From the NCBI RefSeq assembly GCF_010993745.1, contig NZ_WOTN01000001.1:1-41234 (forward strand): 41,234 bases of DNA, given 5' to 3'. Shown piece after piece: positions 1-41,234 of the stretch. Numbering within the stretch: position 1 is the stretch's first letter; every line of letters starts with the position of its first letter. The notes beneath the pieces are model-generated. The model ran no database searches. It was not told where the DNA came from and was given only the letters and a program-made list of their open reading frames with translations. A program made the translations under genes and the position numbers. This DNA comes from Fodinicola acaciae (GTDB taxonomy: Bacteria > Actinomycetota > Actinomycetes > Mycobacteriales > HKI-0501).

Positions 1-214
1 ACGCACCTCAGTTCCCCAACAGTCTCCGAGACGTACACGCCGCAGCTGGCCGGGACGCCGGCCACCCGTCGCCCGGGCCACCGGCGCTCGGCTGCTCGCA
101 GCCGACGCGCCGCCAACCCTCGCGACGGCCGCGGGCCGGTCCCCGACCGGCCCGCGCGCGGCACCCGGAGGTGGTGGCGGTGGGTGGGGCGGGGGAGGGG
201 GAGGGGCCCCCTAA

Positions 215-1687
215 TACTCCAGCCGCACTTCGTGATCTTGGTTTGAGGGCCGTCGGCGTGGCGTGGTGAGATGGCGCGGCCACCGCGTGATCATGCAGTG
301 TTTGTGAAGACAACCAATGATTTTGCGGTGGCCGCTGGTCACAGCGTAGAACACGGGGTGGACCCGGTCCGATGGCAGGCGGAGTTCGATGAGCTGGTCG
401 CGAGTATCGGGCCGCGGTTCTTTCGGGTGGAGCCTCGTCTGAGGGTCCAACGGTTCCTGGCTGGTTTGTTGTCGGATATGCCCGTGAAGAACTGCTGGAC
501 GATCGCCGAGCATGCAGGTGAGACGGGGCCGGATGGGATGCAACGGCTGCTGGCCAACGCGGCGTGGGATCAGGATGGCGTGCGTGATGATCTGCGTGCC
601 TATGTGGTGGACCGGTTGGCTGATGCCGACGCGGTGCTGGTCGTTGACGAGACTGGAGATCTGAAGAAGGGCAATAAGACAGTCGGGGTGCAGCGGCAGT
701 ACTCCGGCACCGCGGGACGGATCGAGAACTGCCAGATCGCCGTTTATCTCAGCTACGTCACCAAACGTGGGCACGCTTTCATCGATCGCGAACTGTATCT
801 GCCGCGCAGCTGGATGGACGACGATCCCAGCTGCCAGGGCCGTCGAGCTGTCGCCGGGGTTCCCGAGGACATCGAGTTCGCCACCAAGCCGGAGCTGGCG
901 AGGATGATGATCCTGGCCGCGCTGGATGCCGGTGTTCTGGCGAAATGGGCGACAGCGGATGAGGTGTACGGGCAAAATCCTGGTCTGCGTGAGACCCTGT
1001 CCGCGGCCCGGATCGGCTACGTGCTCGCCGTGCCGTGCTCCTATCTGGTGCCGACCACTGACGCAGATACCGGAGATGGCCGGCGAGTTCGCGCTGACGC
1101 GCTGATCGCCGGCCTCGACGCTTCCAGGTGGGGTCGCTACTCGGCCGGTGATGGCGCCAAAGGGCAGCGCCTCTACGACTGGGCCAGAGTCCCCATCGCC
1201 GCCGAGGATGGTCACCAATGGCTGCTGGTGCGTCGCAGCATCAGCACCGGGGAACTGGCCTACTACCACTGCTATTCACCACGTCCGGTCAAACTGGCCA
1301 CTCTGGTCGGTGTCGCCGGCCAGCGTTGGCCAATAGAGGAGAACTTCCAAACCAGTAAAGGGCAAACCGGCCTGGACGCCCACCAGGTCCGGCACTGGAT
1401 CTCCTGGTACCGATGGACAGTCCTGGTCATGCTCGCGCACGCATTCCTCACCGCGCTCGCGGCAACCGCTCCCCAGTCGCCGATCGTCAACGGAAAGCCA
1501 GTCATTCCCTTAACACTTGCCGAGATCCGCCGCCTCTTCAACGCGTTCGTCATCCACATCCGCCAAACAGTCAACGAAGTTCTCCATTGGTCACTCTGGC
1601 GTCGACACCATCAAGCCACCGCCAAGCAAGCCCACTACCAGCGACAACAGGCGCTACAGGCCTAAATCACGAAGTGCGGTTGGAGTA
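215..1687 (+). mobile_element. IS701-family insertion sequence, complete
   Basis: The element is bounded by imperfect terminal inverted repeats. The left end reads TACTCCAGCCGCACTTCGTG from 215, and the right end, read inward from 1687, is TACTCCAACCGCACTTCGTG, one mismatch in 20. Both ends are flanked by the tetranucleotide CTAA (211-214 and 1688-1691), which looks like a 4-bp target duplication and fits the YTAR target preference known for the IS701 family. The single gene inside is a full-length transposase, so the copy looks intact and possibly active. It lies in non-coding sequence downstream of the sugar transporter operon and interrupts no visible gene. Confidence 0.93.
271..1665 (+). 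CDS. IS701-family DDE transposase
   Basis: This is a 464-residue transposase of the IS701 (DDE_5) type. Candidate catalytic acidic residues are D126 in the motif VVDETGD, D230 in ATADEVYG, and E356 or E357 in WPIEENFQTSKG, the last followed by the conserved GLDAHQVRHW segment. Length and motif order match complete family members, and there is no internal stop or frameshift. The ATG at 271 lies 56 bases inside the left inverted repeat, and the stop lies 22 bases before the right end, which is normal for a compact single-gene element. The enzyme would cut and paste DNA at the terminal repeats. The family assignment is secure, but activity is not shown. Confidence 0.95.
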   Translation: MARPPRDHAVFVKTTNDFAVAAGHSVEHGVDPVRWQAEFDELVASIGPRFFRVEPRLRVQRFLAGLLSDMPVKNCWTIAEHAGETGPDGMQRLLANAAWDQDGVRDDLRAYVVDRLADADAVLVVDETGDLKKGNKTVGVQRQYSGTAGRIENCQIAVYLSYVTKRGHAFIDRELYLPRSWMDDDPSCQGRRAVAGVPEDIEFATKPELARMMILAALDAGVLAKWATADEVYGQNPGLRETLSAARIGYVLAVPCSYLVPTTDADTGDGRRVRADALIAGLDASRWGRYSAGDGAKGQRLYDWARVPIAAEDGHQWLLVRRSISTGELAYYHCYSPRPVKLATLVGVAGQRWPIEENFQTSKGQTGLDAHQVRHWISWYRWTVLVMLAHAFLTALAATAPQSPIVNGKPVIPLTLAEIRRLFNAFVIHIRQTVNEVLHWSLWRRHHQATAKQAHYQRQQALQA

Positions 1688-1865
1688 CTAAGGTCGCATT
1701 GGCGCTGGCCGGCGGAGGTCTCCGGGCGAGCGGTCGTGGGACTCCTTGCGTACGCTGCGCGGCAATGCCAGTGATGTATCGCGGCCGTCGGATGCCATCA
1801 CCGGTGTCACATGCTCACCCGGTCCGATGTTCGCAAGGCCCCATACTTGCGCTGGACGCTCGCAT

Positions 1866-1887
1866 GGGGGCCTCGCTACCAGCCCCC
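1866..1887 (-). terminator. possible terminator of the sugar ABC operon
   Basis: GGGGGC (1866-1871) and GCCCCC (1882-1887) form a six-pair GC stem with a ten-base loop, about 90 bases past the stop codon of the last permease. There is no U tract, which is common in high-GC actinobacteria. The rest of 1692-1974 and the 210 bases before the insertion sequence show no credible gene. Confidence 0.35.
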
Positions 1888-1974
1888 AAAGCCGCAAATC
1901 CAACGTTTAGCACTCCAGGGAGAGCCCCGCCAGGGCGCACCGCAGCATCCGTCCCCAATCGACACCGCAACTGC

Positions 1975-2874
1975 CTAGTGGACCGCGCCGGCGATCAGGC
2001 CCTTCACGTAGTAGCGCTGGAGCAGCAGGAAGATCACCACGCAGGGCACCATGGTGACCAGTACGCCGGCCTCCAGCACACCCCATTCGATCGCGCCGAG
2101 CTTGCCGGTGACCAGCGTGGTCAGGAAGACCGGCAACGTATACCGCGAGTCGTCGGACAACAACACCAGAGCCGCCAGAAACTCGTTCCAGGAGGCGAAA
2201 AACGCGAACAGCGCCACAGTCACCAGGCCGGGTCGTACGACCGCGAGCATGACCCGGCGCAGGGCGGCGAACGAGCCGCAGCCATCGATCGCCGCGGCGT
2301 CCTCCAACTCGGTGGGGATCTGCGCGAAGGAGTTACGCATCAGGAACACCGACAGTGGCAGCTGGAAGGTGACATAGACCAGCGTCAGGCCGAGCAGCGA
2401 GTTTTGCAGGTGGAGAAACTGCATCACCATGTAGAGCGGGGTCAGCAACGCCTGAAAGGGCACCATCAGCGTCGCCAGGATGACCGCGAAAAGCGCCGAC
2501 CGACCCGGAAAACGAAAACGCGCGAAGCCATAGCCGGCGAGCGTACTCACGATGACCGTGCCCACGGTCGTGCCGGCCGAGACCAGCGCCGTGTTTCCGA
2601 TGTAGTGCAGCACTCCCGAGCCGGCGGCGCCGAGTCTGCCGAAGTTCCCCCAGGAAATCCCGTGCGGCAGGTACGCCGGCGGCGACGCGTTGGCCTCGGC
2701 GGGGCTTTTCAGCACGGTCAACACCAGCATCGCGAGCGGAAACAGGAAAAGTGCCGCGACCAGCGAGCAGACCACCCACCAGGCCCATCGCGGCATCACG
2801 TCGCGGATACGGTACGAGTCGGCCGCGGCCGCGCGGTGCGGCGCCGGCTTGCTGCGTGACAGGACGATGGCCAT
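1975..2874 (-). CDS. carbohydrate ABC transporter permease, MalG type
   Basis: This is a 299-residue inner-membrane permease of the MalG/LacG class, the second transmembrane subunit of a CUT1-family sugar importer. A cytoplasmic N-terminus is followed by about six hydrophobic segments. The EAA loop that contacts the ATPase is visible around residues 195-215 as EDAAAIDGCGSFAALRRVML. It is the last gene of a four-gene run and starts 10 bases after the MalF-type partner. No ATP-binding subunit is encoded here. Actinobacteria often use one shared MsiK-type ATPase for many such importers, so that is the likely energy source. The substrate is inferred from the adjacent GH127 enzyme. Confidence 0.93.
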   Translation of the reverse strand: MAIVLSRSKPAPHRAAAADSYRIRDVMPRWAWWVVCSLVAALFLFPLAMLVLTVLKSPAEANASPPAYLPHGISWGNFGRLGAAGSGVLHYIGNTALVSAGTTVGTVIVSTLAGYGFARFRFPGRSALFAVILATLMVPFQALLTPLYMVMQFLHLQNSLLGLTLVYVTFQLPLSVFLMRNSFAQIPTELEDAAAIDGCGSFAALRRVMLAVVRPGLVTVALFAFFASWNEFLAALVLLSDDSRYTLPVFLTTLVTGKLGAIEWGVLEAGVLVTMVPCVVIFLLLQRYYVKGLIAGAVH

Positions 2875-2884
2875 CCGCGCACCC

Positions 2885-3781
2885 CTATTCCGACCGGTCG
2901 CGCAGCAGATAGAGCTGTACGCCGCTGATCAGCATGAGCATCACCAGCAGGACGACCGACATCGCCGCGCCATAGCCGAGCTGGAAGTTGGCGAAAGAGC
3001 TGTTGTAGATCCAGTAGACGATGGTGAGCGTCCTGTTGCCGGGCCCGCCGGCGGTGAGGATGTAGAACTGCTCGAAGGCCAACATCGAGCCGACGACGGA
3101 GAAAACCAGCACGAGCGCGATGTTTCGCCGCAACAACGGCAACATCACATGCCACAGCGAGGCAAACCGGCCGGCGCCGTCCACCTTGGCCGCCTCCTGG
3201 ACATCGCCCGGCACCGACTGCATGCCGCTCATGAGCAACAACATCGTGAATCCGACGACCTTCCAGACCACCGACATGATGACCGCGAAAAGTGCGCCGG
3301 TCGGTGTGTCGGTCCAGCCAAACGGTTGGCCGGTGATGCCGAGATCGGTGAGCAGCTTGTCGATCGGCCCGACGCTGGGATCGATGAGCCAGAGCCAAAG
3401 ATAGGCCGAGGAGGCGAAGCCGATCACGTACGGCATGAAATAGACCGTACGGAAGACACCGGCGCCGCGCCGCTGTTCCTTGACCAGCATGGCCAGGCCG
3501 AATCCGAGCAGAAACAGGATCGGGGTGATGATGACCGTGTAGACGGCCGTGAACAGCAGGCTCTGGCCGAAAGTGCCGTCGCCACCGATCGCCAGGTAGT
3601 TGGCCAGCCCGACCCAGATCGGTTTTCCCAGCAACGGCCACCGATGCAGCGACATCCAGATCAGCAATGCCAGTGGTACCAGGAAAAACACCGTCACCAG
3701 GACGAGCGCCGGCAGCGTGTAGAGAAAACCGACCACGCCACGCCGGCGCGATCTGGTGCTGGTACGCAATGCCAGTGTCAT
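2885..3781 (-). CDS. carbohydrate ABC transporter permease, MalF type
   Basis: This is a 298-residue permease of the MalF/UgpA class. A basic N-terminus (TSTRSRRR) precedes the first membrane helix, and about six helices can be counted. The EAA motif appears late in the protein as QEAAKVDGAGRFASLWHVML. It would pair with the MalG-type protein to form the translocation channel of a sugar importer. It begins 16 bases after the substrate-binding protein stop and ends 10 bases before the next permease, so co-transcription and probably coupled translation are expected. The family is clear, but the exact sugar cannot be read from the permease. Confidence 0.93.
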   Translation of the reverse strand: MTLALRTSTRSRRRGVVGFLYTLPALVLVTVFFLVPLALLIWMSLHRWPLLGKPIWVGLANYLAIGGDGTFGQSLLFTAVYTVIITPILFLLGFGLAMLVKEQRRGAGVFRTVYFMPYVIGFASSAYLWLWLIDPSVGPIDKLLTDLGITGQPFGWTDTPTGALFAVIMSVVWKVVGFTMLLLMSGMQSVPGDVQEAAKVDGAGRFASLWHVMLPLLRRNIALVLVFSVVGSMLAFEQFYILTAGGPGNRTLTIVYWIYNSSFANFQLGYGAAMSVVLLVMLMLISGVQLYLLRDRSE

Positions 3782-3797
3782 CGCACGCTCCTGGCGG

Positions 3798-5060
3798 TCA
3801 GCCGCGGGAAATGGTGTTGCTCATGGCCTTTTGCGCGCGCGAGATCGCGCCGTCGATGTCCCCACCGAAGACCGCGTCGGCGATCATCGTCGTCCACGGT
3901 CCGGTGCTGTCGTTGATCAGCGCGTTCTCCTGGACGCTGTAGACGGCCCGGCCGGACACGAGCGCCTTCGCGAGCGTCGCGTACGTCGCTCCTTTGGCAC
4001 TGTAGCTGCCAAGCGCCACGTCGGTGCGGATCGGCGCCACGCCGGCAGCGCCGAAATACCTGTCCTGGGCCCGCATGCTGGTGGCCCACGAGATGAACGT
4101 CCAGGCCGCGTCCGGGTGCTGGCTGGTACGCGAGATCGCGATCTCGTCACCACCGGAAAACGATGACGATCCGCCGTCACGGCCCGGCAGCGGGGTCACT
4201 TTGAAGTGCAGGTTGGGAAAGTCGTGGGTGAAGGTGGAGATCCCGAAGGCGCCGGTGGCGAACATCGCGACTTTTCCGGTCTCGAACGGGGTGAACTGGT
4301 TGGCGCCGTTGTCGGTCTGCGCCTGCGGTGGTACGACCCCGGAGGTCCACAGCCGGCGATAGAACTGCAGCGCCTGCCGCACCTGCGGACTGGCCGCGAC
4401 CGACGGCTGCTGCGACGTGCCGGTGCCGCGCAGGATGTCGCCACCACTGGCCCAGATCAGCGGCGCGAAGGTGAAGACGTTGCAACCGCCGCAGGCACCG
4501 GAGAAATAGAAGCCGTAGCGGCCGCCGCCGAGCTTCTTCACCGCTGTCGCGGCGTTTTCGATCCGCGACCAGGTGGTTGGCGGTCGGTCCGGATCCAGGC
4601 CGGCCTGCCGGAAAAGATCGACGTTGTAGTAGAGCACGGAGGCGTCACCGCTGAACGGCAGCGCGTAGAACCGGCTGCCATACTGCGCGTTCCGCATGTG
4701 CGCCGGACTGAGCTTGTCCAAATAGGACAGCCGGCGCACCTGCGGCGTGATGTCGCGCAACACGCCGGCGGACGCGAAAAACGGCACGTACACCAGGTCG
4801 ATGGACGCCAGGTCCGGGCCGGCGTCACCGGCCACCGCCAGGCCAAACTTCTGCACGAAGTTGCCGGTCGGGATGAGCGTCATCCGCACCTTGATGCCAG
4901 TGTGCGTACGGTTGAAGGCGTCGACCACGCTCTGCAGAAACGCGGATTCGTCGCTGCGTGCCCACAATGCCAATGTCGTCGGGCCGGATTCGGTGCGGCC
5001 GCAGGCAACCAGCGGCAGCGCGACCAACAGAGCCAGCACCGCGGCTGCCCAGGTCTTCAT
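3798..5060 (-). CDS. sugar ABC transporter substrate-binding lipoprotein
   Basis: This is a 420-residue extracytoplasmic solute-binding protein (SBP_bac_1 fold). The N-terminus has a lysine, a hydrophobic stretch and a lipobox LVAC with the acceptor cysteine at residue 20, so it should be a lipoprotein anchored outside the membrane. Internal features typical of the family are the early TLALWARSDESAFLQSVVDAF strand-helix (quoted in part) and a late segment with SQHPDAAWTFISWATS. Its ATG overlaps the GH127 stop by four bases (ATGA), showing tight coupling. It would capture the sugar released or recognised by the GH127 pathway, and an arabinofuranoside is the most likely class by context. Confidence 0.93.
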   Translation of the reverse strand: MKTWAAAVLALLVALPLVACGRTESGPTTLALWARSDESAFLQSVVDAFNRTHTGIKVRMTLIPTGNFVQKFGLAVAGDAGPDLASIDLVYVPFFASAGVLRDITPQVRRLSYLDKLSPAHMRNAQYGSRFYALPFSGDASVLYYNVDLFRQAGLDPDRPPTTWSRIENAATAVKKLGGGRYGFYFSGACGGCNVFTFAPLIWASGGDILRGTGTSQQPSVAASPQVRQALQFYRRLWTSGVVPPQAQTDNGANQFTPFETGKVAMFATGAFGISTFTHDFPNLHFKVTPLPGRDGGSSSFSGGDEIAISRTSQHPDAAWTFISWATSMRAQDRYFGAAGVAPIRTDVALGSYSAKGATYATLAKALVSGRAVYSVQENALINDSTGPWTTMIADAVFGGDIDGAISRAQKAMSNTISRG

Positions 5061-6925
5061 GTCGGGATCCAGACACGCATGGCACCGGCGCCGCGGTTGG
5101 CCCAGGCGAAGTACGGCACCGCCACCAGGTCGACCTCATCGCCGGCGGCTGAGCTGTCGCCGGCCGTACGATACGGCCACCACGACGGCTGGTCATCCTG
5201 GACGTGCCGCCCGCGTACGGCGACTGTCGTGACGCCGCCGAGCAGCTCCGGCCGCCATTCGGTCCGTGGCTCGGCGTCACCGTCGATCCTGACGTCGTCC
5301 AGGCGTACGTTTTCCGGCTGGTCCACCGATTCCAGGCAGTAGACGAGCGGACCGCGTTCCAGCGCCACGCAACCGCGGACCGCGTCCACGCGTGGACTGG
5401 CCATGGTTTTACGCACCGGCATGGCAAACTCCATGTCGACGATGTCTCCGGTCGACCACGTGCGTTCGACGCGGACGTATCCTTTCGTGGCATTGACGGG
5501 AAAAGCGTCGCCATTGACCACAATGGACACTTGGTCGCACCAATGCGGCACGCGCAGGCTCAGCGTCCACGGCTCCGGCCGGTTTTCGGTGATTCGCACC
5601 GAAACCGCGCCTTCCCACGGATAGCGGGTCCGGACGCGTACGCCGCCGAAGTCGCCGGAGCCATACTGATGCAGCTGCACGCCGGTGGCATCGGTGGTGG
5701 CGAAGTAATGGTCCACAGTGGACAGCAACCGCATGATGTTCGGCGGACAGCACGCACACTTGTACCACGGCGTACGCCGGGTCTCCCGGTCCGCGCCGGA
5801 GTCGAAGTGATCGTCGCGGACCTGCAGCGGATTGACGTAGAAATAGGTGCGGCCGTCCAACGACACGCCGGCCGCGAAACCGTTGAAAAGCGTGCGCTCC
5901 ATCAGGTCCGCATAGCGCGACTCGCCAGTCAGCAGCAGCATCCGCCAGCTCCACTGGATCGACGCGATCGCCGCGCACGTCTCGCAGTAAGCGCGCTCGG
6001 ACGGCAGCTCGTACGCGTCGCCGAACGCTTCGTCGCTGTGGTGCGCACCAAGCCCACCGGTCAGATATGTCTTGGTGGCGACCATTTCCTCCCACTGCCG
6101 GACCATTACCCCGGCCAGCTCCCGGTCGCCGGTCTCCAGCGCGAGGTCGGTGACACCGGCGTTCAGATAGAGCTGCCGCACGGCGTGACCGACCGCGGAA
6201 AAGGCTTGCCGCACCGGCACGTGGTCCTGGAAGTAGCCGGCGCCGAAGTGTCCGCCGCCGACCAGGCCGTGGCCCCGGCGGTCGACGAAGAAGCCGGCCA
6301 GATCCAGATAACGGCGCTCGCCGGTCTGCCGGAAGAGCTCCACCAGCGCGGTCTCGATCTCCGGATGGCCGTCGACACCGTCCCGGCCGTCCGCGCCGAA
6401 CACCGCGTCGAGGTGGTCGGCCACCCGGCGTACCAGGTCGAGCAGCTTGGTGTCGCCGGTGGCCCGCGCGTGCGCGATGCCGGCCTGGATCAGATGACCG
6501 GCGCAGTAGAGCTCATGACCCCAGGCCAGCTCCTCGAAATGCTTCTCCGGCCTGACAACCTGATAGTACGAGTCGAGATATCCGTCCGGTTGCTGCGCAT
6601 CTGCCAGCAGACTGATGATTTCTTCGGCATGTGACCGTAAAACCGCGTCGTCCGCACGGCCGAGCTCCCAGCCGGCCGCCTCCAGCCACTTGTGCACGTC
6701 GGAGTCCTGGAACGGATAGTCACCCTGATACGGCCCGGTCGCGCGGCCTGCGGCCAGCCGCAGGTTTGCCAGGTTGCCGGCCCGGTCCAACCGCACGACG
6801 CCATCGGGGATGCTGACCTCACGGTTAGCGCGCTGCCGGTCGGCCCAGAAGCCGCCGGCGATCCGCCCGCCGGCCGGGCGCAGCGCCGCCATCGCCGCTG
6901 AAGTGGGTTGGACGGGACCGGACAC
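5057..6925 (-). CDS. GH127 beta-L-arabinofuranosidase-like glycoside hydrolase
   Basis: This 622-residue protein matches glycoside hydrolase family 127. The family uses a zinc-bound cysteine nucleophile, and the matching residues can be placed. E299 in HSDEAFGD corresponds to the acid/base. E315 and C317 in YCETC, with C392 and C393 in CACCPPN, correspond to the zinc site and nucleophile. No signal peptide is seen, so it probably acts in the cytoplasm on imported sugars. I chose the GTG at 6925 because GGAGG lies six bases upstream. An in-frame TTG at 6943 has no such site. It is the first gene of the operon with the ABC importer and is divergent from a LacI regulator. Related activities of this clan are possible. 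Confidence 0.93.
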   Translation of the reverse strand: MSGPVQPTSAAMAALRPAGGRIAGGFWADRQRANREVSIPDGVVRLDRAGNLANLRLAAGRATGPYQGDYPFQDSDVHKWLEAAGWELGRADDAVLRSHAEEIISLLADAQQPDGYLDSYYQVVRPEKHFEELAWGHELYCAGHLIQAGIAHARATGDTKLLDLVRRVADHLDAVFGADGRDGVDGHPEIETALVELFRQTGERRYLDLAGFFVDRRGHGLVGGGHFGAGYFQDHVPVRQAFSAVGHAVRQLYLNAGVTDLALETGDRELAGVMVRQWEEMVATKTYLTGGLGAHHSDEAFGDAYELPSERAYCETCAAIASIQWSWRMLLLTGESRYADLMERTLFNGFAAGVSLDGRTYFYVNPLQVRDDHFDSGADRETRRTPWYKCACCPPNIMRLLSTVDHYFATTDATGVQLHQYGSGDFGGVRVRTRYPWEGAVSVRITENRPEPWTLSLRVPHWCDQVSIVVNGDAFPVNATKGYVRVERTWSTGDIVDMEFAMPVRKTMASPRVDAVRGCVALERGPLVYCLESVDQPENVRLDDVRIDGDAEPRTEWRPELLGGVTTVAVRGRHVQDDQPSWWPYRTAGDSSAAGDEVDLVAVPYFAWANRGAGAMRVWIPT

Positions 6926-6973
6926 TCGCAACCTCCGAGGCAAAGGTTTTCCGTACCGGCAAGGTAGCGGCTG

Positions 6974-7034
6974 TGACGTAGGCCCGTCAATGCCGGCCAG
7001 TGCCCGGTGAAGTCGTTAGGATAGGCGGCTAACG
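6974..7034. promoter_or_regulatory. divergent control region with two inverted repeats
   Basis: The 134 bases between the GH127 start and the LacI-family start hold two inverted repeats: TGACG-N6-CGTCA (6974-6989) and CGTTAG-N9-CTAACG (7014-7034). Their position between divergent genes fits operators for the LacI-type protein. Neither has the compact centre with CG that is classic for LacI-family sites, so this is an inference from symmetry and position. A good ribosome binding site, GGAGG, lies about nine bases before the LacI ATG. Confidence 0.45.
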
Positions 7035-7059
7035 CCGTCGTACGCGCGGAGGAAAACGA

Positions 7060-8070
7060 ATGGCAAGACGCGGCAAATCAGTTGGCACCGCGACCATAAC
7101 CGAGGTGGCGGCGCTGGCTGGCGTCTCGGTCGGCACCGCGTCCAAGGCCGTGAACGGCCGGGGCCAGTTGCGGCCAGAGACCCGCGCCCGCGTGCTCACG
7201 GCGGCCGCCGAGCTTGGCTTCGAGCCCAACGCGCTGGCACGTGGCCTGCTCTCCGGCCGGAGCTTCACGGTCGGCCTGATCACCACCGACAGCTTCGGCC
7301 GCTTCAGCATCCCGGTCATGCTCGGCGCGGAGGAGGCGCTCGGTGCCGGCCAGATGTCGGTCTTTCTCTGCGACAGCCGCGGCGACCGGGTGCGTGAGCA
7401 GCACTACGCGCGGATGCTGCTGGCGCGCCGCGTCGACGGCATCATCGTCACCGGCCGCCGGATCGAGCCGCGACCACCACTGGAGACCTCGGTGCCGGTC
7501 GTCTACGCGGTCGGGCCGTCAGCCGACCCCACCGACACGTCCGTGGTCTCCGACGAGGCGGGCGGCGCGCGGCTGGCGATCGAGCATCTGATCGCGACCG
7601 GCCGCCAGCGGATCGGCCACATCACCGGCCCGGAGACGCACCTCGCCGCGAAAGTACGCGCCGACGCCGTACGACAGACACTTTCCGCCGCCGGTCTGCA
7701 GCTCGCCTCCTCGGCTGTCTACTTCGGACAGTGGAGCGAGGAGTGGGGCCGGCAGGCGGCCGCCATCCTGCTCCGGTCGCAGCCCGACGTGGACGCCGTT
7801 TTCTGTGGCAGCGACCAGATCGCGCGCGGTGTCGCCGACCATCTCAGGGAAAACGGCCGGCGCGTGCCTGACGACATCGCGCTCGCCGGCTTCGACAACT
7901 GGGACGTGATGGCGACCGCCTGCCGGCCGCCGTTGACCACGGTCGACCGTCACCTGCACGATCTTGGCCGTGTCGCCGCGGAAAACCTGCTGAACAAGAT
8001 CGCCGGTGAGGACGTGGCGGGCGTACGGAAAATCCCCTGCGGCCTCGTCGTCCGCGAGTCGACCAGATAA
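7060..8070 (+). CDS. LacI-family transcriptional regulator
   Basis: This is a 336-residue repressor of the LacI/GalR family. Residues about 11-60 form the DNA-binding headpiece with the helix-turn-helix TITEVAALAGVSVGTASKAV and the hinge region. The rest is a periplasmic-binding-protein-like sensor domain, including the GFDNWDVMATACRPPLTTVD segment near the C-terminus. The typical LacI residue pattern at the second helix is VSVGTASKAV rather than VSxxTVSRVL, so operator preference may differ from textbook members. It is divergent from the GH127-ABC operon and most likely represses it until an arabinose-type sugar binds. It ends only five bases from the convergent TIR gene. Confidence 0.94.
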   Translation: MARRGKSVGTATITEVAALAGVSVGTASKAVNGRGQLRPETRARVLTAAAELGFEPNALARGLLSGRSFTVGLITTDSFGRFSIPVMLGAEEALGAGQMSVFLCDSRGDRVREQHYARMLLARRVDGIIVTGRRIEPRPPLETSVPVVYAVGPSADPTDTSVVSDEAGGARLAIEHLIATGRQRIGHITGPETHLAAKVRADAVRQTLSAAGLQLASSAVYFGQWSEEWGRQAAAILLRSQPDVDAVFCGSDQIARGVADHLRENGRRVPDDIALAGFDNWDVMATACRPPLTTVDRHLHDLGRVAAENLLNKIAGEDVAGVRKIPCGLVVRESTR

Positions 8071-8075
8071 ATCCG

Positions 8076-9464
8076 TCACACGGAGGGCGAGCCGTAGGTG
8101 CTGCCGGTGATGACGGCGAGGTCGGCCAGCGTACGCGACAATTGCTCGCGTACGTTGCCGAGCGCCGCCGCCAACTCGTCGTGGCGAGCCCAGCTTCGTT
8201 CGTGCTGGAGCGGATCGGTGCCGGTGCGCGTCGCCTCGTACGACTGCAGTGCGGGATGCCAATGGGCGAGCAGCGGGCGCAGATGTTTGTGCAGCAGCTC
8301 GACGCATATTCCCAGCAGAGCGAAAGGCGCCGACCGGCCTTCGCGCAGCATGTCCCTGATGAGACCAAAAAGCCGGTGGAGCGCGGTCATCGCGTCGCGT
8401 TGCTGTCCCGCCGCGACCAGCGGGAGATAGTGCGCTAGTTCCACCTGGAGCTGCCAGGCCAAGGTCCGTTCGATCGCACTCGTCGGCCGAACATCGAGGA
8501 CGGCCAGATCGCCGATGGTGATGGCGCGACCGAGCGCGGCGAGGGCCGGATCCCGCGTCGTCACGATCGACCGGGACAGTGGATGCGGGGCGAGGAACCG
8601 CCTGGCGGCGCTCGGCTCGGCGACCAGCCCGTCCAGAATCCACAATGTCCGCTGGCGTCGGCGATGAAGCTCGGTCGCGATGGCGTTCATCGCCGCTCCG
8701 GGAGGCGCGGTCGCGCCGGTGACGGCTCGGGCCAGATGGTCGAGCTGGCTGATCAGGTCGTTTTCCGCTGCGTCGAGCCAGAATATGCCGCCTGGGTAGG
8801 CGGCGCCGAAACGGTGTGCGTACTCGGTGACCAACGCGGTCTTGCCGGCGCCGGCCGGTCCGATGACGACGGCGATCGGATGAATGCGGCCGGACGTGAT
8901 CGAGCCGTCGTACGGGTGCAGGACCGAATGCAGCTGCCACAACTCGGCCAACCGGTTGTCGAAACTGGCCGCCGGCGGCCGTGCCGGTGCCGGCAGCCAG
9001 AGCGGCGGACCGAGTGTTTCCACGTCGCCGATGGGAGACTCGATGGTGCGCAGGTGTTCGGTGATTCGCGCGACCAGTGCGGCCAGCTCCGAGCGCGTAC
9101 GCGGGGCGCGTGCGTGCCGGGCGTCGCGCAGTTGCAGTGGGTGGATGTGGTCGACGCCCGGCTCGGGGTTGACGACCATGACTCGCCGAGAGGGCGCGCC
9201 TTCCTGTTGTCCGGCCAGAAAGGCGGCGGTGAGCTCGTACTGGCAGGCCTGCCTGAGCGGATATCGCGCCGAATAGAAGGCGAGCAGGGCGCGGGACGAT
9301 CTCAACGCACCGAGAATCGTGTCGGAGATCGGCTGGAACAACGGAACGTCGTGATCGTCCCAAAAGACGCGCAGGCCGTGGTCACGCAGCGCGGAGGCGA
9401 GGATGCTCGCCGGCGCGGCGTCGTCGTCCCGGCTGTAACTGACGAACACATCCCAGTCGGGCAT
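8076..9464 (-). CDS. TIR domain - P-loop NTPase - shared helical domain protein
   Basis: This 462-residue protein has three parts. Residues 1-140 are a TIR domain that starts WDVFVSYSRDD. The putative NAD-cleaving glutamate is E77 in ACQYEL. Residues about 165-325 are a STAND/NB-ARC-like NTPase with a Walker A GPAGAGKT (202-209), a Walker B RTLWILDG (272-279) and an arginine sensor VTTRD (301-305). Residues 330-462 hold a helical domain with AWQLQVELA, HWHPALQSYEATR and HERSW. The same domain makes up both small proteins encoded divergently from 9536. No repeat sensor (TPR, WD40, LRR) is present, so this domain takes the sensor place. TIR-STAND proteins are often immune effectors that deplete NAD. 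That role is inferred here. The start at 9464 is preceded by GGAGG. Confidence 0.9.
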   Translation of the reverse strand: MPDWDVFVSYSRDDDAAPASILASALRDHGLRVFWDDHDVPLFQPISDTILGALRSSRALLAFYSARYPLRQACQYELTAAFLAGQQEGAPSRRVMVVNPEPGVDHIHPLQLRDARHARAPRTRSELAALVARITEHLRTIESPIGDVETLGPPLWLPAPARPPAASFDNRLAELWQLHSVLHPYDGSITSGRIHPIAVVIGPAGAGKTALVTEYAHRFGAAYPGGIFWLDAAENDLISQLDHLARAVTGATAPPGAAMNAIATELHRRRQRTLWILDGLVAEPSAARRFLAPHPLSRSIVTTRDPALAALGRAITIGDLAVLDVRPTSAIERTLAWQLQVELAHYLPLVAAGQQRDAMTALHRLFGLIRDMLREGRSAPFALLGICVELLHKHLRPLLAHWHPALQSYEATRTGTDPLQHERSWARHDELAAALGNVREQLSRTLADLAVITGSTYGSPSV

Positions 9465-9535
9465 CTGCCTCCACTTCGTGTCACCCTCTATGACCGTACC
9501 CGTGGGTGTGCGCCGCCGCCGAGACCCGGCTTACC

Positions 9536-10003
9536 ATGATCGGCGTGTCCGACCCGATCGACGTGGAACGGCAGGTCGCCTGGGAGCTCCATGTCGAGCT
9601 CGCCACACGCATCGCCGTCGTGCCGCTCGCGCCCGACTCCGGGGTGCTGGCCGAGGCCGTCGCCAGTCTGTCCGACATGGCGGCGCGGTGCCGGGAGAGC
9701 ATGCGCGGTCACCGGCCGCTGCCCGACACCGGAAGTGTCAACCACCAGGTCGAGGTGGCCGCGCGGGAGCTGCTCGTCGACGTGATCGACCCGTTCCTCG
9801 TACGGTGGAGGGCTCCGCTGCTGGCCTGGCGGTCGAGGAAACCCGACGGTGTCGGCGACGCCGATCATGAGCGGTCGTGGGACCAGGCCACCGAGATGCG
9901 CGCGGACCTCCAACGCCTCACGACGCGGCTGCGTCCGGTGGCGGAACGCCTCGCGGAGCTGGCCGGTGGGGCCTCACTGCTGTCCGTTACGGCCGAGGAG
10001 TAG
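9536..10003 (+). CDS. small protein related to the TIR protein C-terminal domain
   Basis: This is an uncharacterised protein of 155 residues. It shares three motif blocks with the C-terminus of the divergent TIR-NTPase and with the next gene: AWELHVELATRIAVVPLAP near the start, a WRAPLLAW block in place of WHPALQ, and HERSW followed by a long helix rich in Arg and Leu. It has no signal peptide, membrane helix or enzyme motif. ATG 9536 is my choice. GTG 9545 is possible as a leaderless start, because a TACCAT -10-like hexamer lies just before it, and GTG 9506 is also in frame. It is translationally coupled to the next gene, two bases after its stop. It may bind the related domain of the TIR protein, but that is inference. 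Confidence 0.8.
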   Translation: MIGVSDPIDVERQVAWELHVELATRIAVVPLAPDSGVLAEAVASLSDMAARCRESMRGHRPLPDTGSVNHQVEVAARELLVDVIDPFLVRWRAPLLAWRSRKPDGVGDADHERSWDQATEMRADLQRLTTRLRPVAERLAELAGGASLLSVTAEE

Positions 10004-10005
10004 GA

Positions 10006-10593
10006 ATGCGGCTCAGGCGTGTCATCCGGCCGAGGCAGGTGAGCGTCAACATCACGCTGCCATTCGTCGGCGGCATCAGTGGCACCTGGGAACCGGATCT
10101 CGCGGAAAGCAAGGCGGCGTGGGAGCTTTACGTTGAGCTCATCACCCGGGTCGCGGTTGTCGAGCTGGCGCCCGGCGGTGGCCTGCTCCGCGAGGCGCTG
10201 AGCAGCTTCTACACGCTTTTCGACACGAGCCGGGGGATTCTCCGATCGTACGGTCCGGCGGTGGCGCCGAGATCCCGCCAGGATGCCATCACCTTCGGCT
10301 CGCTTTCCATCCTGGTCCTCAACGGCGCCATACGGCCACTCCTGACCGAGTGGCACCCGGCGCTGCAGGCATGGGAAGCCACCCGGGCCGACGGTGTCGC
10401 GCCGTACGATCACGAGCAAGCCTGGCCTCGCGCCGCCGAGCTTCGCGCCCGCATCGAACAGACGCGGCAAACCTTGGCCGATCTCGCCAGGGTCCTGGCC
10501 GATGTCGCTGGCGCCGCGTATCTGCTGCCGGAACCCAACGACCCGGGAAATCCAGCGGGGGGGTGTCCCTATGAATTTGTCAAGCCGCCGTAG
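10006..10593 (+). CDS. second small protein related to the TIR C-terminal domain, 3' end altered by IS110
   Basis: This is a 195-residue protein with no recognised function. After a basic start (MRLRRVIRPRQ) and a strand-like VSVNITLPFV, it carries the shared domain: AWELYVELITRVAVVELAP, WHPALQAWEATR, HEQAW and a final helix with TLADLARVLADVAG. The match to the TIR protein C-terminus is closer than that of the preceding gene. Its reading frame runs into an IS110 element at about 10565. The last nine residues and the stop come from the element and overlap the transposase 3' end. If the element is removed at the inferred GT core, the frame ends at once with TGA after NPAGG, so the ancestral protein was about nine residues shorter and otherwise whole. 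Confidence 0.8.
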   Translation: MRLRRVIRPRQVSVNITLPFVGGISGTWEPDLAESKAAWELYVELITRVAVVELAPGGGLLREALSSFYTLFDTSRGILRSYGPAVAPRSRQDAITFGSLSILVLNGAIRPLLTEWHPALQAWEATRADGVAPYDHEQAWPRAAELRARIEQTRQTLADLARVLADVAGAAYLLPEPNDPGNPAGGCPYEFVKPP

Positions 10594-11785
10594 CGACTGT
10601 GGCTGGTTGGGGGTGCCGGAACTGGGTTTTGTTGCGGAGCATGGCGTAGAGGACGTCGCAGCGTCGGCGGGCGAGGCAGATGAGGGCGGCGTTGTGTTTC
10701 TTGCCTTCGGCGCGTTTGCGGTCGTAGTAGGCGCGGCTGATGGGGTCGTGCAGGGCGGCGAACGCGGAAAGGAAGAACGCGCGCTTGAGCTTGCGGTTAC
10801 CGCTTCGAGCGGGGTGTTCGCCCTTGATAGAGGAGCCCGAGGCGCGGGTGACTGGGGCGATGCCGGCGTAGGCGGCCAGGTGCGCGGAGGAGGCGAACGC
10901 CGAGGCGTCACCGATTTCCAGGAGGATGCGGGCGGCGGTCCTGACCGCGATGCCAGGCATCGAGGTCAGGACCGCGGCAAGAGGGTGTGCATCGAGAATC
11001 TCCTCGACCTCGTGTTTGACCTGTTCGCGTTGCGCCAGAACGGTTTTCAGGCTGTCAGCCAGGCGGGGCAGCACGGTGTCGGCGGCGGTGGTGCCGGGAA
11101 CAATGACGGTCTGTTCGTCCAGCGCGGCCCAGATCGCGGTGACGAGTTTCTCGCCGATGCGGGGCGCGTGGGTGGTGGCGATCGCGGTCAGCGTGCGTCG
11201 TCCGGCCCTGCGAATGCCGGTGGGGCCGCCGCACCGGGACAGGATTTCCAGGACCGCCGGGTGCGCGATCTTCGGTCCGATCGCGCCTTCCAGGGCGGGG
11301 TGGATGCCGGTCAGCAGGCCGCGGATGCGGTTGCCGATGCGGGTGGCCTCGCCGGCCAGATCGTCATCGAATCCGACCAGGACTTCCAGTTCGGCCAGCG
11401 TGTCGTCGCCGACGTCGACCTGTCGCAGCGTGTGCGGCAGGGATCGGGCGGCGTCGGCGATGATGAACGCGTCGCGGGCGTCGGTCTTGGCGTGGCCGGG
11501 ATACAGATCCGCGATACGGCGCATGGCCAGGCCGGGCAGATACGCCACCTGGTGCCCGCAGGCGCGGGCGACCGCCACCGGCAGGGCGCCGATGGTGGCG
11601 GGCTGATCCACCACGACCAGCAACCGGCCATGTCGGGCGAGTTTGTCGAACACCGCCCGCAGCTTGGGTTCACTGTTGGGCAGCGGCGCATCGTGCAGCC
11701 GCTTACCAGCCGGGTCCAGACCAACGGCGTGGTGTTCTCCTTTGCCGACGTCCAAGCCGAGGAACACGCCATATTCGCTGTTCAT
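10580..11785 (-). CDS. IS110-family DEDD/serine transposase (bridge recombinase)
   Basis: This is a 401-residue recombinase. The N-terminal RuvC-like domain starts with VFLGLDVGKGEHHA, with D12 as the first acidic residue, and carries VVDQPA and HAKTDARDAF, the later acidic positions of the DEDD set. The C-terminal Transposase_20 domain includes LTSMPGIAVRTAA, AYAGIAPVTRASGSSIKG, where one of the serines is expected to be the nucleophile, and GNRKLKRAFF. I chose the ATG at 11785 because family members begin a few residues before the FLGLDVG motif. An in-frame start 45 bases upstream is less likely. The gene is uninterrupted. Its 3' end overlaps the convergent small gene by 14 bases. Confidence 0.93.
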   Translation of the reverse strand: MNSEYGVFLGLDVGKGEHHAVGLDPAGKRLHDAPLPNSEPKLRAVFDKLARHGRLLVVVDQPATIGALPVAVARACGHQVAYLPGLAMRRIADLYPGHAKTDARDAFIIADAARSLPHTLRQVDVGDDTLAELEVLVGFDDDLAGEATRIGNRIRGLLTGIHPALEGAIGPKIAHPAVLEILSRCGGPTGIRRAGRRTLTAIATTHAPRIGEKLVTAIWAALDEQTVIVPGTTAADTVLPRLADSLKTVLAQREQVKHEVEEILDAHPLAAVLTSMPGIAVRTAARILLEIGDASAFASSAHLAAYAGIAPVTRASGSSIKGEHPARSGNRKLKRAFFLSAFAALHDPISRAYYDRKRAEGKKHNAALICLARRRCDVLYAMLRNKTQFRHPQPATVATAA

Positions 11786-11834
11786 CCACCGTGTCTTTCG
11801 TCGCGTCGCAGGCGGTCGCCAGTCAGGCATCGAC

Positions 11835-12005
11835 GGCCGGCACCCACGTTACGACGAGACCTACCCGACGGCGGCCGTGTCCCTATCAGCGGTCCCTCGA
11901 TGCCACCAGGCTCGGTGACACCACCCCCCGGATCATGCGAACGACTGGGGACGTTAGTCATGCCGAACCTGGCGACCACAACTCCCTTGATCAGGAGCCA
12001 CGAAA
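11835..12005 (-). ncRNA. predicted IS110 bridge RNA
   Basis: The non-coding 5' end of the element, read on the minus strand, has the order expected for a bridge RNA. A 5' hairpin comes first (CTCC/GGAG, 11982-11985 with 11994-11997). Then come target-guide candidates ACGTC (11950-11954) and GGGGGGT (11923-11929), and then donor guides. The left donor guide ATAGGGACAC (11877-11886) is identical to the right element end at 10563-10572. The right donor guide GTAACGTGGGT (11842-11852) is complementary to the left end at 12009-12019 in 10 of 11 positions. The donor pairing is strong and the target pairing partial. The exact RNA ends are guesses from the size of known examples. Confidence 0.6.
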
Positions 12006-12116
12006 AAGGTAACGGGGGTGACGTGATCGGCGTCCGTCGAATGGCCGGTCCGTTTTCACATTGGTGCGCCCATCACAACTGGACAACATCGCCATTCGCT
12101 CCTGCGTGCCGCGCAT

Positions 12117-12126
12117 CCATCGATGG
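12117..12126. other. short palindrome after the MocR gene
   Basis: CCATCGATGG is a perfect 10-base palindrome seven bases past the MocR stop codon on the minus strand. It may contribute to transcript ending. The remaining bases between the IS110 end (12017) and the MocR stop show no gene. Confidence 0.2.
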
Positions 12127-12132
12127 GTACCA

Positions 12133-13494
12133 CTAGATCGGTCGGCCGCGGCGGGATTGGCGTTGATGGGGTGCCACCGACGAAAGCACGTCGGCGATCT
12201 CGTTGATGCGCTCTTCGGGCAGCCTGGTGGTGGCCACGCGCAGGTGGTTGGTCTCGATTTTGTCGCAGGAGAACAACGATCCCGCTCCGGCGCCGATCCC
12301 GTGTACGGCCAGCGTGACCAGCGCCTCGTGTTCGTCGTGCACCGGGACCCACAGCACGAGGCCGTCCCTGGCGCGGGTGCGCACACCGCGCTCTGCCAGC
12401 GCCGCCGCGAGCGACTCGCGGCGACGCGCGTACGTCGAGGCCGCTTTTTCCACCAGGGAAAGGCTGTCCGGATCGGTCAGCATGTGCGCGATCGCGCCTT
12501 GCAGCAGCCGGCTGGACCATTCCGCACCCATTTCGCGGCCGAGCCGCGCCGGCTCGATCAGCCGCGATGCTCCGGCGAGTACGCCGATCCGCAGGTCGGG
12601 GCCGTGCGACTTGCTCCAGTTGCGCACCAGTGCGGTCCGGTCAGGGAAGAAGTTTCCGAGGCTGTACGCGGGGAAACGGGACAGCGCGCACACCGGGTCG
12701 TCCTCGACGATCGCGAGATCGGTGTCCCGTAAGGCGAAAGCCAGCTGGTCGAGCCGTTCGGCGCAGAGCGCACTGCCGGTCGGAGACTGCGCGCGAGGCT
12801 GATAGACGAACATCACCGGCCGCGCCTGCAGCGCCTCCTCGACCGCCGCCGGGACCGGTCCGTATTCGTCGCATTCGACCGGGATCGGTTGTGCGTCCAG
12901 GGAATCCAGGATGTCCAGCAACCGTCCGGTGCCTGGCTGCTCGACCATCACTCGTTCGCCGCGCCGCAGCAGCTCGTGGCAGAGCAGATAAATCCCGTCG
13001 TAGCCGCCGTTGACGACGATCATCTGCTCCGGCTGGAACGGCCACTCGGACTGCTGGATGTCGCGCAGCGCCGGCAAAACGGTGTCGTCGGGATGCGCCG
13101 GATATCCGTTGAGCGCCGGCACTGGCGGCATCGTCGCGAAGGCCCGGAGAGGATCGGGAAGCAGTTGTGGATCGGGTACGGCCAGGCTGAGGTCGAGCGG
13201 ATACGGATGGATGGCCGGGCCGCGCAGCATCCGTTGCATGCCGCGCGGCCGGGCGACACCGCGCACGACGGTGCCGAGTTTTCCGCGCGTTTCAATGACT
13301 TGCGCGGCGATCAGCAGCCGCCACGCCTCCGCGACCGTGGTCGGCGAGACGCCGATCTGCGCGGCCAGGTCGCGTACGGTCGGCAGCCGGTCACCGGCCC
13401 GCAGGCCGCCGCTGCGGACCAGGTGTCCGATGCCGACCGCGATCCCGCGTGCGGATCTCTCGGTGAGCTGGTCGGCGAGGGTTGCTGCTTGCAT
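12133..13494 (-). CDS. MocR-type GntR regulator with aminotransferase-like domain
   Basis: This is a 453-residue regulator with two domains. Residues about 15-85 form a GntR winged helix-turn-helix (GLRAGDRLPTVRDLAAQIGV, then SPTTVAEAWRLL). Residues about 115-445 have the fold of class I aminotransferases. The PLP-binding lysine is visible in NWSKSHGPDLRIG, and the substrate loop in QSPTGSAL and VEDDPV. Such proteins bind PLP and usually control amino acid, GABA or vitamin B6 genes. The ATG at 13494 gives the usual short N-terminus, five bases after the hydrolase stop. A much longer in-frame extension is low-complexity Arg/Gly and was rejected. It is the last gene of the opp-like operon, so it may sense a product of that pathway. 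Confidence 0.9.
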   Translation of the reverse strand: MQAATLADQLTERSARGIAVGIGHLVRSGGLRAGDRLPTVRDLAAQIGVSPTTVAEAWRLLIAAQVIETRGKLGTVVRGVARPRGMQRMLRGPAIHPYPLDLSLAVPDPQLLPDPLRAFATMPPVPALNGYPAHPDDTVLPALRDIQQSEWPFQPEQMIVVNGGYDGIYLLCHELLRRGERVMVEQPGTGRLLDILDSLDAQPIPVECDEYGPVPAAVEEALQARPVMFVYQPRAQSPTGSALCAERLDQLAFALRDTDLAIVEDDPVCALSRFPAYSLGNFFPDRTALVRNWSKSHGPDLRIGVLAGASRLIEPARLGREMGAEWSSRLLQGAIAHMLTDPDSLSLVEKAASTYARRRESLAAALAERGVRTRARDGLVLWVPVHDEHEALVTLAVHGIGAGAGSLFSCDKIETNHLRVATTRLPEERINEIADVLSSVAPHQRQSRRGRPI

Positions 13495-13499
13495 CGCTG

Positions 13500-14291
13500 T
13501 CAGACTAACGAAACCCGATAGCGCCGGTGTGCCAGAGACGGCAGTTTCTCGCGTACGTCCGCGAGCCGGCCGGCGGTGGCCTCGACCACGGCCATCCCCG
13601 GCACCTCGCCGAGATCGGCGAGCTGCGCACCCATCGGGTCGTACGCGGCGCTGCGGCCGATGCACCGGTCGTTGATCTTTCCGGATCCGATCGCATAGCA
13701 GGTGTTCTCGATCGCTCGCGCGCGCAGGAGGCTCAGCCAGTGCGCCTCCTTGAACGGTCCGCGCACCCAGGCGGCCGGCACCGCGAACAGGTCGGCGCCG
13801 CGATCGACCAGATCCCGGAAGATCTCCGGAAAACGCAGGTCGTAACAGGTCACCAGTCCGACGGTCAGGCCAGCGCAGCGGAACGTGGCAGGGTCCTCGA
13901 CGCCAGGCACGATGTTTTCCGACTCTTTCGCGGAAAAGGCGTCGTAGAGATGCAGCTTCCGGTAGTACGCGGCCAACTCGCCGCCGGAGGCGACGACCGA
14001 CGTGTTGTAGACGCGGCCGTCGTCGGTGTCCGCTGTCTCGTGAATGCCAATCGTCACCGCCACGCCGTGCTCGGCGGACAGTTTACGCAGGCCGGTTACG
14101 AAAGGCCCGTCCAACGGCTCGGCGGCCTGCCGCACTTTCTCCTTGTCGTCGCCGAAATCCACCATCGCCGCCTCCGGGCATATCAACATGTCCGCGCCGG
14201 CCTCGGCGGCACGGCGGGCGTAGCCGGCGACGATGTCCAGGTTGGCGGTCTTGTCCTGCCCGGGACCGTACTGAGCGATGGCGACACGCAT
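13500..14291 (-). CDS. carbon-nitrogen hydrolase (nitrilase superfamily)
   Basis: This is a 263-residue cytoplasmic enzyme of the nitrilase superfamily, which cleaves amides or nitriles. The catalytic Glu-Lys-Cys triad is clear in CPEAAM, YRKLHLYDAF and VTCYDLRFPE. Length and motifs fit the amidase branches (omega-amidase, deaminated glutathione amidase, N-carbamoyl hydrolases) rather than true nitrilases. The start MRVAIAQYGPG at 14291 is the standard N-terminus. An upstream in-frame ATG adds 33 unlike residues. It starts two bases after the ABC ATPase stop and ends five bases before the MocR gene. It probably hydrolyses a compound brought in by the linked importer. Confidence 0.92.
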   Translation of the reverse strand: MRVAIAQYGPGQDKTANLDIVAGYARRAAEAGADMLICPEAAMVDFGDDKEKVRQAAEPLDGPFVTGLRKLSAEHGVAVTIGIHETADTDDGRVYNTSVVASGGELAAYYRKLHLYDAFSAKESENIVPGVEDPATFRCAGLTVGLVTCYDLRFPEIFRDLVDRGADLFAVPAAWVRGPFKEAHWLSLLRARAIENTCYAIGSGKINDRCIGRSAAYDPMGAQLADLGEVPGMAVVEATAGRLADVREKLPSLAHRRYRVSLV

Positions 14292-14293
14292 GG

Positions 14294-15235
14294 TCAGCTT
14301 TCCTCCGGATGGTGACAGGCGACGAGATGGCCGGCTTTTCCGTTCAGGGCCGGCGGATCGGTCGCGCAGATGTCGGTGGCTTTCCAGCACCTGGTACGAA
14401 ACCGGCAGCCGGACGGCGGGTCGACCGGCGACGGCACGTCGCCGGCCAGCACCCGCCTGGAGCTCTTCTTCGCCGGCGTCGTCGATGGGATCGCCGACAG
14501 CAGCGCGGTGGTGTACGGATGCTTCGGATGAACGTAGATCTGTTCGCGCGGACCGATTTCGACGATTTTTCCGAGGTACATCACCGCGACCCGGTGCGAG
14601 ATGTGGCTGACGACCGCGAGATCGTGCGCGATGAACAGATACGAGACGCCCAGCTCGGCCTGCAGATCTTCGAGCAGGTTGACGACGCCGGCCTGTACGG
14701 AAACGTCCAATGCGGACACCGGCTCGTCCAGGATCACCAGGCCGGGTCGCAACGCCAGCGCGCGAGCGATGCCGATCCGCTGCCGTTGCCCGCCGGAAAA
14801 CTGATGTGGATAGCGGTCGGCGAAAGACGGGTCGAGGCCGACCGCTCGCAACAGCTCGGAAATCCGGCCGGGCCCGCTATGCCGGTCCCACTGGCCGTGG
14901 ATTCTCAGCGGCTCGGCGATGAGGCCGGCCACCGTCCGGCGCGGGTTGAGCGACGCGTACGGATCCTGGAACACCATCTGCGCCTGCCGGCGCACGGCTT
15001 TCATCGGTGTCGTACGCAGATCCTTGCCGGCGATCCGCACCTGGCCGCCGGTGATCGGTGTGAGGCCGAGAAGGCTGCGGCCCAGCGTCGACTTGCCGCA
15101 ACCCGACTCGCCGACCACGCCGAGTGTTTCGCCAGGTGCCAAGGAAAACGACACGTCCGCCACCGCGGACAGGCGTTTTCCACCCGGCACCTTGTATTCG
15201 GTGACGAGGTTTCGCACGTCCAACAGCGCACTCAT
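14294..15235 (-). CDS. oligopeptide-type ABC transporter ATPase, OppF/DppF
   Basis: This 313-residue ATPase has Walker [11 protein letters not shown]-loop [11 protein letters not shown], signature [15 protein letters not shown], Walker [13 protein letters not shown] and the H-loop IAHDLAVV. The C-terminal oligopeptide extension has the cysteine cluster [14 protein letters not shown] and ends in VACHHPEES, a pattern linked to an iron-sulfur site in this subgroup. The ATG at 15235 overlaps the partner gene stop by four bases. A longer in-frame start would add 40 Arg-rich residues and was rejected. With OppD it would energise uptake of a peptide or peptide-like solute. Confidence 0.95.
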
Positions 15236-16209
15236 GCCGGACTCCCGACCAGAGGGTGATGGCACGCGGCGAACCGGTCGATGCCGAGCGGTTCCAATGC
15301 CGGTTCGTCGGAGCATTCGGCGTCGGCGCGCTCGCAACGTGGTTCGAACGGACAACCGCCGGTCAGTGACAACATCGATGGCGGTTGTCCAGGAATCGGT
15401 ACGAGCCGGTGGCCGCGTTCGCCGACACGGGGGAGCGAGGCCAGCAAGCCACGGGTGTACGGCATGCCCGGTGCGCCGAAAAGCGCGCTGGTCGGCCCTG
15501 TTTCCACTGGCCGGCCGGCATACATCACCATCACCCGGCTGGCCAACTGCGCGATCACGCCGAGGTCGTGGCTGATCAGCAGAATGGAGATCCCCAGTTT
15601 CTCCCGCAGCCGGTCGAGAGTTTCCAGCAACTGCGCCTGGACCGTGACGTCCAGCGCGGTGGTCGGCTCGTCGGCGATCAGCACGGCCGGATCGTTGACC
15701 ATCGCCATCGCGATCATCACCCGCTGCCGCATGCCGCCGGAAAACTGGTGCGGATAGGCACGTGCCCGCTCGGCAGCCGCCGGAATCCCCACCAGATCAA
15801 GCATCTCGACCGCTCTCTTGCGAGCGTCGCGCGCGGACATGCCGGAGTTGTGTGCTCGCGCGGCTTCGGCGATCTGGTCGCCGACCCGATAGACCGGGTT
15901 CAGCGCCGTCATCGGATCCTGGAAGATCATCGCGATGTCCTTGCCACGGACGCGATCCAGCTCTCGCGCCGGCAGGCCGAGCAGTTCGGTGCCGCGCAGC
16001 CGCGCCGAGCCGGTGACGACCGCCGCCGGCGGCAGCAGGCCGAGCATCGCCAAGCTGGTGACGGACTTTCCGGATCCGGATTCGCCGACCACGCCGAAAA
16101 CCTCGCGCTCGGCCAGCGTGAAGCTGACGCCGCGTACGACGGTGGCCGGTCCGTCCGGTGTCGGAAAGGTCACCGTCAGGTTGTCGACCTCCAGCAGCGG
16201 TGCCTCCAT
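15232..16209 (-). CDS. oligopeptide-type ABC transporter ATPase, OppD/DppD
   Basis: This 325-residue ATPase has Walker [11 protein letters not shown]-loop [12 protein letters not shown], signature [15 protein letters not shown], Walker [13 protein letters not shown] and H-loop SHDLGVIAQ. The C-terminal tail holds the family cysteine pattern [14 protein letters not shown] followed by AACHHP. It starts 10 bases after the creatininase-family gene stop and overlaps OppF by four bases. It is the usual partner of OppF, giving an ATPase heterodimer on the inner face of the membrane. The family is certain. Substrate specificity comes from the binding protein at the front of the operon. Confidence 0.95.
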
Positions 16210-16219
16210 GACCTTCTCC

Positions 16220-17020
16220 CTAACCGACCGAAACGGTGTTTCGGTCGTATTCCTTGACGAAGTCGACGCAGAAGCCGATCACCCGGTCGATCCACACCTG
16301 GCCGGTCTCCTTGCTGGCCACGGTGACGTCGCCGGTGACTCCGGACGGGCTGACATCGGAGAAATCCCAGTAAACCGTGCCATCCACCGGGTGACCGTCG
16401 ACCCGCGCGGAGACGTAGCTGGTCGGCTGCCAGCCCTGGTAGGACTGGAGTTTTCCGCCTTCCGCGGCATCCATCCGCACCTGCTCGGGAAACATCGCGA
16501 GCATCGCGGACAACTCCGGCTCGGCGCCGTGACCATAGGCAATCGCCGGGTCGTCGTACTGGTCACGCATCAGCTGATATCCCAGCGACCACGGGTAAAC
16601 CGTGCCGATGAGGACGCCGTGCCTGGCCCGCAGGTCGACCGCGGCGGTGGCCACCGGCGAGGTGTTGCCGCCGTTGTTGTTCACGATCACGATCCGCCGG
16701 AAGCCGTGCCGGATCAGCTCGTCGCAGATGTCGGTGATGACGGCGGTCAATGTCTCGTGCCGCAGGTTGATCGTGCCGGCGTAGCCGCGGAAGGTCGGTG
16801 AATGGCCATACATCATGGTCGGCAGCACCAGTGCGTCGGTGGCCTCCGCGACCGCTTTTGCCACGTATTCGGCGACAATCGAGTCCTCGTGCAGCGGCAG
16901 GTGCGGACCGTGTTGCTCGATGGTGCCGACCGGCAGCAGGACGACCGGGTTTTTCTCGGCCGCCTCACGTGCTTCGGTCCAGCCCATCTCGCCGAGGTTG
17001 CGGGTGCGCCAGGAGGTCAT
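16220..17020 (-). CDS. creatininase-family amidohydrolase with an altered metal site
   Basis: This 266-residue protein belongs to the creatininase fold. The conserved GTIEQHGPHLPLHED block supplies E, H and D metal ligands (E34, H36 and D45 in Pseudomonas creatininase), and GHGAEPELSAM matches the later GHAGExETS region. The usual NGHGGN motif, whose histidine is a metal ligand, reads NNNGGN here (bases 16669-16686). The codons are AAC AAC AAC, so this is not a misread. The enzyme may hold one metal, use a different ligand, or have lost activity. It overlaps the permease stop by four bases. Family members act on cyclic amides and related substrates. The substrate here is unknown. Confidence 0.88.
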   Translation of the reverse strand: MTSWRTRNLGEMGWTEAREAAEKNPVVLLPVGTIEQHGPHLPLHEDSIVAEYVAKAVAEATDALVLPTMMYGHSPTFRGYAGTINLRHETLTAVITDICDELIRHGFRRIVIVNNNGGNTSPVATAAVDLRARHGVLIGTVYPWSLGYQLMRDQYDDPAIAYGHGAEPELSAMLAMFPEQVRMDAAEGGKLQSYQGWQPTSYVSARVDGHPVDGTVYWDFSDVSPSGVTGDVTVASKETGQVWIDRVIGFCVDFVKEYDRNTVSVG

Positions 17021-17895
17021 GCGTTTCCTTTCTTCTTGGTCTTGGTCGTACGTTGCGGGTCGAGAGAGTCGCGGAGGCCGTCACCAAGGACGTTCAGTGC
17101 GAGCACGACCGCGGCGATGACCAGTGCCGGTGCGATCAGCAGGACCGGTTGCACGGCAAGGAAATCGCGGCCGGCGGACACCATGCTTCCCCACGACGGC
17201 AGCGGCGGCTGTGCGCCCAGGCCGAGGAACGACAGGCCTGACTCGACCTGGATCGCGAAGCTGAGGGACAGCGAGGCCTGCACCACGATCGGTGCGAGGA
17301 TGTTCGGCAGGATGGTGCCGGCCATGATTCGTACGGGACCGGCTCCCATCGCACGTGCGGCGAGGACGTAATCGTTGGCGCGGACCGAAAGTGCGGAGCC
17401 GTACACGACTCGCGCGAACCGCGGAATGTACAGCACGCCGATCACACCGACCAAAATGGACAGACCGGAGCCAAGCGCCGCGACGGCCGCGACTGCCAGT
17501 ACGATCGTCGGAAAACTCAGCATAACGTCGATGCCGCGCATGATGACCGTCTCGGTCCAGCCGCGTACGTAGCCGGCGACCAGGCCCAGCGCGGTGCCGA
17601 CAACGCCGGCGATGAGAACGGCAGCCACCGAAACACTCAGCGAAACCCGGCCGGCGTAGATCAGCCGGGAGAAGATGTCGCGGCCGTAGTCGTCCGTGCC
17701 GAGCAGACCCAGTCCGGCCAGTGGCCGGCCGACCATGTCACCGTAGGAGTGTGGCGCGATCAGCGGCGCGAAAATCGCCGTGATGGCGACGATCGCGAGA
17801 AATCCGCCGCTGATGGTGATTCGCGGATTGAGCCGCGGTCGCCGCCGCCCGGTCGAGGTTGGGGCGGCGATGTCGGTGGAAGCAAGTGTCGTCAT
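17017..17895 (-). CDS. oligopeptide-type ABC transporter permease, DppC/OppC
   Basis: This 292-residue permease has a cytoplasmic Pro/Arg-rich N-terminus, one leading helix, the DppC hallmark LGTDDYGRDIFSRLIYAGRVSL and about five further helices. The EAA-like loop is ANDYVLAARAMGAGPVRIM. It ends with a highly basic tail, RTTKTKKKGNA. The ATG at 17895 overlaps the DppB stop by four bases. It forms the channel with the DppB-type protein. The N-terminal extension seen in a longer reading of this frame is antisense-like sequence over DppB and was dropped. Confidence 0.95.
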   Translation of the reverse strand: MTTLASTDIAAPTSTGRRRPRLNPRITISGGFLAIVAITAIFAPLIAPHSYGDMVGRPLAGLGLLGTDDYGRDIFSRLIYAGRVSLSVSVAAVLIAGVVGTALGLVAGYVRGWTETVIMRGIDVMLSFPTIVLAVAAVAALGSGLSILVGVIGVLYIPRFARVVYGSALSVRANDYVLAARAMGAGPVRIMAGTILPNILAPIVVQASLSLSFAIQVESGLSFLGLGAQPPLPSWGSMVSAGRDFLAVQPVLLIAPALVIAAVVLALNVLGDGLRDSLDPQRTTKTKKKGNA

Positions 17896-18836
17896 GCCGC
17901 TCCGATCCGCGGGTCGAGCACCCGCAGGGTGAAGTCGACCAGCATGTTGATCAGGATGGTGAGGACCGCGATCACCAGCACGACGCCTTGGACGACCGGA
18001 TAGTCGCTCGATCGGATGCCGGACATCAGCAGCGACGACAGGCCTGGCCAGCCGAAAATGGTTTCGACGATGACCGTGCCGCCGAGCAGCGTCGCCAGTT
18101 CCAGACCGGTCACGCTGGCGACCGCGTTCATCGAGTTTCGCAGCGCGTGCTTGACGATGACCTTGCGCTCGCCGATGCCTTTCGCGCGCGCCGTGCGGAC
18201 GTAGTCGGTCGACAGGACCTCCAGCATGGCCGACCGAGCCATCCTGGTGACGACAGCGGCAGGTGCCGCCGTCAGGGTCAACACGGGGAGGATCAGCAAT
18301 CGTAAATGGACGAGCGGATCGTCTTGTAGTGCTTCGAAACGCGTCGGTGGCAGGATCGGCAGCCATTGGGAGAAAATCAGCACGAGCAGGCCGCCGAGAA
18401 CGAAGACGGGGAAGGACAACCCGAGCACGGCGCCGCCGGTGACGACGTGGTCCGTCGCCTTGTTGGCGCGTACGGCCGCCAGCATGCCCAGTGGAATGCC
18501 GACGATCAAGGCGAGAACGACCGCGCAGACGACCAGCTCGAGCGTGTTCCCGAAGCGCAGGTTGAGATCGCTGACGACCGCGCGACCGCTGATCAACGAG
18601 CTGCCGAGGTCGCCGTGCAGCAGTTTTTCCCAGAATCCCAGGAACTGGTTGACCAGCGGCTGGTCCAGTCCGAGTTGGTGGCGGATCTGGTCGAGCTGGC
18701 TTTCGGTGGCGTTCTCGCCGAGCACGGCCTTGGCCGGATCGCCTGGCACCAACCGGAGCAGGACGAAGACGATCGTGCCGACGCAGAAGAGCTGGATCGC
18801 GGTGATCGCCAGCCGGCGCGCGGTGTAGCGGATCAT
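17892..18836 (-). CDS. oligopeptide-type ABC transporter permease, DppB/OppB
   Basis: This 314-residue permease opens with the DppB signature: MIRYTARRLAITAIQLFCVG, then FVLLRLVPGDPA. About six membrane helices follow. The EAA-type loop is DYVRTARAKGIGERKVIVKHA, which docks the ATPases, and the C-terminus LVDFTLRVLDPRIG is typical. The ATG at 18836 overlaps the binding-protein stop by four bases, continuing the chain of ATGA junctions through this operon. Such strict coupling suggests fixed subunit ratios. Confidence 0.95.
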   Translation of the reverse strand: MIRYTARRLAITAIQLFCVGTIVFVLLRLVPGDPAKAVLGENATESQLDQIRHQLGLDQPLVNQFLGFWEKLLHGDLGSSLISGRAVVSDLNLRFGNTLELVVCAVVLALIVGIPLGMLAAVRANKATDHVVTGGAVLGLSFPVFVLGGLLVLIFSQWLPILPPTRFEALQDDPLVHLRLLILPVLTLTAAPAAVVTRMARSAMLEVLSTDYVRTARAKGIGERKVIVKHALRNSMNAVASVTGLELATLLGGTVIVETIFGWPGLSSLLMSGIRSSDYPVVQGVVLVIAVLTILINMLVDFTLRVLDPRIGAA

Positions 18837-20425
18837 GGCTTGTCCAACCAGGCACCGCGCAGGCTGACCTGCGTCCAGGTGCCGTTTTTCGGGTGTGCGT
18901 AACCTTTCACGTAGTCGCGCATCGCCTCGCCCTGCACGCGCCGCACCGTGTAGGTGCACGGCAACAGGTCCAGCACCCGCGACTCGACCTCGTGGTAGAT
19001 TTCCGCGCGCTTTCCCGGATCGGCGGTCCGTCTGCCGAGGCCGAGCAGCGCGTCGACGCGGTCGTCGGCGAAGTTCCAGTATTTGGCCCAGGTGCCGCCA
19101 CTGCCGAAGAAGTCGCGCAGCGCGTCCGGGTCGCCGTACGTGATCGAGGTCCCCCAGACGTGTGCCGGAAACGTGTGTGCCTTCACGGTTTCCCGGAACG
19201 GCAGCCATTCCTGGCGGGTCAGCGCCGGGTTGATGCCGGAGCGCTGCAGGCCGGCCAGCGCAGCTTCGGCCGGCCGGTAGATCACCGAGTAGGTGCTCGT
19301 CGTCAGCAGGTTGATGTCCAGTGTGGACAGTCCGGCCTGGCGGAGCAGATGCTTGGACCGGTCCGGGTCGTAGGGATATCGACTCGCCAGCGCCGGGTCA
19401 TGGCCGAGGATCCCCGGTGGCAACAGGCCGCCGGTGATCGGCTTTCCGTTGCCGAGGAAAGCCGTCTCCACGATCGACTGCCGGTCGAGGCCGTACGCGA
19501 ACGCCTGCCGGACGCGGAGATCGGAGACCGGCTTGCGGTTGGTGACAAACCCCACGAACCCGAAGCCGAAGGTGTTGTCGCCGGCGAACGTGACGCCTTT
19601 TGCCTTGCGTACCACGTCAATGTGCGTGGCCGGCACATAGTCGATGAAGTCGACGGTGGCCGACAGCAGCGCCTCGACCCTGGAGTAGTCGTCTGGCATC
19701 GGCAGAAACTGCACGGCGTTGAGGTGTGGCAGGTCCGAGTCGTAATAGTGCGGATTTCGCGCGAGCGTAGTTGAAACGCCAGGCACTCGCTCGACCAGTT
19801 TGAACGGCCCGGTCCCCATCATGGTCGTCTTGGTGTCGGCGCCGCCGGTTATCCATTCTTTCGAGAGGATCGTCGTGCTGGTGGCGGCGAGCGCGTGTGG
19901 CAGGACGACGTTGGGTTCGCGCAGCTTCAGCACGACCTTGTTTCGTCCGGCCGCCGAAATGCTGGTCACACCGGTGAAGAACTTCGCGCTGGTCGCCGCC
20001 GTCCTCTTGTCCATGATGCGGCGCAGGCTGAAAATCACGTCGTCGACGGTCAGCGGCTGTCCATTGTGGAAGGTGACACCGTCGCGGAGCGTCAGCTCGT
20101 ACGTCGTCGGATTGACGAAACCGAAGTCGCTGGCCAGATCGCCGACGATCGCGCCGGTCGGGCCGTACTGCAGCAGTGTGTTGTAAGCCAACTGCTGCAC
20201 GGTCGTCGCCGCGGCGCCGGTCGACACCTGCGGCTCGAAGTTTGAGACATCGGTGGAAAGGCCGTATCTGAGCACCCCGCCACGGCTCGGCTTTCCGTTG
20301 CCTGGATTGCTGATCGCCTCGGCACGCGGGTCGAGGCGGGCCGGATTTCCGCACGCCGCGACGATTCCAGCGGCGCCGAGAGTGCCGAGTTTGATCGCGT
20401 CCCGGCGACTGAGGTGATAGGGCAC
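18833..20425 (-). CDS. peptide-type ABC transporter substrate-binding lipoprotein, Tat-exported
   Basis: This is a 530-residue solute-binding protein of family 5 (SBP_bac_5). The N-terminus carries a twin-arginine motif, SRRDAIKL, at residues 6-13, a hydrophobic segment and a lipobox VAAC with the cysteine at residue 25, so it should be exported folded and lipid-anchored. The family segment LRDGVTFHNGQPLTVDDVIF (quoted in part) lies near residue 150. I chose GTG 20425 because a GGAG ribosome site lies just upstream and it places the Tat motif at the start. Upstream in-frame codons would bury that motif. It is the first gene of the operon and sets the specificity for a peptide-like or nitrogenous solute. 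Confidence 0.93.
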   Translation of the reverse strand: MPYHLSRRDAIKLGTLGAAGIVAACGNPARLDPRAEAISNPGNGKPSRGGVLRYGLSTDVSNFEPQVSTGAAATTVQQLAYNTLLQYGPTGAIVGDLASDFGFVNPTTYELTLRDGVTFHNGQPLTVDDVIFSLRRIMDKRTAATSAKFFTGVTSISAAGRNKVVLKLREPNVVLPHALAATSTTILSKEWITGGADTKTTMMGTGPFKLVERVPGVSTTLARNPHYYDSDLPHLNAVQFLPMPDDYSRVEALLSATVDFIDYVPATHIDVVRKAKGVTFAGDNTFGFGFVGFVTNRKPVSDLRVRQAFAYGLDRQSIVETAFLGNGKPITGGLLPPGILGHDPALASRYPYDPDRSKHLLRQAGLSTLDINLLTTSTYSVIYRPAEAALAGLQRSGINPALTRQEWLPFRETVKAHTFPAHVWGTSITYGDPDALRDFFGSGGTWAKYWNFADDRVDALLGLGRRTADPGKRAEIYHEVESRVLDLLPCTYTVRRVQGEAMRDYVKGYAHPKNGTWTQVSLRGAWLDKP

Positions 20426-20506
20426 TGGCTCTCCTGCGTTCACATCGAGGAGCGTCCGGGGATGCCAGCGAAGATAATCTGATCGGCAGGGGCCGAACAA
20501 GACTCT

Positions 20507-20570
20507 TTCTGTTACAGAACACACTGTCACTGCAGGCGATCGCGTCGTCACGCTCTTCTGGTGTGAAGAG
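20507..20570 (-). promoter_or_regulatory. two inverted repeats upstream of the opp-like operon
   Basis: The 184 bases before the binding-protein start contain a perfect 13-base palindrome, TTCTGTTACAGAA (20507-20519), and a second inverted repeat, CTCTTC-N6-GAAGAG (20553-20570). They are AT-richer than the surroundings and lie about 80-145 bases before the GTG, where an operator would be expected. The likely user is the operon's own MocR-type regulator or another GntR protein. That link is inference. Confidence 0.45.
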
Positions 20571-20609
20571 TCATTTCTTACCGGGAAAGATCCGGTTATG
20601 CGGCTATCG

Positions 20610-21407
20610 CTATGAAACGAGCCGCGAGCGTGCTTGCTTGACGGTGTAGGCGGTGGTGTTGGTCAGCAGGAGTGGGTCGAGGATGCCGCCGGTGTTGCCG
20701 GAGCCGGTCCAGGAGATGGCCCAGGTGACCGTGGCGGTGACCGCGTACGCGCCGCCGCGCGCTTTCGCCGAGGTGGTCTTGTAGACGTGGCCACAGTCCG
20801 GTGAACCGCGTAGGCCCTGTGACGGGTCGGTCAGCGGTGTGCCGCGACCGCGGCAGTTGATTGTCGTACCGTCGCCGAAGGACCAGCTCGACGACGTCGG
20901 TGTCGCGACGACGTCGACCCAGACCGGGCCAAGAGTCGTACGTTGCGTCAGCGGCTTCCACGTTTTGCCGATCCACAACCACATCGGTGCGCCAGTCAAC
21001 CCACCACGCGCCCCATCGCCATAGGTCGTAAACGGCCGAATCTCCAAGTCCGGCCTCGGAATCGGCAACTGATTTGCCACCTGCTGCGCCAATACGGCGG
21101 TGCTTATGATCGGGCCGTCGGCGGGCATGCCGCAGTTTACGTCCAGTAGTTTCTGCTGTTCGAGCTCTCCGCCGATATCTGTGACGCGACAGAATGGAAG
21201 GTCGGCGCCGCCGTTCTTTTGTCGCGTGGTGTTTCGTTGACCGGTCGGATCGTCTGACGTTACTTGGGAACCTGGGAGATTCACCCGAGTGTCGACATGT
21301 GTGCCGCCAGCGCCGCCGACGACGCGTGGAGGATGAGGTTTAGGCGGGTCCTGCGGATAAGCGCCGGTTGGAGCGAGCGCTAGTAGGCACAGCCAGGCAA
21401 TCAACAC
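20610..21407 (-). CDS. secreted PKD-like protein of unknown function
   Basis: This 265-residue protein begins with a short hydrophobic signal sequence (MLIAWLCLLALAPTGAYP) and a Pro-rich linker, so export is likely. The C-terminal half has the pattern of a PKD-like domain: VDVVATPTSSSWSFGDG, two cysteines about 25 residues apart, CGHVYKT, then AVTATVTWAISWTGSG. Proteins of this build are common in actinobacteria beside small lipoproteins, as here, and have no settled function. GTG 21407 is supported by AGGAG five bases upstream and overlaps the upstream lipoprotein gene by seven bases, so the two are probably made together. Confidence 0.78.
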   Translation of the reverse strand: MLIAWLCLLALAPTGAYPQDPPKPHPPRVVGGAGGTHVDTRVNLPGSQVTSDDPTGQRNTTRQKNGGADLPFCRVTDIGGELEQQKLLDVNCGMPADGPIISTAVLAQQVANQLPIPRPDLEIRPFTTYGDGARGGLTGAPMWLWIGKTWKPLTQRTTLGPVWVDVVATPTSSSWSFGDGTTINCRGRGTPLTDPSQGLRGSPDCGHVYKTTSAKARGGAYAVTATVTWAISWTGSGNTGGILDPLLLTNTTAYTVKQARSRLVS

Positions 21408-21970
21408 GATTGCTCCTGGAACGATGTGCCACTGACTTTCCAGATGCCTCCAGGTGTCAATTTCAGCGTCCCGAGAAGGACTTCACGAGACGGTCCGATC
21501 GTCAGCTGTTCGCCGGTCTTTTGATTGTAGATTCCGGTCTTGCTGGAATCGACGCACATTCGGACGAGCGCTGTGTGCCCGCTGCGCTGGACTGTCTGGC
21601 TAATTGGAACGGGATGGCCTTTTGCCTGTTGTGATTTGCTGTCGAGCTGAGCGATCTGTCGCAAGTAGATCGACAAGGCTGGCTCGGTCGTGACTGGGTC
21701 CAGCAGGCTTCGGCGCTTGGCTGGTGGAGCGACGTAGGCACGTGGCAGGGCGACCGTGGTGAAGCTGACGTATTGCGCGAGGATTTGTTGTTCGGGGGTG
21801 CCGGTGGTGGCGGGGGCTGGGGGAGTGAGGGGTTGGCTTGCCGACGCGCTTGGCGACGGAGCACTGGATGGCGACGCCGGCGCGGACGGCAGGCCGCCTG
21901 GTTGCGCCGGCTTGCCGCAGCCGGCGAGTACGACCACCAACCCGACAACCAACACAAATCTCCCCGTCAT
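21401..21970 (-). CDS. small lipoprotein with a Ser/Pro-rich linker
   Basis: This is a 189-residue predicted lipoprotein. A short basic and hydrophobic leader ends in the lipobox LAGC (cysteine at 18), followed by a low-complexity Ala/Pro/Ser/Thr linker to about residue 60. The globular part begins near TPEQQILAQYVSF and contains a late WKVSGTSF. I recognise no named family with confidence. It resembles secreted proteins that support a membrane-linked pair. The ATG at 21970 places the leader at the N-terminus. It is the upstream member of a two-gene unit with the PKD-like protein. Confidence 0.78.
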   Translation of the reverse strand: MTGRFVLVVGLVVVLAGCGKPAQPGGLPSAPASPSSAPSPSASASQPLTPPAPATTGTPEQQILAQYVSFTTVALPRAYVAPPAKRRSLLDPVTTEPALSIYLRQIAQLDSKSQQAKGHPVPISQTVQRSGHTALVRMCVDSSKTGIYNQKTGEQLTIGPSREVLLGTLKLTPGGIWKVSGTSFQEQSC

Positions 21971-22085
21971 GCCACCAAGAATAGACCAAGAAGCGACGAC
22001 ATCGATACGTTCCGTGACGATCTGGGACAAAGAAGTGGCCCCGGCAGCGAGCTGCCGGGGCCGAATGTGCGGATCTATCGCGCGG

Positions 22086-22283
22086 TTAGTTGAGGGAGGT
22101 CTCGTCGATGTCAGCCGCCAGTGCCTCGAGTTGCTCGCGGTAACGGTTGGCGTGGTGCTGGCAGAAGACGAGGTCTCCACCACCGGGAAGGACAGCGCGT
22201 ACCTTCGCGGCCGCCGAACAGCGGTCGCAGCGCTCGCCCGCCAGTGGTGCCGACGTGCCGGACGGCGTGAGAGTCGGGGTCAT
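22086..22283 (-). CDS. DUF7455-type small zinc-binding protein
   Basis: This 65-residue protein has CDRC at residues 19-22 and a later CQHHANRY, four candidate metal ligands in the order CxxC then CxHH. The pattern RCDRCSAAAKVRAVLPGGGD, then LVFCQHH, is the recurrent actinobacterial DUF7455 family. Its role is not established, though a structural zinc is likely. The ATG at 22283 is preceded by GAGGAGG. It stands alone, with the lipoprotein gene 115 bases further on in the same direction. Confidence 0.85.
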   Translation of the reverse strand: MTPTLTPSGTSAPLAGERCDRCSAAAKVRAVLPGGGDLVFCQHHANRYREQLEALAADIDETSLN

Positions 22284-22674
22284 CGCGCGCCTCCTCTTCG
22301 GGTCGGGGTCTGACGTTGGTGGTTCTTCGTACTCACATATCGTCCAACATCAGAGCCACCGATGCGCTTCCCAAACAGAAGACGTCACCCTTGTCACAAT
22401 CAGTGAGCAGTGCCGAGTTGTCCCGATTCATACGGGATTATCCGGGCGAAAGGGGCGATTTTTCATCGCTCTTACGCTTTCAGCAGAACGCACGACACGC
22501 ACCATCAGGCAGACCCGATACTGCACGATCTGTCCCGGCTCGGTGACCGGTAGGGGACATCGAGCCTGGAAGACACCTTTACAACGTTGCAGTCGCTGAT
22601 CAAACTGGCTCCGGCCGTACGCCGGTGAGCCCCGTCACCCGCGCCACGGCGAGGCAGGAAACGGAGACCGAAGG
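22284..22674. promoter_or_regulatory. divergent intergenic region with a LacI-type palindrome
   Basis: These 391 bases separate the DUF7455 gene from the GH43 gene and hold no credible protein. A GCGAT-TTTTC-ATCGC hairpin occurs near 22465. Nearer the GH43 start, TTACAACGTTGCAG surrounds the perfect octamer CAACGTTG (22582-22589), whose AACGTT centre resembles LacI-family operators. CCGGC-N5-GCCGG (22611-22625) is a second small dyad. Sugar-dependent control of GH43 is a reasonable inference. The promoter hexamers are not clear. Confidence 0.35.
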
Positions 22675-24969
22675 ATGTCACTCTCAGCAGTACGCGGCCG
22701 CGCCTTCCTGGCCGCGCTGGCGGTCGCTGTGGCCACCCCGATGGCCACCCTCACGGCCGCGGCATCAGTCACGGCGGCACCGGCCGCCGGCAGCTACCAG
22801 AACGCCGTCACGGACGGATACTCCATCGACTTCCCCGACCCGGCGGTGATGCGCGGCAAGGACGGCAAGTACTACGCGTACTCCACCGGCGGTCCGTACG
22901 ACCAGCAGGGCGCCGCCAGCGACCCGGTGAAGATGGCCAGCTCCACCGACCTGACGCACTGGACCAAGCTCGGCGCGCCGTTCGTGGTCGGCAAGAACTG
23001 GCCGTCCTGGGTCGCTACGACCAGCGGCATCTGGGCGCCGGACATCCGCTACATCAACGGAAAGTACGTCCTGTACTTCGTCGGACCAGACACCACGGCC
23101 AGCTCCGAGGGCTTCGATCCGGCCATCGGCGTCGCGACCGCGGACAGCCCGGCCGGTCCGTGGAAGGACGCTGGCGCGCCGCTCATCCCGGCCCGCAAGA
23201 ACACCGGCGCCGGCTGGGAGACGGTGATCGACCCGGCGCAGTTCACCGACTCCGACGGCACGCGCTACATGTACTGGGGGAGCTACGGCTCCGGCATCTG
23301 GCTGGTCCAGCTCTCGCCGGACGGCCTGCACTCGGTCACCGCGCCGCGCCAGGTCGCGACCAGCCGGTTCGAGGGTGGCTACGTGATCAAGCGGGACGGC
23401 TGGTATTACCTGATGGCCTCGTCGGCCAACTGCTGCGCCGGCCCGACCACCGGCTACACCGTCTTCGCCGGCCGGTCGAAGAGCCCGTGGGGTCCGTTCC
23501 TCGACCGCGACGGCGTGTCCATGGCCGACTCGCGTGCCGGCGGCACGATCGTGATCGCGCAAAACGGCAACCGCTGGGTCGGCGTCGGCCACAACTCGAT
23601 CGTGACCGACCGCACCGGCCAGCAGTGGATGACCTACCACGGCGTCGACCGCTACAAGCCTTATCTGCAGGTCTCGCCGGGATTCACCATGCGGCCAATG
23701 CTGCTCGACCGGCTCGACTGGATCGGCGGTTGGCCGATCGTACGCGGCGGCGAGGGTCCGTCGGACAGCCCGCAGCCGGCTCCGGTCGTGACAAGTCCTT
23801 TGCTGGACCAGAGGTTCGACGGCAACACCGACGGATTCAAGACACTCAGCGGAAGTCTGACCGCGCAGGGACCGGACACCAAGAGCGACTCCGGTGGCTA
23901 CGCGGCGGTCAACGGCGTCGCGGTCTCGGCGAAACCAGCGCCGGCGGACGTACGCGTGGAGGCGGACGTACGCGGCGACACGCCGGGCGTCACGGCACGC
24001 TATGCCGACGCGAAAAACAACGTCGTCGTGCTGGCTGACGGCAAGACCCGGCAGCTCAACGTCGTGGTGACGACCAACGGCCGTGCGACGACGACGAGTG
24101 CGCCGGTCGCCAACAGCATCGACATGTCCAAGTGGCACAAGCTGGTGGTGGAAGTGCGCGGCAGCCAGCTCAGTGCCACCTACAGCGACGCCGATCTCGG
24201 CGATCCTTCGGCTCTGCTCAACGTAAAACTGCCGGCGAAGCTGCATGGTGGCGACGCCGGCGTGACCGGCGTCGGCGATGTCGACAACGCGTCGGTGGCG
24301 CCGCTTTATGTGCCGCACACGTCATTGGTGCGGCCGCCGACACCGGGATCGCTGGTCTTTTCCGACAACTTCACCAGCAACCTCGGACCCGGCTGGACCT
24401 GGAAGCGGCAGGACGCCAACGCGCACGTCGCCGACGGCAGCCTGCGGTGGCCGACCGAGAGCGCGGACCTGACCGGTGACACGGCCGGCAAGACGGGTCT
24501 GCTGCTGCGTGCCGCGCCGACCGGCACGTACACCATCGAGACGAAGCTGACCATCGACCTGGGCACGGACACCACCCGCGAGTTCCAGCAGGCCGGACTG
24601 TTGGTTTACAACGCCGACAACGACTTCCTGCGGCTCGACCACGTGGCGACCGGGCCCAACCGGATCACCGAGTTTGGCAAGCGGGTGATGGTCGGCAACA
24701 TCAGCTCGTGGGGTGGCGCGGTGCTCGGGCCGCCGGCGACCACGACGTACTTCCGGATCCGGCACACGGTGGCGGCCAACGGCGAAAACCTCTACCAGGG
24801 TGCGTCGAGCCGCGACGGTCGCAACTGGACGTGGGGCGCGACCTGGACCATGCCGGCCGGTACGACTCCGCAGATCGGCCTGGTGTCACAGGGATCCACG
24901 CCGACCGCGGAGGCCACCTACGGCAAGGCGCTGGCGCAGTTCGACTACTTCCGCGTCTATCGCGGCTGA
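22675..24969 (+). CDS. secreted GH43 glycoside hydrolase with C-terminal accessory domain
   Basis: This 764-residue exported enzyme has a signal peptide of about 35 residues ending near TAAPAAG. Residues about 45-360 form a five-bladed propeller of family GH43. The three catalytic acids can be placed: D55 in FPDPAVMR, D186 in IDPAQFTDSDG and E233 in SRFEGGYVIKRDGWYYLM. A middle region, about 380-545, is beta-rich. The final part, from about residue 560 (SDNFTSNLGPGWTWKR to the end), resembles the DUF1349 concanavalin-like fold. GH43 enzymes attack arabinan, arabinoxylan or xylan chains. An arabinan-type substrate would fit the GH127-ABC locus elsewhere in the window. The exact bond is not readable. 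Confidence 0.9.
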   Translation: MSLSAVRGRAFLAALAVAVATPMATLTAAASVTAAPAAGSYQNAVTDGYSIDFPDPAVMRGKDGKYYAYSTGGPYDQQGAASDPVKMASSTDLTHWTKLGAPFVVGKNWPSWVATTSGIWAPDIRYINGKYVLYFVGPDTTASSEGFDPAIGVATADSPAGPWKDAGAPLIPARKNTGAGWETVIDPAQFTDSDGTRYMYWGSYGSGIWLVQLSPDGLHSVTAPRQVATSRFEGGYVIKRDGWYYLMASSANCCAGPTTGYTVFAGRSKSPWGPFLDRDGVSMADSRAGGTIVIAQNGNRWVGVGHNSIVTDRTGQQWMTYHGVDRYKPYLQVSPGFTMRPMLLDRLDWIGGWPIVRGGEGPSDSPQPAPVVTSPLLDQRFDGNTDGFKTLSGSLTAQGPDTKSDSGGYAAVNGVAVSAKPAPADVRVEADVRGDTPGVTARYADAKNNVVVLADGKTRQLNVVVTTNGRATTTSAPVANSIDMSKWHKLVVEVRGSQLSATYSDADLGDPSALLNVKLPAKLHGGDAGVTGVGDVDNASVAPLYVPHTSLVRPPTPGSLVFSDNFTSNLGPGWTWKRQDANAHVADGSLRWPTESADLTGDTAGKTGLLLRAAPTGTYTIETKLTIDLGTDTTREFQQAGLLVYNADNDFLRLDHVATGPNRITEFGKRVMVGNISSWGGAVLGPPATTTYFRIRHTVAANGENLYQGASSRDGRNWTWGATWTMPAGTTPQIGLVSQGSTPTAEATYGKALAQFDYFRVYRG

Positions 24970-25016
24970 TGGTCCGAATGTAACCTCCGCCGGCATCGCC
25001 GCAGGTCAGCCTGGCA

Positions 25017-25051
25017 CCGACGACGCAATCGGAATCCGATTGCGTCGTCGG
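25017..25051. terminator. strong bidirectional terminator hairpin
   Basis: A near-perfect inverted repeat with two 17-base arms, CCGACGACGCAATCGGA (25017-25033) and its complement (25035-25051), lies between the convergent GH43 and siderophore genes. It has no long U tract in either direction. The stem length makes it the clearest terminator in the window. A weaker AAACCG/CGGTTT structure follows at 25135-25165. The 288-base gap holds no gene. Confidence 0.8.
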
Positions 25052-25257
25052 TCACGTCTGGCCACAGTGCACTACCAAGCGGGTGGCTGGCAGGGACGCT
25101 CACCGGGTCCCGATGCGCGCGCCTGACCTACCCAAAACCGATATTTCGGACGCGATGTCCGGTTTGAGTAGACAAGAAATGCAAGATCGACAATCAAACC
25201 GCTGCGGGTGACCCGTTCGACAGAGCGCGTCTAGCTCTTGGACGCGAAACTCGTCGG

Positions 25258-26094
25258 TCAGGCGGACAGGGCGGCCGCTTCCTCCTCCTCGACCTGGCGG
25301 TTCCAGTCGCGCTTGGAGCTCTGCCAGCCGTCCTCGTCGCGGCCGATCCGCCAATAGCCGGAGATCGACAGCCGCGACATCGGGATGTCCTTGTCCACCC
25401 GCAGAAAACGGCGCAGGTCCTTCACCATCGCCGCCTCACCGTGTACGAACGCGTGCAGCTGTCCGGCCGGAAAGGCGAACCCGCGTACCGCCTCGGCCAG
25501 CGCCTCGCCGGGCGTGCGGTCGCCGCGGTGGACCCAGACGATCTCGGCCTTCGCCTGGGTGCTCAGCAGCTGCTCCTCGTCCGGGCCGGCGACCTCCACG
25601 AAGGCGTACGCCGGCACACCGGCACCGATCCGCTCCAAGCCCGTCGCGATCGCCGGCAGCGCGCTCTCGTCACCGGCCAGCAGGTGCCAGTCGGCCTCCG
25701 CGTCCGGCGCGTACGCACCGCCTGGACCCATGAACAGGATCTCCTCGCCGGGTCGCACCGAGGCGGCCCACGGCCCGGCGAGTCCGCGGTCGCCGTGGTA
25801 GACGAAGTCGATCGCCAGCCGCCGCCTGTCGGCGTCCCAGGAGCGCACCGTGTACGTGCGCGTCACCGGCCACTGGTCGCTCGGCAGCTCGGCGCGGATC
25901 CGCGCCATGTCGAACGGCTCCGGATAGCTCACGCCTGGCCGCGGAAACAGCAGCTTCACATAGTGGTCGGTGAAGTCACCGCAGTCGAACGCCGACAAGC
26001 CGGCGCCGCCGAGGGTCACCCTGATCATGTGCGGTGTGATGCGCTCGGTGCCGAGCACCTCGCCCCGGTGGGCCGTACGGCGTTTCTCGGACAT
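25258..26094 (-). CDS. siderophore-interacting protein (ferric-siderophore reductase, SIP/ViuB family)
   Basis: This is a 278-residue flavin reductase. The FAD-binding barrel is at residues about 5-125, with RTYTVRSWD as the flavin-binding motif, and the NAD(P)H-binding lobe follows with GDESALPAIA. The C-terminal YWRIGRDEDGWQSSKRDW is characteristic of siderophore-interacting proteins. It reduces ferric iron held by imported siderophores in the cytoplasm. A poly-Glu and Ala tail ends the protein. The ATG at 26094 follows GGGGAG. A TAGACT -10 element (minus strand, 26109-26114) and an IdeR-like box just upstream point to iron repression. No siderophore transporter is adjacent. Confidence 0.95.
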   Translation of the reverse strand: MSEKRRTAHRGEVLGTERITPHMIRVTLGGAGLSAFDCGDFTDHYVKLLFPRPGVSYPEPFDMARIRAELPSDQWPVTRTYTVRSWDADRRRLAIDFVYHGDRGLAGPWAASVRPGEEILFMGPGGAYAPDAEADWHLLAGDESALPAIATGLERIGAGVPAYAFVEVAGPDEEQLLSTQAKAEIVWVHRGDRTPGEALAEAVRGFAFPAGQLHAFVHGEAAMVKDLRRFLRVDKDIPMSRLSISGYWRIGRDEDGWQSSKRDWNRQVEEEEAAALSA

Positions 26095-26131
26095 CTGCTC
26101 CCCTGGAAAGTCTAGAGGTCCGCGCGGCCTC

Positions 26132-26150
26132 TTAGGTTCTCCTAACTCTA
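26132..26150 (-). promoter_or_regulatory. IdeR/DtxR-like iron box
   Basis: TTAGGTTCTCCTAACTCTA matches the 19-base DtxR/IdeR consensus (TTAGGTTAGSCTAACCTAA) at 14 positions, including the whole first seven. It lies 38-56 bases before the siderophore-interacting protein start, about where the -35 element should be, and overlaps the stop codon of the neighbouring stress-protein gene. Iron-bound IdeR would block transcription here. Confidence 0.7.
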
Positions 26151-27089
26151 GTCCGCGGTCTGCTGGATGTAGTGCCCGCCGGCCACGTCATGCACGACGA
26201 CGACCGGACAGTGACCGCTGTGCAACACCGTGCGCGCGACCGAGCCCAGTGGCAGGCCGGCCACGCCGCCGCTGCCGCGCGATCCCAGCACGACGGTGCC
26301 GGCCGTACGCGACAGCTCCACCAACGCTCGCCGGGCCGGGCCGGTCGTGGTCACAAAATCCACCTTGACCTGCGGAAACCGGAGCATCCACGGCTGCAGC
26401 GCGGTGGCCAGCCGGGATCGTTGCCGGGTCGCCAGCCGCTTCCAGTCGACCAGGATCGGGATCACCATGCCGGGCGTCGGCTCGGTGGACAGGTCGTTCC
26501 ACGCGTGCAGAGCCAGCAGCCGGCTGCCCTCCCGGACTGCGGCCTCGAACGCGTAGTCAACGGCCGCGCGTACGTGCGGATGGACGACGTCGTGGTCATA
26601 GTCGACGCCGACCACGATGCCGCCGGCCGTACGCGGCGGCCGGTCCGGCGGGACGATGGCCACCGGGCACTGCACCTGCGTGATGGCCGCGGCGACGGTC
26701 GATCCGAGCAGCGCGCTGCTCGCCTGTCCGGAGCCGTCCGTGCCGACCACGACCAGGCACGACGTGGTCGACGCGGAGACCAGAGCGGCGGCCGAGGACA
26801 CGCGCGCGAGCTGCGACAACAGCTCGACTTCCGGCGCGACCGCGCTGGCGCGGTGACTGGCCGCGTCCAGGATCCGCTGGCCGTGCCGCTCGGAGACCCG
26901 CCGGCGGTCCGCTTCCGACGCCTTGGGATGCAGGCCGGTCGGGATCTGGAACAGCGCGTGCACCAGCCGCAGCGAGACCTTGCGCCAACTGGCTTCGGCG
27001 GCGGCCCAGCCGACCGCGGCCATCGCCGCCGCGGAGCCGTCGACGCCGACCGACACCGGCCGGCGCGAGATGGGGGACACCGTTGCCAT
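26148..27089 (-). CDS. universal stress protein, two tandem USP domains
   Basis: This 313-residue protein holds two UspA-like domains. The first starts at SVGVDGSAAAMAAVGWAAAEA. The second starts at IVVGVDYDHD and ends with VVLGSRGSGGVAGLPLGSVARTVLHSGHCPVVVV, which carries the nucleotide-binding G-2x-G-9x-G(S/T) type motif. The first domain has an equivalent GTDGSGQASSALLGST. It is cytosolic, may bind ATP, and is linked to stress or hypoxic survival in relatives. I chose ATG 27089. Longer in-frame starts add unlike sequence. It lies back-to-back with another USP gene. Confidence 0.9.
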   Translation of the reverse strand: MATVSPISRRPVSVGVDGSAAAMAAVGWAAAEASWRKVSLRLVHALFQIPTGLHPKASEADRRRVSERHGQRILDAASHRASAVAPEVELLSQLARVSSAAALVSASTTSCLVVVGTDGSGQASSALLGSTVAAAITQVQCPVAIVPPDRPPRTAGGIVVGVDYDHDVVHPHVRAAVDYAFEAAVREGSRLLALHAWNDLSTEPTPGMVIPILVDWKRLATRQRSRLATALQPWMLRFPQVKVDFVTTTGPARRALVELSRTAGTVVLGSRGSGGVAGLPLGSVARTVLHSGHCPVVVVHDVAGGHYIQQTAD

Positions 27090-27234
27090 AGCCGGGAAAT
27101 CAGGCTTCGTGAGCTGACATGGTGCTCCTCGTCGTCGAGGGTCCCGTCTCGAACATCCATGCTCGCACAGGGATGTCGCCGCGTGGTCACGTACGGTAAA
27201 AAGGATCCTGACCGGAGACGTCCCCGGCCGACGA

Positions 27235-27246
27235 GGACTTTCGGCT
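27235..27246. promoter_or_regulatory. DosR-box-like motif, copy 1
   Basis: The 12-mer GGACTTTCGGCT occurs here, 52 bases before the plus-strand USP gene and in the shared region with the minus-strand USP gene. It resembles the first part of the mycobacterial DosR/DevR box (GGGACTTTNGGNCCCT), though the second half is degenerate. The same 12-mer recurs at 29428-29439 before the third USP gene. Confidence 0.5.
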
Positions 27247-27298
27247 CTGCTGCACCAAACGCTAGCGTCGATAACGTACAACCACGGAATGTGGCGCG

Positions 27299-28078
27299 AT
27301 GACCGGAAACCGAGCGATGACGAGTTCGTACTGGCCGGGCCTTCGTCCGGTCGCGGTGGGCGTGGACGGGTCGGCGGCGGCGCTGGAGGCGGTACGGTGG
27401 GCCGCCGCTGAGGCCGAGTGCCGCGGCGTGCCTCTGCGCCTCGGATACGCGATCAGCCGGCAGAGCGGGCCGTGGGACCGCGCCGGTCTCGGTGTCGCCG
27501 CGCGGCGGGTCCTCGACCGTGCCGTGGCCGCCGCGACGACCGCGGTGCCGGGCGTACACGTGGGCACGTCGACGTTGCAGGCCAATCCGGTCGACGCGCT
27601 GGTGCTGCTGACGACGACCGCTGCCGAGGTCGTGGTGCTCGGCGCCGGTGGCCTGCCGGCCGAGGTCGCCACCCGCGCCGCGTGTCCGATCGTCGTCGTA
27701 CGCGGCGAGCGGACCGCCGAGCTGGTCCGCTCCGGAGCCACCGTGGTGCTCGGCGCCGACGAACGTGCCGACGCCGACAGTCCGGTCGTACGGTTCGCGT
27801 TCGAGACCGCCGCTCGGCACAAGGCGCCGCTGCACGTCGTACGCACGTTGGCCGCGCGGCCGCTGGCGTCGGCCCGCTTCCCGGACGTCGAGGTCGTCGA
27901 CGACCTGGTCGCCGGCCCGCCGGAGCAGGCGTTGGTCGCGGCGGCGCGCGAGGCGCAGCTGCTGGTCGTCGGCGGTCGCGCGCGCGGCGGCCAGACCGGG
28001 CTGGTGCTCGGCCCGGTGACCAGGGCCGTGCTGCGCGACGCGGGCTGTCCGGTGGCCGTCGTGCCGATCCATGGCTGA
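27299..28078 (+). CDS. universal stress protein, two degenerate USP domains
   Basis: This is a 259-residue protein with two UspA-like folds. The first begins PVAVGVDGSAAALEAVRWAAAEAE. The second is recognised from VVLGADERADADSPVVRFAFE and the final VVGGRARGGQTGLVLGPVTRAVLRDAGCPVAVVP. The glycine-rich nucleotide motif is good in the second domain. It is shortened in the first (VLGAGGLPAEVATRAACPIVVV), so that half may not bind ATP. ATG 27299 is used, and ATG 27317, with GGAAA upstream, is an alternative. It is followed three bases later by a PNPOx-like gene. Confidence 0.88.
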   Translation: MTGNRAMTSSYWPGLRPVAVGVDGSAAALEAVRWAAAEAECRGVPLRLGYAISRQSGPWDRAGLGVAARRVLDRAVAAATTAVPGVHVGTSTLQANPVDALVLLTTTAAEVVVLGAGGLPAEVATRAACPIVVVRGERTAELVRSGATVVLGADERADADSPVVRFAFETAARHKAPLHVVRTLAARPLASARFPDVEVVDDLVAGPPEQALVAAAREAQLLVVGGRARGGQTGLVLGPVTRAVLRDAGCPVAVVPIHG

Positions 28079-28081
28079 GCC

Positions 28082-28486
28082 GTGTTCGACACCGAGGGTC
28101 TGCAGGAGCTGGAGGCGGCGGAGTGCCTGCGGCTGCTGGCCGGCGCCGGTCTCGGCCGGGTCGTGCTCACCGAGCGCGCGATGCCGGCCGTGCAGGTGGT
28201 CAACTTCGCCATGTATCGCGGTGAGGTGGTGATCCGTACGTCCGACGGCGGCAAGCTGGCCGCGGCGACCGCCAACGCGGTGGTCGGCTTCGAGGTCGAC
28301 GAGTTCGCGACCGACCTGCGGGCTGGCTGGAGCGTCGTGGTGGTCGGCCAGGCCAGCGAGGTCAGCGACGAGAACGAGCTGCGTGACGTACGCGACCTGC
28401 ACGTACGCACCTGGATGCCGTTGGCCGACGACCGGTTCATCCGGATCCGGCCGCAGATCGTCAACGGACGGCGGTTGCCGGCCTGA
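28082..28486 (+). CDS. pyridoxamine 5'-phosphate oxidase family protein
   Basis: This is a 134-residue single-domain protein of the PNPOx-like split-barrel fold, which typically binds FMN, F420 or heme. Family features are the N-terminal CLRLLAGAGLGRVVLTERAMP, the VIRTSDGGKLAAA turn that binds phosphate, VGFEVDEF, and the closing GWSVVVVGQASEV strand. It starts with GTG three bases after the USP stop, so the two are coupled. Its stop abuts the convergent USP gene with no gap. Pairing of USP and PNPOx-like genes is common in DosR-type regulons of actinobacteria. The cofactor and substrate are unknown. Confidence 0.9.
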   Translation: MFDTEGLQELEAAECLRLLAGAGLGRVVLTERAMPAVQVVNFAMYRGEVVIRTSDGGKLAAATANAVVGFEVDEFATDLRAGWSVVVVGQASEVSDENELRDVRDLHVRTWMPLADDRFIRIRPQIVNGRRLPA

Positions 28487-29368
28487 TCAGACCGGTGTCG
28501 TCACCGGCCGCAGGCTCGGCTGCCGCACCTGCGGATGCGCCACGACCACCGGACACCGCGCGATGTCGGCGACCGTGTGGCAGACCGCGCCGAGCACCGG
28601 TCCGCGCCGTCCGGACTGGCCGCGCGACCCGAGCACCAGCAGCAGCGCCCGGTCGGAGCGCTCGATCAGCGCGGCCACCGCGTTGCTGCCGGTGGTGTGC
28701 GCGTTGATCATCAGGCCGGTGCCATTGCCTGGCAGATGGCTCGCGACGGAGGCGAGGATTTCCTCCGCAGCGGTGAAACGCGCGCGCATAGCGGTCGGCG
28801 CGCACTCCAGCGACAGCGCCGCACAGCACAGCTCCAGTGGCGCGTTGTGCATGATCGCCAGGTCGGCTGCGAGCTCGGCGGCCGCGTACGACGCCTCCGA
28901 GCCGTCGATGCCGACCACGACCGGCGAGCCTGGCTCGTATGGCCGGGTCTGCGGTGGCACGGCGACGACCGGTGAGGCCGGTCCGCCGATCAGGTTGACC
29001 GCCGCCGAGTCGAGGAGCAGGTGCGCGGCGGTCGAGCCGTTGTGCCGGCCGATGACCGTCAGCCACGCGTCGCGGCTCTGCTCCAGCAGCGTCGACTCCG
29101 GCGTACCGATCCGCAGCCGCGAGGTGATCGCGATGGCGGGTGCGACCGCCTCGATGACGTCCGTCGTACGCGCGATGGCCGCGATCGCGCGCGATCTGGC
29201 GCGCAGCAGCAGCTGTGCCTCGCCGTCATCCGGTGGCCAGATGGCGGTCACCAGTCGGATGGACCGCCCGGTCGCCTGCGCCTGGCCCGCGGCCCAGCGC
29301 GCCGCGTCGTCACTGCCGGGACCGACGCTCACGCCGACCACGATCGGTGCGTTGGCTGACTTGTCCAT
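28487..29368 (-). CDS. universal stress protein, two tandem USP domains
   Basis: This protein of about 293 residues has two UspA-like domains. The first starts IVVGVSVGPGSDDAARWAAGQ and lacks a clear glycine-rich nucleotide motif. The second starts VVVGIDGSEASYAAAELAADLA and has VLGSRGQSGRRGPVLGAVCHTV near the end, a good ATP-binding loop. I use ATG 29368. An in-frame GTG at 29389 is possible. Its stop codon touches that of the convergent PNPOx-like gene. A DosR-like motif lies about 60 bases upstream, at the same distance as for the plus-strand USP. Confidence 0.88.
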   Translation of the reverse strand: MDKSANAPIVVGVSVGPGSDDAARWAAGQAQATGRSIRLVTAIWPPDDGEAQLLLRARSRAIAAIARTTDVIEAVAPAIAITSRLRIGTPESTLLEQSRDAWLTVIGRHNGSTAAHLLLDSAAVNLIGGPASPVVAVPPQTRPYEPGSPVVVGIDGSEASYAAAELAADLAIMHNAPLELCCAALSLECAPTAMRARFTAAEEILASVASHLPGNGTGLMINAHTTGSNAVAALIERSDRALLLVLGSRGQSGRRGPVLGAVCHTVADIARCPVVVAHPQVRQPSLRPVTTPV

Positions 29369-29426
29369 AGCCTGACTGTCCGCCGCCACCCGGCGCTCGG
29401 CTAGCGCCGAAAGGCGGCGGCCAGTA

Positions 29427-29439
29427 GGGACTTTCGGCT
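29427..29439. promoter_or_regulatory. DosR-box-like motif, copy 2
   Basis: GGGACTTTCGGCT lies about 59 bases upstream of the minus-strand USP gene. It shares GGACTTTCGGCT exactly with the motif at 27235-27246 and matches the first twelve positions of GGGACTTTNGGNCCCT. The last four positions do not match. Placement and repetition support a shared regulator of the stress-protein cluster. Confidence 0.5.
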
Positions 29440-29456
29440 GCGATTTTCCGAAAAAC

Positions 29457-31490
29457 CTACGACGGGGAGGCGACCGCGTGCAGGAAGCCGTCGGCGGTCC
29501 CGTACGTCAGGATGCCGTTGACGGCGGCCGCGCTCTTGACCTCCCTGGCCGAGTGGACCGCGTAAAGAGCGGCGCCGCTGGCCAGCGCGTACGCGGTGAT
29601 GCTCTGGTCGGTGCGTACGGCATAGACCTGGTTGTCGGCGGCCACCAGAAAGTTGACGCCGACCTTGGAGCCGGCGGCCGACCAGCGCTGCCGGCCGGTT
29701 TTCGCGTCCAGCGCGCCGATCGTGCCGCCTTCGTAGGAAAAACACACCGTCGTGCCGGCCGCGACCGGCGCGTTGCCGCTGTCCAGCTCGCTGACCGGTG
29801 CGTGCCACCGAGCCGCACCGGTGCGCGCGTCGTAGCCGAAGAAGCTGCTGCCGTCGTTGACCACCACGGTGTCGCCGACCACCAGCGGCGTCGACGTGCC
29901 GAGCCCCTGCTTCCAGATGTCCTTGCCGGTGCTCAGGTCTTCGGCCGTGACGCCGCGTTGCGGGTCCTCGGTGAACGTCTCGTACAGGATCCGGCCGGAA
30001 CTCGCCACGTTCTGGTGGTTGTTGATCGCGTAATCGAGCTCTTTCCCGGTTTTCGCGTCCACGAAGTAGGTGAAGGCGACCGATGACGTCGTCGTCAGGA
30101 GTACGAGAATGTCGGTGCTGGAGGTGACCAGTGCGCCGGCCTCCGTGTGGTCGGTGCCGGCATCGTCCTGGCCGATGGTGTAGCGCCAGCGCTGTTTGCC
30201 GTCGGCCGCTGACACTCCGAAGACCGTACGCGCCGTGGCGACACAGACCAGGTCGCCGCTGGCCAGCGGCCACGCGAGGATGGCGGCGCCGACGTTGAAC
30301 GTCCACGCGCGTTTCCCGGTGGTCACGTCGAAAGCGACCAGCTGCTTGCCGTCCGTGCCGGCGACCACCTTGCCGGCCACCGCGGTCAACGCCGGCTGCA
30401 GACCGGAAACCTGAGCCTGCCAACGAGAAACCGCCGCCGGCACCGGTTTGGCCGGCGACGGTCGCGGTGTCGGCGTACGCCGGCCGGCGAGCGCGAGAGC
30501 GGTGGCGCCGGCACCGGCTGCGGCGACGACGGCACCGGCGGCGGACAGCAGCACCGCGCGACGCGACACCTTCCTGACCGAGACGTGGTCGGCGGACACG
30601 GCGTCAGGCGCTGGTACGTGATGCGCGCGGCGGACCTGCGCGGCGATCGCGGCGGCCACCGGCGGCGGCAGCCAGTCGCCGGCCGGCTGCGGCGCGTTCG
30701 CGTTCAAGAAAGCCAAAATCTGCGCCGGCGTCGGCCGGTGTGCCGGTTCCTTGGCCAGGCAGCCGGCGACCAGCTGCCGCAGCCACGGCTCGGTCAACCC
30801 ATCCAGGTTGGGGTCGGTGAAGATGATCCGGTAGAGCTGCGCGTGCGACGGACCGTCACCGCTGAACGGCTCGGTGCCGGTCGCCGCGTACGCCAGCAGC
30901 ACGCCGAGCGAGAACACGTCCGAGGCCGGACCGACCTGATAGCCGGACGCCTGCTCCGGCGACATGAAAGCCGGCGAGCCGATCATCGTGCCGGTCTGGG
31001 TGAGCTTGCTGTCGTCGGCGGCGCGCGCGATGCCGAAGTCGATGACCCGCGGCCCTTCGCTGGACAGCAACACGTTGGACGGCTTGAGATCGCGGTGCAC
31101 CAGCCCGGCCGCGTGGATCGACTGCAGCGCCTCGGCCAGGCTCGCCGCCAGCGCGCGTACGGTCGGCGGCGGGAACGGTCCGAAGGTGTCCAGCGCGTCG
31201 TCGAGTGCGAGGCCTGGCACGAAAGCGGTGACCAGCCACGGCGAGTCGGCCTCGGTGTCGGCGTCGATGACGGCAGCCGTGAATGCACCGCTGACCGCGC
31301 GCGCCGCGGACACCTCGCGGGCGAACCGCGCGCGAAACTCCGGATCACGCGCGAAACGCGACCGTACGACCTTGATCGCGACCAGCCGGCCGCCGGCCGA
31401 CCGGCCGAGATAGACGACCCCCATGCCGCCGGCGCCGAGCCGGTTGAGCACCGCGTACGGTCCGATCTGGCGCGGGTCGCCGTCGGTCAA
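29457..31490 (-). CDS. Ser/Thr protein kinase with extracellular PQQ-like beta-propeller
   Basis: This is a 677-residue membrane kinase. The kinase domain (about 10-265) has the glycine loop LGAGGMGVVYLG, K40 in VAIKVV, catalytic HRDLKPSN (D134), DFG (D151) and SPE in place of APE. A basic juxtamembrane segment, KVSRRAVL, leads to one membrane helix at about 312-336. The outside part is a PQQ-type beta-propeller with repeated AxDxxTGxxxW-like blades, such as VAFDVTTGKRAWTF and GALDAKTGRQRWSA. It probably senses an external ligand or wall signal. The start is TTG at 31490, overlapping the upstream kinase stop as TTGA, with GAAGG about seven bases before it. Confidence 0.92.
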   Translation of the reverse strand: MTDGDPRQIGPYAVLNRLGAGGMGVVYLGRSAGGRLVAIKVVRSRFARDPEFRARFAREVSAARAVSGAFTAAVIDADTEADSPWLVTAFVPGLALDDALDTFGPFPPPTVRALAASLAEALQSIHAAGLVHRDLKPSNVLLSSEGPRVIDFGIARAADDSKLTQTGTMIGSPAFMSPEQASGYQVGPASDVFSLGVLLAYAATGTEPFSGDGPSHAQLYRIIFTDPNLDGLTEPWLRQLVAGCLAKEPAHRPTPAQILAFLNANAPQPAGDWLPPPVAAAIAAQVRRAHHVPAPDAVSADHVSVRKVSRRAVLLSAAGAVVAAAGAGATALALAGRRTPTPRPSPAKPVPAAVSRWQAQVSGLQPALTAVAGKVVAGTDGKQLVAFDVTTGKRAWTFNVGAAILAWPLASGDLVCVATARTVFGVSAADGKQRWRYTIGQDDAGTDHTEAGALVTSSTDILVLLTTTSSVAFTYFVDAKTGKELDYAINNHQNVASSGRILYETFTEDPQRGVTAEDLSTGKDIWKQGLGTSTPLVVGDTVVVNDGSSFFGYDARTGAARWHAPVSELDSGNAPVAAGTTVCFSYEGGTIGALDAKTGRQRWSAAGSKVGVNFLVAADNQVYAVRTDQSITAYALASGAALYAVHSAREVKSAAAVNGILTYGTADGFLHAVASPS

Positions 31491-33589
31491 CGGACGGCCT
31501 TCACGGCAGTCACGTCCTCCAGCGACGCGACGTAGACGGTGTCCATGCTGGCCAACGTACGCTCCGGCAGGTCGCCGACCGGCCGCGAGGCGATCTGCTT
31601 GCCGGTGCGCACGTCGATCGCGAGGAGCTTGTCGCTGGTCGCGTAGACGACACCGTCGAGCACCGCCGGCGGCGTCTCGGAAAGCGAGGTGTCACCGAGG
31701 TCGAAGTCCCATTTGCGGACACCGGTTTTCGTGTTGATGGCGTAAAGCTGCCGCGGCGCACCATAGAAGACCGCGGTGTCGCCAATCACCGTCGGCACGC
31801 CTTCGGAGCCGGAGTTGTCGGTGCCCTGCTGGCCCGGAAACGGCCACCGCTGCTTGCCGGTGGCGGCGTCGTACGCGAGCAGGTTGCCGCTGGACTCGCC
31901 GGCGTAGATGGTGTCGCCGATCAGCAGCGGCGACGAGCTGGAGCCGGCCGGCGCGCTCCACGCCTGTTTGCCGGTCTGCAGGTCGACCGCCAGCAGCGGT
32001 CCGTTGCCGCCGCCGAAATAGCAGCGTTTCGCGTCGGCGGCCAGGCCCGCCTCGCTGAACTGGCCGGTCGCCTTGAAGGTCCACAACGCCTGGCCGCTCT
32101 GCGCGTCGATGCCGTAGACGGTGCCGTCGAAGCCGGCCGCCACGACCAGGGATCCGCTCACGACCGGCGTGATGAAGCCGACCTCCCTGGCCGCGTATCG
32201 CCAGCGGTATTCGCCGGTCGTCGCGTCGACCGCGTTGACGCCGGTGTCGTCGGTGAAATACATGTTGGCGCCGGCGACGGTCGCCATGCCGGTCGCCGGC
32301 GTCGACTGCGCCCACGGGTTTTGCCCGTCACTGACCCGAAAAACCTCGACTCCGCGTTGCTTCAGCACGTAGACGATGTCGTGCGCGACGACCACGTTGA
32401 GCGTGCCGGCCGAGTTCAGGCCGGCCTGCCATCGCGTTGTTCCGGTGATCGCGTCCAACGCGTACAACGTGCTGTCCGAGGTGGCGACGAAAAGCAGGCC
32501 GCCGGCCAGCGCGATCGCGCCACCTTTCTTGAAGATCCACCGGTTGGTCTGCGCGGCTTCCACCAGCTCGTACGTTCCGGTGCCGGTCCCCGCGCAGAGC
32601 GCGACGACCGCCGCGCCCGCGCCGGCCGCCAGCAACGCGCGCCGGCTGATCCGCCGGCCGCGCGCGGTCGCGTCGGCCGACTGGTGCACGCGGTCGTCGG
32701 CCGGTGTCGGTGGATGCTCGGCGGCGCGGGTGAGCTCGGCGAGGTCGGACAGTACGGCGTCCGGCAGCCACTTGCCGTCCGGCCGCGCGACCGAGCCGAG
32801 CGTCGCGAGGATCTGCTCCGGAGTGGGCCGGGCTCGCGGATCGCGGTCCAGGCAGGCCGCCAGTAGGCCGCGCAGGTGCAGGTCGGTGACCGCGCTCAGA
32901 TCCGGCCGCTCGTGGACGACGCGATAGAGCAGCAGGTGCGGCGGACCCTCGCCGAACGGCACCCGGCCGGTCGCCGCGTACGCGAGCACCGCGCCGAAGG
33001 AGAACATGTCGCCGGCCGGACCGCTGGTCTGGCCGTTCACGTACTCCGGCGCGAGGAACGCCGGCGACCCGATGAAGCCGGTCGTACGCGTCACCGCCGT
33101 ACCATCCGCGGCCCGCGCGATGCCGAAGTCGATCACGCGCGGCCCGTCGGCCAGCAACAACACGTTTGACGGCGTCAGGTCGCGGTGGACCACCCCGGCT
33201 CGGTGCACCGCCGCGAGTGCCTCGGCGAGGCCGGCGGCCAGCGGCCACACGGACGGCAACGGACCGTGCTTGGTGACCGCCTCCTGGAGCGTGATGCCCG
33301 GCAGATACGCGGTCGCCAGCCACGGCGCCGCGGCCGCCGGATCGGCGTCGACCACCGGTGCCGTGTACGCGCCACTCACCGCGCGCGCGGCGGCCACCTC
33401 GCGCGCGAAGCGCTCACGAAACGGCGGCGCGGCGGCCAGGTCCTCGTGCACCACCTTGACCGCGACCAGCCGGCCGCCGGCCGACCGGCCGAGGTAGACC
33501 GCACCCATCCCGCCGGACCCCAGCCGCGCCAACAGCGCGTACCCGCCGACCGTACGCGGATCGGACCGCGTCAGCGGCTGCCAACCCAA
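31487..33589 (-). CDS. Ser/Thr protein kinase with PQQ-like beta-propeller, HRDLTPSN variant
   Basis: This protein of about 700 residues is a paralogue of the next kinase. It has the glycine loop LGSGGMGAVYLG, catalytic lysine in VAVKVV, HRDLTPSN, DFG and APE. The catalytic-loop lysine is replaced by threonine (HRDLT), a change I treat as possibly compatible with activity. A single membrane helix follows SRRALLAAG, then a propeller with blades such as YALDAITGTTRWQ and YGIDAQSGQALWTF. I chose TTG 33589 because AGGAGG lies nine bases upstream. GTG 33610 is an alternative. It overlaps the downstream kinase by four bases, so the two receptors are made together and could form heterodimers. Confidence 0.9.
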   Translation of the reverse strand: MGWQPLTRSDPRTVGGYALLARLGSGGMGAVYLGRSAGGRLVAVKVVHEDLAAAPPFRERFAREVAAARAVSGAYTAPVVDADPAAAAPWLATAYLPGITLQEAVTKHGPLPSVWPLAAGLAEALAAVHRAGVVHRDLTPSNVLLLADGPRVIDFGIARAADGTAVTRTTGFIGSPAFLAPEYVNGQTSGPAGDMFSFGAVLAYAATGRVPFGEGPPHLLLYRVVHERPDLSAVTDLHLRGLLAACLDRDPRARPTPEQILATLGSVARPDGKWLPDAVLSDLAELTRAAEHPPTPADDRVHQSADATARGRRISRRALLAAGAGAAVVALCAGTGTGTYELVEAAQTNRWIFKKGGAIALAGGLLFVATSDSTLYALDAITGTTRWQAGLNSAGTLNVVVAHDIVYVLKQRGVEVFRVSDGQNPWAQSTPATGMATVAGANMYFTDDTGVNAVDATTGEYRWRYAAREVGFITPVVSGSLVVAAGFDGTVYGIDAQSGQALWTFKATGQFSEAGLAADAKRCYFGGGNGPLLAVDLQTGKQAWSAPAGSSSSPLLIGDTIYAGESSGNLLAYDAATGKQRWPFPGQQGTDNSGSEGVPTVIGDTAVFYGAPRQLYAINTKTGVRKWDFDLGDTSLSETPPAVLDGVVYATSDKLLAIDVRTGKQIASRPVGDLPERTLASMDTVYVASLEDVTAVKAVR

Positions 33590-33605
33590 CCTGCCATCCC
33601 TCCTG

Positions 33606-33647
33606 CCCACTTACGCCCGCCACTTTTCCGGACCCCACTTACGTCCG
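33606..33647. repeat. short direct repeats before the kinase pair
   Basis: CCCACTTACGCCCG (33606-33619) and CCCACTTACGTCCG (33634-33647) are near-identical 14-base copies 28 bases apart. A degenerate copy, GCCACTTTTCCGGA, lies between them. They lie immediately upstream of the kinase start and may be regulator binding sites or part of the leader. Confidence 0.5.
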
Positions 33648-34364
33648 GGTATGTGGGCCGGAACGCACGCATGGCCCCATACGTGCGTCCGCTTGAGTTT
33701 CAACCTCTGGGGTGATGAGTGCTTCCGCGCCACTGGACGTCTGATGGCTGGCAACGTGAGGGTCCCCGGCTGGCCTACTCTGCTCCGAGAGCCGCCCATC
33801 CGGGGCGCAGCGACCGAGTGATGTCCTTCCAGCCATCGGCTGCGCGGACCGCCGCGGAAGGTGTATGGCGTCCCGGTAGGTGGCGAAAGGGTCCACTCAA
33901 TGAGATCCACAGCGCGTGCAACGCTAAATGTCTGTCTTGTGAGGTTTACCGGAGGCGGGTAATGCTGTTGTGACTGCTCGCCCGGCCGGGCTCAAGCTCC
34001 AGGGGAGCCAATTGCCGGGTTTGATGTCTTGTTAACCACCCGGTCACGCCGTCTCACCGGCATGGTTGGCCACAGCAGTCACACCAGCACCGCCCTAGCC
34101 GCCGCTGGACGTTCACAGAGACTCCCTTACGTGCGGACTCCGACGTGCGCCTGGATCGCGGCGGCGCGGACGTCGTTGCGTTCCATCCTGATCCGCCGCG
34201 CCAGCTCACGCGATCACGACCCGACCCAGGACCTGCCATGCGGCTGTGGTGCTGCGGCACCGACCGCAAAACAGACACAGCCCCAGACCGCCAGAGCCAA
34301 ACAGGTGAAGACTCAAGGCCCAACGCACGCATGGTGGCCATGCGACCAAAAGTGCCGAGCTGGG
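33648..34364. other. long intergenic region between sigA and the kinase pair
   Basis: About 720 bases hold no protein I can support. Its outer parts carry two hairpins that share the arm AACGCACGCATGG: one at 33660-33690 (arms pairing with one bulge) and one at 34322-34344. The middle has no strong repeats or RNA signature that I recognise. It must contain the promoter of the kinase operon. A small RNA or a decayed gene is possible. Confidence 0.5.
34328..34344 (-). terminator. hairpin downstream of sigA
   Basis: CGCATGG-TGG-CCATGCG is a perfect seven-pair stem with a three-base loop, 20 bases past the sigA stop codon on the minus strand. It lacks a U tract but is well placed to end the sigA transcript. 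Confidence 0.6.
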
Positions 34365-35960
34365 TCAGTCCAGGTAGTCGCGCAGCACCTGCGACCGGGA
34401 CGGGTGGCGCAGCTTGGACATCGTCTTGGACTCAATCTGCCGGATCCGCTCGCGGGTCACGCCGTAGACCTGGCCGATCTCGTCCAGCGTGCGTGGCTGG
34501 CCGTCGGTCAGGCCGAAGCGCAGCCGTACGACGCCGGCCTCGCGCTCGGACAGCGTCTGCAGCACCGAGGTGAGCTGGTCCTGCAGCAGCGTGAAGCTGA
34601 CCGCGTCGACCGCGACGACCGCCTCGGAGTCCTCGATGAAGTCACCCAGCTGCGAGTCGCCCTCGTCGCCGATGGTCTGGTCCAGCGAGATCGGCTCGCG
34701 CGCGTACTGCTGGATCTCCAGCACCTTCTCCGGCGAGATGTCCATCTCCTTGGCCAGCTCTTCCGGAGTCGGCTCGCGGCCGAGGTCCTGCAGCAGCTCA
34801 CGCTGTATGCGGCCGAGCTTGTTGATGACCTCCACCATGTGCACCGGGATGCGGATCGTCCGCGCCTGGTCGGCCATCGCCCGGGTGATCGCCTGCCGGA
34901 TCCACCACGTCGCGTACGTGGAGAACTTGTAACCCTTGGTGTAGTCGAACTTCTCCACCGCGCGGATCAGACCCAGGTTGCCCTCCTGGATCAGGTCCAG
35001 GAACGCCATGCCGCGGCCGGTGTAGCGCTTGGCCAGCGACACCACCAGCCGCAGGTTGGCCTCCAGCAGGTGGTTCTTGGCGCGCTCGCCGTCCCGGACG
35101 ATCCACCGCAGGTCGCGGCGCATCTGCGGGGACATCTTCTGGTTGGTGTCCTCGGACTGGCGCAGCCGCTCGGCCGCGTACAGGCCGGCCTCGATCCGCT
35201 TGGCGAGGTCGACCTCCTCCTCGGCGTTGAGCAGCGCGACCTTGCCGATCTGCTTCAGGTACGCGCGGACCGAGTCGGCGGAGGCGGTGAGCTCGGCGTC
35301 CCGGCGCGCCTGCTTGAGCGCCGCGGACTCCTCCTCTTCCTCGTCCTCGGAGTCGTCCTCGTCCTCGGAGTTCTGGTTGATGACGATCGTCTCGTCGACC
35401 GCGACGCTCTTGCCGTCGCCGCTCTGGCTCTCCTCGGACTCCTCGGACTCATCGTCCGAGTCGTCCTCGGCGACGACCTCGTCCTCACCGAGGTCGACGT
35501 CGTCCAGCGACACGTCCAGGTCCTCGTCGGTGAGGTCCACCGGGTCGATGTCCTCGCCGTCGACCGGCGGTTCGCCGTCCTCGCCGGCCTTCTTCGGCGC
35601 GGCGGTCTTCTTCGCGGCCGGCTTGGCCGCCGACTTCGCGGCCTTCTTCGCCGGCGGTTTGTCGGCGGCCGGCTTGTCGGTGGTGGCTTTGGCCGTGGTG
35701 CTCCGGGACGAGGTGGCGGACCGGGCCGCCACCGTACGGGACCGGGTCGGAGCGGAGCCGTCCACCACGACGGTCACCCCGGCCTGGCTGAGCGCCTGGA
35801 GCACCTTCTTGCTCTGGCTGGTGTCCAGACCGGCCGCGTCCAGGACGCGGGCGATCTCCGCGGACGTGATCGAACCCGCGGCAGCGGCGCGGGAAGCGAG
35901 ATCATCGACGGTCGACCGGATGACATCGGTACGAACGGATGTGCGGTCAGCTGCTGTCAC
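34365..35960 (-). CDS. sigA: principal RNA polymerase sigma factor (RpoD/SigA)
   Basis: This 531-residue protein is the housekeeping sigma-70 factor. The N-terminus has a short region 1.1-like part, a Lys/Ala-rich stretch (about 80-115) and a very acidic stretch (about 120-210). Conserved regions follow: 1.2 ([13 protein letters not shown]), 2 ([20 protein letters not shown], then [20 protein letters not shown] and [10 protein letters not shown]), 3 ([10 protein letters not shown]) and 4 (LRFGLTDGQ, then [20 protein letters not shown]). The protein ends in LRDYLD, as is usual. The start is GTG at 35960 with GGAAGG upstream. Alternatives such as an RpoD paralogue (HrdB type) are covered by the same call. 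Confidence 0.97.
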
Positions 35961-36125
35961 GAACGACCTTCCACGAGCCGGAGCGCGCTACACGCGCCGG
36001 GGGACCGGGACGAGTGTGTGGGCCCGGTCAGTTGCGAGCTGGGGTTCACAGATGAGCGGTGGTCTTCACGCGTCCACGCCGTCTCTGTGCCATGGTGAGC
36101 GGGGCGGTCAGGTACGCGATGTTCA

Positions 36126-36131
36126 ATTGTA
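36126..36131 (-). promoter_or_regulatory. candidate -10 element of sigA
   Basis: TACAAT on the minus strand is a close match to the TAnnnT -10 hexamer. It would give a transcript start near 36119 and a leader of about 160 bases before the sigA GTG. GAAACT lies 17 bases upstream as a weak -35. The 263-base gap holds no gene. Confidence 0.45.
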
Positions 36132-36223
36132 ACGCCGTCTGGCGCAGAAGTTTCGCCGACGGGGACGCGGCGCGCCGGGGCCGACACGCCGAGCGGTCCG
36201 ATCAGAGCCGCCATCACCAGCAA

Positions 36224-36973
36224 CTACCTGCCGGCCACCGGGTCCGCGGTGGCCATCGCGGCCCCCACGATACCCGCCTCGTTGCGCAGGCTCGCGGGCT
36301 TCACCGGTGGCCGTACGTCGATGTATGGCAGCCACTTGTCGGCCACCTTGCTGACGCCGCCGCCGAGCAGGACCAGGTCCGGCCACAGCAGCGCGTCGAC
36401 GTGCTTGAGGTAGTGCTCGACGCGGTGGGCCCACTGCTTCCAGCTCAACCCCTCGCGCTCTCTGGCCAGCTCCGCCGCTTTCCGCTCGGCGTCGTGGCCG
36501 TCCAGCTCGAGGTGGCCGAGCTCGGTGTTGGGCACCAGCGTGCCGTCGACGAACAGCGCGCTGCCGATGCCGGTGCCGAGGGTCAGCACGAGTACGACGC
36601 CGTCGACTCCGGCACCCGCGCCGTGCCGGATCTCGGCGAGGCCGGCGGCGTCGGCGTCGTTGAGGACGGTCGGCCGCACCTTGGTCGCGTCCTCGACCAG
36701 CTGCGCCACGTCGGTGCCGATCCAATGTTTGTCCACGTTGGCCGCCGAATGCGCGACGCCGTGCCGGATCACCGCGGGGAAGGCGACCCCGAGCGGGCCG
36801 TCCCACTTGGCGTCCGCGACCAGGCCGGCGATCGTCTCCACCACCGGCTTGGGTTTGCCACCTTTCGGCGTCTCCACCCTGACCCGCTCGGTGACCAGCT
36901 GGCCACTGTCCAGGTCGACCACCGCGGCCTTGATGCCGGTGCCGCCAACGTCCACCCCGAAGGCTTGCGCCAT
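36224..36973 (-). CDS. ppgK: polyphosphate glucokinase
   Basis: This is a 249-residue ROK-family kinase that phosphorylates glucose using polyphosphate or ATP. The N-terminal phosphate loop FGVDVGGTGIKAAVVD, the LNDADAAGLAE substrate segment, TLGTGIGSALFVDG and NTELGHLELDGHDAE match actinobacterial PpgK closely, the last being a PpgK hallmark. LVLLGGGVSK is the usual C-terminal glycine motif. The ATG at 36973 has AAGGAG eight bases upstream. It precedes sigA in the same direction, and the inositol monophosphatase gene is divergent. Confidence 0.95.
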   Translation of the reverse strand: MAQAFGVDVGGTGIKAAVVDLDSGQLVTERVRVETPKGGKPKPVVETIAGLVADAKWDGPLGVAFPAVIRHGVAHSAANVDKHWIGTDVAQLVEDATKVRPTVLNDADAAGLAEIRHGAGAGVDGVVLVLTLGTGIGSALFVDGTLVPNTELGHLELDGHDAERKAAELAREREGLSWKQWAHRVEHYLKHVDALLWPDLVLLGGGVSKVADKWLPYIDVRPPVKPASLRNEAGIVGAAMATADPVAGR

Positions 36974-37051
36974 CTTCAGATCTCCTTGCTGATCACGTCG
37001 CGCCGGCACACACCCTAAGACGATCGGTCACCAGTGTGCTGGACTGGGGCC

Positions 37052-37894
37052 ATGGCTGATGCGGGAAGTACCGAGGATGACGCGGAAGGCACCGAAGATC
37101 CGGCCGGGCTGCTGGCGGTGGCCGTACGCGTCGCGGCCGGTGCGGCCGAGCTGGTGGCCGCGCATCGCGCCGAGGCGCGCGACCACGTGTCGACGAAGTC
37201 GTCGCCGACCGACGTGGTCACGGCGATCGACAAGGCCAGCGAGACGTACGTGATCGAGCAGCTGAAAGCGGCGCGTCCCGGCGACGCGGTGCTGGGGGAG
37301 GAAGGCGGCGAGCACGCCGGCAGCAGCCGCGTACGGTGGGTCGTCGACCCGGTCGACGGCACCGTCAACCTGCTCTATGGCCTCCCGTCGTACGCGATCA
37401 GCCTGGCCGCCGAGGTCGACGGCGTCGCGGTGGCCGGCGTGGTGCAGAGCGTACCGACCGGCGAGGTGTGGACGGCCACCCGCGGCGGCGGCGCTTTTCT
37501 TGACGGCAAACCGATTCACGGCTCCGGCCAGCCGGAGCTGTCGCAGACCCTGGTCGGCACCGGCTTCGGCTATGCCGCCGAGCGGCGCCGCTGGCAGGCC
37601 GAGATCCTGGTCGAGATTCTGCCGGCCGTACGCGACATCCGGCGGATCGGCGCCGCCGCGATCGACCTCTGCTATTGCGCCGACGGACGGCTCGACGCGC
37701 ACTACGAAATTGGCCTCAATCATTGGGATTTCGCCGCTGCGGGGTTGATCGCGACCGAGGCGGGGCTGCTGGTGACCGGGTTGGACGGCGCGCCACCGAG
37801 CCCGGACCTGGTGATCGCCGCCGCGCCGGCCGTGCACCAGGAGCTGCACGACCGGCTCGCCGCCGCATTACGGCGCGTACCAAGGGAAAACTGA
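37052..37894 (+). CDS. inositol monophosphatase family protein
   Basis: This is a 280-residue Mg-dependent phosphatase of the inositol monophosphatase superfamily. Metal-binding motifs are visible: DVVTAIDKASE, LGEEGGEH, the signature WVVDPVDGTVN and the C-terminal HWDFAAAGLIATEAG. It would hydrolyse inositol 1-phosphate or a related sugar phosphate in the cytosol. The ATG at 37052 follows a weak GGGG site. It is divergent from ppgK, which is a common arrangement around sigA in actinobacteria, and ends four bases from the convergent LytR_C gene. Its exact substrate (SuhB, CysQ or HisN type) is not determined. Confidence 0.93.
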   Translation: MADAGSTEDDAEGTEDPAGLLAVAVRVAAGAAELVAAHRAEARDHVSTKSSPTDVVTAIDKASETYVIEQLKAARPGDAVLGEEGGEHAGSSRVRWVVDPVDGTVNLLYGLPSYAISLAAEVDGVAVAGVVQSVPTGEVWTATRGGGAFLDGKPIHGSGQPELSQTLVGTGFGYAAERRRWQAEILVEILPAVRDIRRIGAAAIDLCYCADGRLDAHYEIGLNHWDFAAAGLIATEAGLLVTGLDGAPPSPDLVIAAAPAVHQELHDRLAAALRRVPREN

Positions 37895-37898
37895 CGTT

Positions 37899-38429
37899 CT
37901 ACGGGCCGACGGCCCCGCTGGCCTTCTTGTCCGAGCACGACAGCGTCGGCGGGTTGTCGGCCAGCCGCTTCGCCGCCGCGGCGACCTCGGTGGCGGTGGC
38001 CATCCGGGTGTAGCCGGCGCCGAGGACGACGTCGACCGTCGAGTCCTGCCGCTGGTCCATCACCGGGTCGAGCCCGATGATCTGCGACTGCAGCACCTGC
38101 GCGGCGCCGAAGCCGGACGGGCCGAACCGGACCTGGCCGACCCCGTTGACCGGGACACCGTCGCTGGCGGTGCCGATGTTCTTCACCTGGAACCCGCGGC
38201 TGGTCAGCTGTTTGCCGACCGCGCCGGCCAGGCCGTCGCGGTCGGTGGCGTTCAGGACGTTCACCGCGACATCGGCCGGCTTGGGCAGGTCTTTCGGCGC
38301 GGAGGCGGCGCGGCACTGGGCCTCGGCCAGCGTGCCGCCCTTGGTCGCGATCGCCCAGCCGGCGAAGGCCAACGCGAAGACCAGCATCGCGCCGACGATG
38401 ATGAGCGCTCGCGCTCTGGCGATGCTCAT
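37899..38429 (-). CDS. membrane-anchored LytR C-terminal domain protein
   Basis: This 176-residue protein has an N-terminal membrane anchor (RALIIVGAMLVFALAFAGWA, residues about 8-27) and an external LytR_C domain. The domain has the typical strand VAVNVLNATDRDGLAGAVGKQ followed by LTSRGFQVKNIG, and a late VDVVLGAGY. Such proteins belong to the cell envelope and accompany LCP-type wall polymer ligases in actinobacteria, although none is nearby. The ATG at 38429 has GGTGG upstream. The protein has the cysteine pair that often forms a disulphide, one near the membrane and one near the C-terminus (LSCSDKK). Confidence 0.92.
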   Translation of the reverse strand: MSIARARALIIVGAMLVFALAFAGWAIATKGGTLAEAQCRAASAPKDLPKPADVAVNVLNATDRDGLAGAVGKQLTSRGFQVKNIGTASDGVPVNGVGQVRFGPSGFGAAQVLQSQIIGLDPVMDQRQDSTVDVVLGAGYTRMATATEVAAAAKRLADNPPTLSCSDKKASGAVGP

Positions 38430-38503
38430 GACCGGATTCCACCCCCGTCCATGCCTTCAGCGTAATGCGTCTGGGCTGGTCATGGTCGCTGAATACGCAC
38501 TGG

Positions 38504-38523
38504 GGAGGCGGATTTGCGCCTCC
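38504..38523 (-). terminator. possible terminator of the phosphotransferase gene
   Basis: GGAGGCG (38504-38510) and CGCCTCC (38517-38523) form a seven-pair stem with a six-base loop, about 70 bases past the stop of the upstream minus-strand gene. The LytR_C promoter must lie close by. Confidence 0.4.
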
Positions 38524-38590
38524 GGGATGACCCGTCGTCCGACCCAGGGTGCGACAACAGGCCTGCTAACAGTACGTAAAGGAGGACCGG

Positions 38591-39667
38591 TCACTCATCT
38601 TGGCCGGAATGCGCGCGATAGGCGAGATCGACCAGCGGTCCGAGCCGGGACTCCATGTTGTCGAAGCCGTCGCCGAGCATCGCGCCGGCACGGTGCCTGG
38701 CAACGATGCCAGCCACGACCACGGCGAGCTTGAAAGCGCCGAAGGAGACGTACCACGGCAGCCGGCTCAGGTCGCGCCCGGATTTGGCGGCGTACTGCTC
38801 GGCCACCTCGCGGCGGGTCGGAAACCCCGGCAGGCTGCTGACCGCGGCGATCGGCAGTACGCCGGTGCGGTCGCTGTCGTCGCCGGCCTGGACCCAGTAG
38901 ACGAGCAGCAGGCCGAGGTCGGCCAGCGGGTCGCCGCGGGTCGACATCTCCCAGTCCAGTACGGCCGCGATCCGGCCGGGCCCGGCGGGGTCGAGCACGG
39001 TGTTGTCGAGGCGGTAGTCGCCGTGCACGATCGGCCCGGTCGGCGCCGCCGGCGCGGTGTCGGCGAGCAGCTCGGCGAGCCGGTCCAGCCGGCTGGCCGC
39101 ACCGGTCGACTCGACCGCCTCGCGGGTCGCGGCCCACTGCCGCATCCACCGCGACACCTGCCGGGTCAGATAACCCTCCGGCCGGCCGAAGTCCGCCAAC
39201 CCGACCTCGGCCGGCTCGACCGCGTGCAATGCGACCAGCGTGTCGATCAGGCCGTCCGCGACCGCCTTACGGTCCTCCGGCCGGTCGGCGTACCCAGGCG
39301 GAAAGCCGTCGCGCGCGATCGGGCCCTCGACGAAACCCATCACGTAGAACGGAGCGCCGAGCACGTCCGTGTCGGTGCACAGGTGCAGCGCCGGCGGCAC
39401 CGGCACGGGCGTACCGGCCAGAGCGGCGATCACGGTGTGCTCGCGCACCATGTCGTGCGCGGTCGGCAGCACGTTCCCCAGCGGCGGCCGACGCAGGACG
39501 ACGGCGCCGGCCGGGCTGCTGACCCGGTAGGTCAGGTTGGACTTGCCGCCGGTGATCAGCTCGACCGACGAGCCGGCCCACGCGGGCTCGTCCAGGACCT
39601 TCGCCAGATACGGCCCGACCACCGACGGGTCCGCGCCGGTCGACTGCTCTTCGCGGGAGGACGCCAC
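38591..39667 (-). CDS. phosphotransferase family protein (APH/ACAD10-like kinase)
   Basis: This 358-residue protein has the aminoglycoside-phosphotransferase kinase fold. The N-lobe has GGKSNLTYRV and the ATP-lysine strand VVLRRPPLG. The catalytic loop IVHGDYRLDNTVLD holds the base aspartate, and VLDWEMSTRGDPLADLG supplies the metal-binding aspartate in place of DFG. This subgroup is close to the kinase half of ACAD10/11 proteins and is often annotated as acyl-CoA-linked or small-molecule phosphotransferase. It is not a proven drug-resistance enzyme. GTG 39667, with AAGG upstream, gives the standard N-terminus. A much longer in-frame extension has no family match. Confidence 0.9.
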   Translation of the reverse strand: MASSREEQSTGADPSVVGPYLAKVLDEPAWAGSSVELITGGKSNLTYRVSSPAGAVVLRRPPLGNVLPTAHDMVREHTVIAALAGTPVPVPPALHLCTDTDVLGAPFYVMGFVEGPIARDGFPPGYADRPEDRKAVADGLIDTLVALHAVEPAEVGLADFGRPEGYLTRQVSRWMRQWAATREAVESTGAASRLDRLAELLADTAPAAPTGPIVHGDYRLDNTVLDPAGPGRIAAVLDWEMSTRGDPLADLGLLLVYWVQAGDDSDRTGVLPIAAVSSLPGFPTRREVAEQYAAKSGRDLSRLPWYVSFGAFKLAVVVAGIVARHRAGAMLGDGFDNMESRLGPLVDLAYRAHSGQDE

Positions 39668-40076
39668 GATCGATGACCTTAGATCGCCGGCCCTCCAGAG
39701 CCAACGCTCGGCCGTGCTCCGGAAAAACGTCCCTCGCATATGGGACAGTCCCGACACGCGTACGGTGCGCGACACGCCGTTCTCCGCGTGTCGCTCGCCA
39801 CCTTGTCTCGGCTTGGCCGCAATCTCGCTGGCACTGCGGTGACCAGCACATTTACTATGTCGGCCAAGTGCTGTCGGGGGCCTGGATGTCAGTTCGGTCA
39901 CATGTCGGGAACATGCGGGCTTCCTGATGCGTACTAATGGGGCCGGAGGCGGTAAGGTCACGCGCTCGCCGGGTCCCTTACGCGGCTCAGGAAGGGACAG
40001 CCCGGCAGCAACCTGAAGGCCCAACCGTCCCGGAGTTCCGGACACAGAGTGACCCAGCTGGGAGTGAGAAACCGAT
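39668..40076 (+). promoter_or_regulatory. promoter and structured leader of the DUF4193 gene
   Basis: These 409 bases have no supported protein. TAAGGT at 39953-39958 is a candidate -10 element. Downstream, GCCGGGTCCCTT (39968-39979) pairs with AAGGGACAGCCCGGC (39991-40005) across a short loop, with a three-base bulge, forming a strong leader hairpin. CCCGGCAGCAACCTGAAGG follows, a sequence that recalls but does not match known riboswitch cores. GGGAG provides the ribosome site about 12 bases before the ATG. Confidence 0.4.
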
Positions 40077-40379
40077 ATGGCAACCGACTACGACGCGCCG
40101 CGTCGTACCGACGACTCCGGACTCGGAGAGGACAGCCTGGAGGAGCTGAAGGCTCGTCGCACCGAGGCCCAGTCGGGGCAGGTGGACCAGGACGAGGCGG
40201 ACGTCGCTGAGGCGTTCGAGCTGCCGGGTGCCGACCTGTCCGGCGAGGAGCTGACCCTCAAGGTCCAGCCGATGCAGAACGACGAGTTCCGCTGTTCGAG
40301 CTGCTTCCTGGTGCACCACCGCAGCCAGCTGGCCGAGGAGCGCAACGGCCAGCCGATCTGCAAGGAGTGTGCGGCCTAA
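40077..40379 (+). CDS. DUF4193 zinc-ribbon protein
   Basis: This 100-residue protein is of the DUF4193 family, conserved in almost all actinobacteria and of unknown role. The N-terminal half is acidic and rich in Asp/Glu (SLEELKARRTEAQSG, DEADVAEAFELPG). The C-terminal half has CSSCFLVHHRSQL and ICKECAA, two CxxC pairs forming a zinc ribbon. It is typically upstream of dut, as here, 37 bases before the dut ATG. It is soluble and probably structural or regulatory. Confidence 0.93.
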   Translation: MATDYDAPRRTDDSGLGEDSLEELKARRTEAQSGQVDQDEADVAEAFELPGADLSGEELTLKVQPMQNDEFRCSSCFLVHHRSQLAEERNGQPICKECAA

Positions 40380-40416
40380 GCGGCTGGCCGCCGACAGCGT
40401 GGGTCAAGATGGCCTG

Positions 40417-40899
40417 ATGACTGTGGAAGTCCAGCTGCGGATGCTCGACCCCGACCTGCCAGCGCCGGCGTACGCCCATCCGGGTGACGCCGGCGCTGAC
40501 GTGGTCGCCGCCGTCGACGTCGACCTGGCGCCCGGACAGCGGTCGTTGGTGCCGACCGGGGTGTCCATCGCGCTGCCGGAGGGGTACGCCGCGTTCATGC
40601 ACCCCAGGTCCGGCCTGGCGCACCGCCTCGGCATCACCATCTTGAACGCGCCGGGTACGGTCGATGCCGGCTACCGTGGGGAGATAAAAGTCAATCTCGT
40701 GAACCACGGCACCGAAGCCGTGCACATCACCCGTGGCGACCGGATCGCGCAGATCGTGGTCCAGCGGGTCGAGCGCGCGGTCTTCACCCCGGTCACCGAG
40801 CTGCCCGCCTCGGTGCGCGGGGAAGGCGGATACGGATCGACCGGCGGGCATGACCGGCTCGACGCGGCAAACGCGCTCGCGGCCTCGGGAGGGGAGTAG
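40417..40899 (+). CDS. dut: deoxyuridine 5'-triphosphate nucleotidohydrolase (dUTPase)
   Basis: This is a 160-residue trimeric-type dUTPase. It turns dUTP into dUMP and pyrophosphate, which keeps uracil out of DNA and feeds dTMP synthesis. The five conserved motifs are present in order: HPGDAGADV, PRSGLAHR, GTVDAGYRGEIKV, RGDRIAQIVVQ and GEGGYGSTGG. The C-terminal motif with the closing tyrosine (GGYGSTG in place of GGFGSTG) is intact. ATG 40417 gives the normal length. A start 48 bases upstream lies inside the DUF4193 gene and was rejected. Confidence 0.97.
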   Translation: MTVEVQLRMLDPDLPAPAYAHPGDAGADVVAAVDVDLAPGQRSLVPTGVSIALPEGYAAFMHPRSGLAHRLGITILNAPGTVDAGYRGEIKVNLVNHGTEAVHITRGDRIAQIVVQRVERAVFTPVTELPASVRGEGGYGSTGGHDRLDAANALAASGGE

Positions 40900-40902
40900 A
40901 CG

Positions 40903-41234
40903 GTGTTCCGACGCCGCAAGCAGAGGCAGGCCGAGAAGGAAGCGGAGTTCGCCGACCTCTCGCTCAGCGCAGACAACCGGGAAGGCGTCGACGACATCGA
41001 GGCCTGGATCGCGGAGGGTCCAGGCGGCGACCACGACGGTGACCTGACCGGCGGCGCCGGTGACGAGCGGCCGGAGCCGAAACCGGCCGGACGCCGCCGC
41101 CGGCACCGCGCCGACGACGAGGACGACGAGGCGGCCGTCGCGACCCCGGTTCCGACCCCGGCGCCGGCTCCGACCCCGGCACCGGCTCCGACCCCGGCAC
41201 CGGCGAGCAGGCGCGCCGGTGGGCCGTGGGACGA
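40903..41234 (+). CDS. DUF3710-type protein, 5' part only
   Basis: The window ends inside this gene, leaving 110 codons. The visible N-terminus is basic (MFRRRKQRQAEKEAEF), then disordered, with an acidic stretch, an Arg-rich stretch and a Pro/Ala/Thr repeat near 41147-41210 built of ACCCCGGCxCCGGCTCCG units. It ends at RRAGGPWD, which is where the conserved DUF3710 fold begins in relatives. The order DUF4193-dut-DUF3710 is a well-known actinobacterial arrangement. The start is GTG at 40903, three bases after dut. The body of the protein is not in view, so the family call rests on context and the junction motif. Confidence 0.75.
   Translation, partial: MFRRRKQRQAEKEAEFADLSLSADNREGVDDIEAWIAEGPGGDHDGDLTGGAGDERPEPKPAGRRRRHRADDEDDEAAVATPVPTPAPAPTPAPAPTPAPASRRAGGPWD

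Follow-up and report, generated by a model that had tools for sequence, protein, structure and literature searches.

The window, a 41,234-nucleotide stretch of the Fodinicola acaciae genome (contig NZ_WOTN01000001.1, positions 1 to 41,234), encodes a creatininase-family protein in which the metal-binding histidine of the family motif is replaced by asparagine, and this replacement has become fixed in a protein that is being maintained, rather than being an error or a sign of decay. We consider it probable (roughly 0.6) that the protein represents a distinct, maintained subfamily of creatininase-fold, metal-dependent amide hydrolases whose metal site has been rebuilt and which would act on peptide-like substrates after their import. 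The genes and sites concerned, all on the minus strand, are the following:

18833-20551, minus strand: ORF of a substrate-binding protein (SBP, SBP_bac_5), true start probably inside
17892-18836, minus strand: OppB-type permease, within ORF 17892-19208, start inferred
17017-17895, minus strand: OppC-type permease, within ORF 17017-18855, start inferred
16220-17020, minus strand: the protein under study, a creatininase-family member (PF02633) of 266 aa, start overlapping the OppC end by 4 bases
16790-16792, minus strand: codon 77 of this protein, TTC, encoding Phe at a site that is His in 44 of the 51 non-clade rows
16664-16681, minus strand: NNNGGN motif, residues 114-119, replacing the family motif NGHGGN
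16673-16675, minus strand: codon 116, AAC, encoding the Asn that aligns with His120 of creatininase
15232-16209, minus strand: OppD-type ATPase
14294-15235, minus strand: OppF-type ATPase, within ORF 14294-15355, start inferred
13500-14291, minus strand: nitrilase-family protein (CN_hydrolase), start inferred
12133-13494, minus strand: last gene of the row, a MocR-type GntR/aminotransferase regulator whose approximate start lies within ORF 12133-13665

The DNA of 16664-16684 (minus strand) reads GTG AAC AAC AAC GGC GGC AAC, and the translation of 16220-17020 (minus strand) yields 266 aa with RIVIVNNNGGNTSP. The reading of NNNGGN for NGHGGN made in the first-pass annotation is therefore borne out by the DNA and the translation, as well as by the PF02633 match and the alignment, with the correction that the motif spans 16664-16681 and lies a few bases off the 16666-16689 originally given. 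The PF02633 match reaches 223.6 bits against a Pfam gathering cut-off of 31.3. In creatininase, His120 and others of the residues E34, H36, D45, H178 and E183 bind metal. When the window protein is aligned with P. putida creatininase, its residues E35, H37, D46, H164 and E169 correspond to E34, H36, D45, H178 and E183, so that equivalents of the metal ligands E34, H36 and D45 are present, whereas N116 takes the place of the ligand His120 and G118 that of Glu122. Since Asp or Asn is also found at this position in other family members, the histidine is no condition for PF02633 and the membership stands.

All four NCBIfam equivalogs matched by the window protein score under their cut-offs, and creatininase sensu stricto (TIGR04448; 130.4 bits, cut-off 235), the mycofactocin peptidase MftE (TIGR03964; 119.1 bits, cut-off 172), 3-dehydro-scyllo-inosose hydrolase IolN (NF041098; 89.5 bits, cut-off 245) and archaeal ArfB deformylase (NF033501; 29.3 bits, cut-off 180) were rejected as assignments. 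A structural model built from six aligned sequences is of moderate confidence (pLDDT 68.8, pTM 0.70), with pLDDT below 50 at residues 37-43, 73-83, 189-208 and 210-229, including the loop of H73 and F77. The predicted fold is that of creatininase (P. putida structures 1j2t, 1q3k and 3a6d-3a6l), as the model matched 12 creatininase-family entries at Z 20.0-22.3 and the next fold at 8.9.

Close homologues with 57-67% identity to the window protein (search rows) were identified in 11 other genomes, and all 11 encode Asn116, which rules out a sequencing error or lone decay. Three of these homologues (Murinocardiopsis flavida, Nonomuraea jabiensis and Leucobacter musarum) were retrieved with a DNA pattern for the Asn motif and eight by whole-genome protein searches that took no account of the motif. 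The 12 members, including the window protein, match the latter at E values of 4e-102 or better and the best other match lies at 2.3e-38, a gap which sets the group off sharply. His116 occurred in none of the homologues at E values up to 1e-45 in the protein searches, in some of which the best 6 or 8 candidates per genome were scored. Homologues in the same gene context that all carry NGHGGN, taken beforehand as the mark of a recent loss or sequencing error, were thus not encountered among the close homologues. Furthermore, dN/dS ranged from 0.05 to 0.43 over eight pairs of members, and the subfamily is under purifying selection. The check suggested at first, a search for other members that combine NNNGGN with Opp-like neighbours, is borne out by the 11 homologues as far as their Opp linkage is concerned, yet the first residue of the motif varies, being Asn in seven and Asp in five of the 12 members. 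The motif is accordingly [ND]NNGGN, and a triple Asn as subfamily signature is ruled out.

The group is patchily distributed. In overlapping genome samples, members were present in one genome among the 299 from the family of the Leucobacter genome and in three among the 54 from its genus, in 7 of 297 genomes of the order, 5 of 54 of the genus and 2 of 394 of the class of the Nonomuraea genome, and in two of three genomes of the family of G882. In a phylum sample of 396 genomes, the sole member was that of the window's own genome, which was also the only one of 200 genomes with the exact DNA pattern, and 60 relatives of it, including one genome of the same genus that is 74% complete, contained no close homologue (best match 4e-32). 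This patchiness is probably due to transfer between lineages. The DNA pattern, written in high-GC codons only, matched at least 120 stretches in genome contigs, and among the 120 stretches read seven encode a relative, three from the clade and four MftE-like, which means that more Asn-type members may exist. No relative was obtained from the genome-contig scan with P0001 or from the viral-contig scans.

A first set of 51 rows, obtained after dropping duplicates and, from 75 rows, 10 that were shorter than 140 aa, was followed by a tree of 60 rows from which the motif columns, the truncated L096 and repeat fetches were left out and in which longer stretches were used. The nine members then known, without the last-found L199, L200 and L201, formed one clade (100/100), and together with the presence of Asn116 in 12 of 12 members this supports part of the earlier suggestion, in that the asparagine marks a subgroup. 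Site 116 requires three changes on the tree and holds only H, N and D in the 60 rows, with Asn in all nine clade rows and 44 His, 4 Asp and 3 Asn in the 51 non-clade rows; as the three Asn rows, all MftE-like proteins of Geodermatophilaceae, stem from the scan aimed at Asn, an unbiased count omits them and stands at 44 His, 4 Asp and no Asn among 48. In addition to N116, the residues E45, H73, F77 and N115 are present in all 12 members (nine by the tree alignment, three added later), and E35, H37, D46, H164, E167 and E169 are likewise kept in 12 of 12. At site 45 the fixed Glu of the clade contrasts with Thr in 38 of the 51 non-clade rows, and at site 77 Phe in all members contrasts with His in 44 of these rows. 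The statement in the first-pass annotation that all other ligand motifs are kept consequently applies to E35, H37, D46, H164 and E169 only and fails for the His at 77, which is Phe throughout the group.

In members of the NGHGGN type, His77 may serve as an additional ligand. It is missing in the NGDFGN, NGHDAN and NNHFEP rows in addition to the NNGGN clade. His116 and His77 are both replaced, as in the window clade, in the NGDFGN branch (L006, L011, L012 and L013), a separate clade with Asp at 116, Asn at 77 and no Opp gene in the flanks examined. MftE-like Asn rows retain His77 and three His116 rows lack it. For a paired test of joint change at both sites, the tree offers two independent pairs on well-supported branches, which leaves the test without power, and a link between sites 77 and 116 is no more than suggestive.

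The window protein is encoded in the order SBP, OppB, OppC, creatininase-like protein, OppD, OppF, nitrilase-family protein and MocR, and the gene order at L180 and L181 is identical. Genes for SBP, OppB, OppC and an Opp ATPase accompany all 12 members, although their order varies; with this conserved neighbourhood, and with Asn116 in the 11 other close homologues, the earlier view of an intact operon that is not in simple decay is upheld. The nitrilase-family protein of the window has deaminated glutathione amidase as its best NCBIfam model (252 bits, under the cut-off of 355). A nitrilase-family gene is located nearby in 10 of the 12 loci, separated from the ATPase gene by about 1.4 kb rather than adjacent to it in L184, L186 and L202, and was not found at L182, where just 1.6 kb of contig follows the ATPase gene, or in the 6.5 kb looked at for L183. 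Beyond the operon, the window contains an IS110-family transposase (DEDD_Tnp_IS110, 162 bits; 10580-11830, minus strand) between the operon and a gene for a TIR-domain protein (TIR_2, 58 bits; 8076-9464, minus strand) with a P-loop ATPase-like segment, possibly of the STAND type, whose AAA_16 and NACHT matches lie under the cut-offs. A GH43 glycoside hydrolase with a GH43_C2 domain and a putative N-terminal signal peptide is encoded at 22675-24969 (plus strand).

Outside the clade, the flanks of the 51 rows (mostly about 1.5 kb) contained weak SBP matches (22-78 bits) in seven rows of the NGHGSN group, an OppF match in L173 and weak MocR matches in two rows, and no such match in the remaining rows. 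Larger stretches around six non-clade genes revealed full Opp operons at the NGHGSN loci L193 and L197, where the creatininase-family gene is followed by SBP, OppB, OppC, OppD and OppF, and no Opp match at L194, L195 (which ends 1.5 kb past the gene), L196 and L198. The L193 and L197 proteins, 36% and 34% identical to the window protein, keep the His, so that Opp linkage is also a trait of some His-type relatives. A further creatininase-family gene follows an Opp operon on an Agrobacterium pusense plasmid (L189, 5959-6816), and the two NGHGSN loci and this homologue together rule out Opp linkage as a unique trait of the Asn type. The fetched stretches of L193 and L197 contained no nitrilase match, and in this small comparison the nitrilase partner is a more distinctive trait than Opp linkage. 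The L189 protein has EEQG for EQHG, NGHTTN with the His kept, and Met for Glu169, indicating that sites in the creatininase family can degenerate within Opp operons. Annotated neighbours of its gene further include a serine hydrolase, an aldolase and an N-formylglutamate amidohydrolase. The annotated neighbours of the plasmid homologues L188, L191 and L192 are not Opp genes, and one further plasmid homologue carries no annotation.

Creatininase shares the fold and the five aligned residues with the window protein and differs from it in H120 and E122, replaced by N and G, and in the Opp/nitrilase neighbourhood of the latter. MftE belongs to the same family, and Geodermatophilaceae MftE-like proteins share the Asn, whereas they have His at 77 where the window protein has Phe. 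Four MftE-like rows (L051, L067, L096 and L152) have NGNGGN for NGHGGN; L051 and L067, of the Geodermatophilaceae Asn type, pass the MftE model (331 and 336 bits, cut-off 172), and an MftC gene (655 bits, cut-off 265) adjoins L067. No mycofactocin gene was identified among the eight window proteins scanned. Published work describes a family model for MftE (PMC3023750), MftE as a peptidase (PMC10885120) and a Sinorhizobium protein, first annotated as creatinine amidohydrolase, that acts as the formamidase BrbF (PMC9478397). The literature searched, which excluded most subscription papers, yielded no report of a creatininase subfamily that is both Asn-type and Opp-linked.

Based on gene content and residue conservation, we hypothesize that the oligopeptide/dipeptide-type ABC transporter imports a peptide-like or amide compound, of which the creatininase-like enzyme would open an amide bond, possibly a cyclic one, in the cytoplasm. 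The nitrilase-family amidase could then act on a further amide of the same compound or its product, and the MocR regulator may sense an intermediate. In creatininase, the metals are bridged by the Asp that corresponds to D46. Asn116 would replace His120 as a weaker, oxygen-donating ligand, the metal site being rebuilt and not abolished, and E45, which adjoins the equivalent of the bridging Asp, would re-shape the pocket together with H73, F77 and N115. A metal-dependent hydrolase is favoured by the retention of E35, H37, D46, H164 and E169 in all 12 members and by the restriction of site 116 to H, N and D, residues that are all able to bind metal. The fold match, the separate occurrence of Asn in the MftE-like proteins, the Opp and nitrilase neighbourhood and the dN/dS values also speak for the preferred reading. 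Counting against it are the joint loss of His77 and His116, also seen in the NGDFGN branch, with which one metal site could be gone, the degenerate site of the Opp-encoded L189 protein, and the nitrilase gene that was not found in two of the 12 loci and is about 1.4 kb away in three. More tentatively, the exchange of His77 and His116 for Phe and Asn and the gain of Glu45 and His73 might have rebuilt the centre so that it holds another metal, holds just one, or catalyses a novel reaction on a peptide-like compound that is imported, with a similar double loss having occurred separately in the NGDFGN branch.

A doubtful alternative is a single-metal subfamily, in which the loss of His116, and of His77 with it, would remove one site and leave a single catalytic metal, bound by H37, D46 and a newly gained ligand, for instance E45 or H73. 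While the replacement of both histidines in 12 of 12 members and four NGDFGN rows and the fixation of E45 and H73 in the clade are consistent with this, Asn is itself able to bind metal, both E35 and D46 are invariant, and the titles of PDB entries include Mn-Zn and Zn-Zn forms of E122Q creatininase, a variant of another ligand position, so that an altered ligand does not necessarily leave a site empty. An improbable alternative is that the protein has no enzymatic activity and serves the transporter operon as a binder or regulator. This would fit the fixed change at a ligand site, the tight operon with the transporter and the Opp-linked L189 homologue, which lacks other conserved residues; a mere binder need not keep E35, H37, D46, H164 and E169 invariant in 12 of 12 members, and a nitrilase-family gene is near in most loci. 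There is a negligible chance that a sequencing error, or a recent loss confined to a single strain, explains the Asn, given the Asn of the 11 other homologues, eight of them found blind to the motif, and the dN/dS values.

The group is an unnamed subfamily marked by a telling neighbourhood of a peptide importer, a creatininase-like hydrolase and a nitrilase-family amidase. Furthermore, the natural variants with N, D or H at one ligand site, with or without the second conserved His, would allow the need for each ligand of the creatininase family to be tested.
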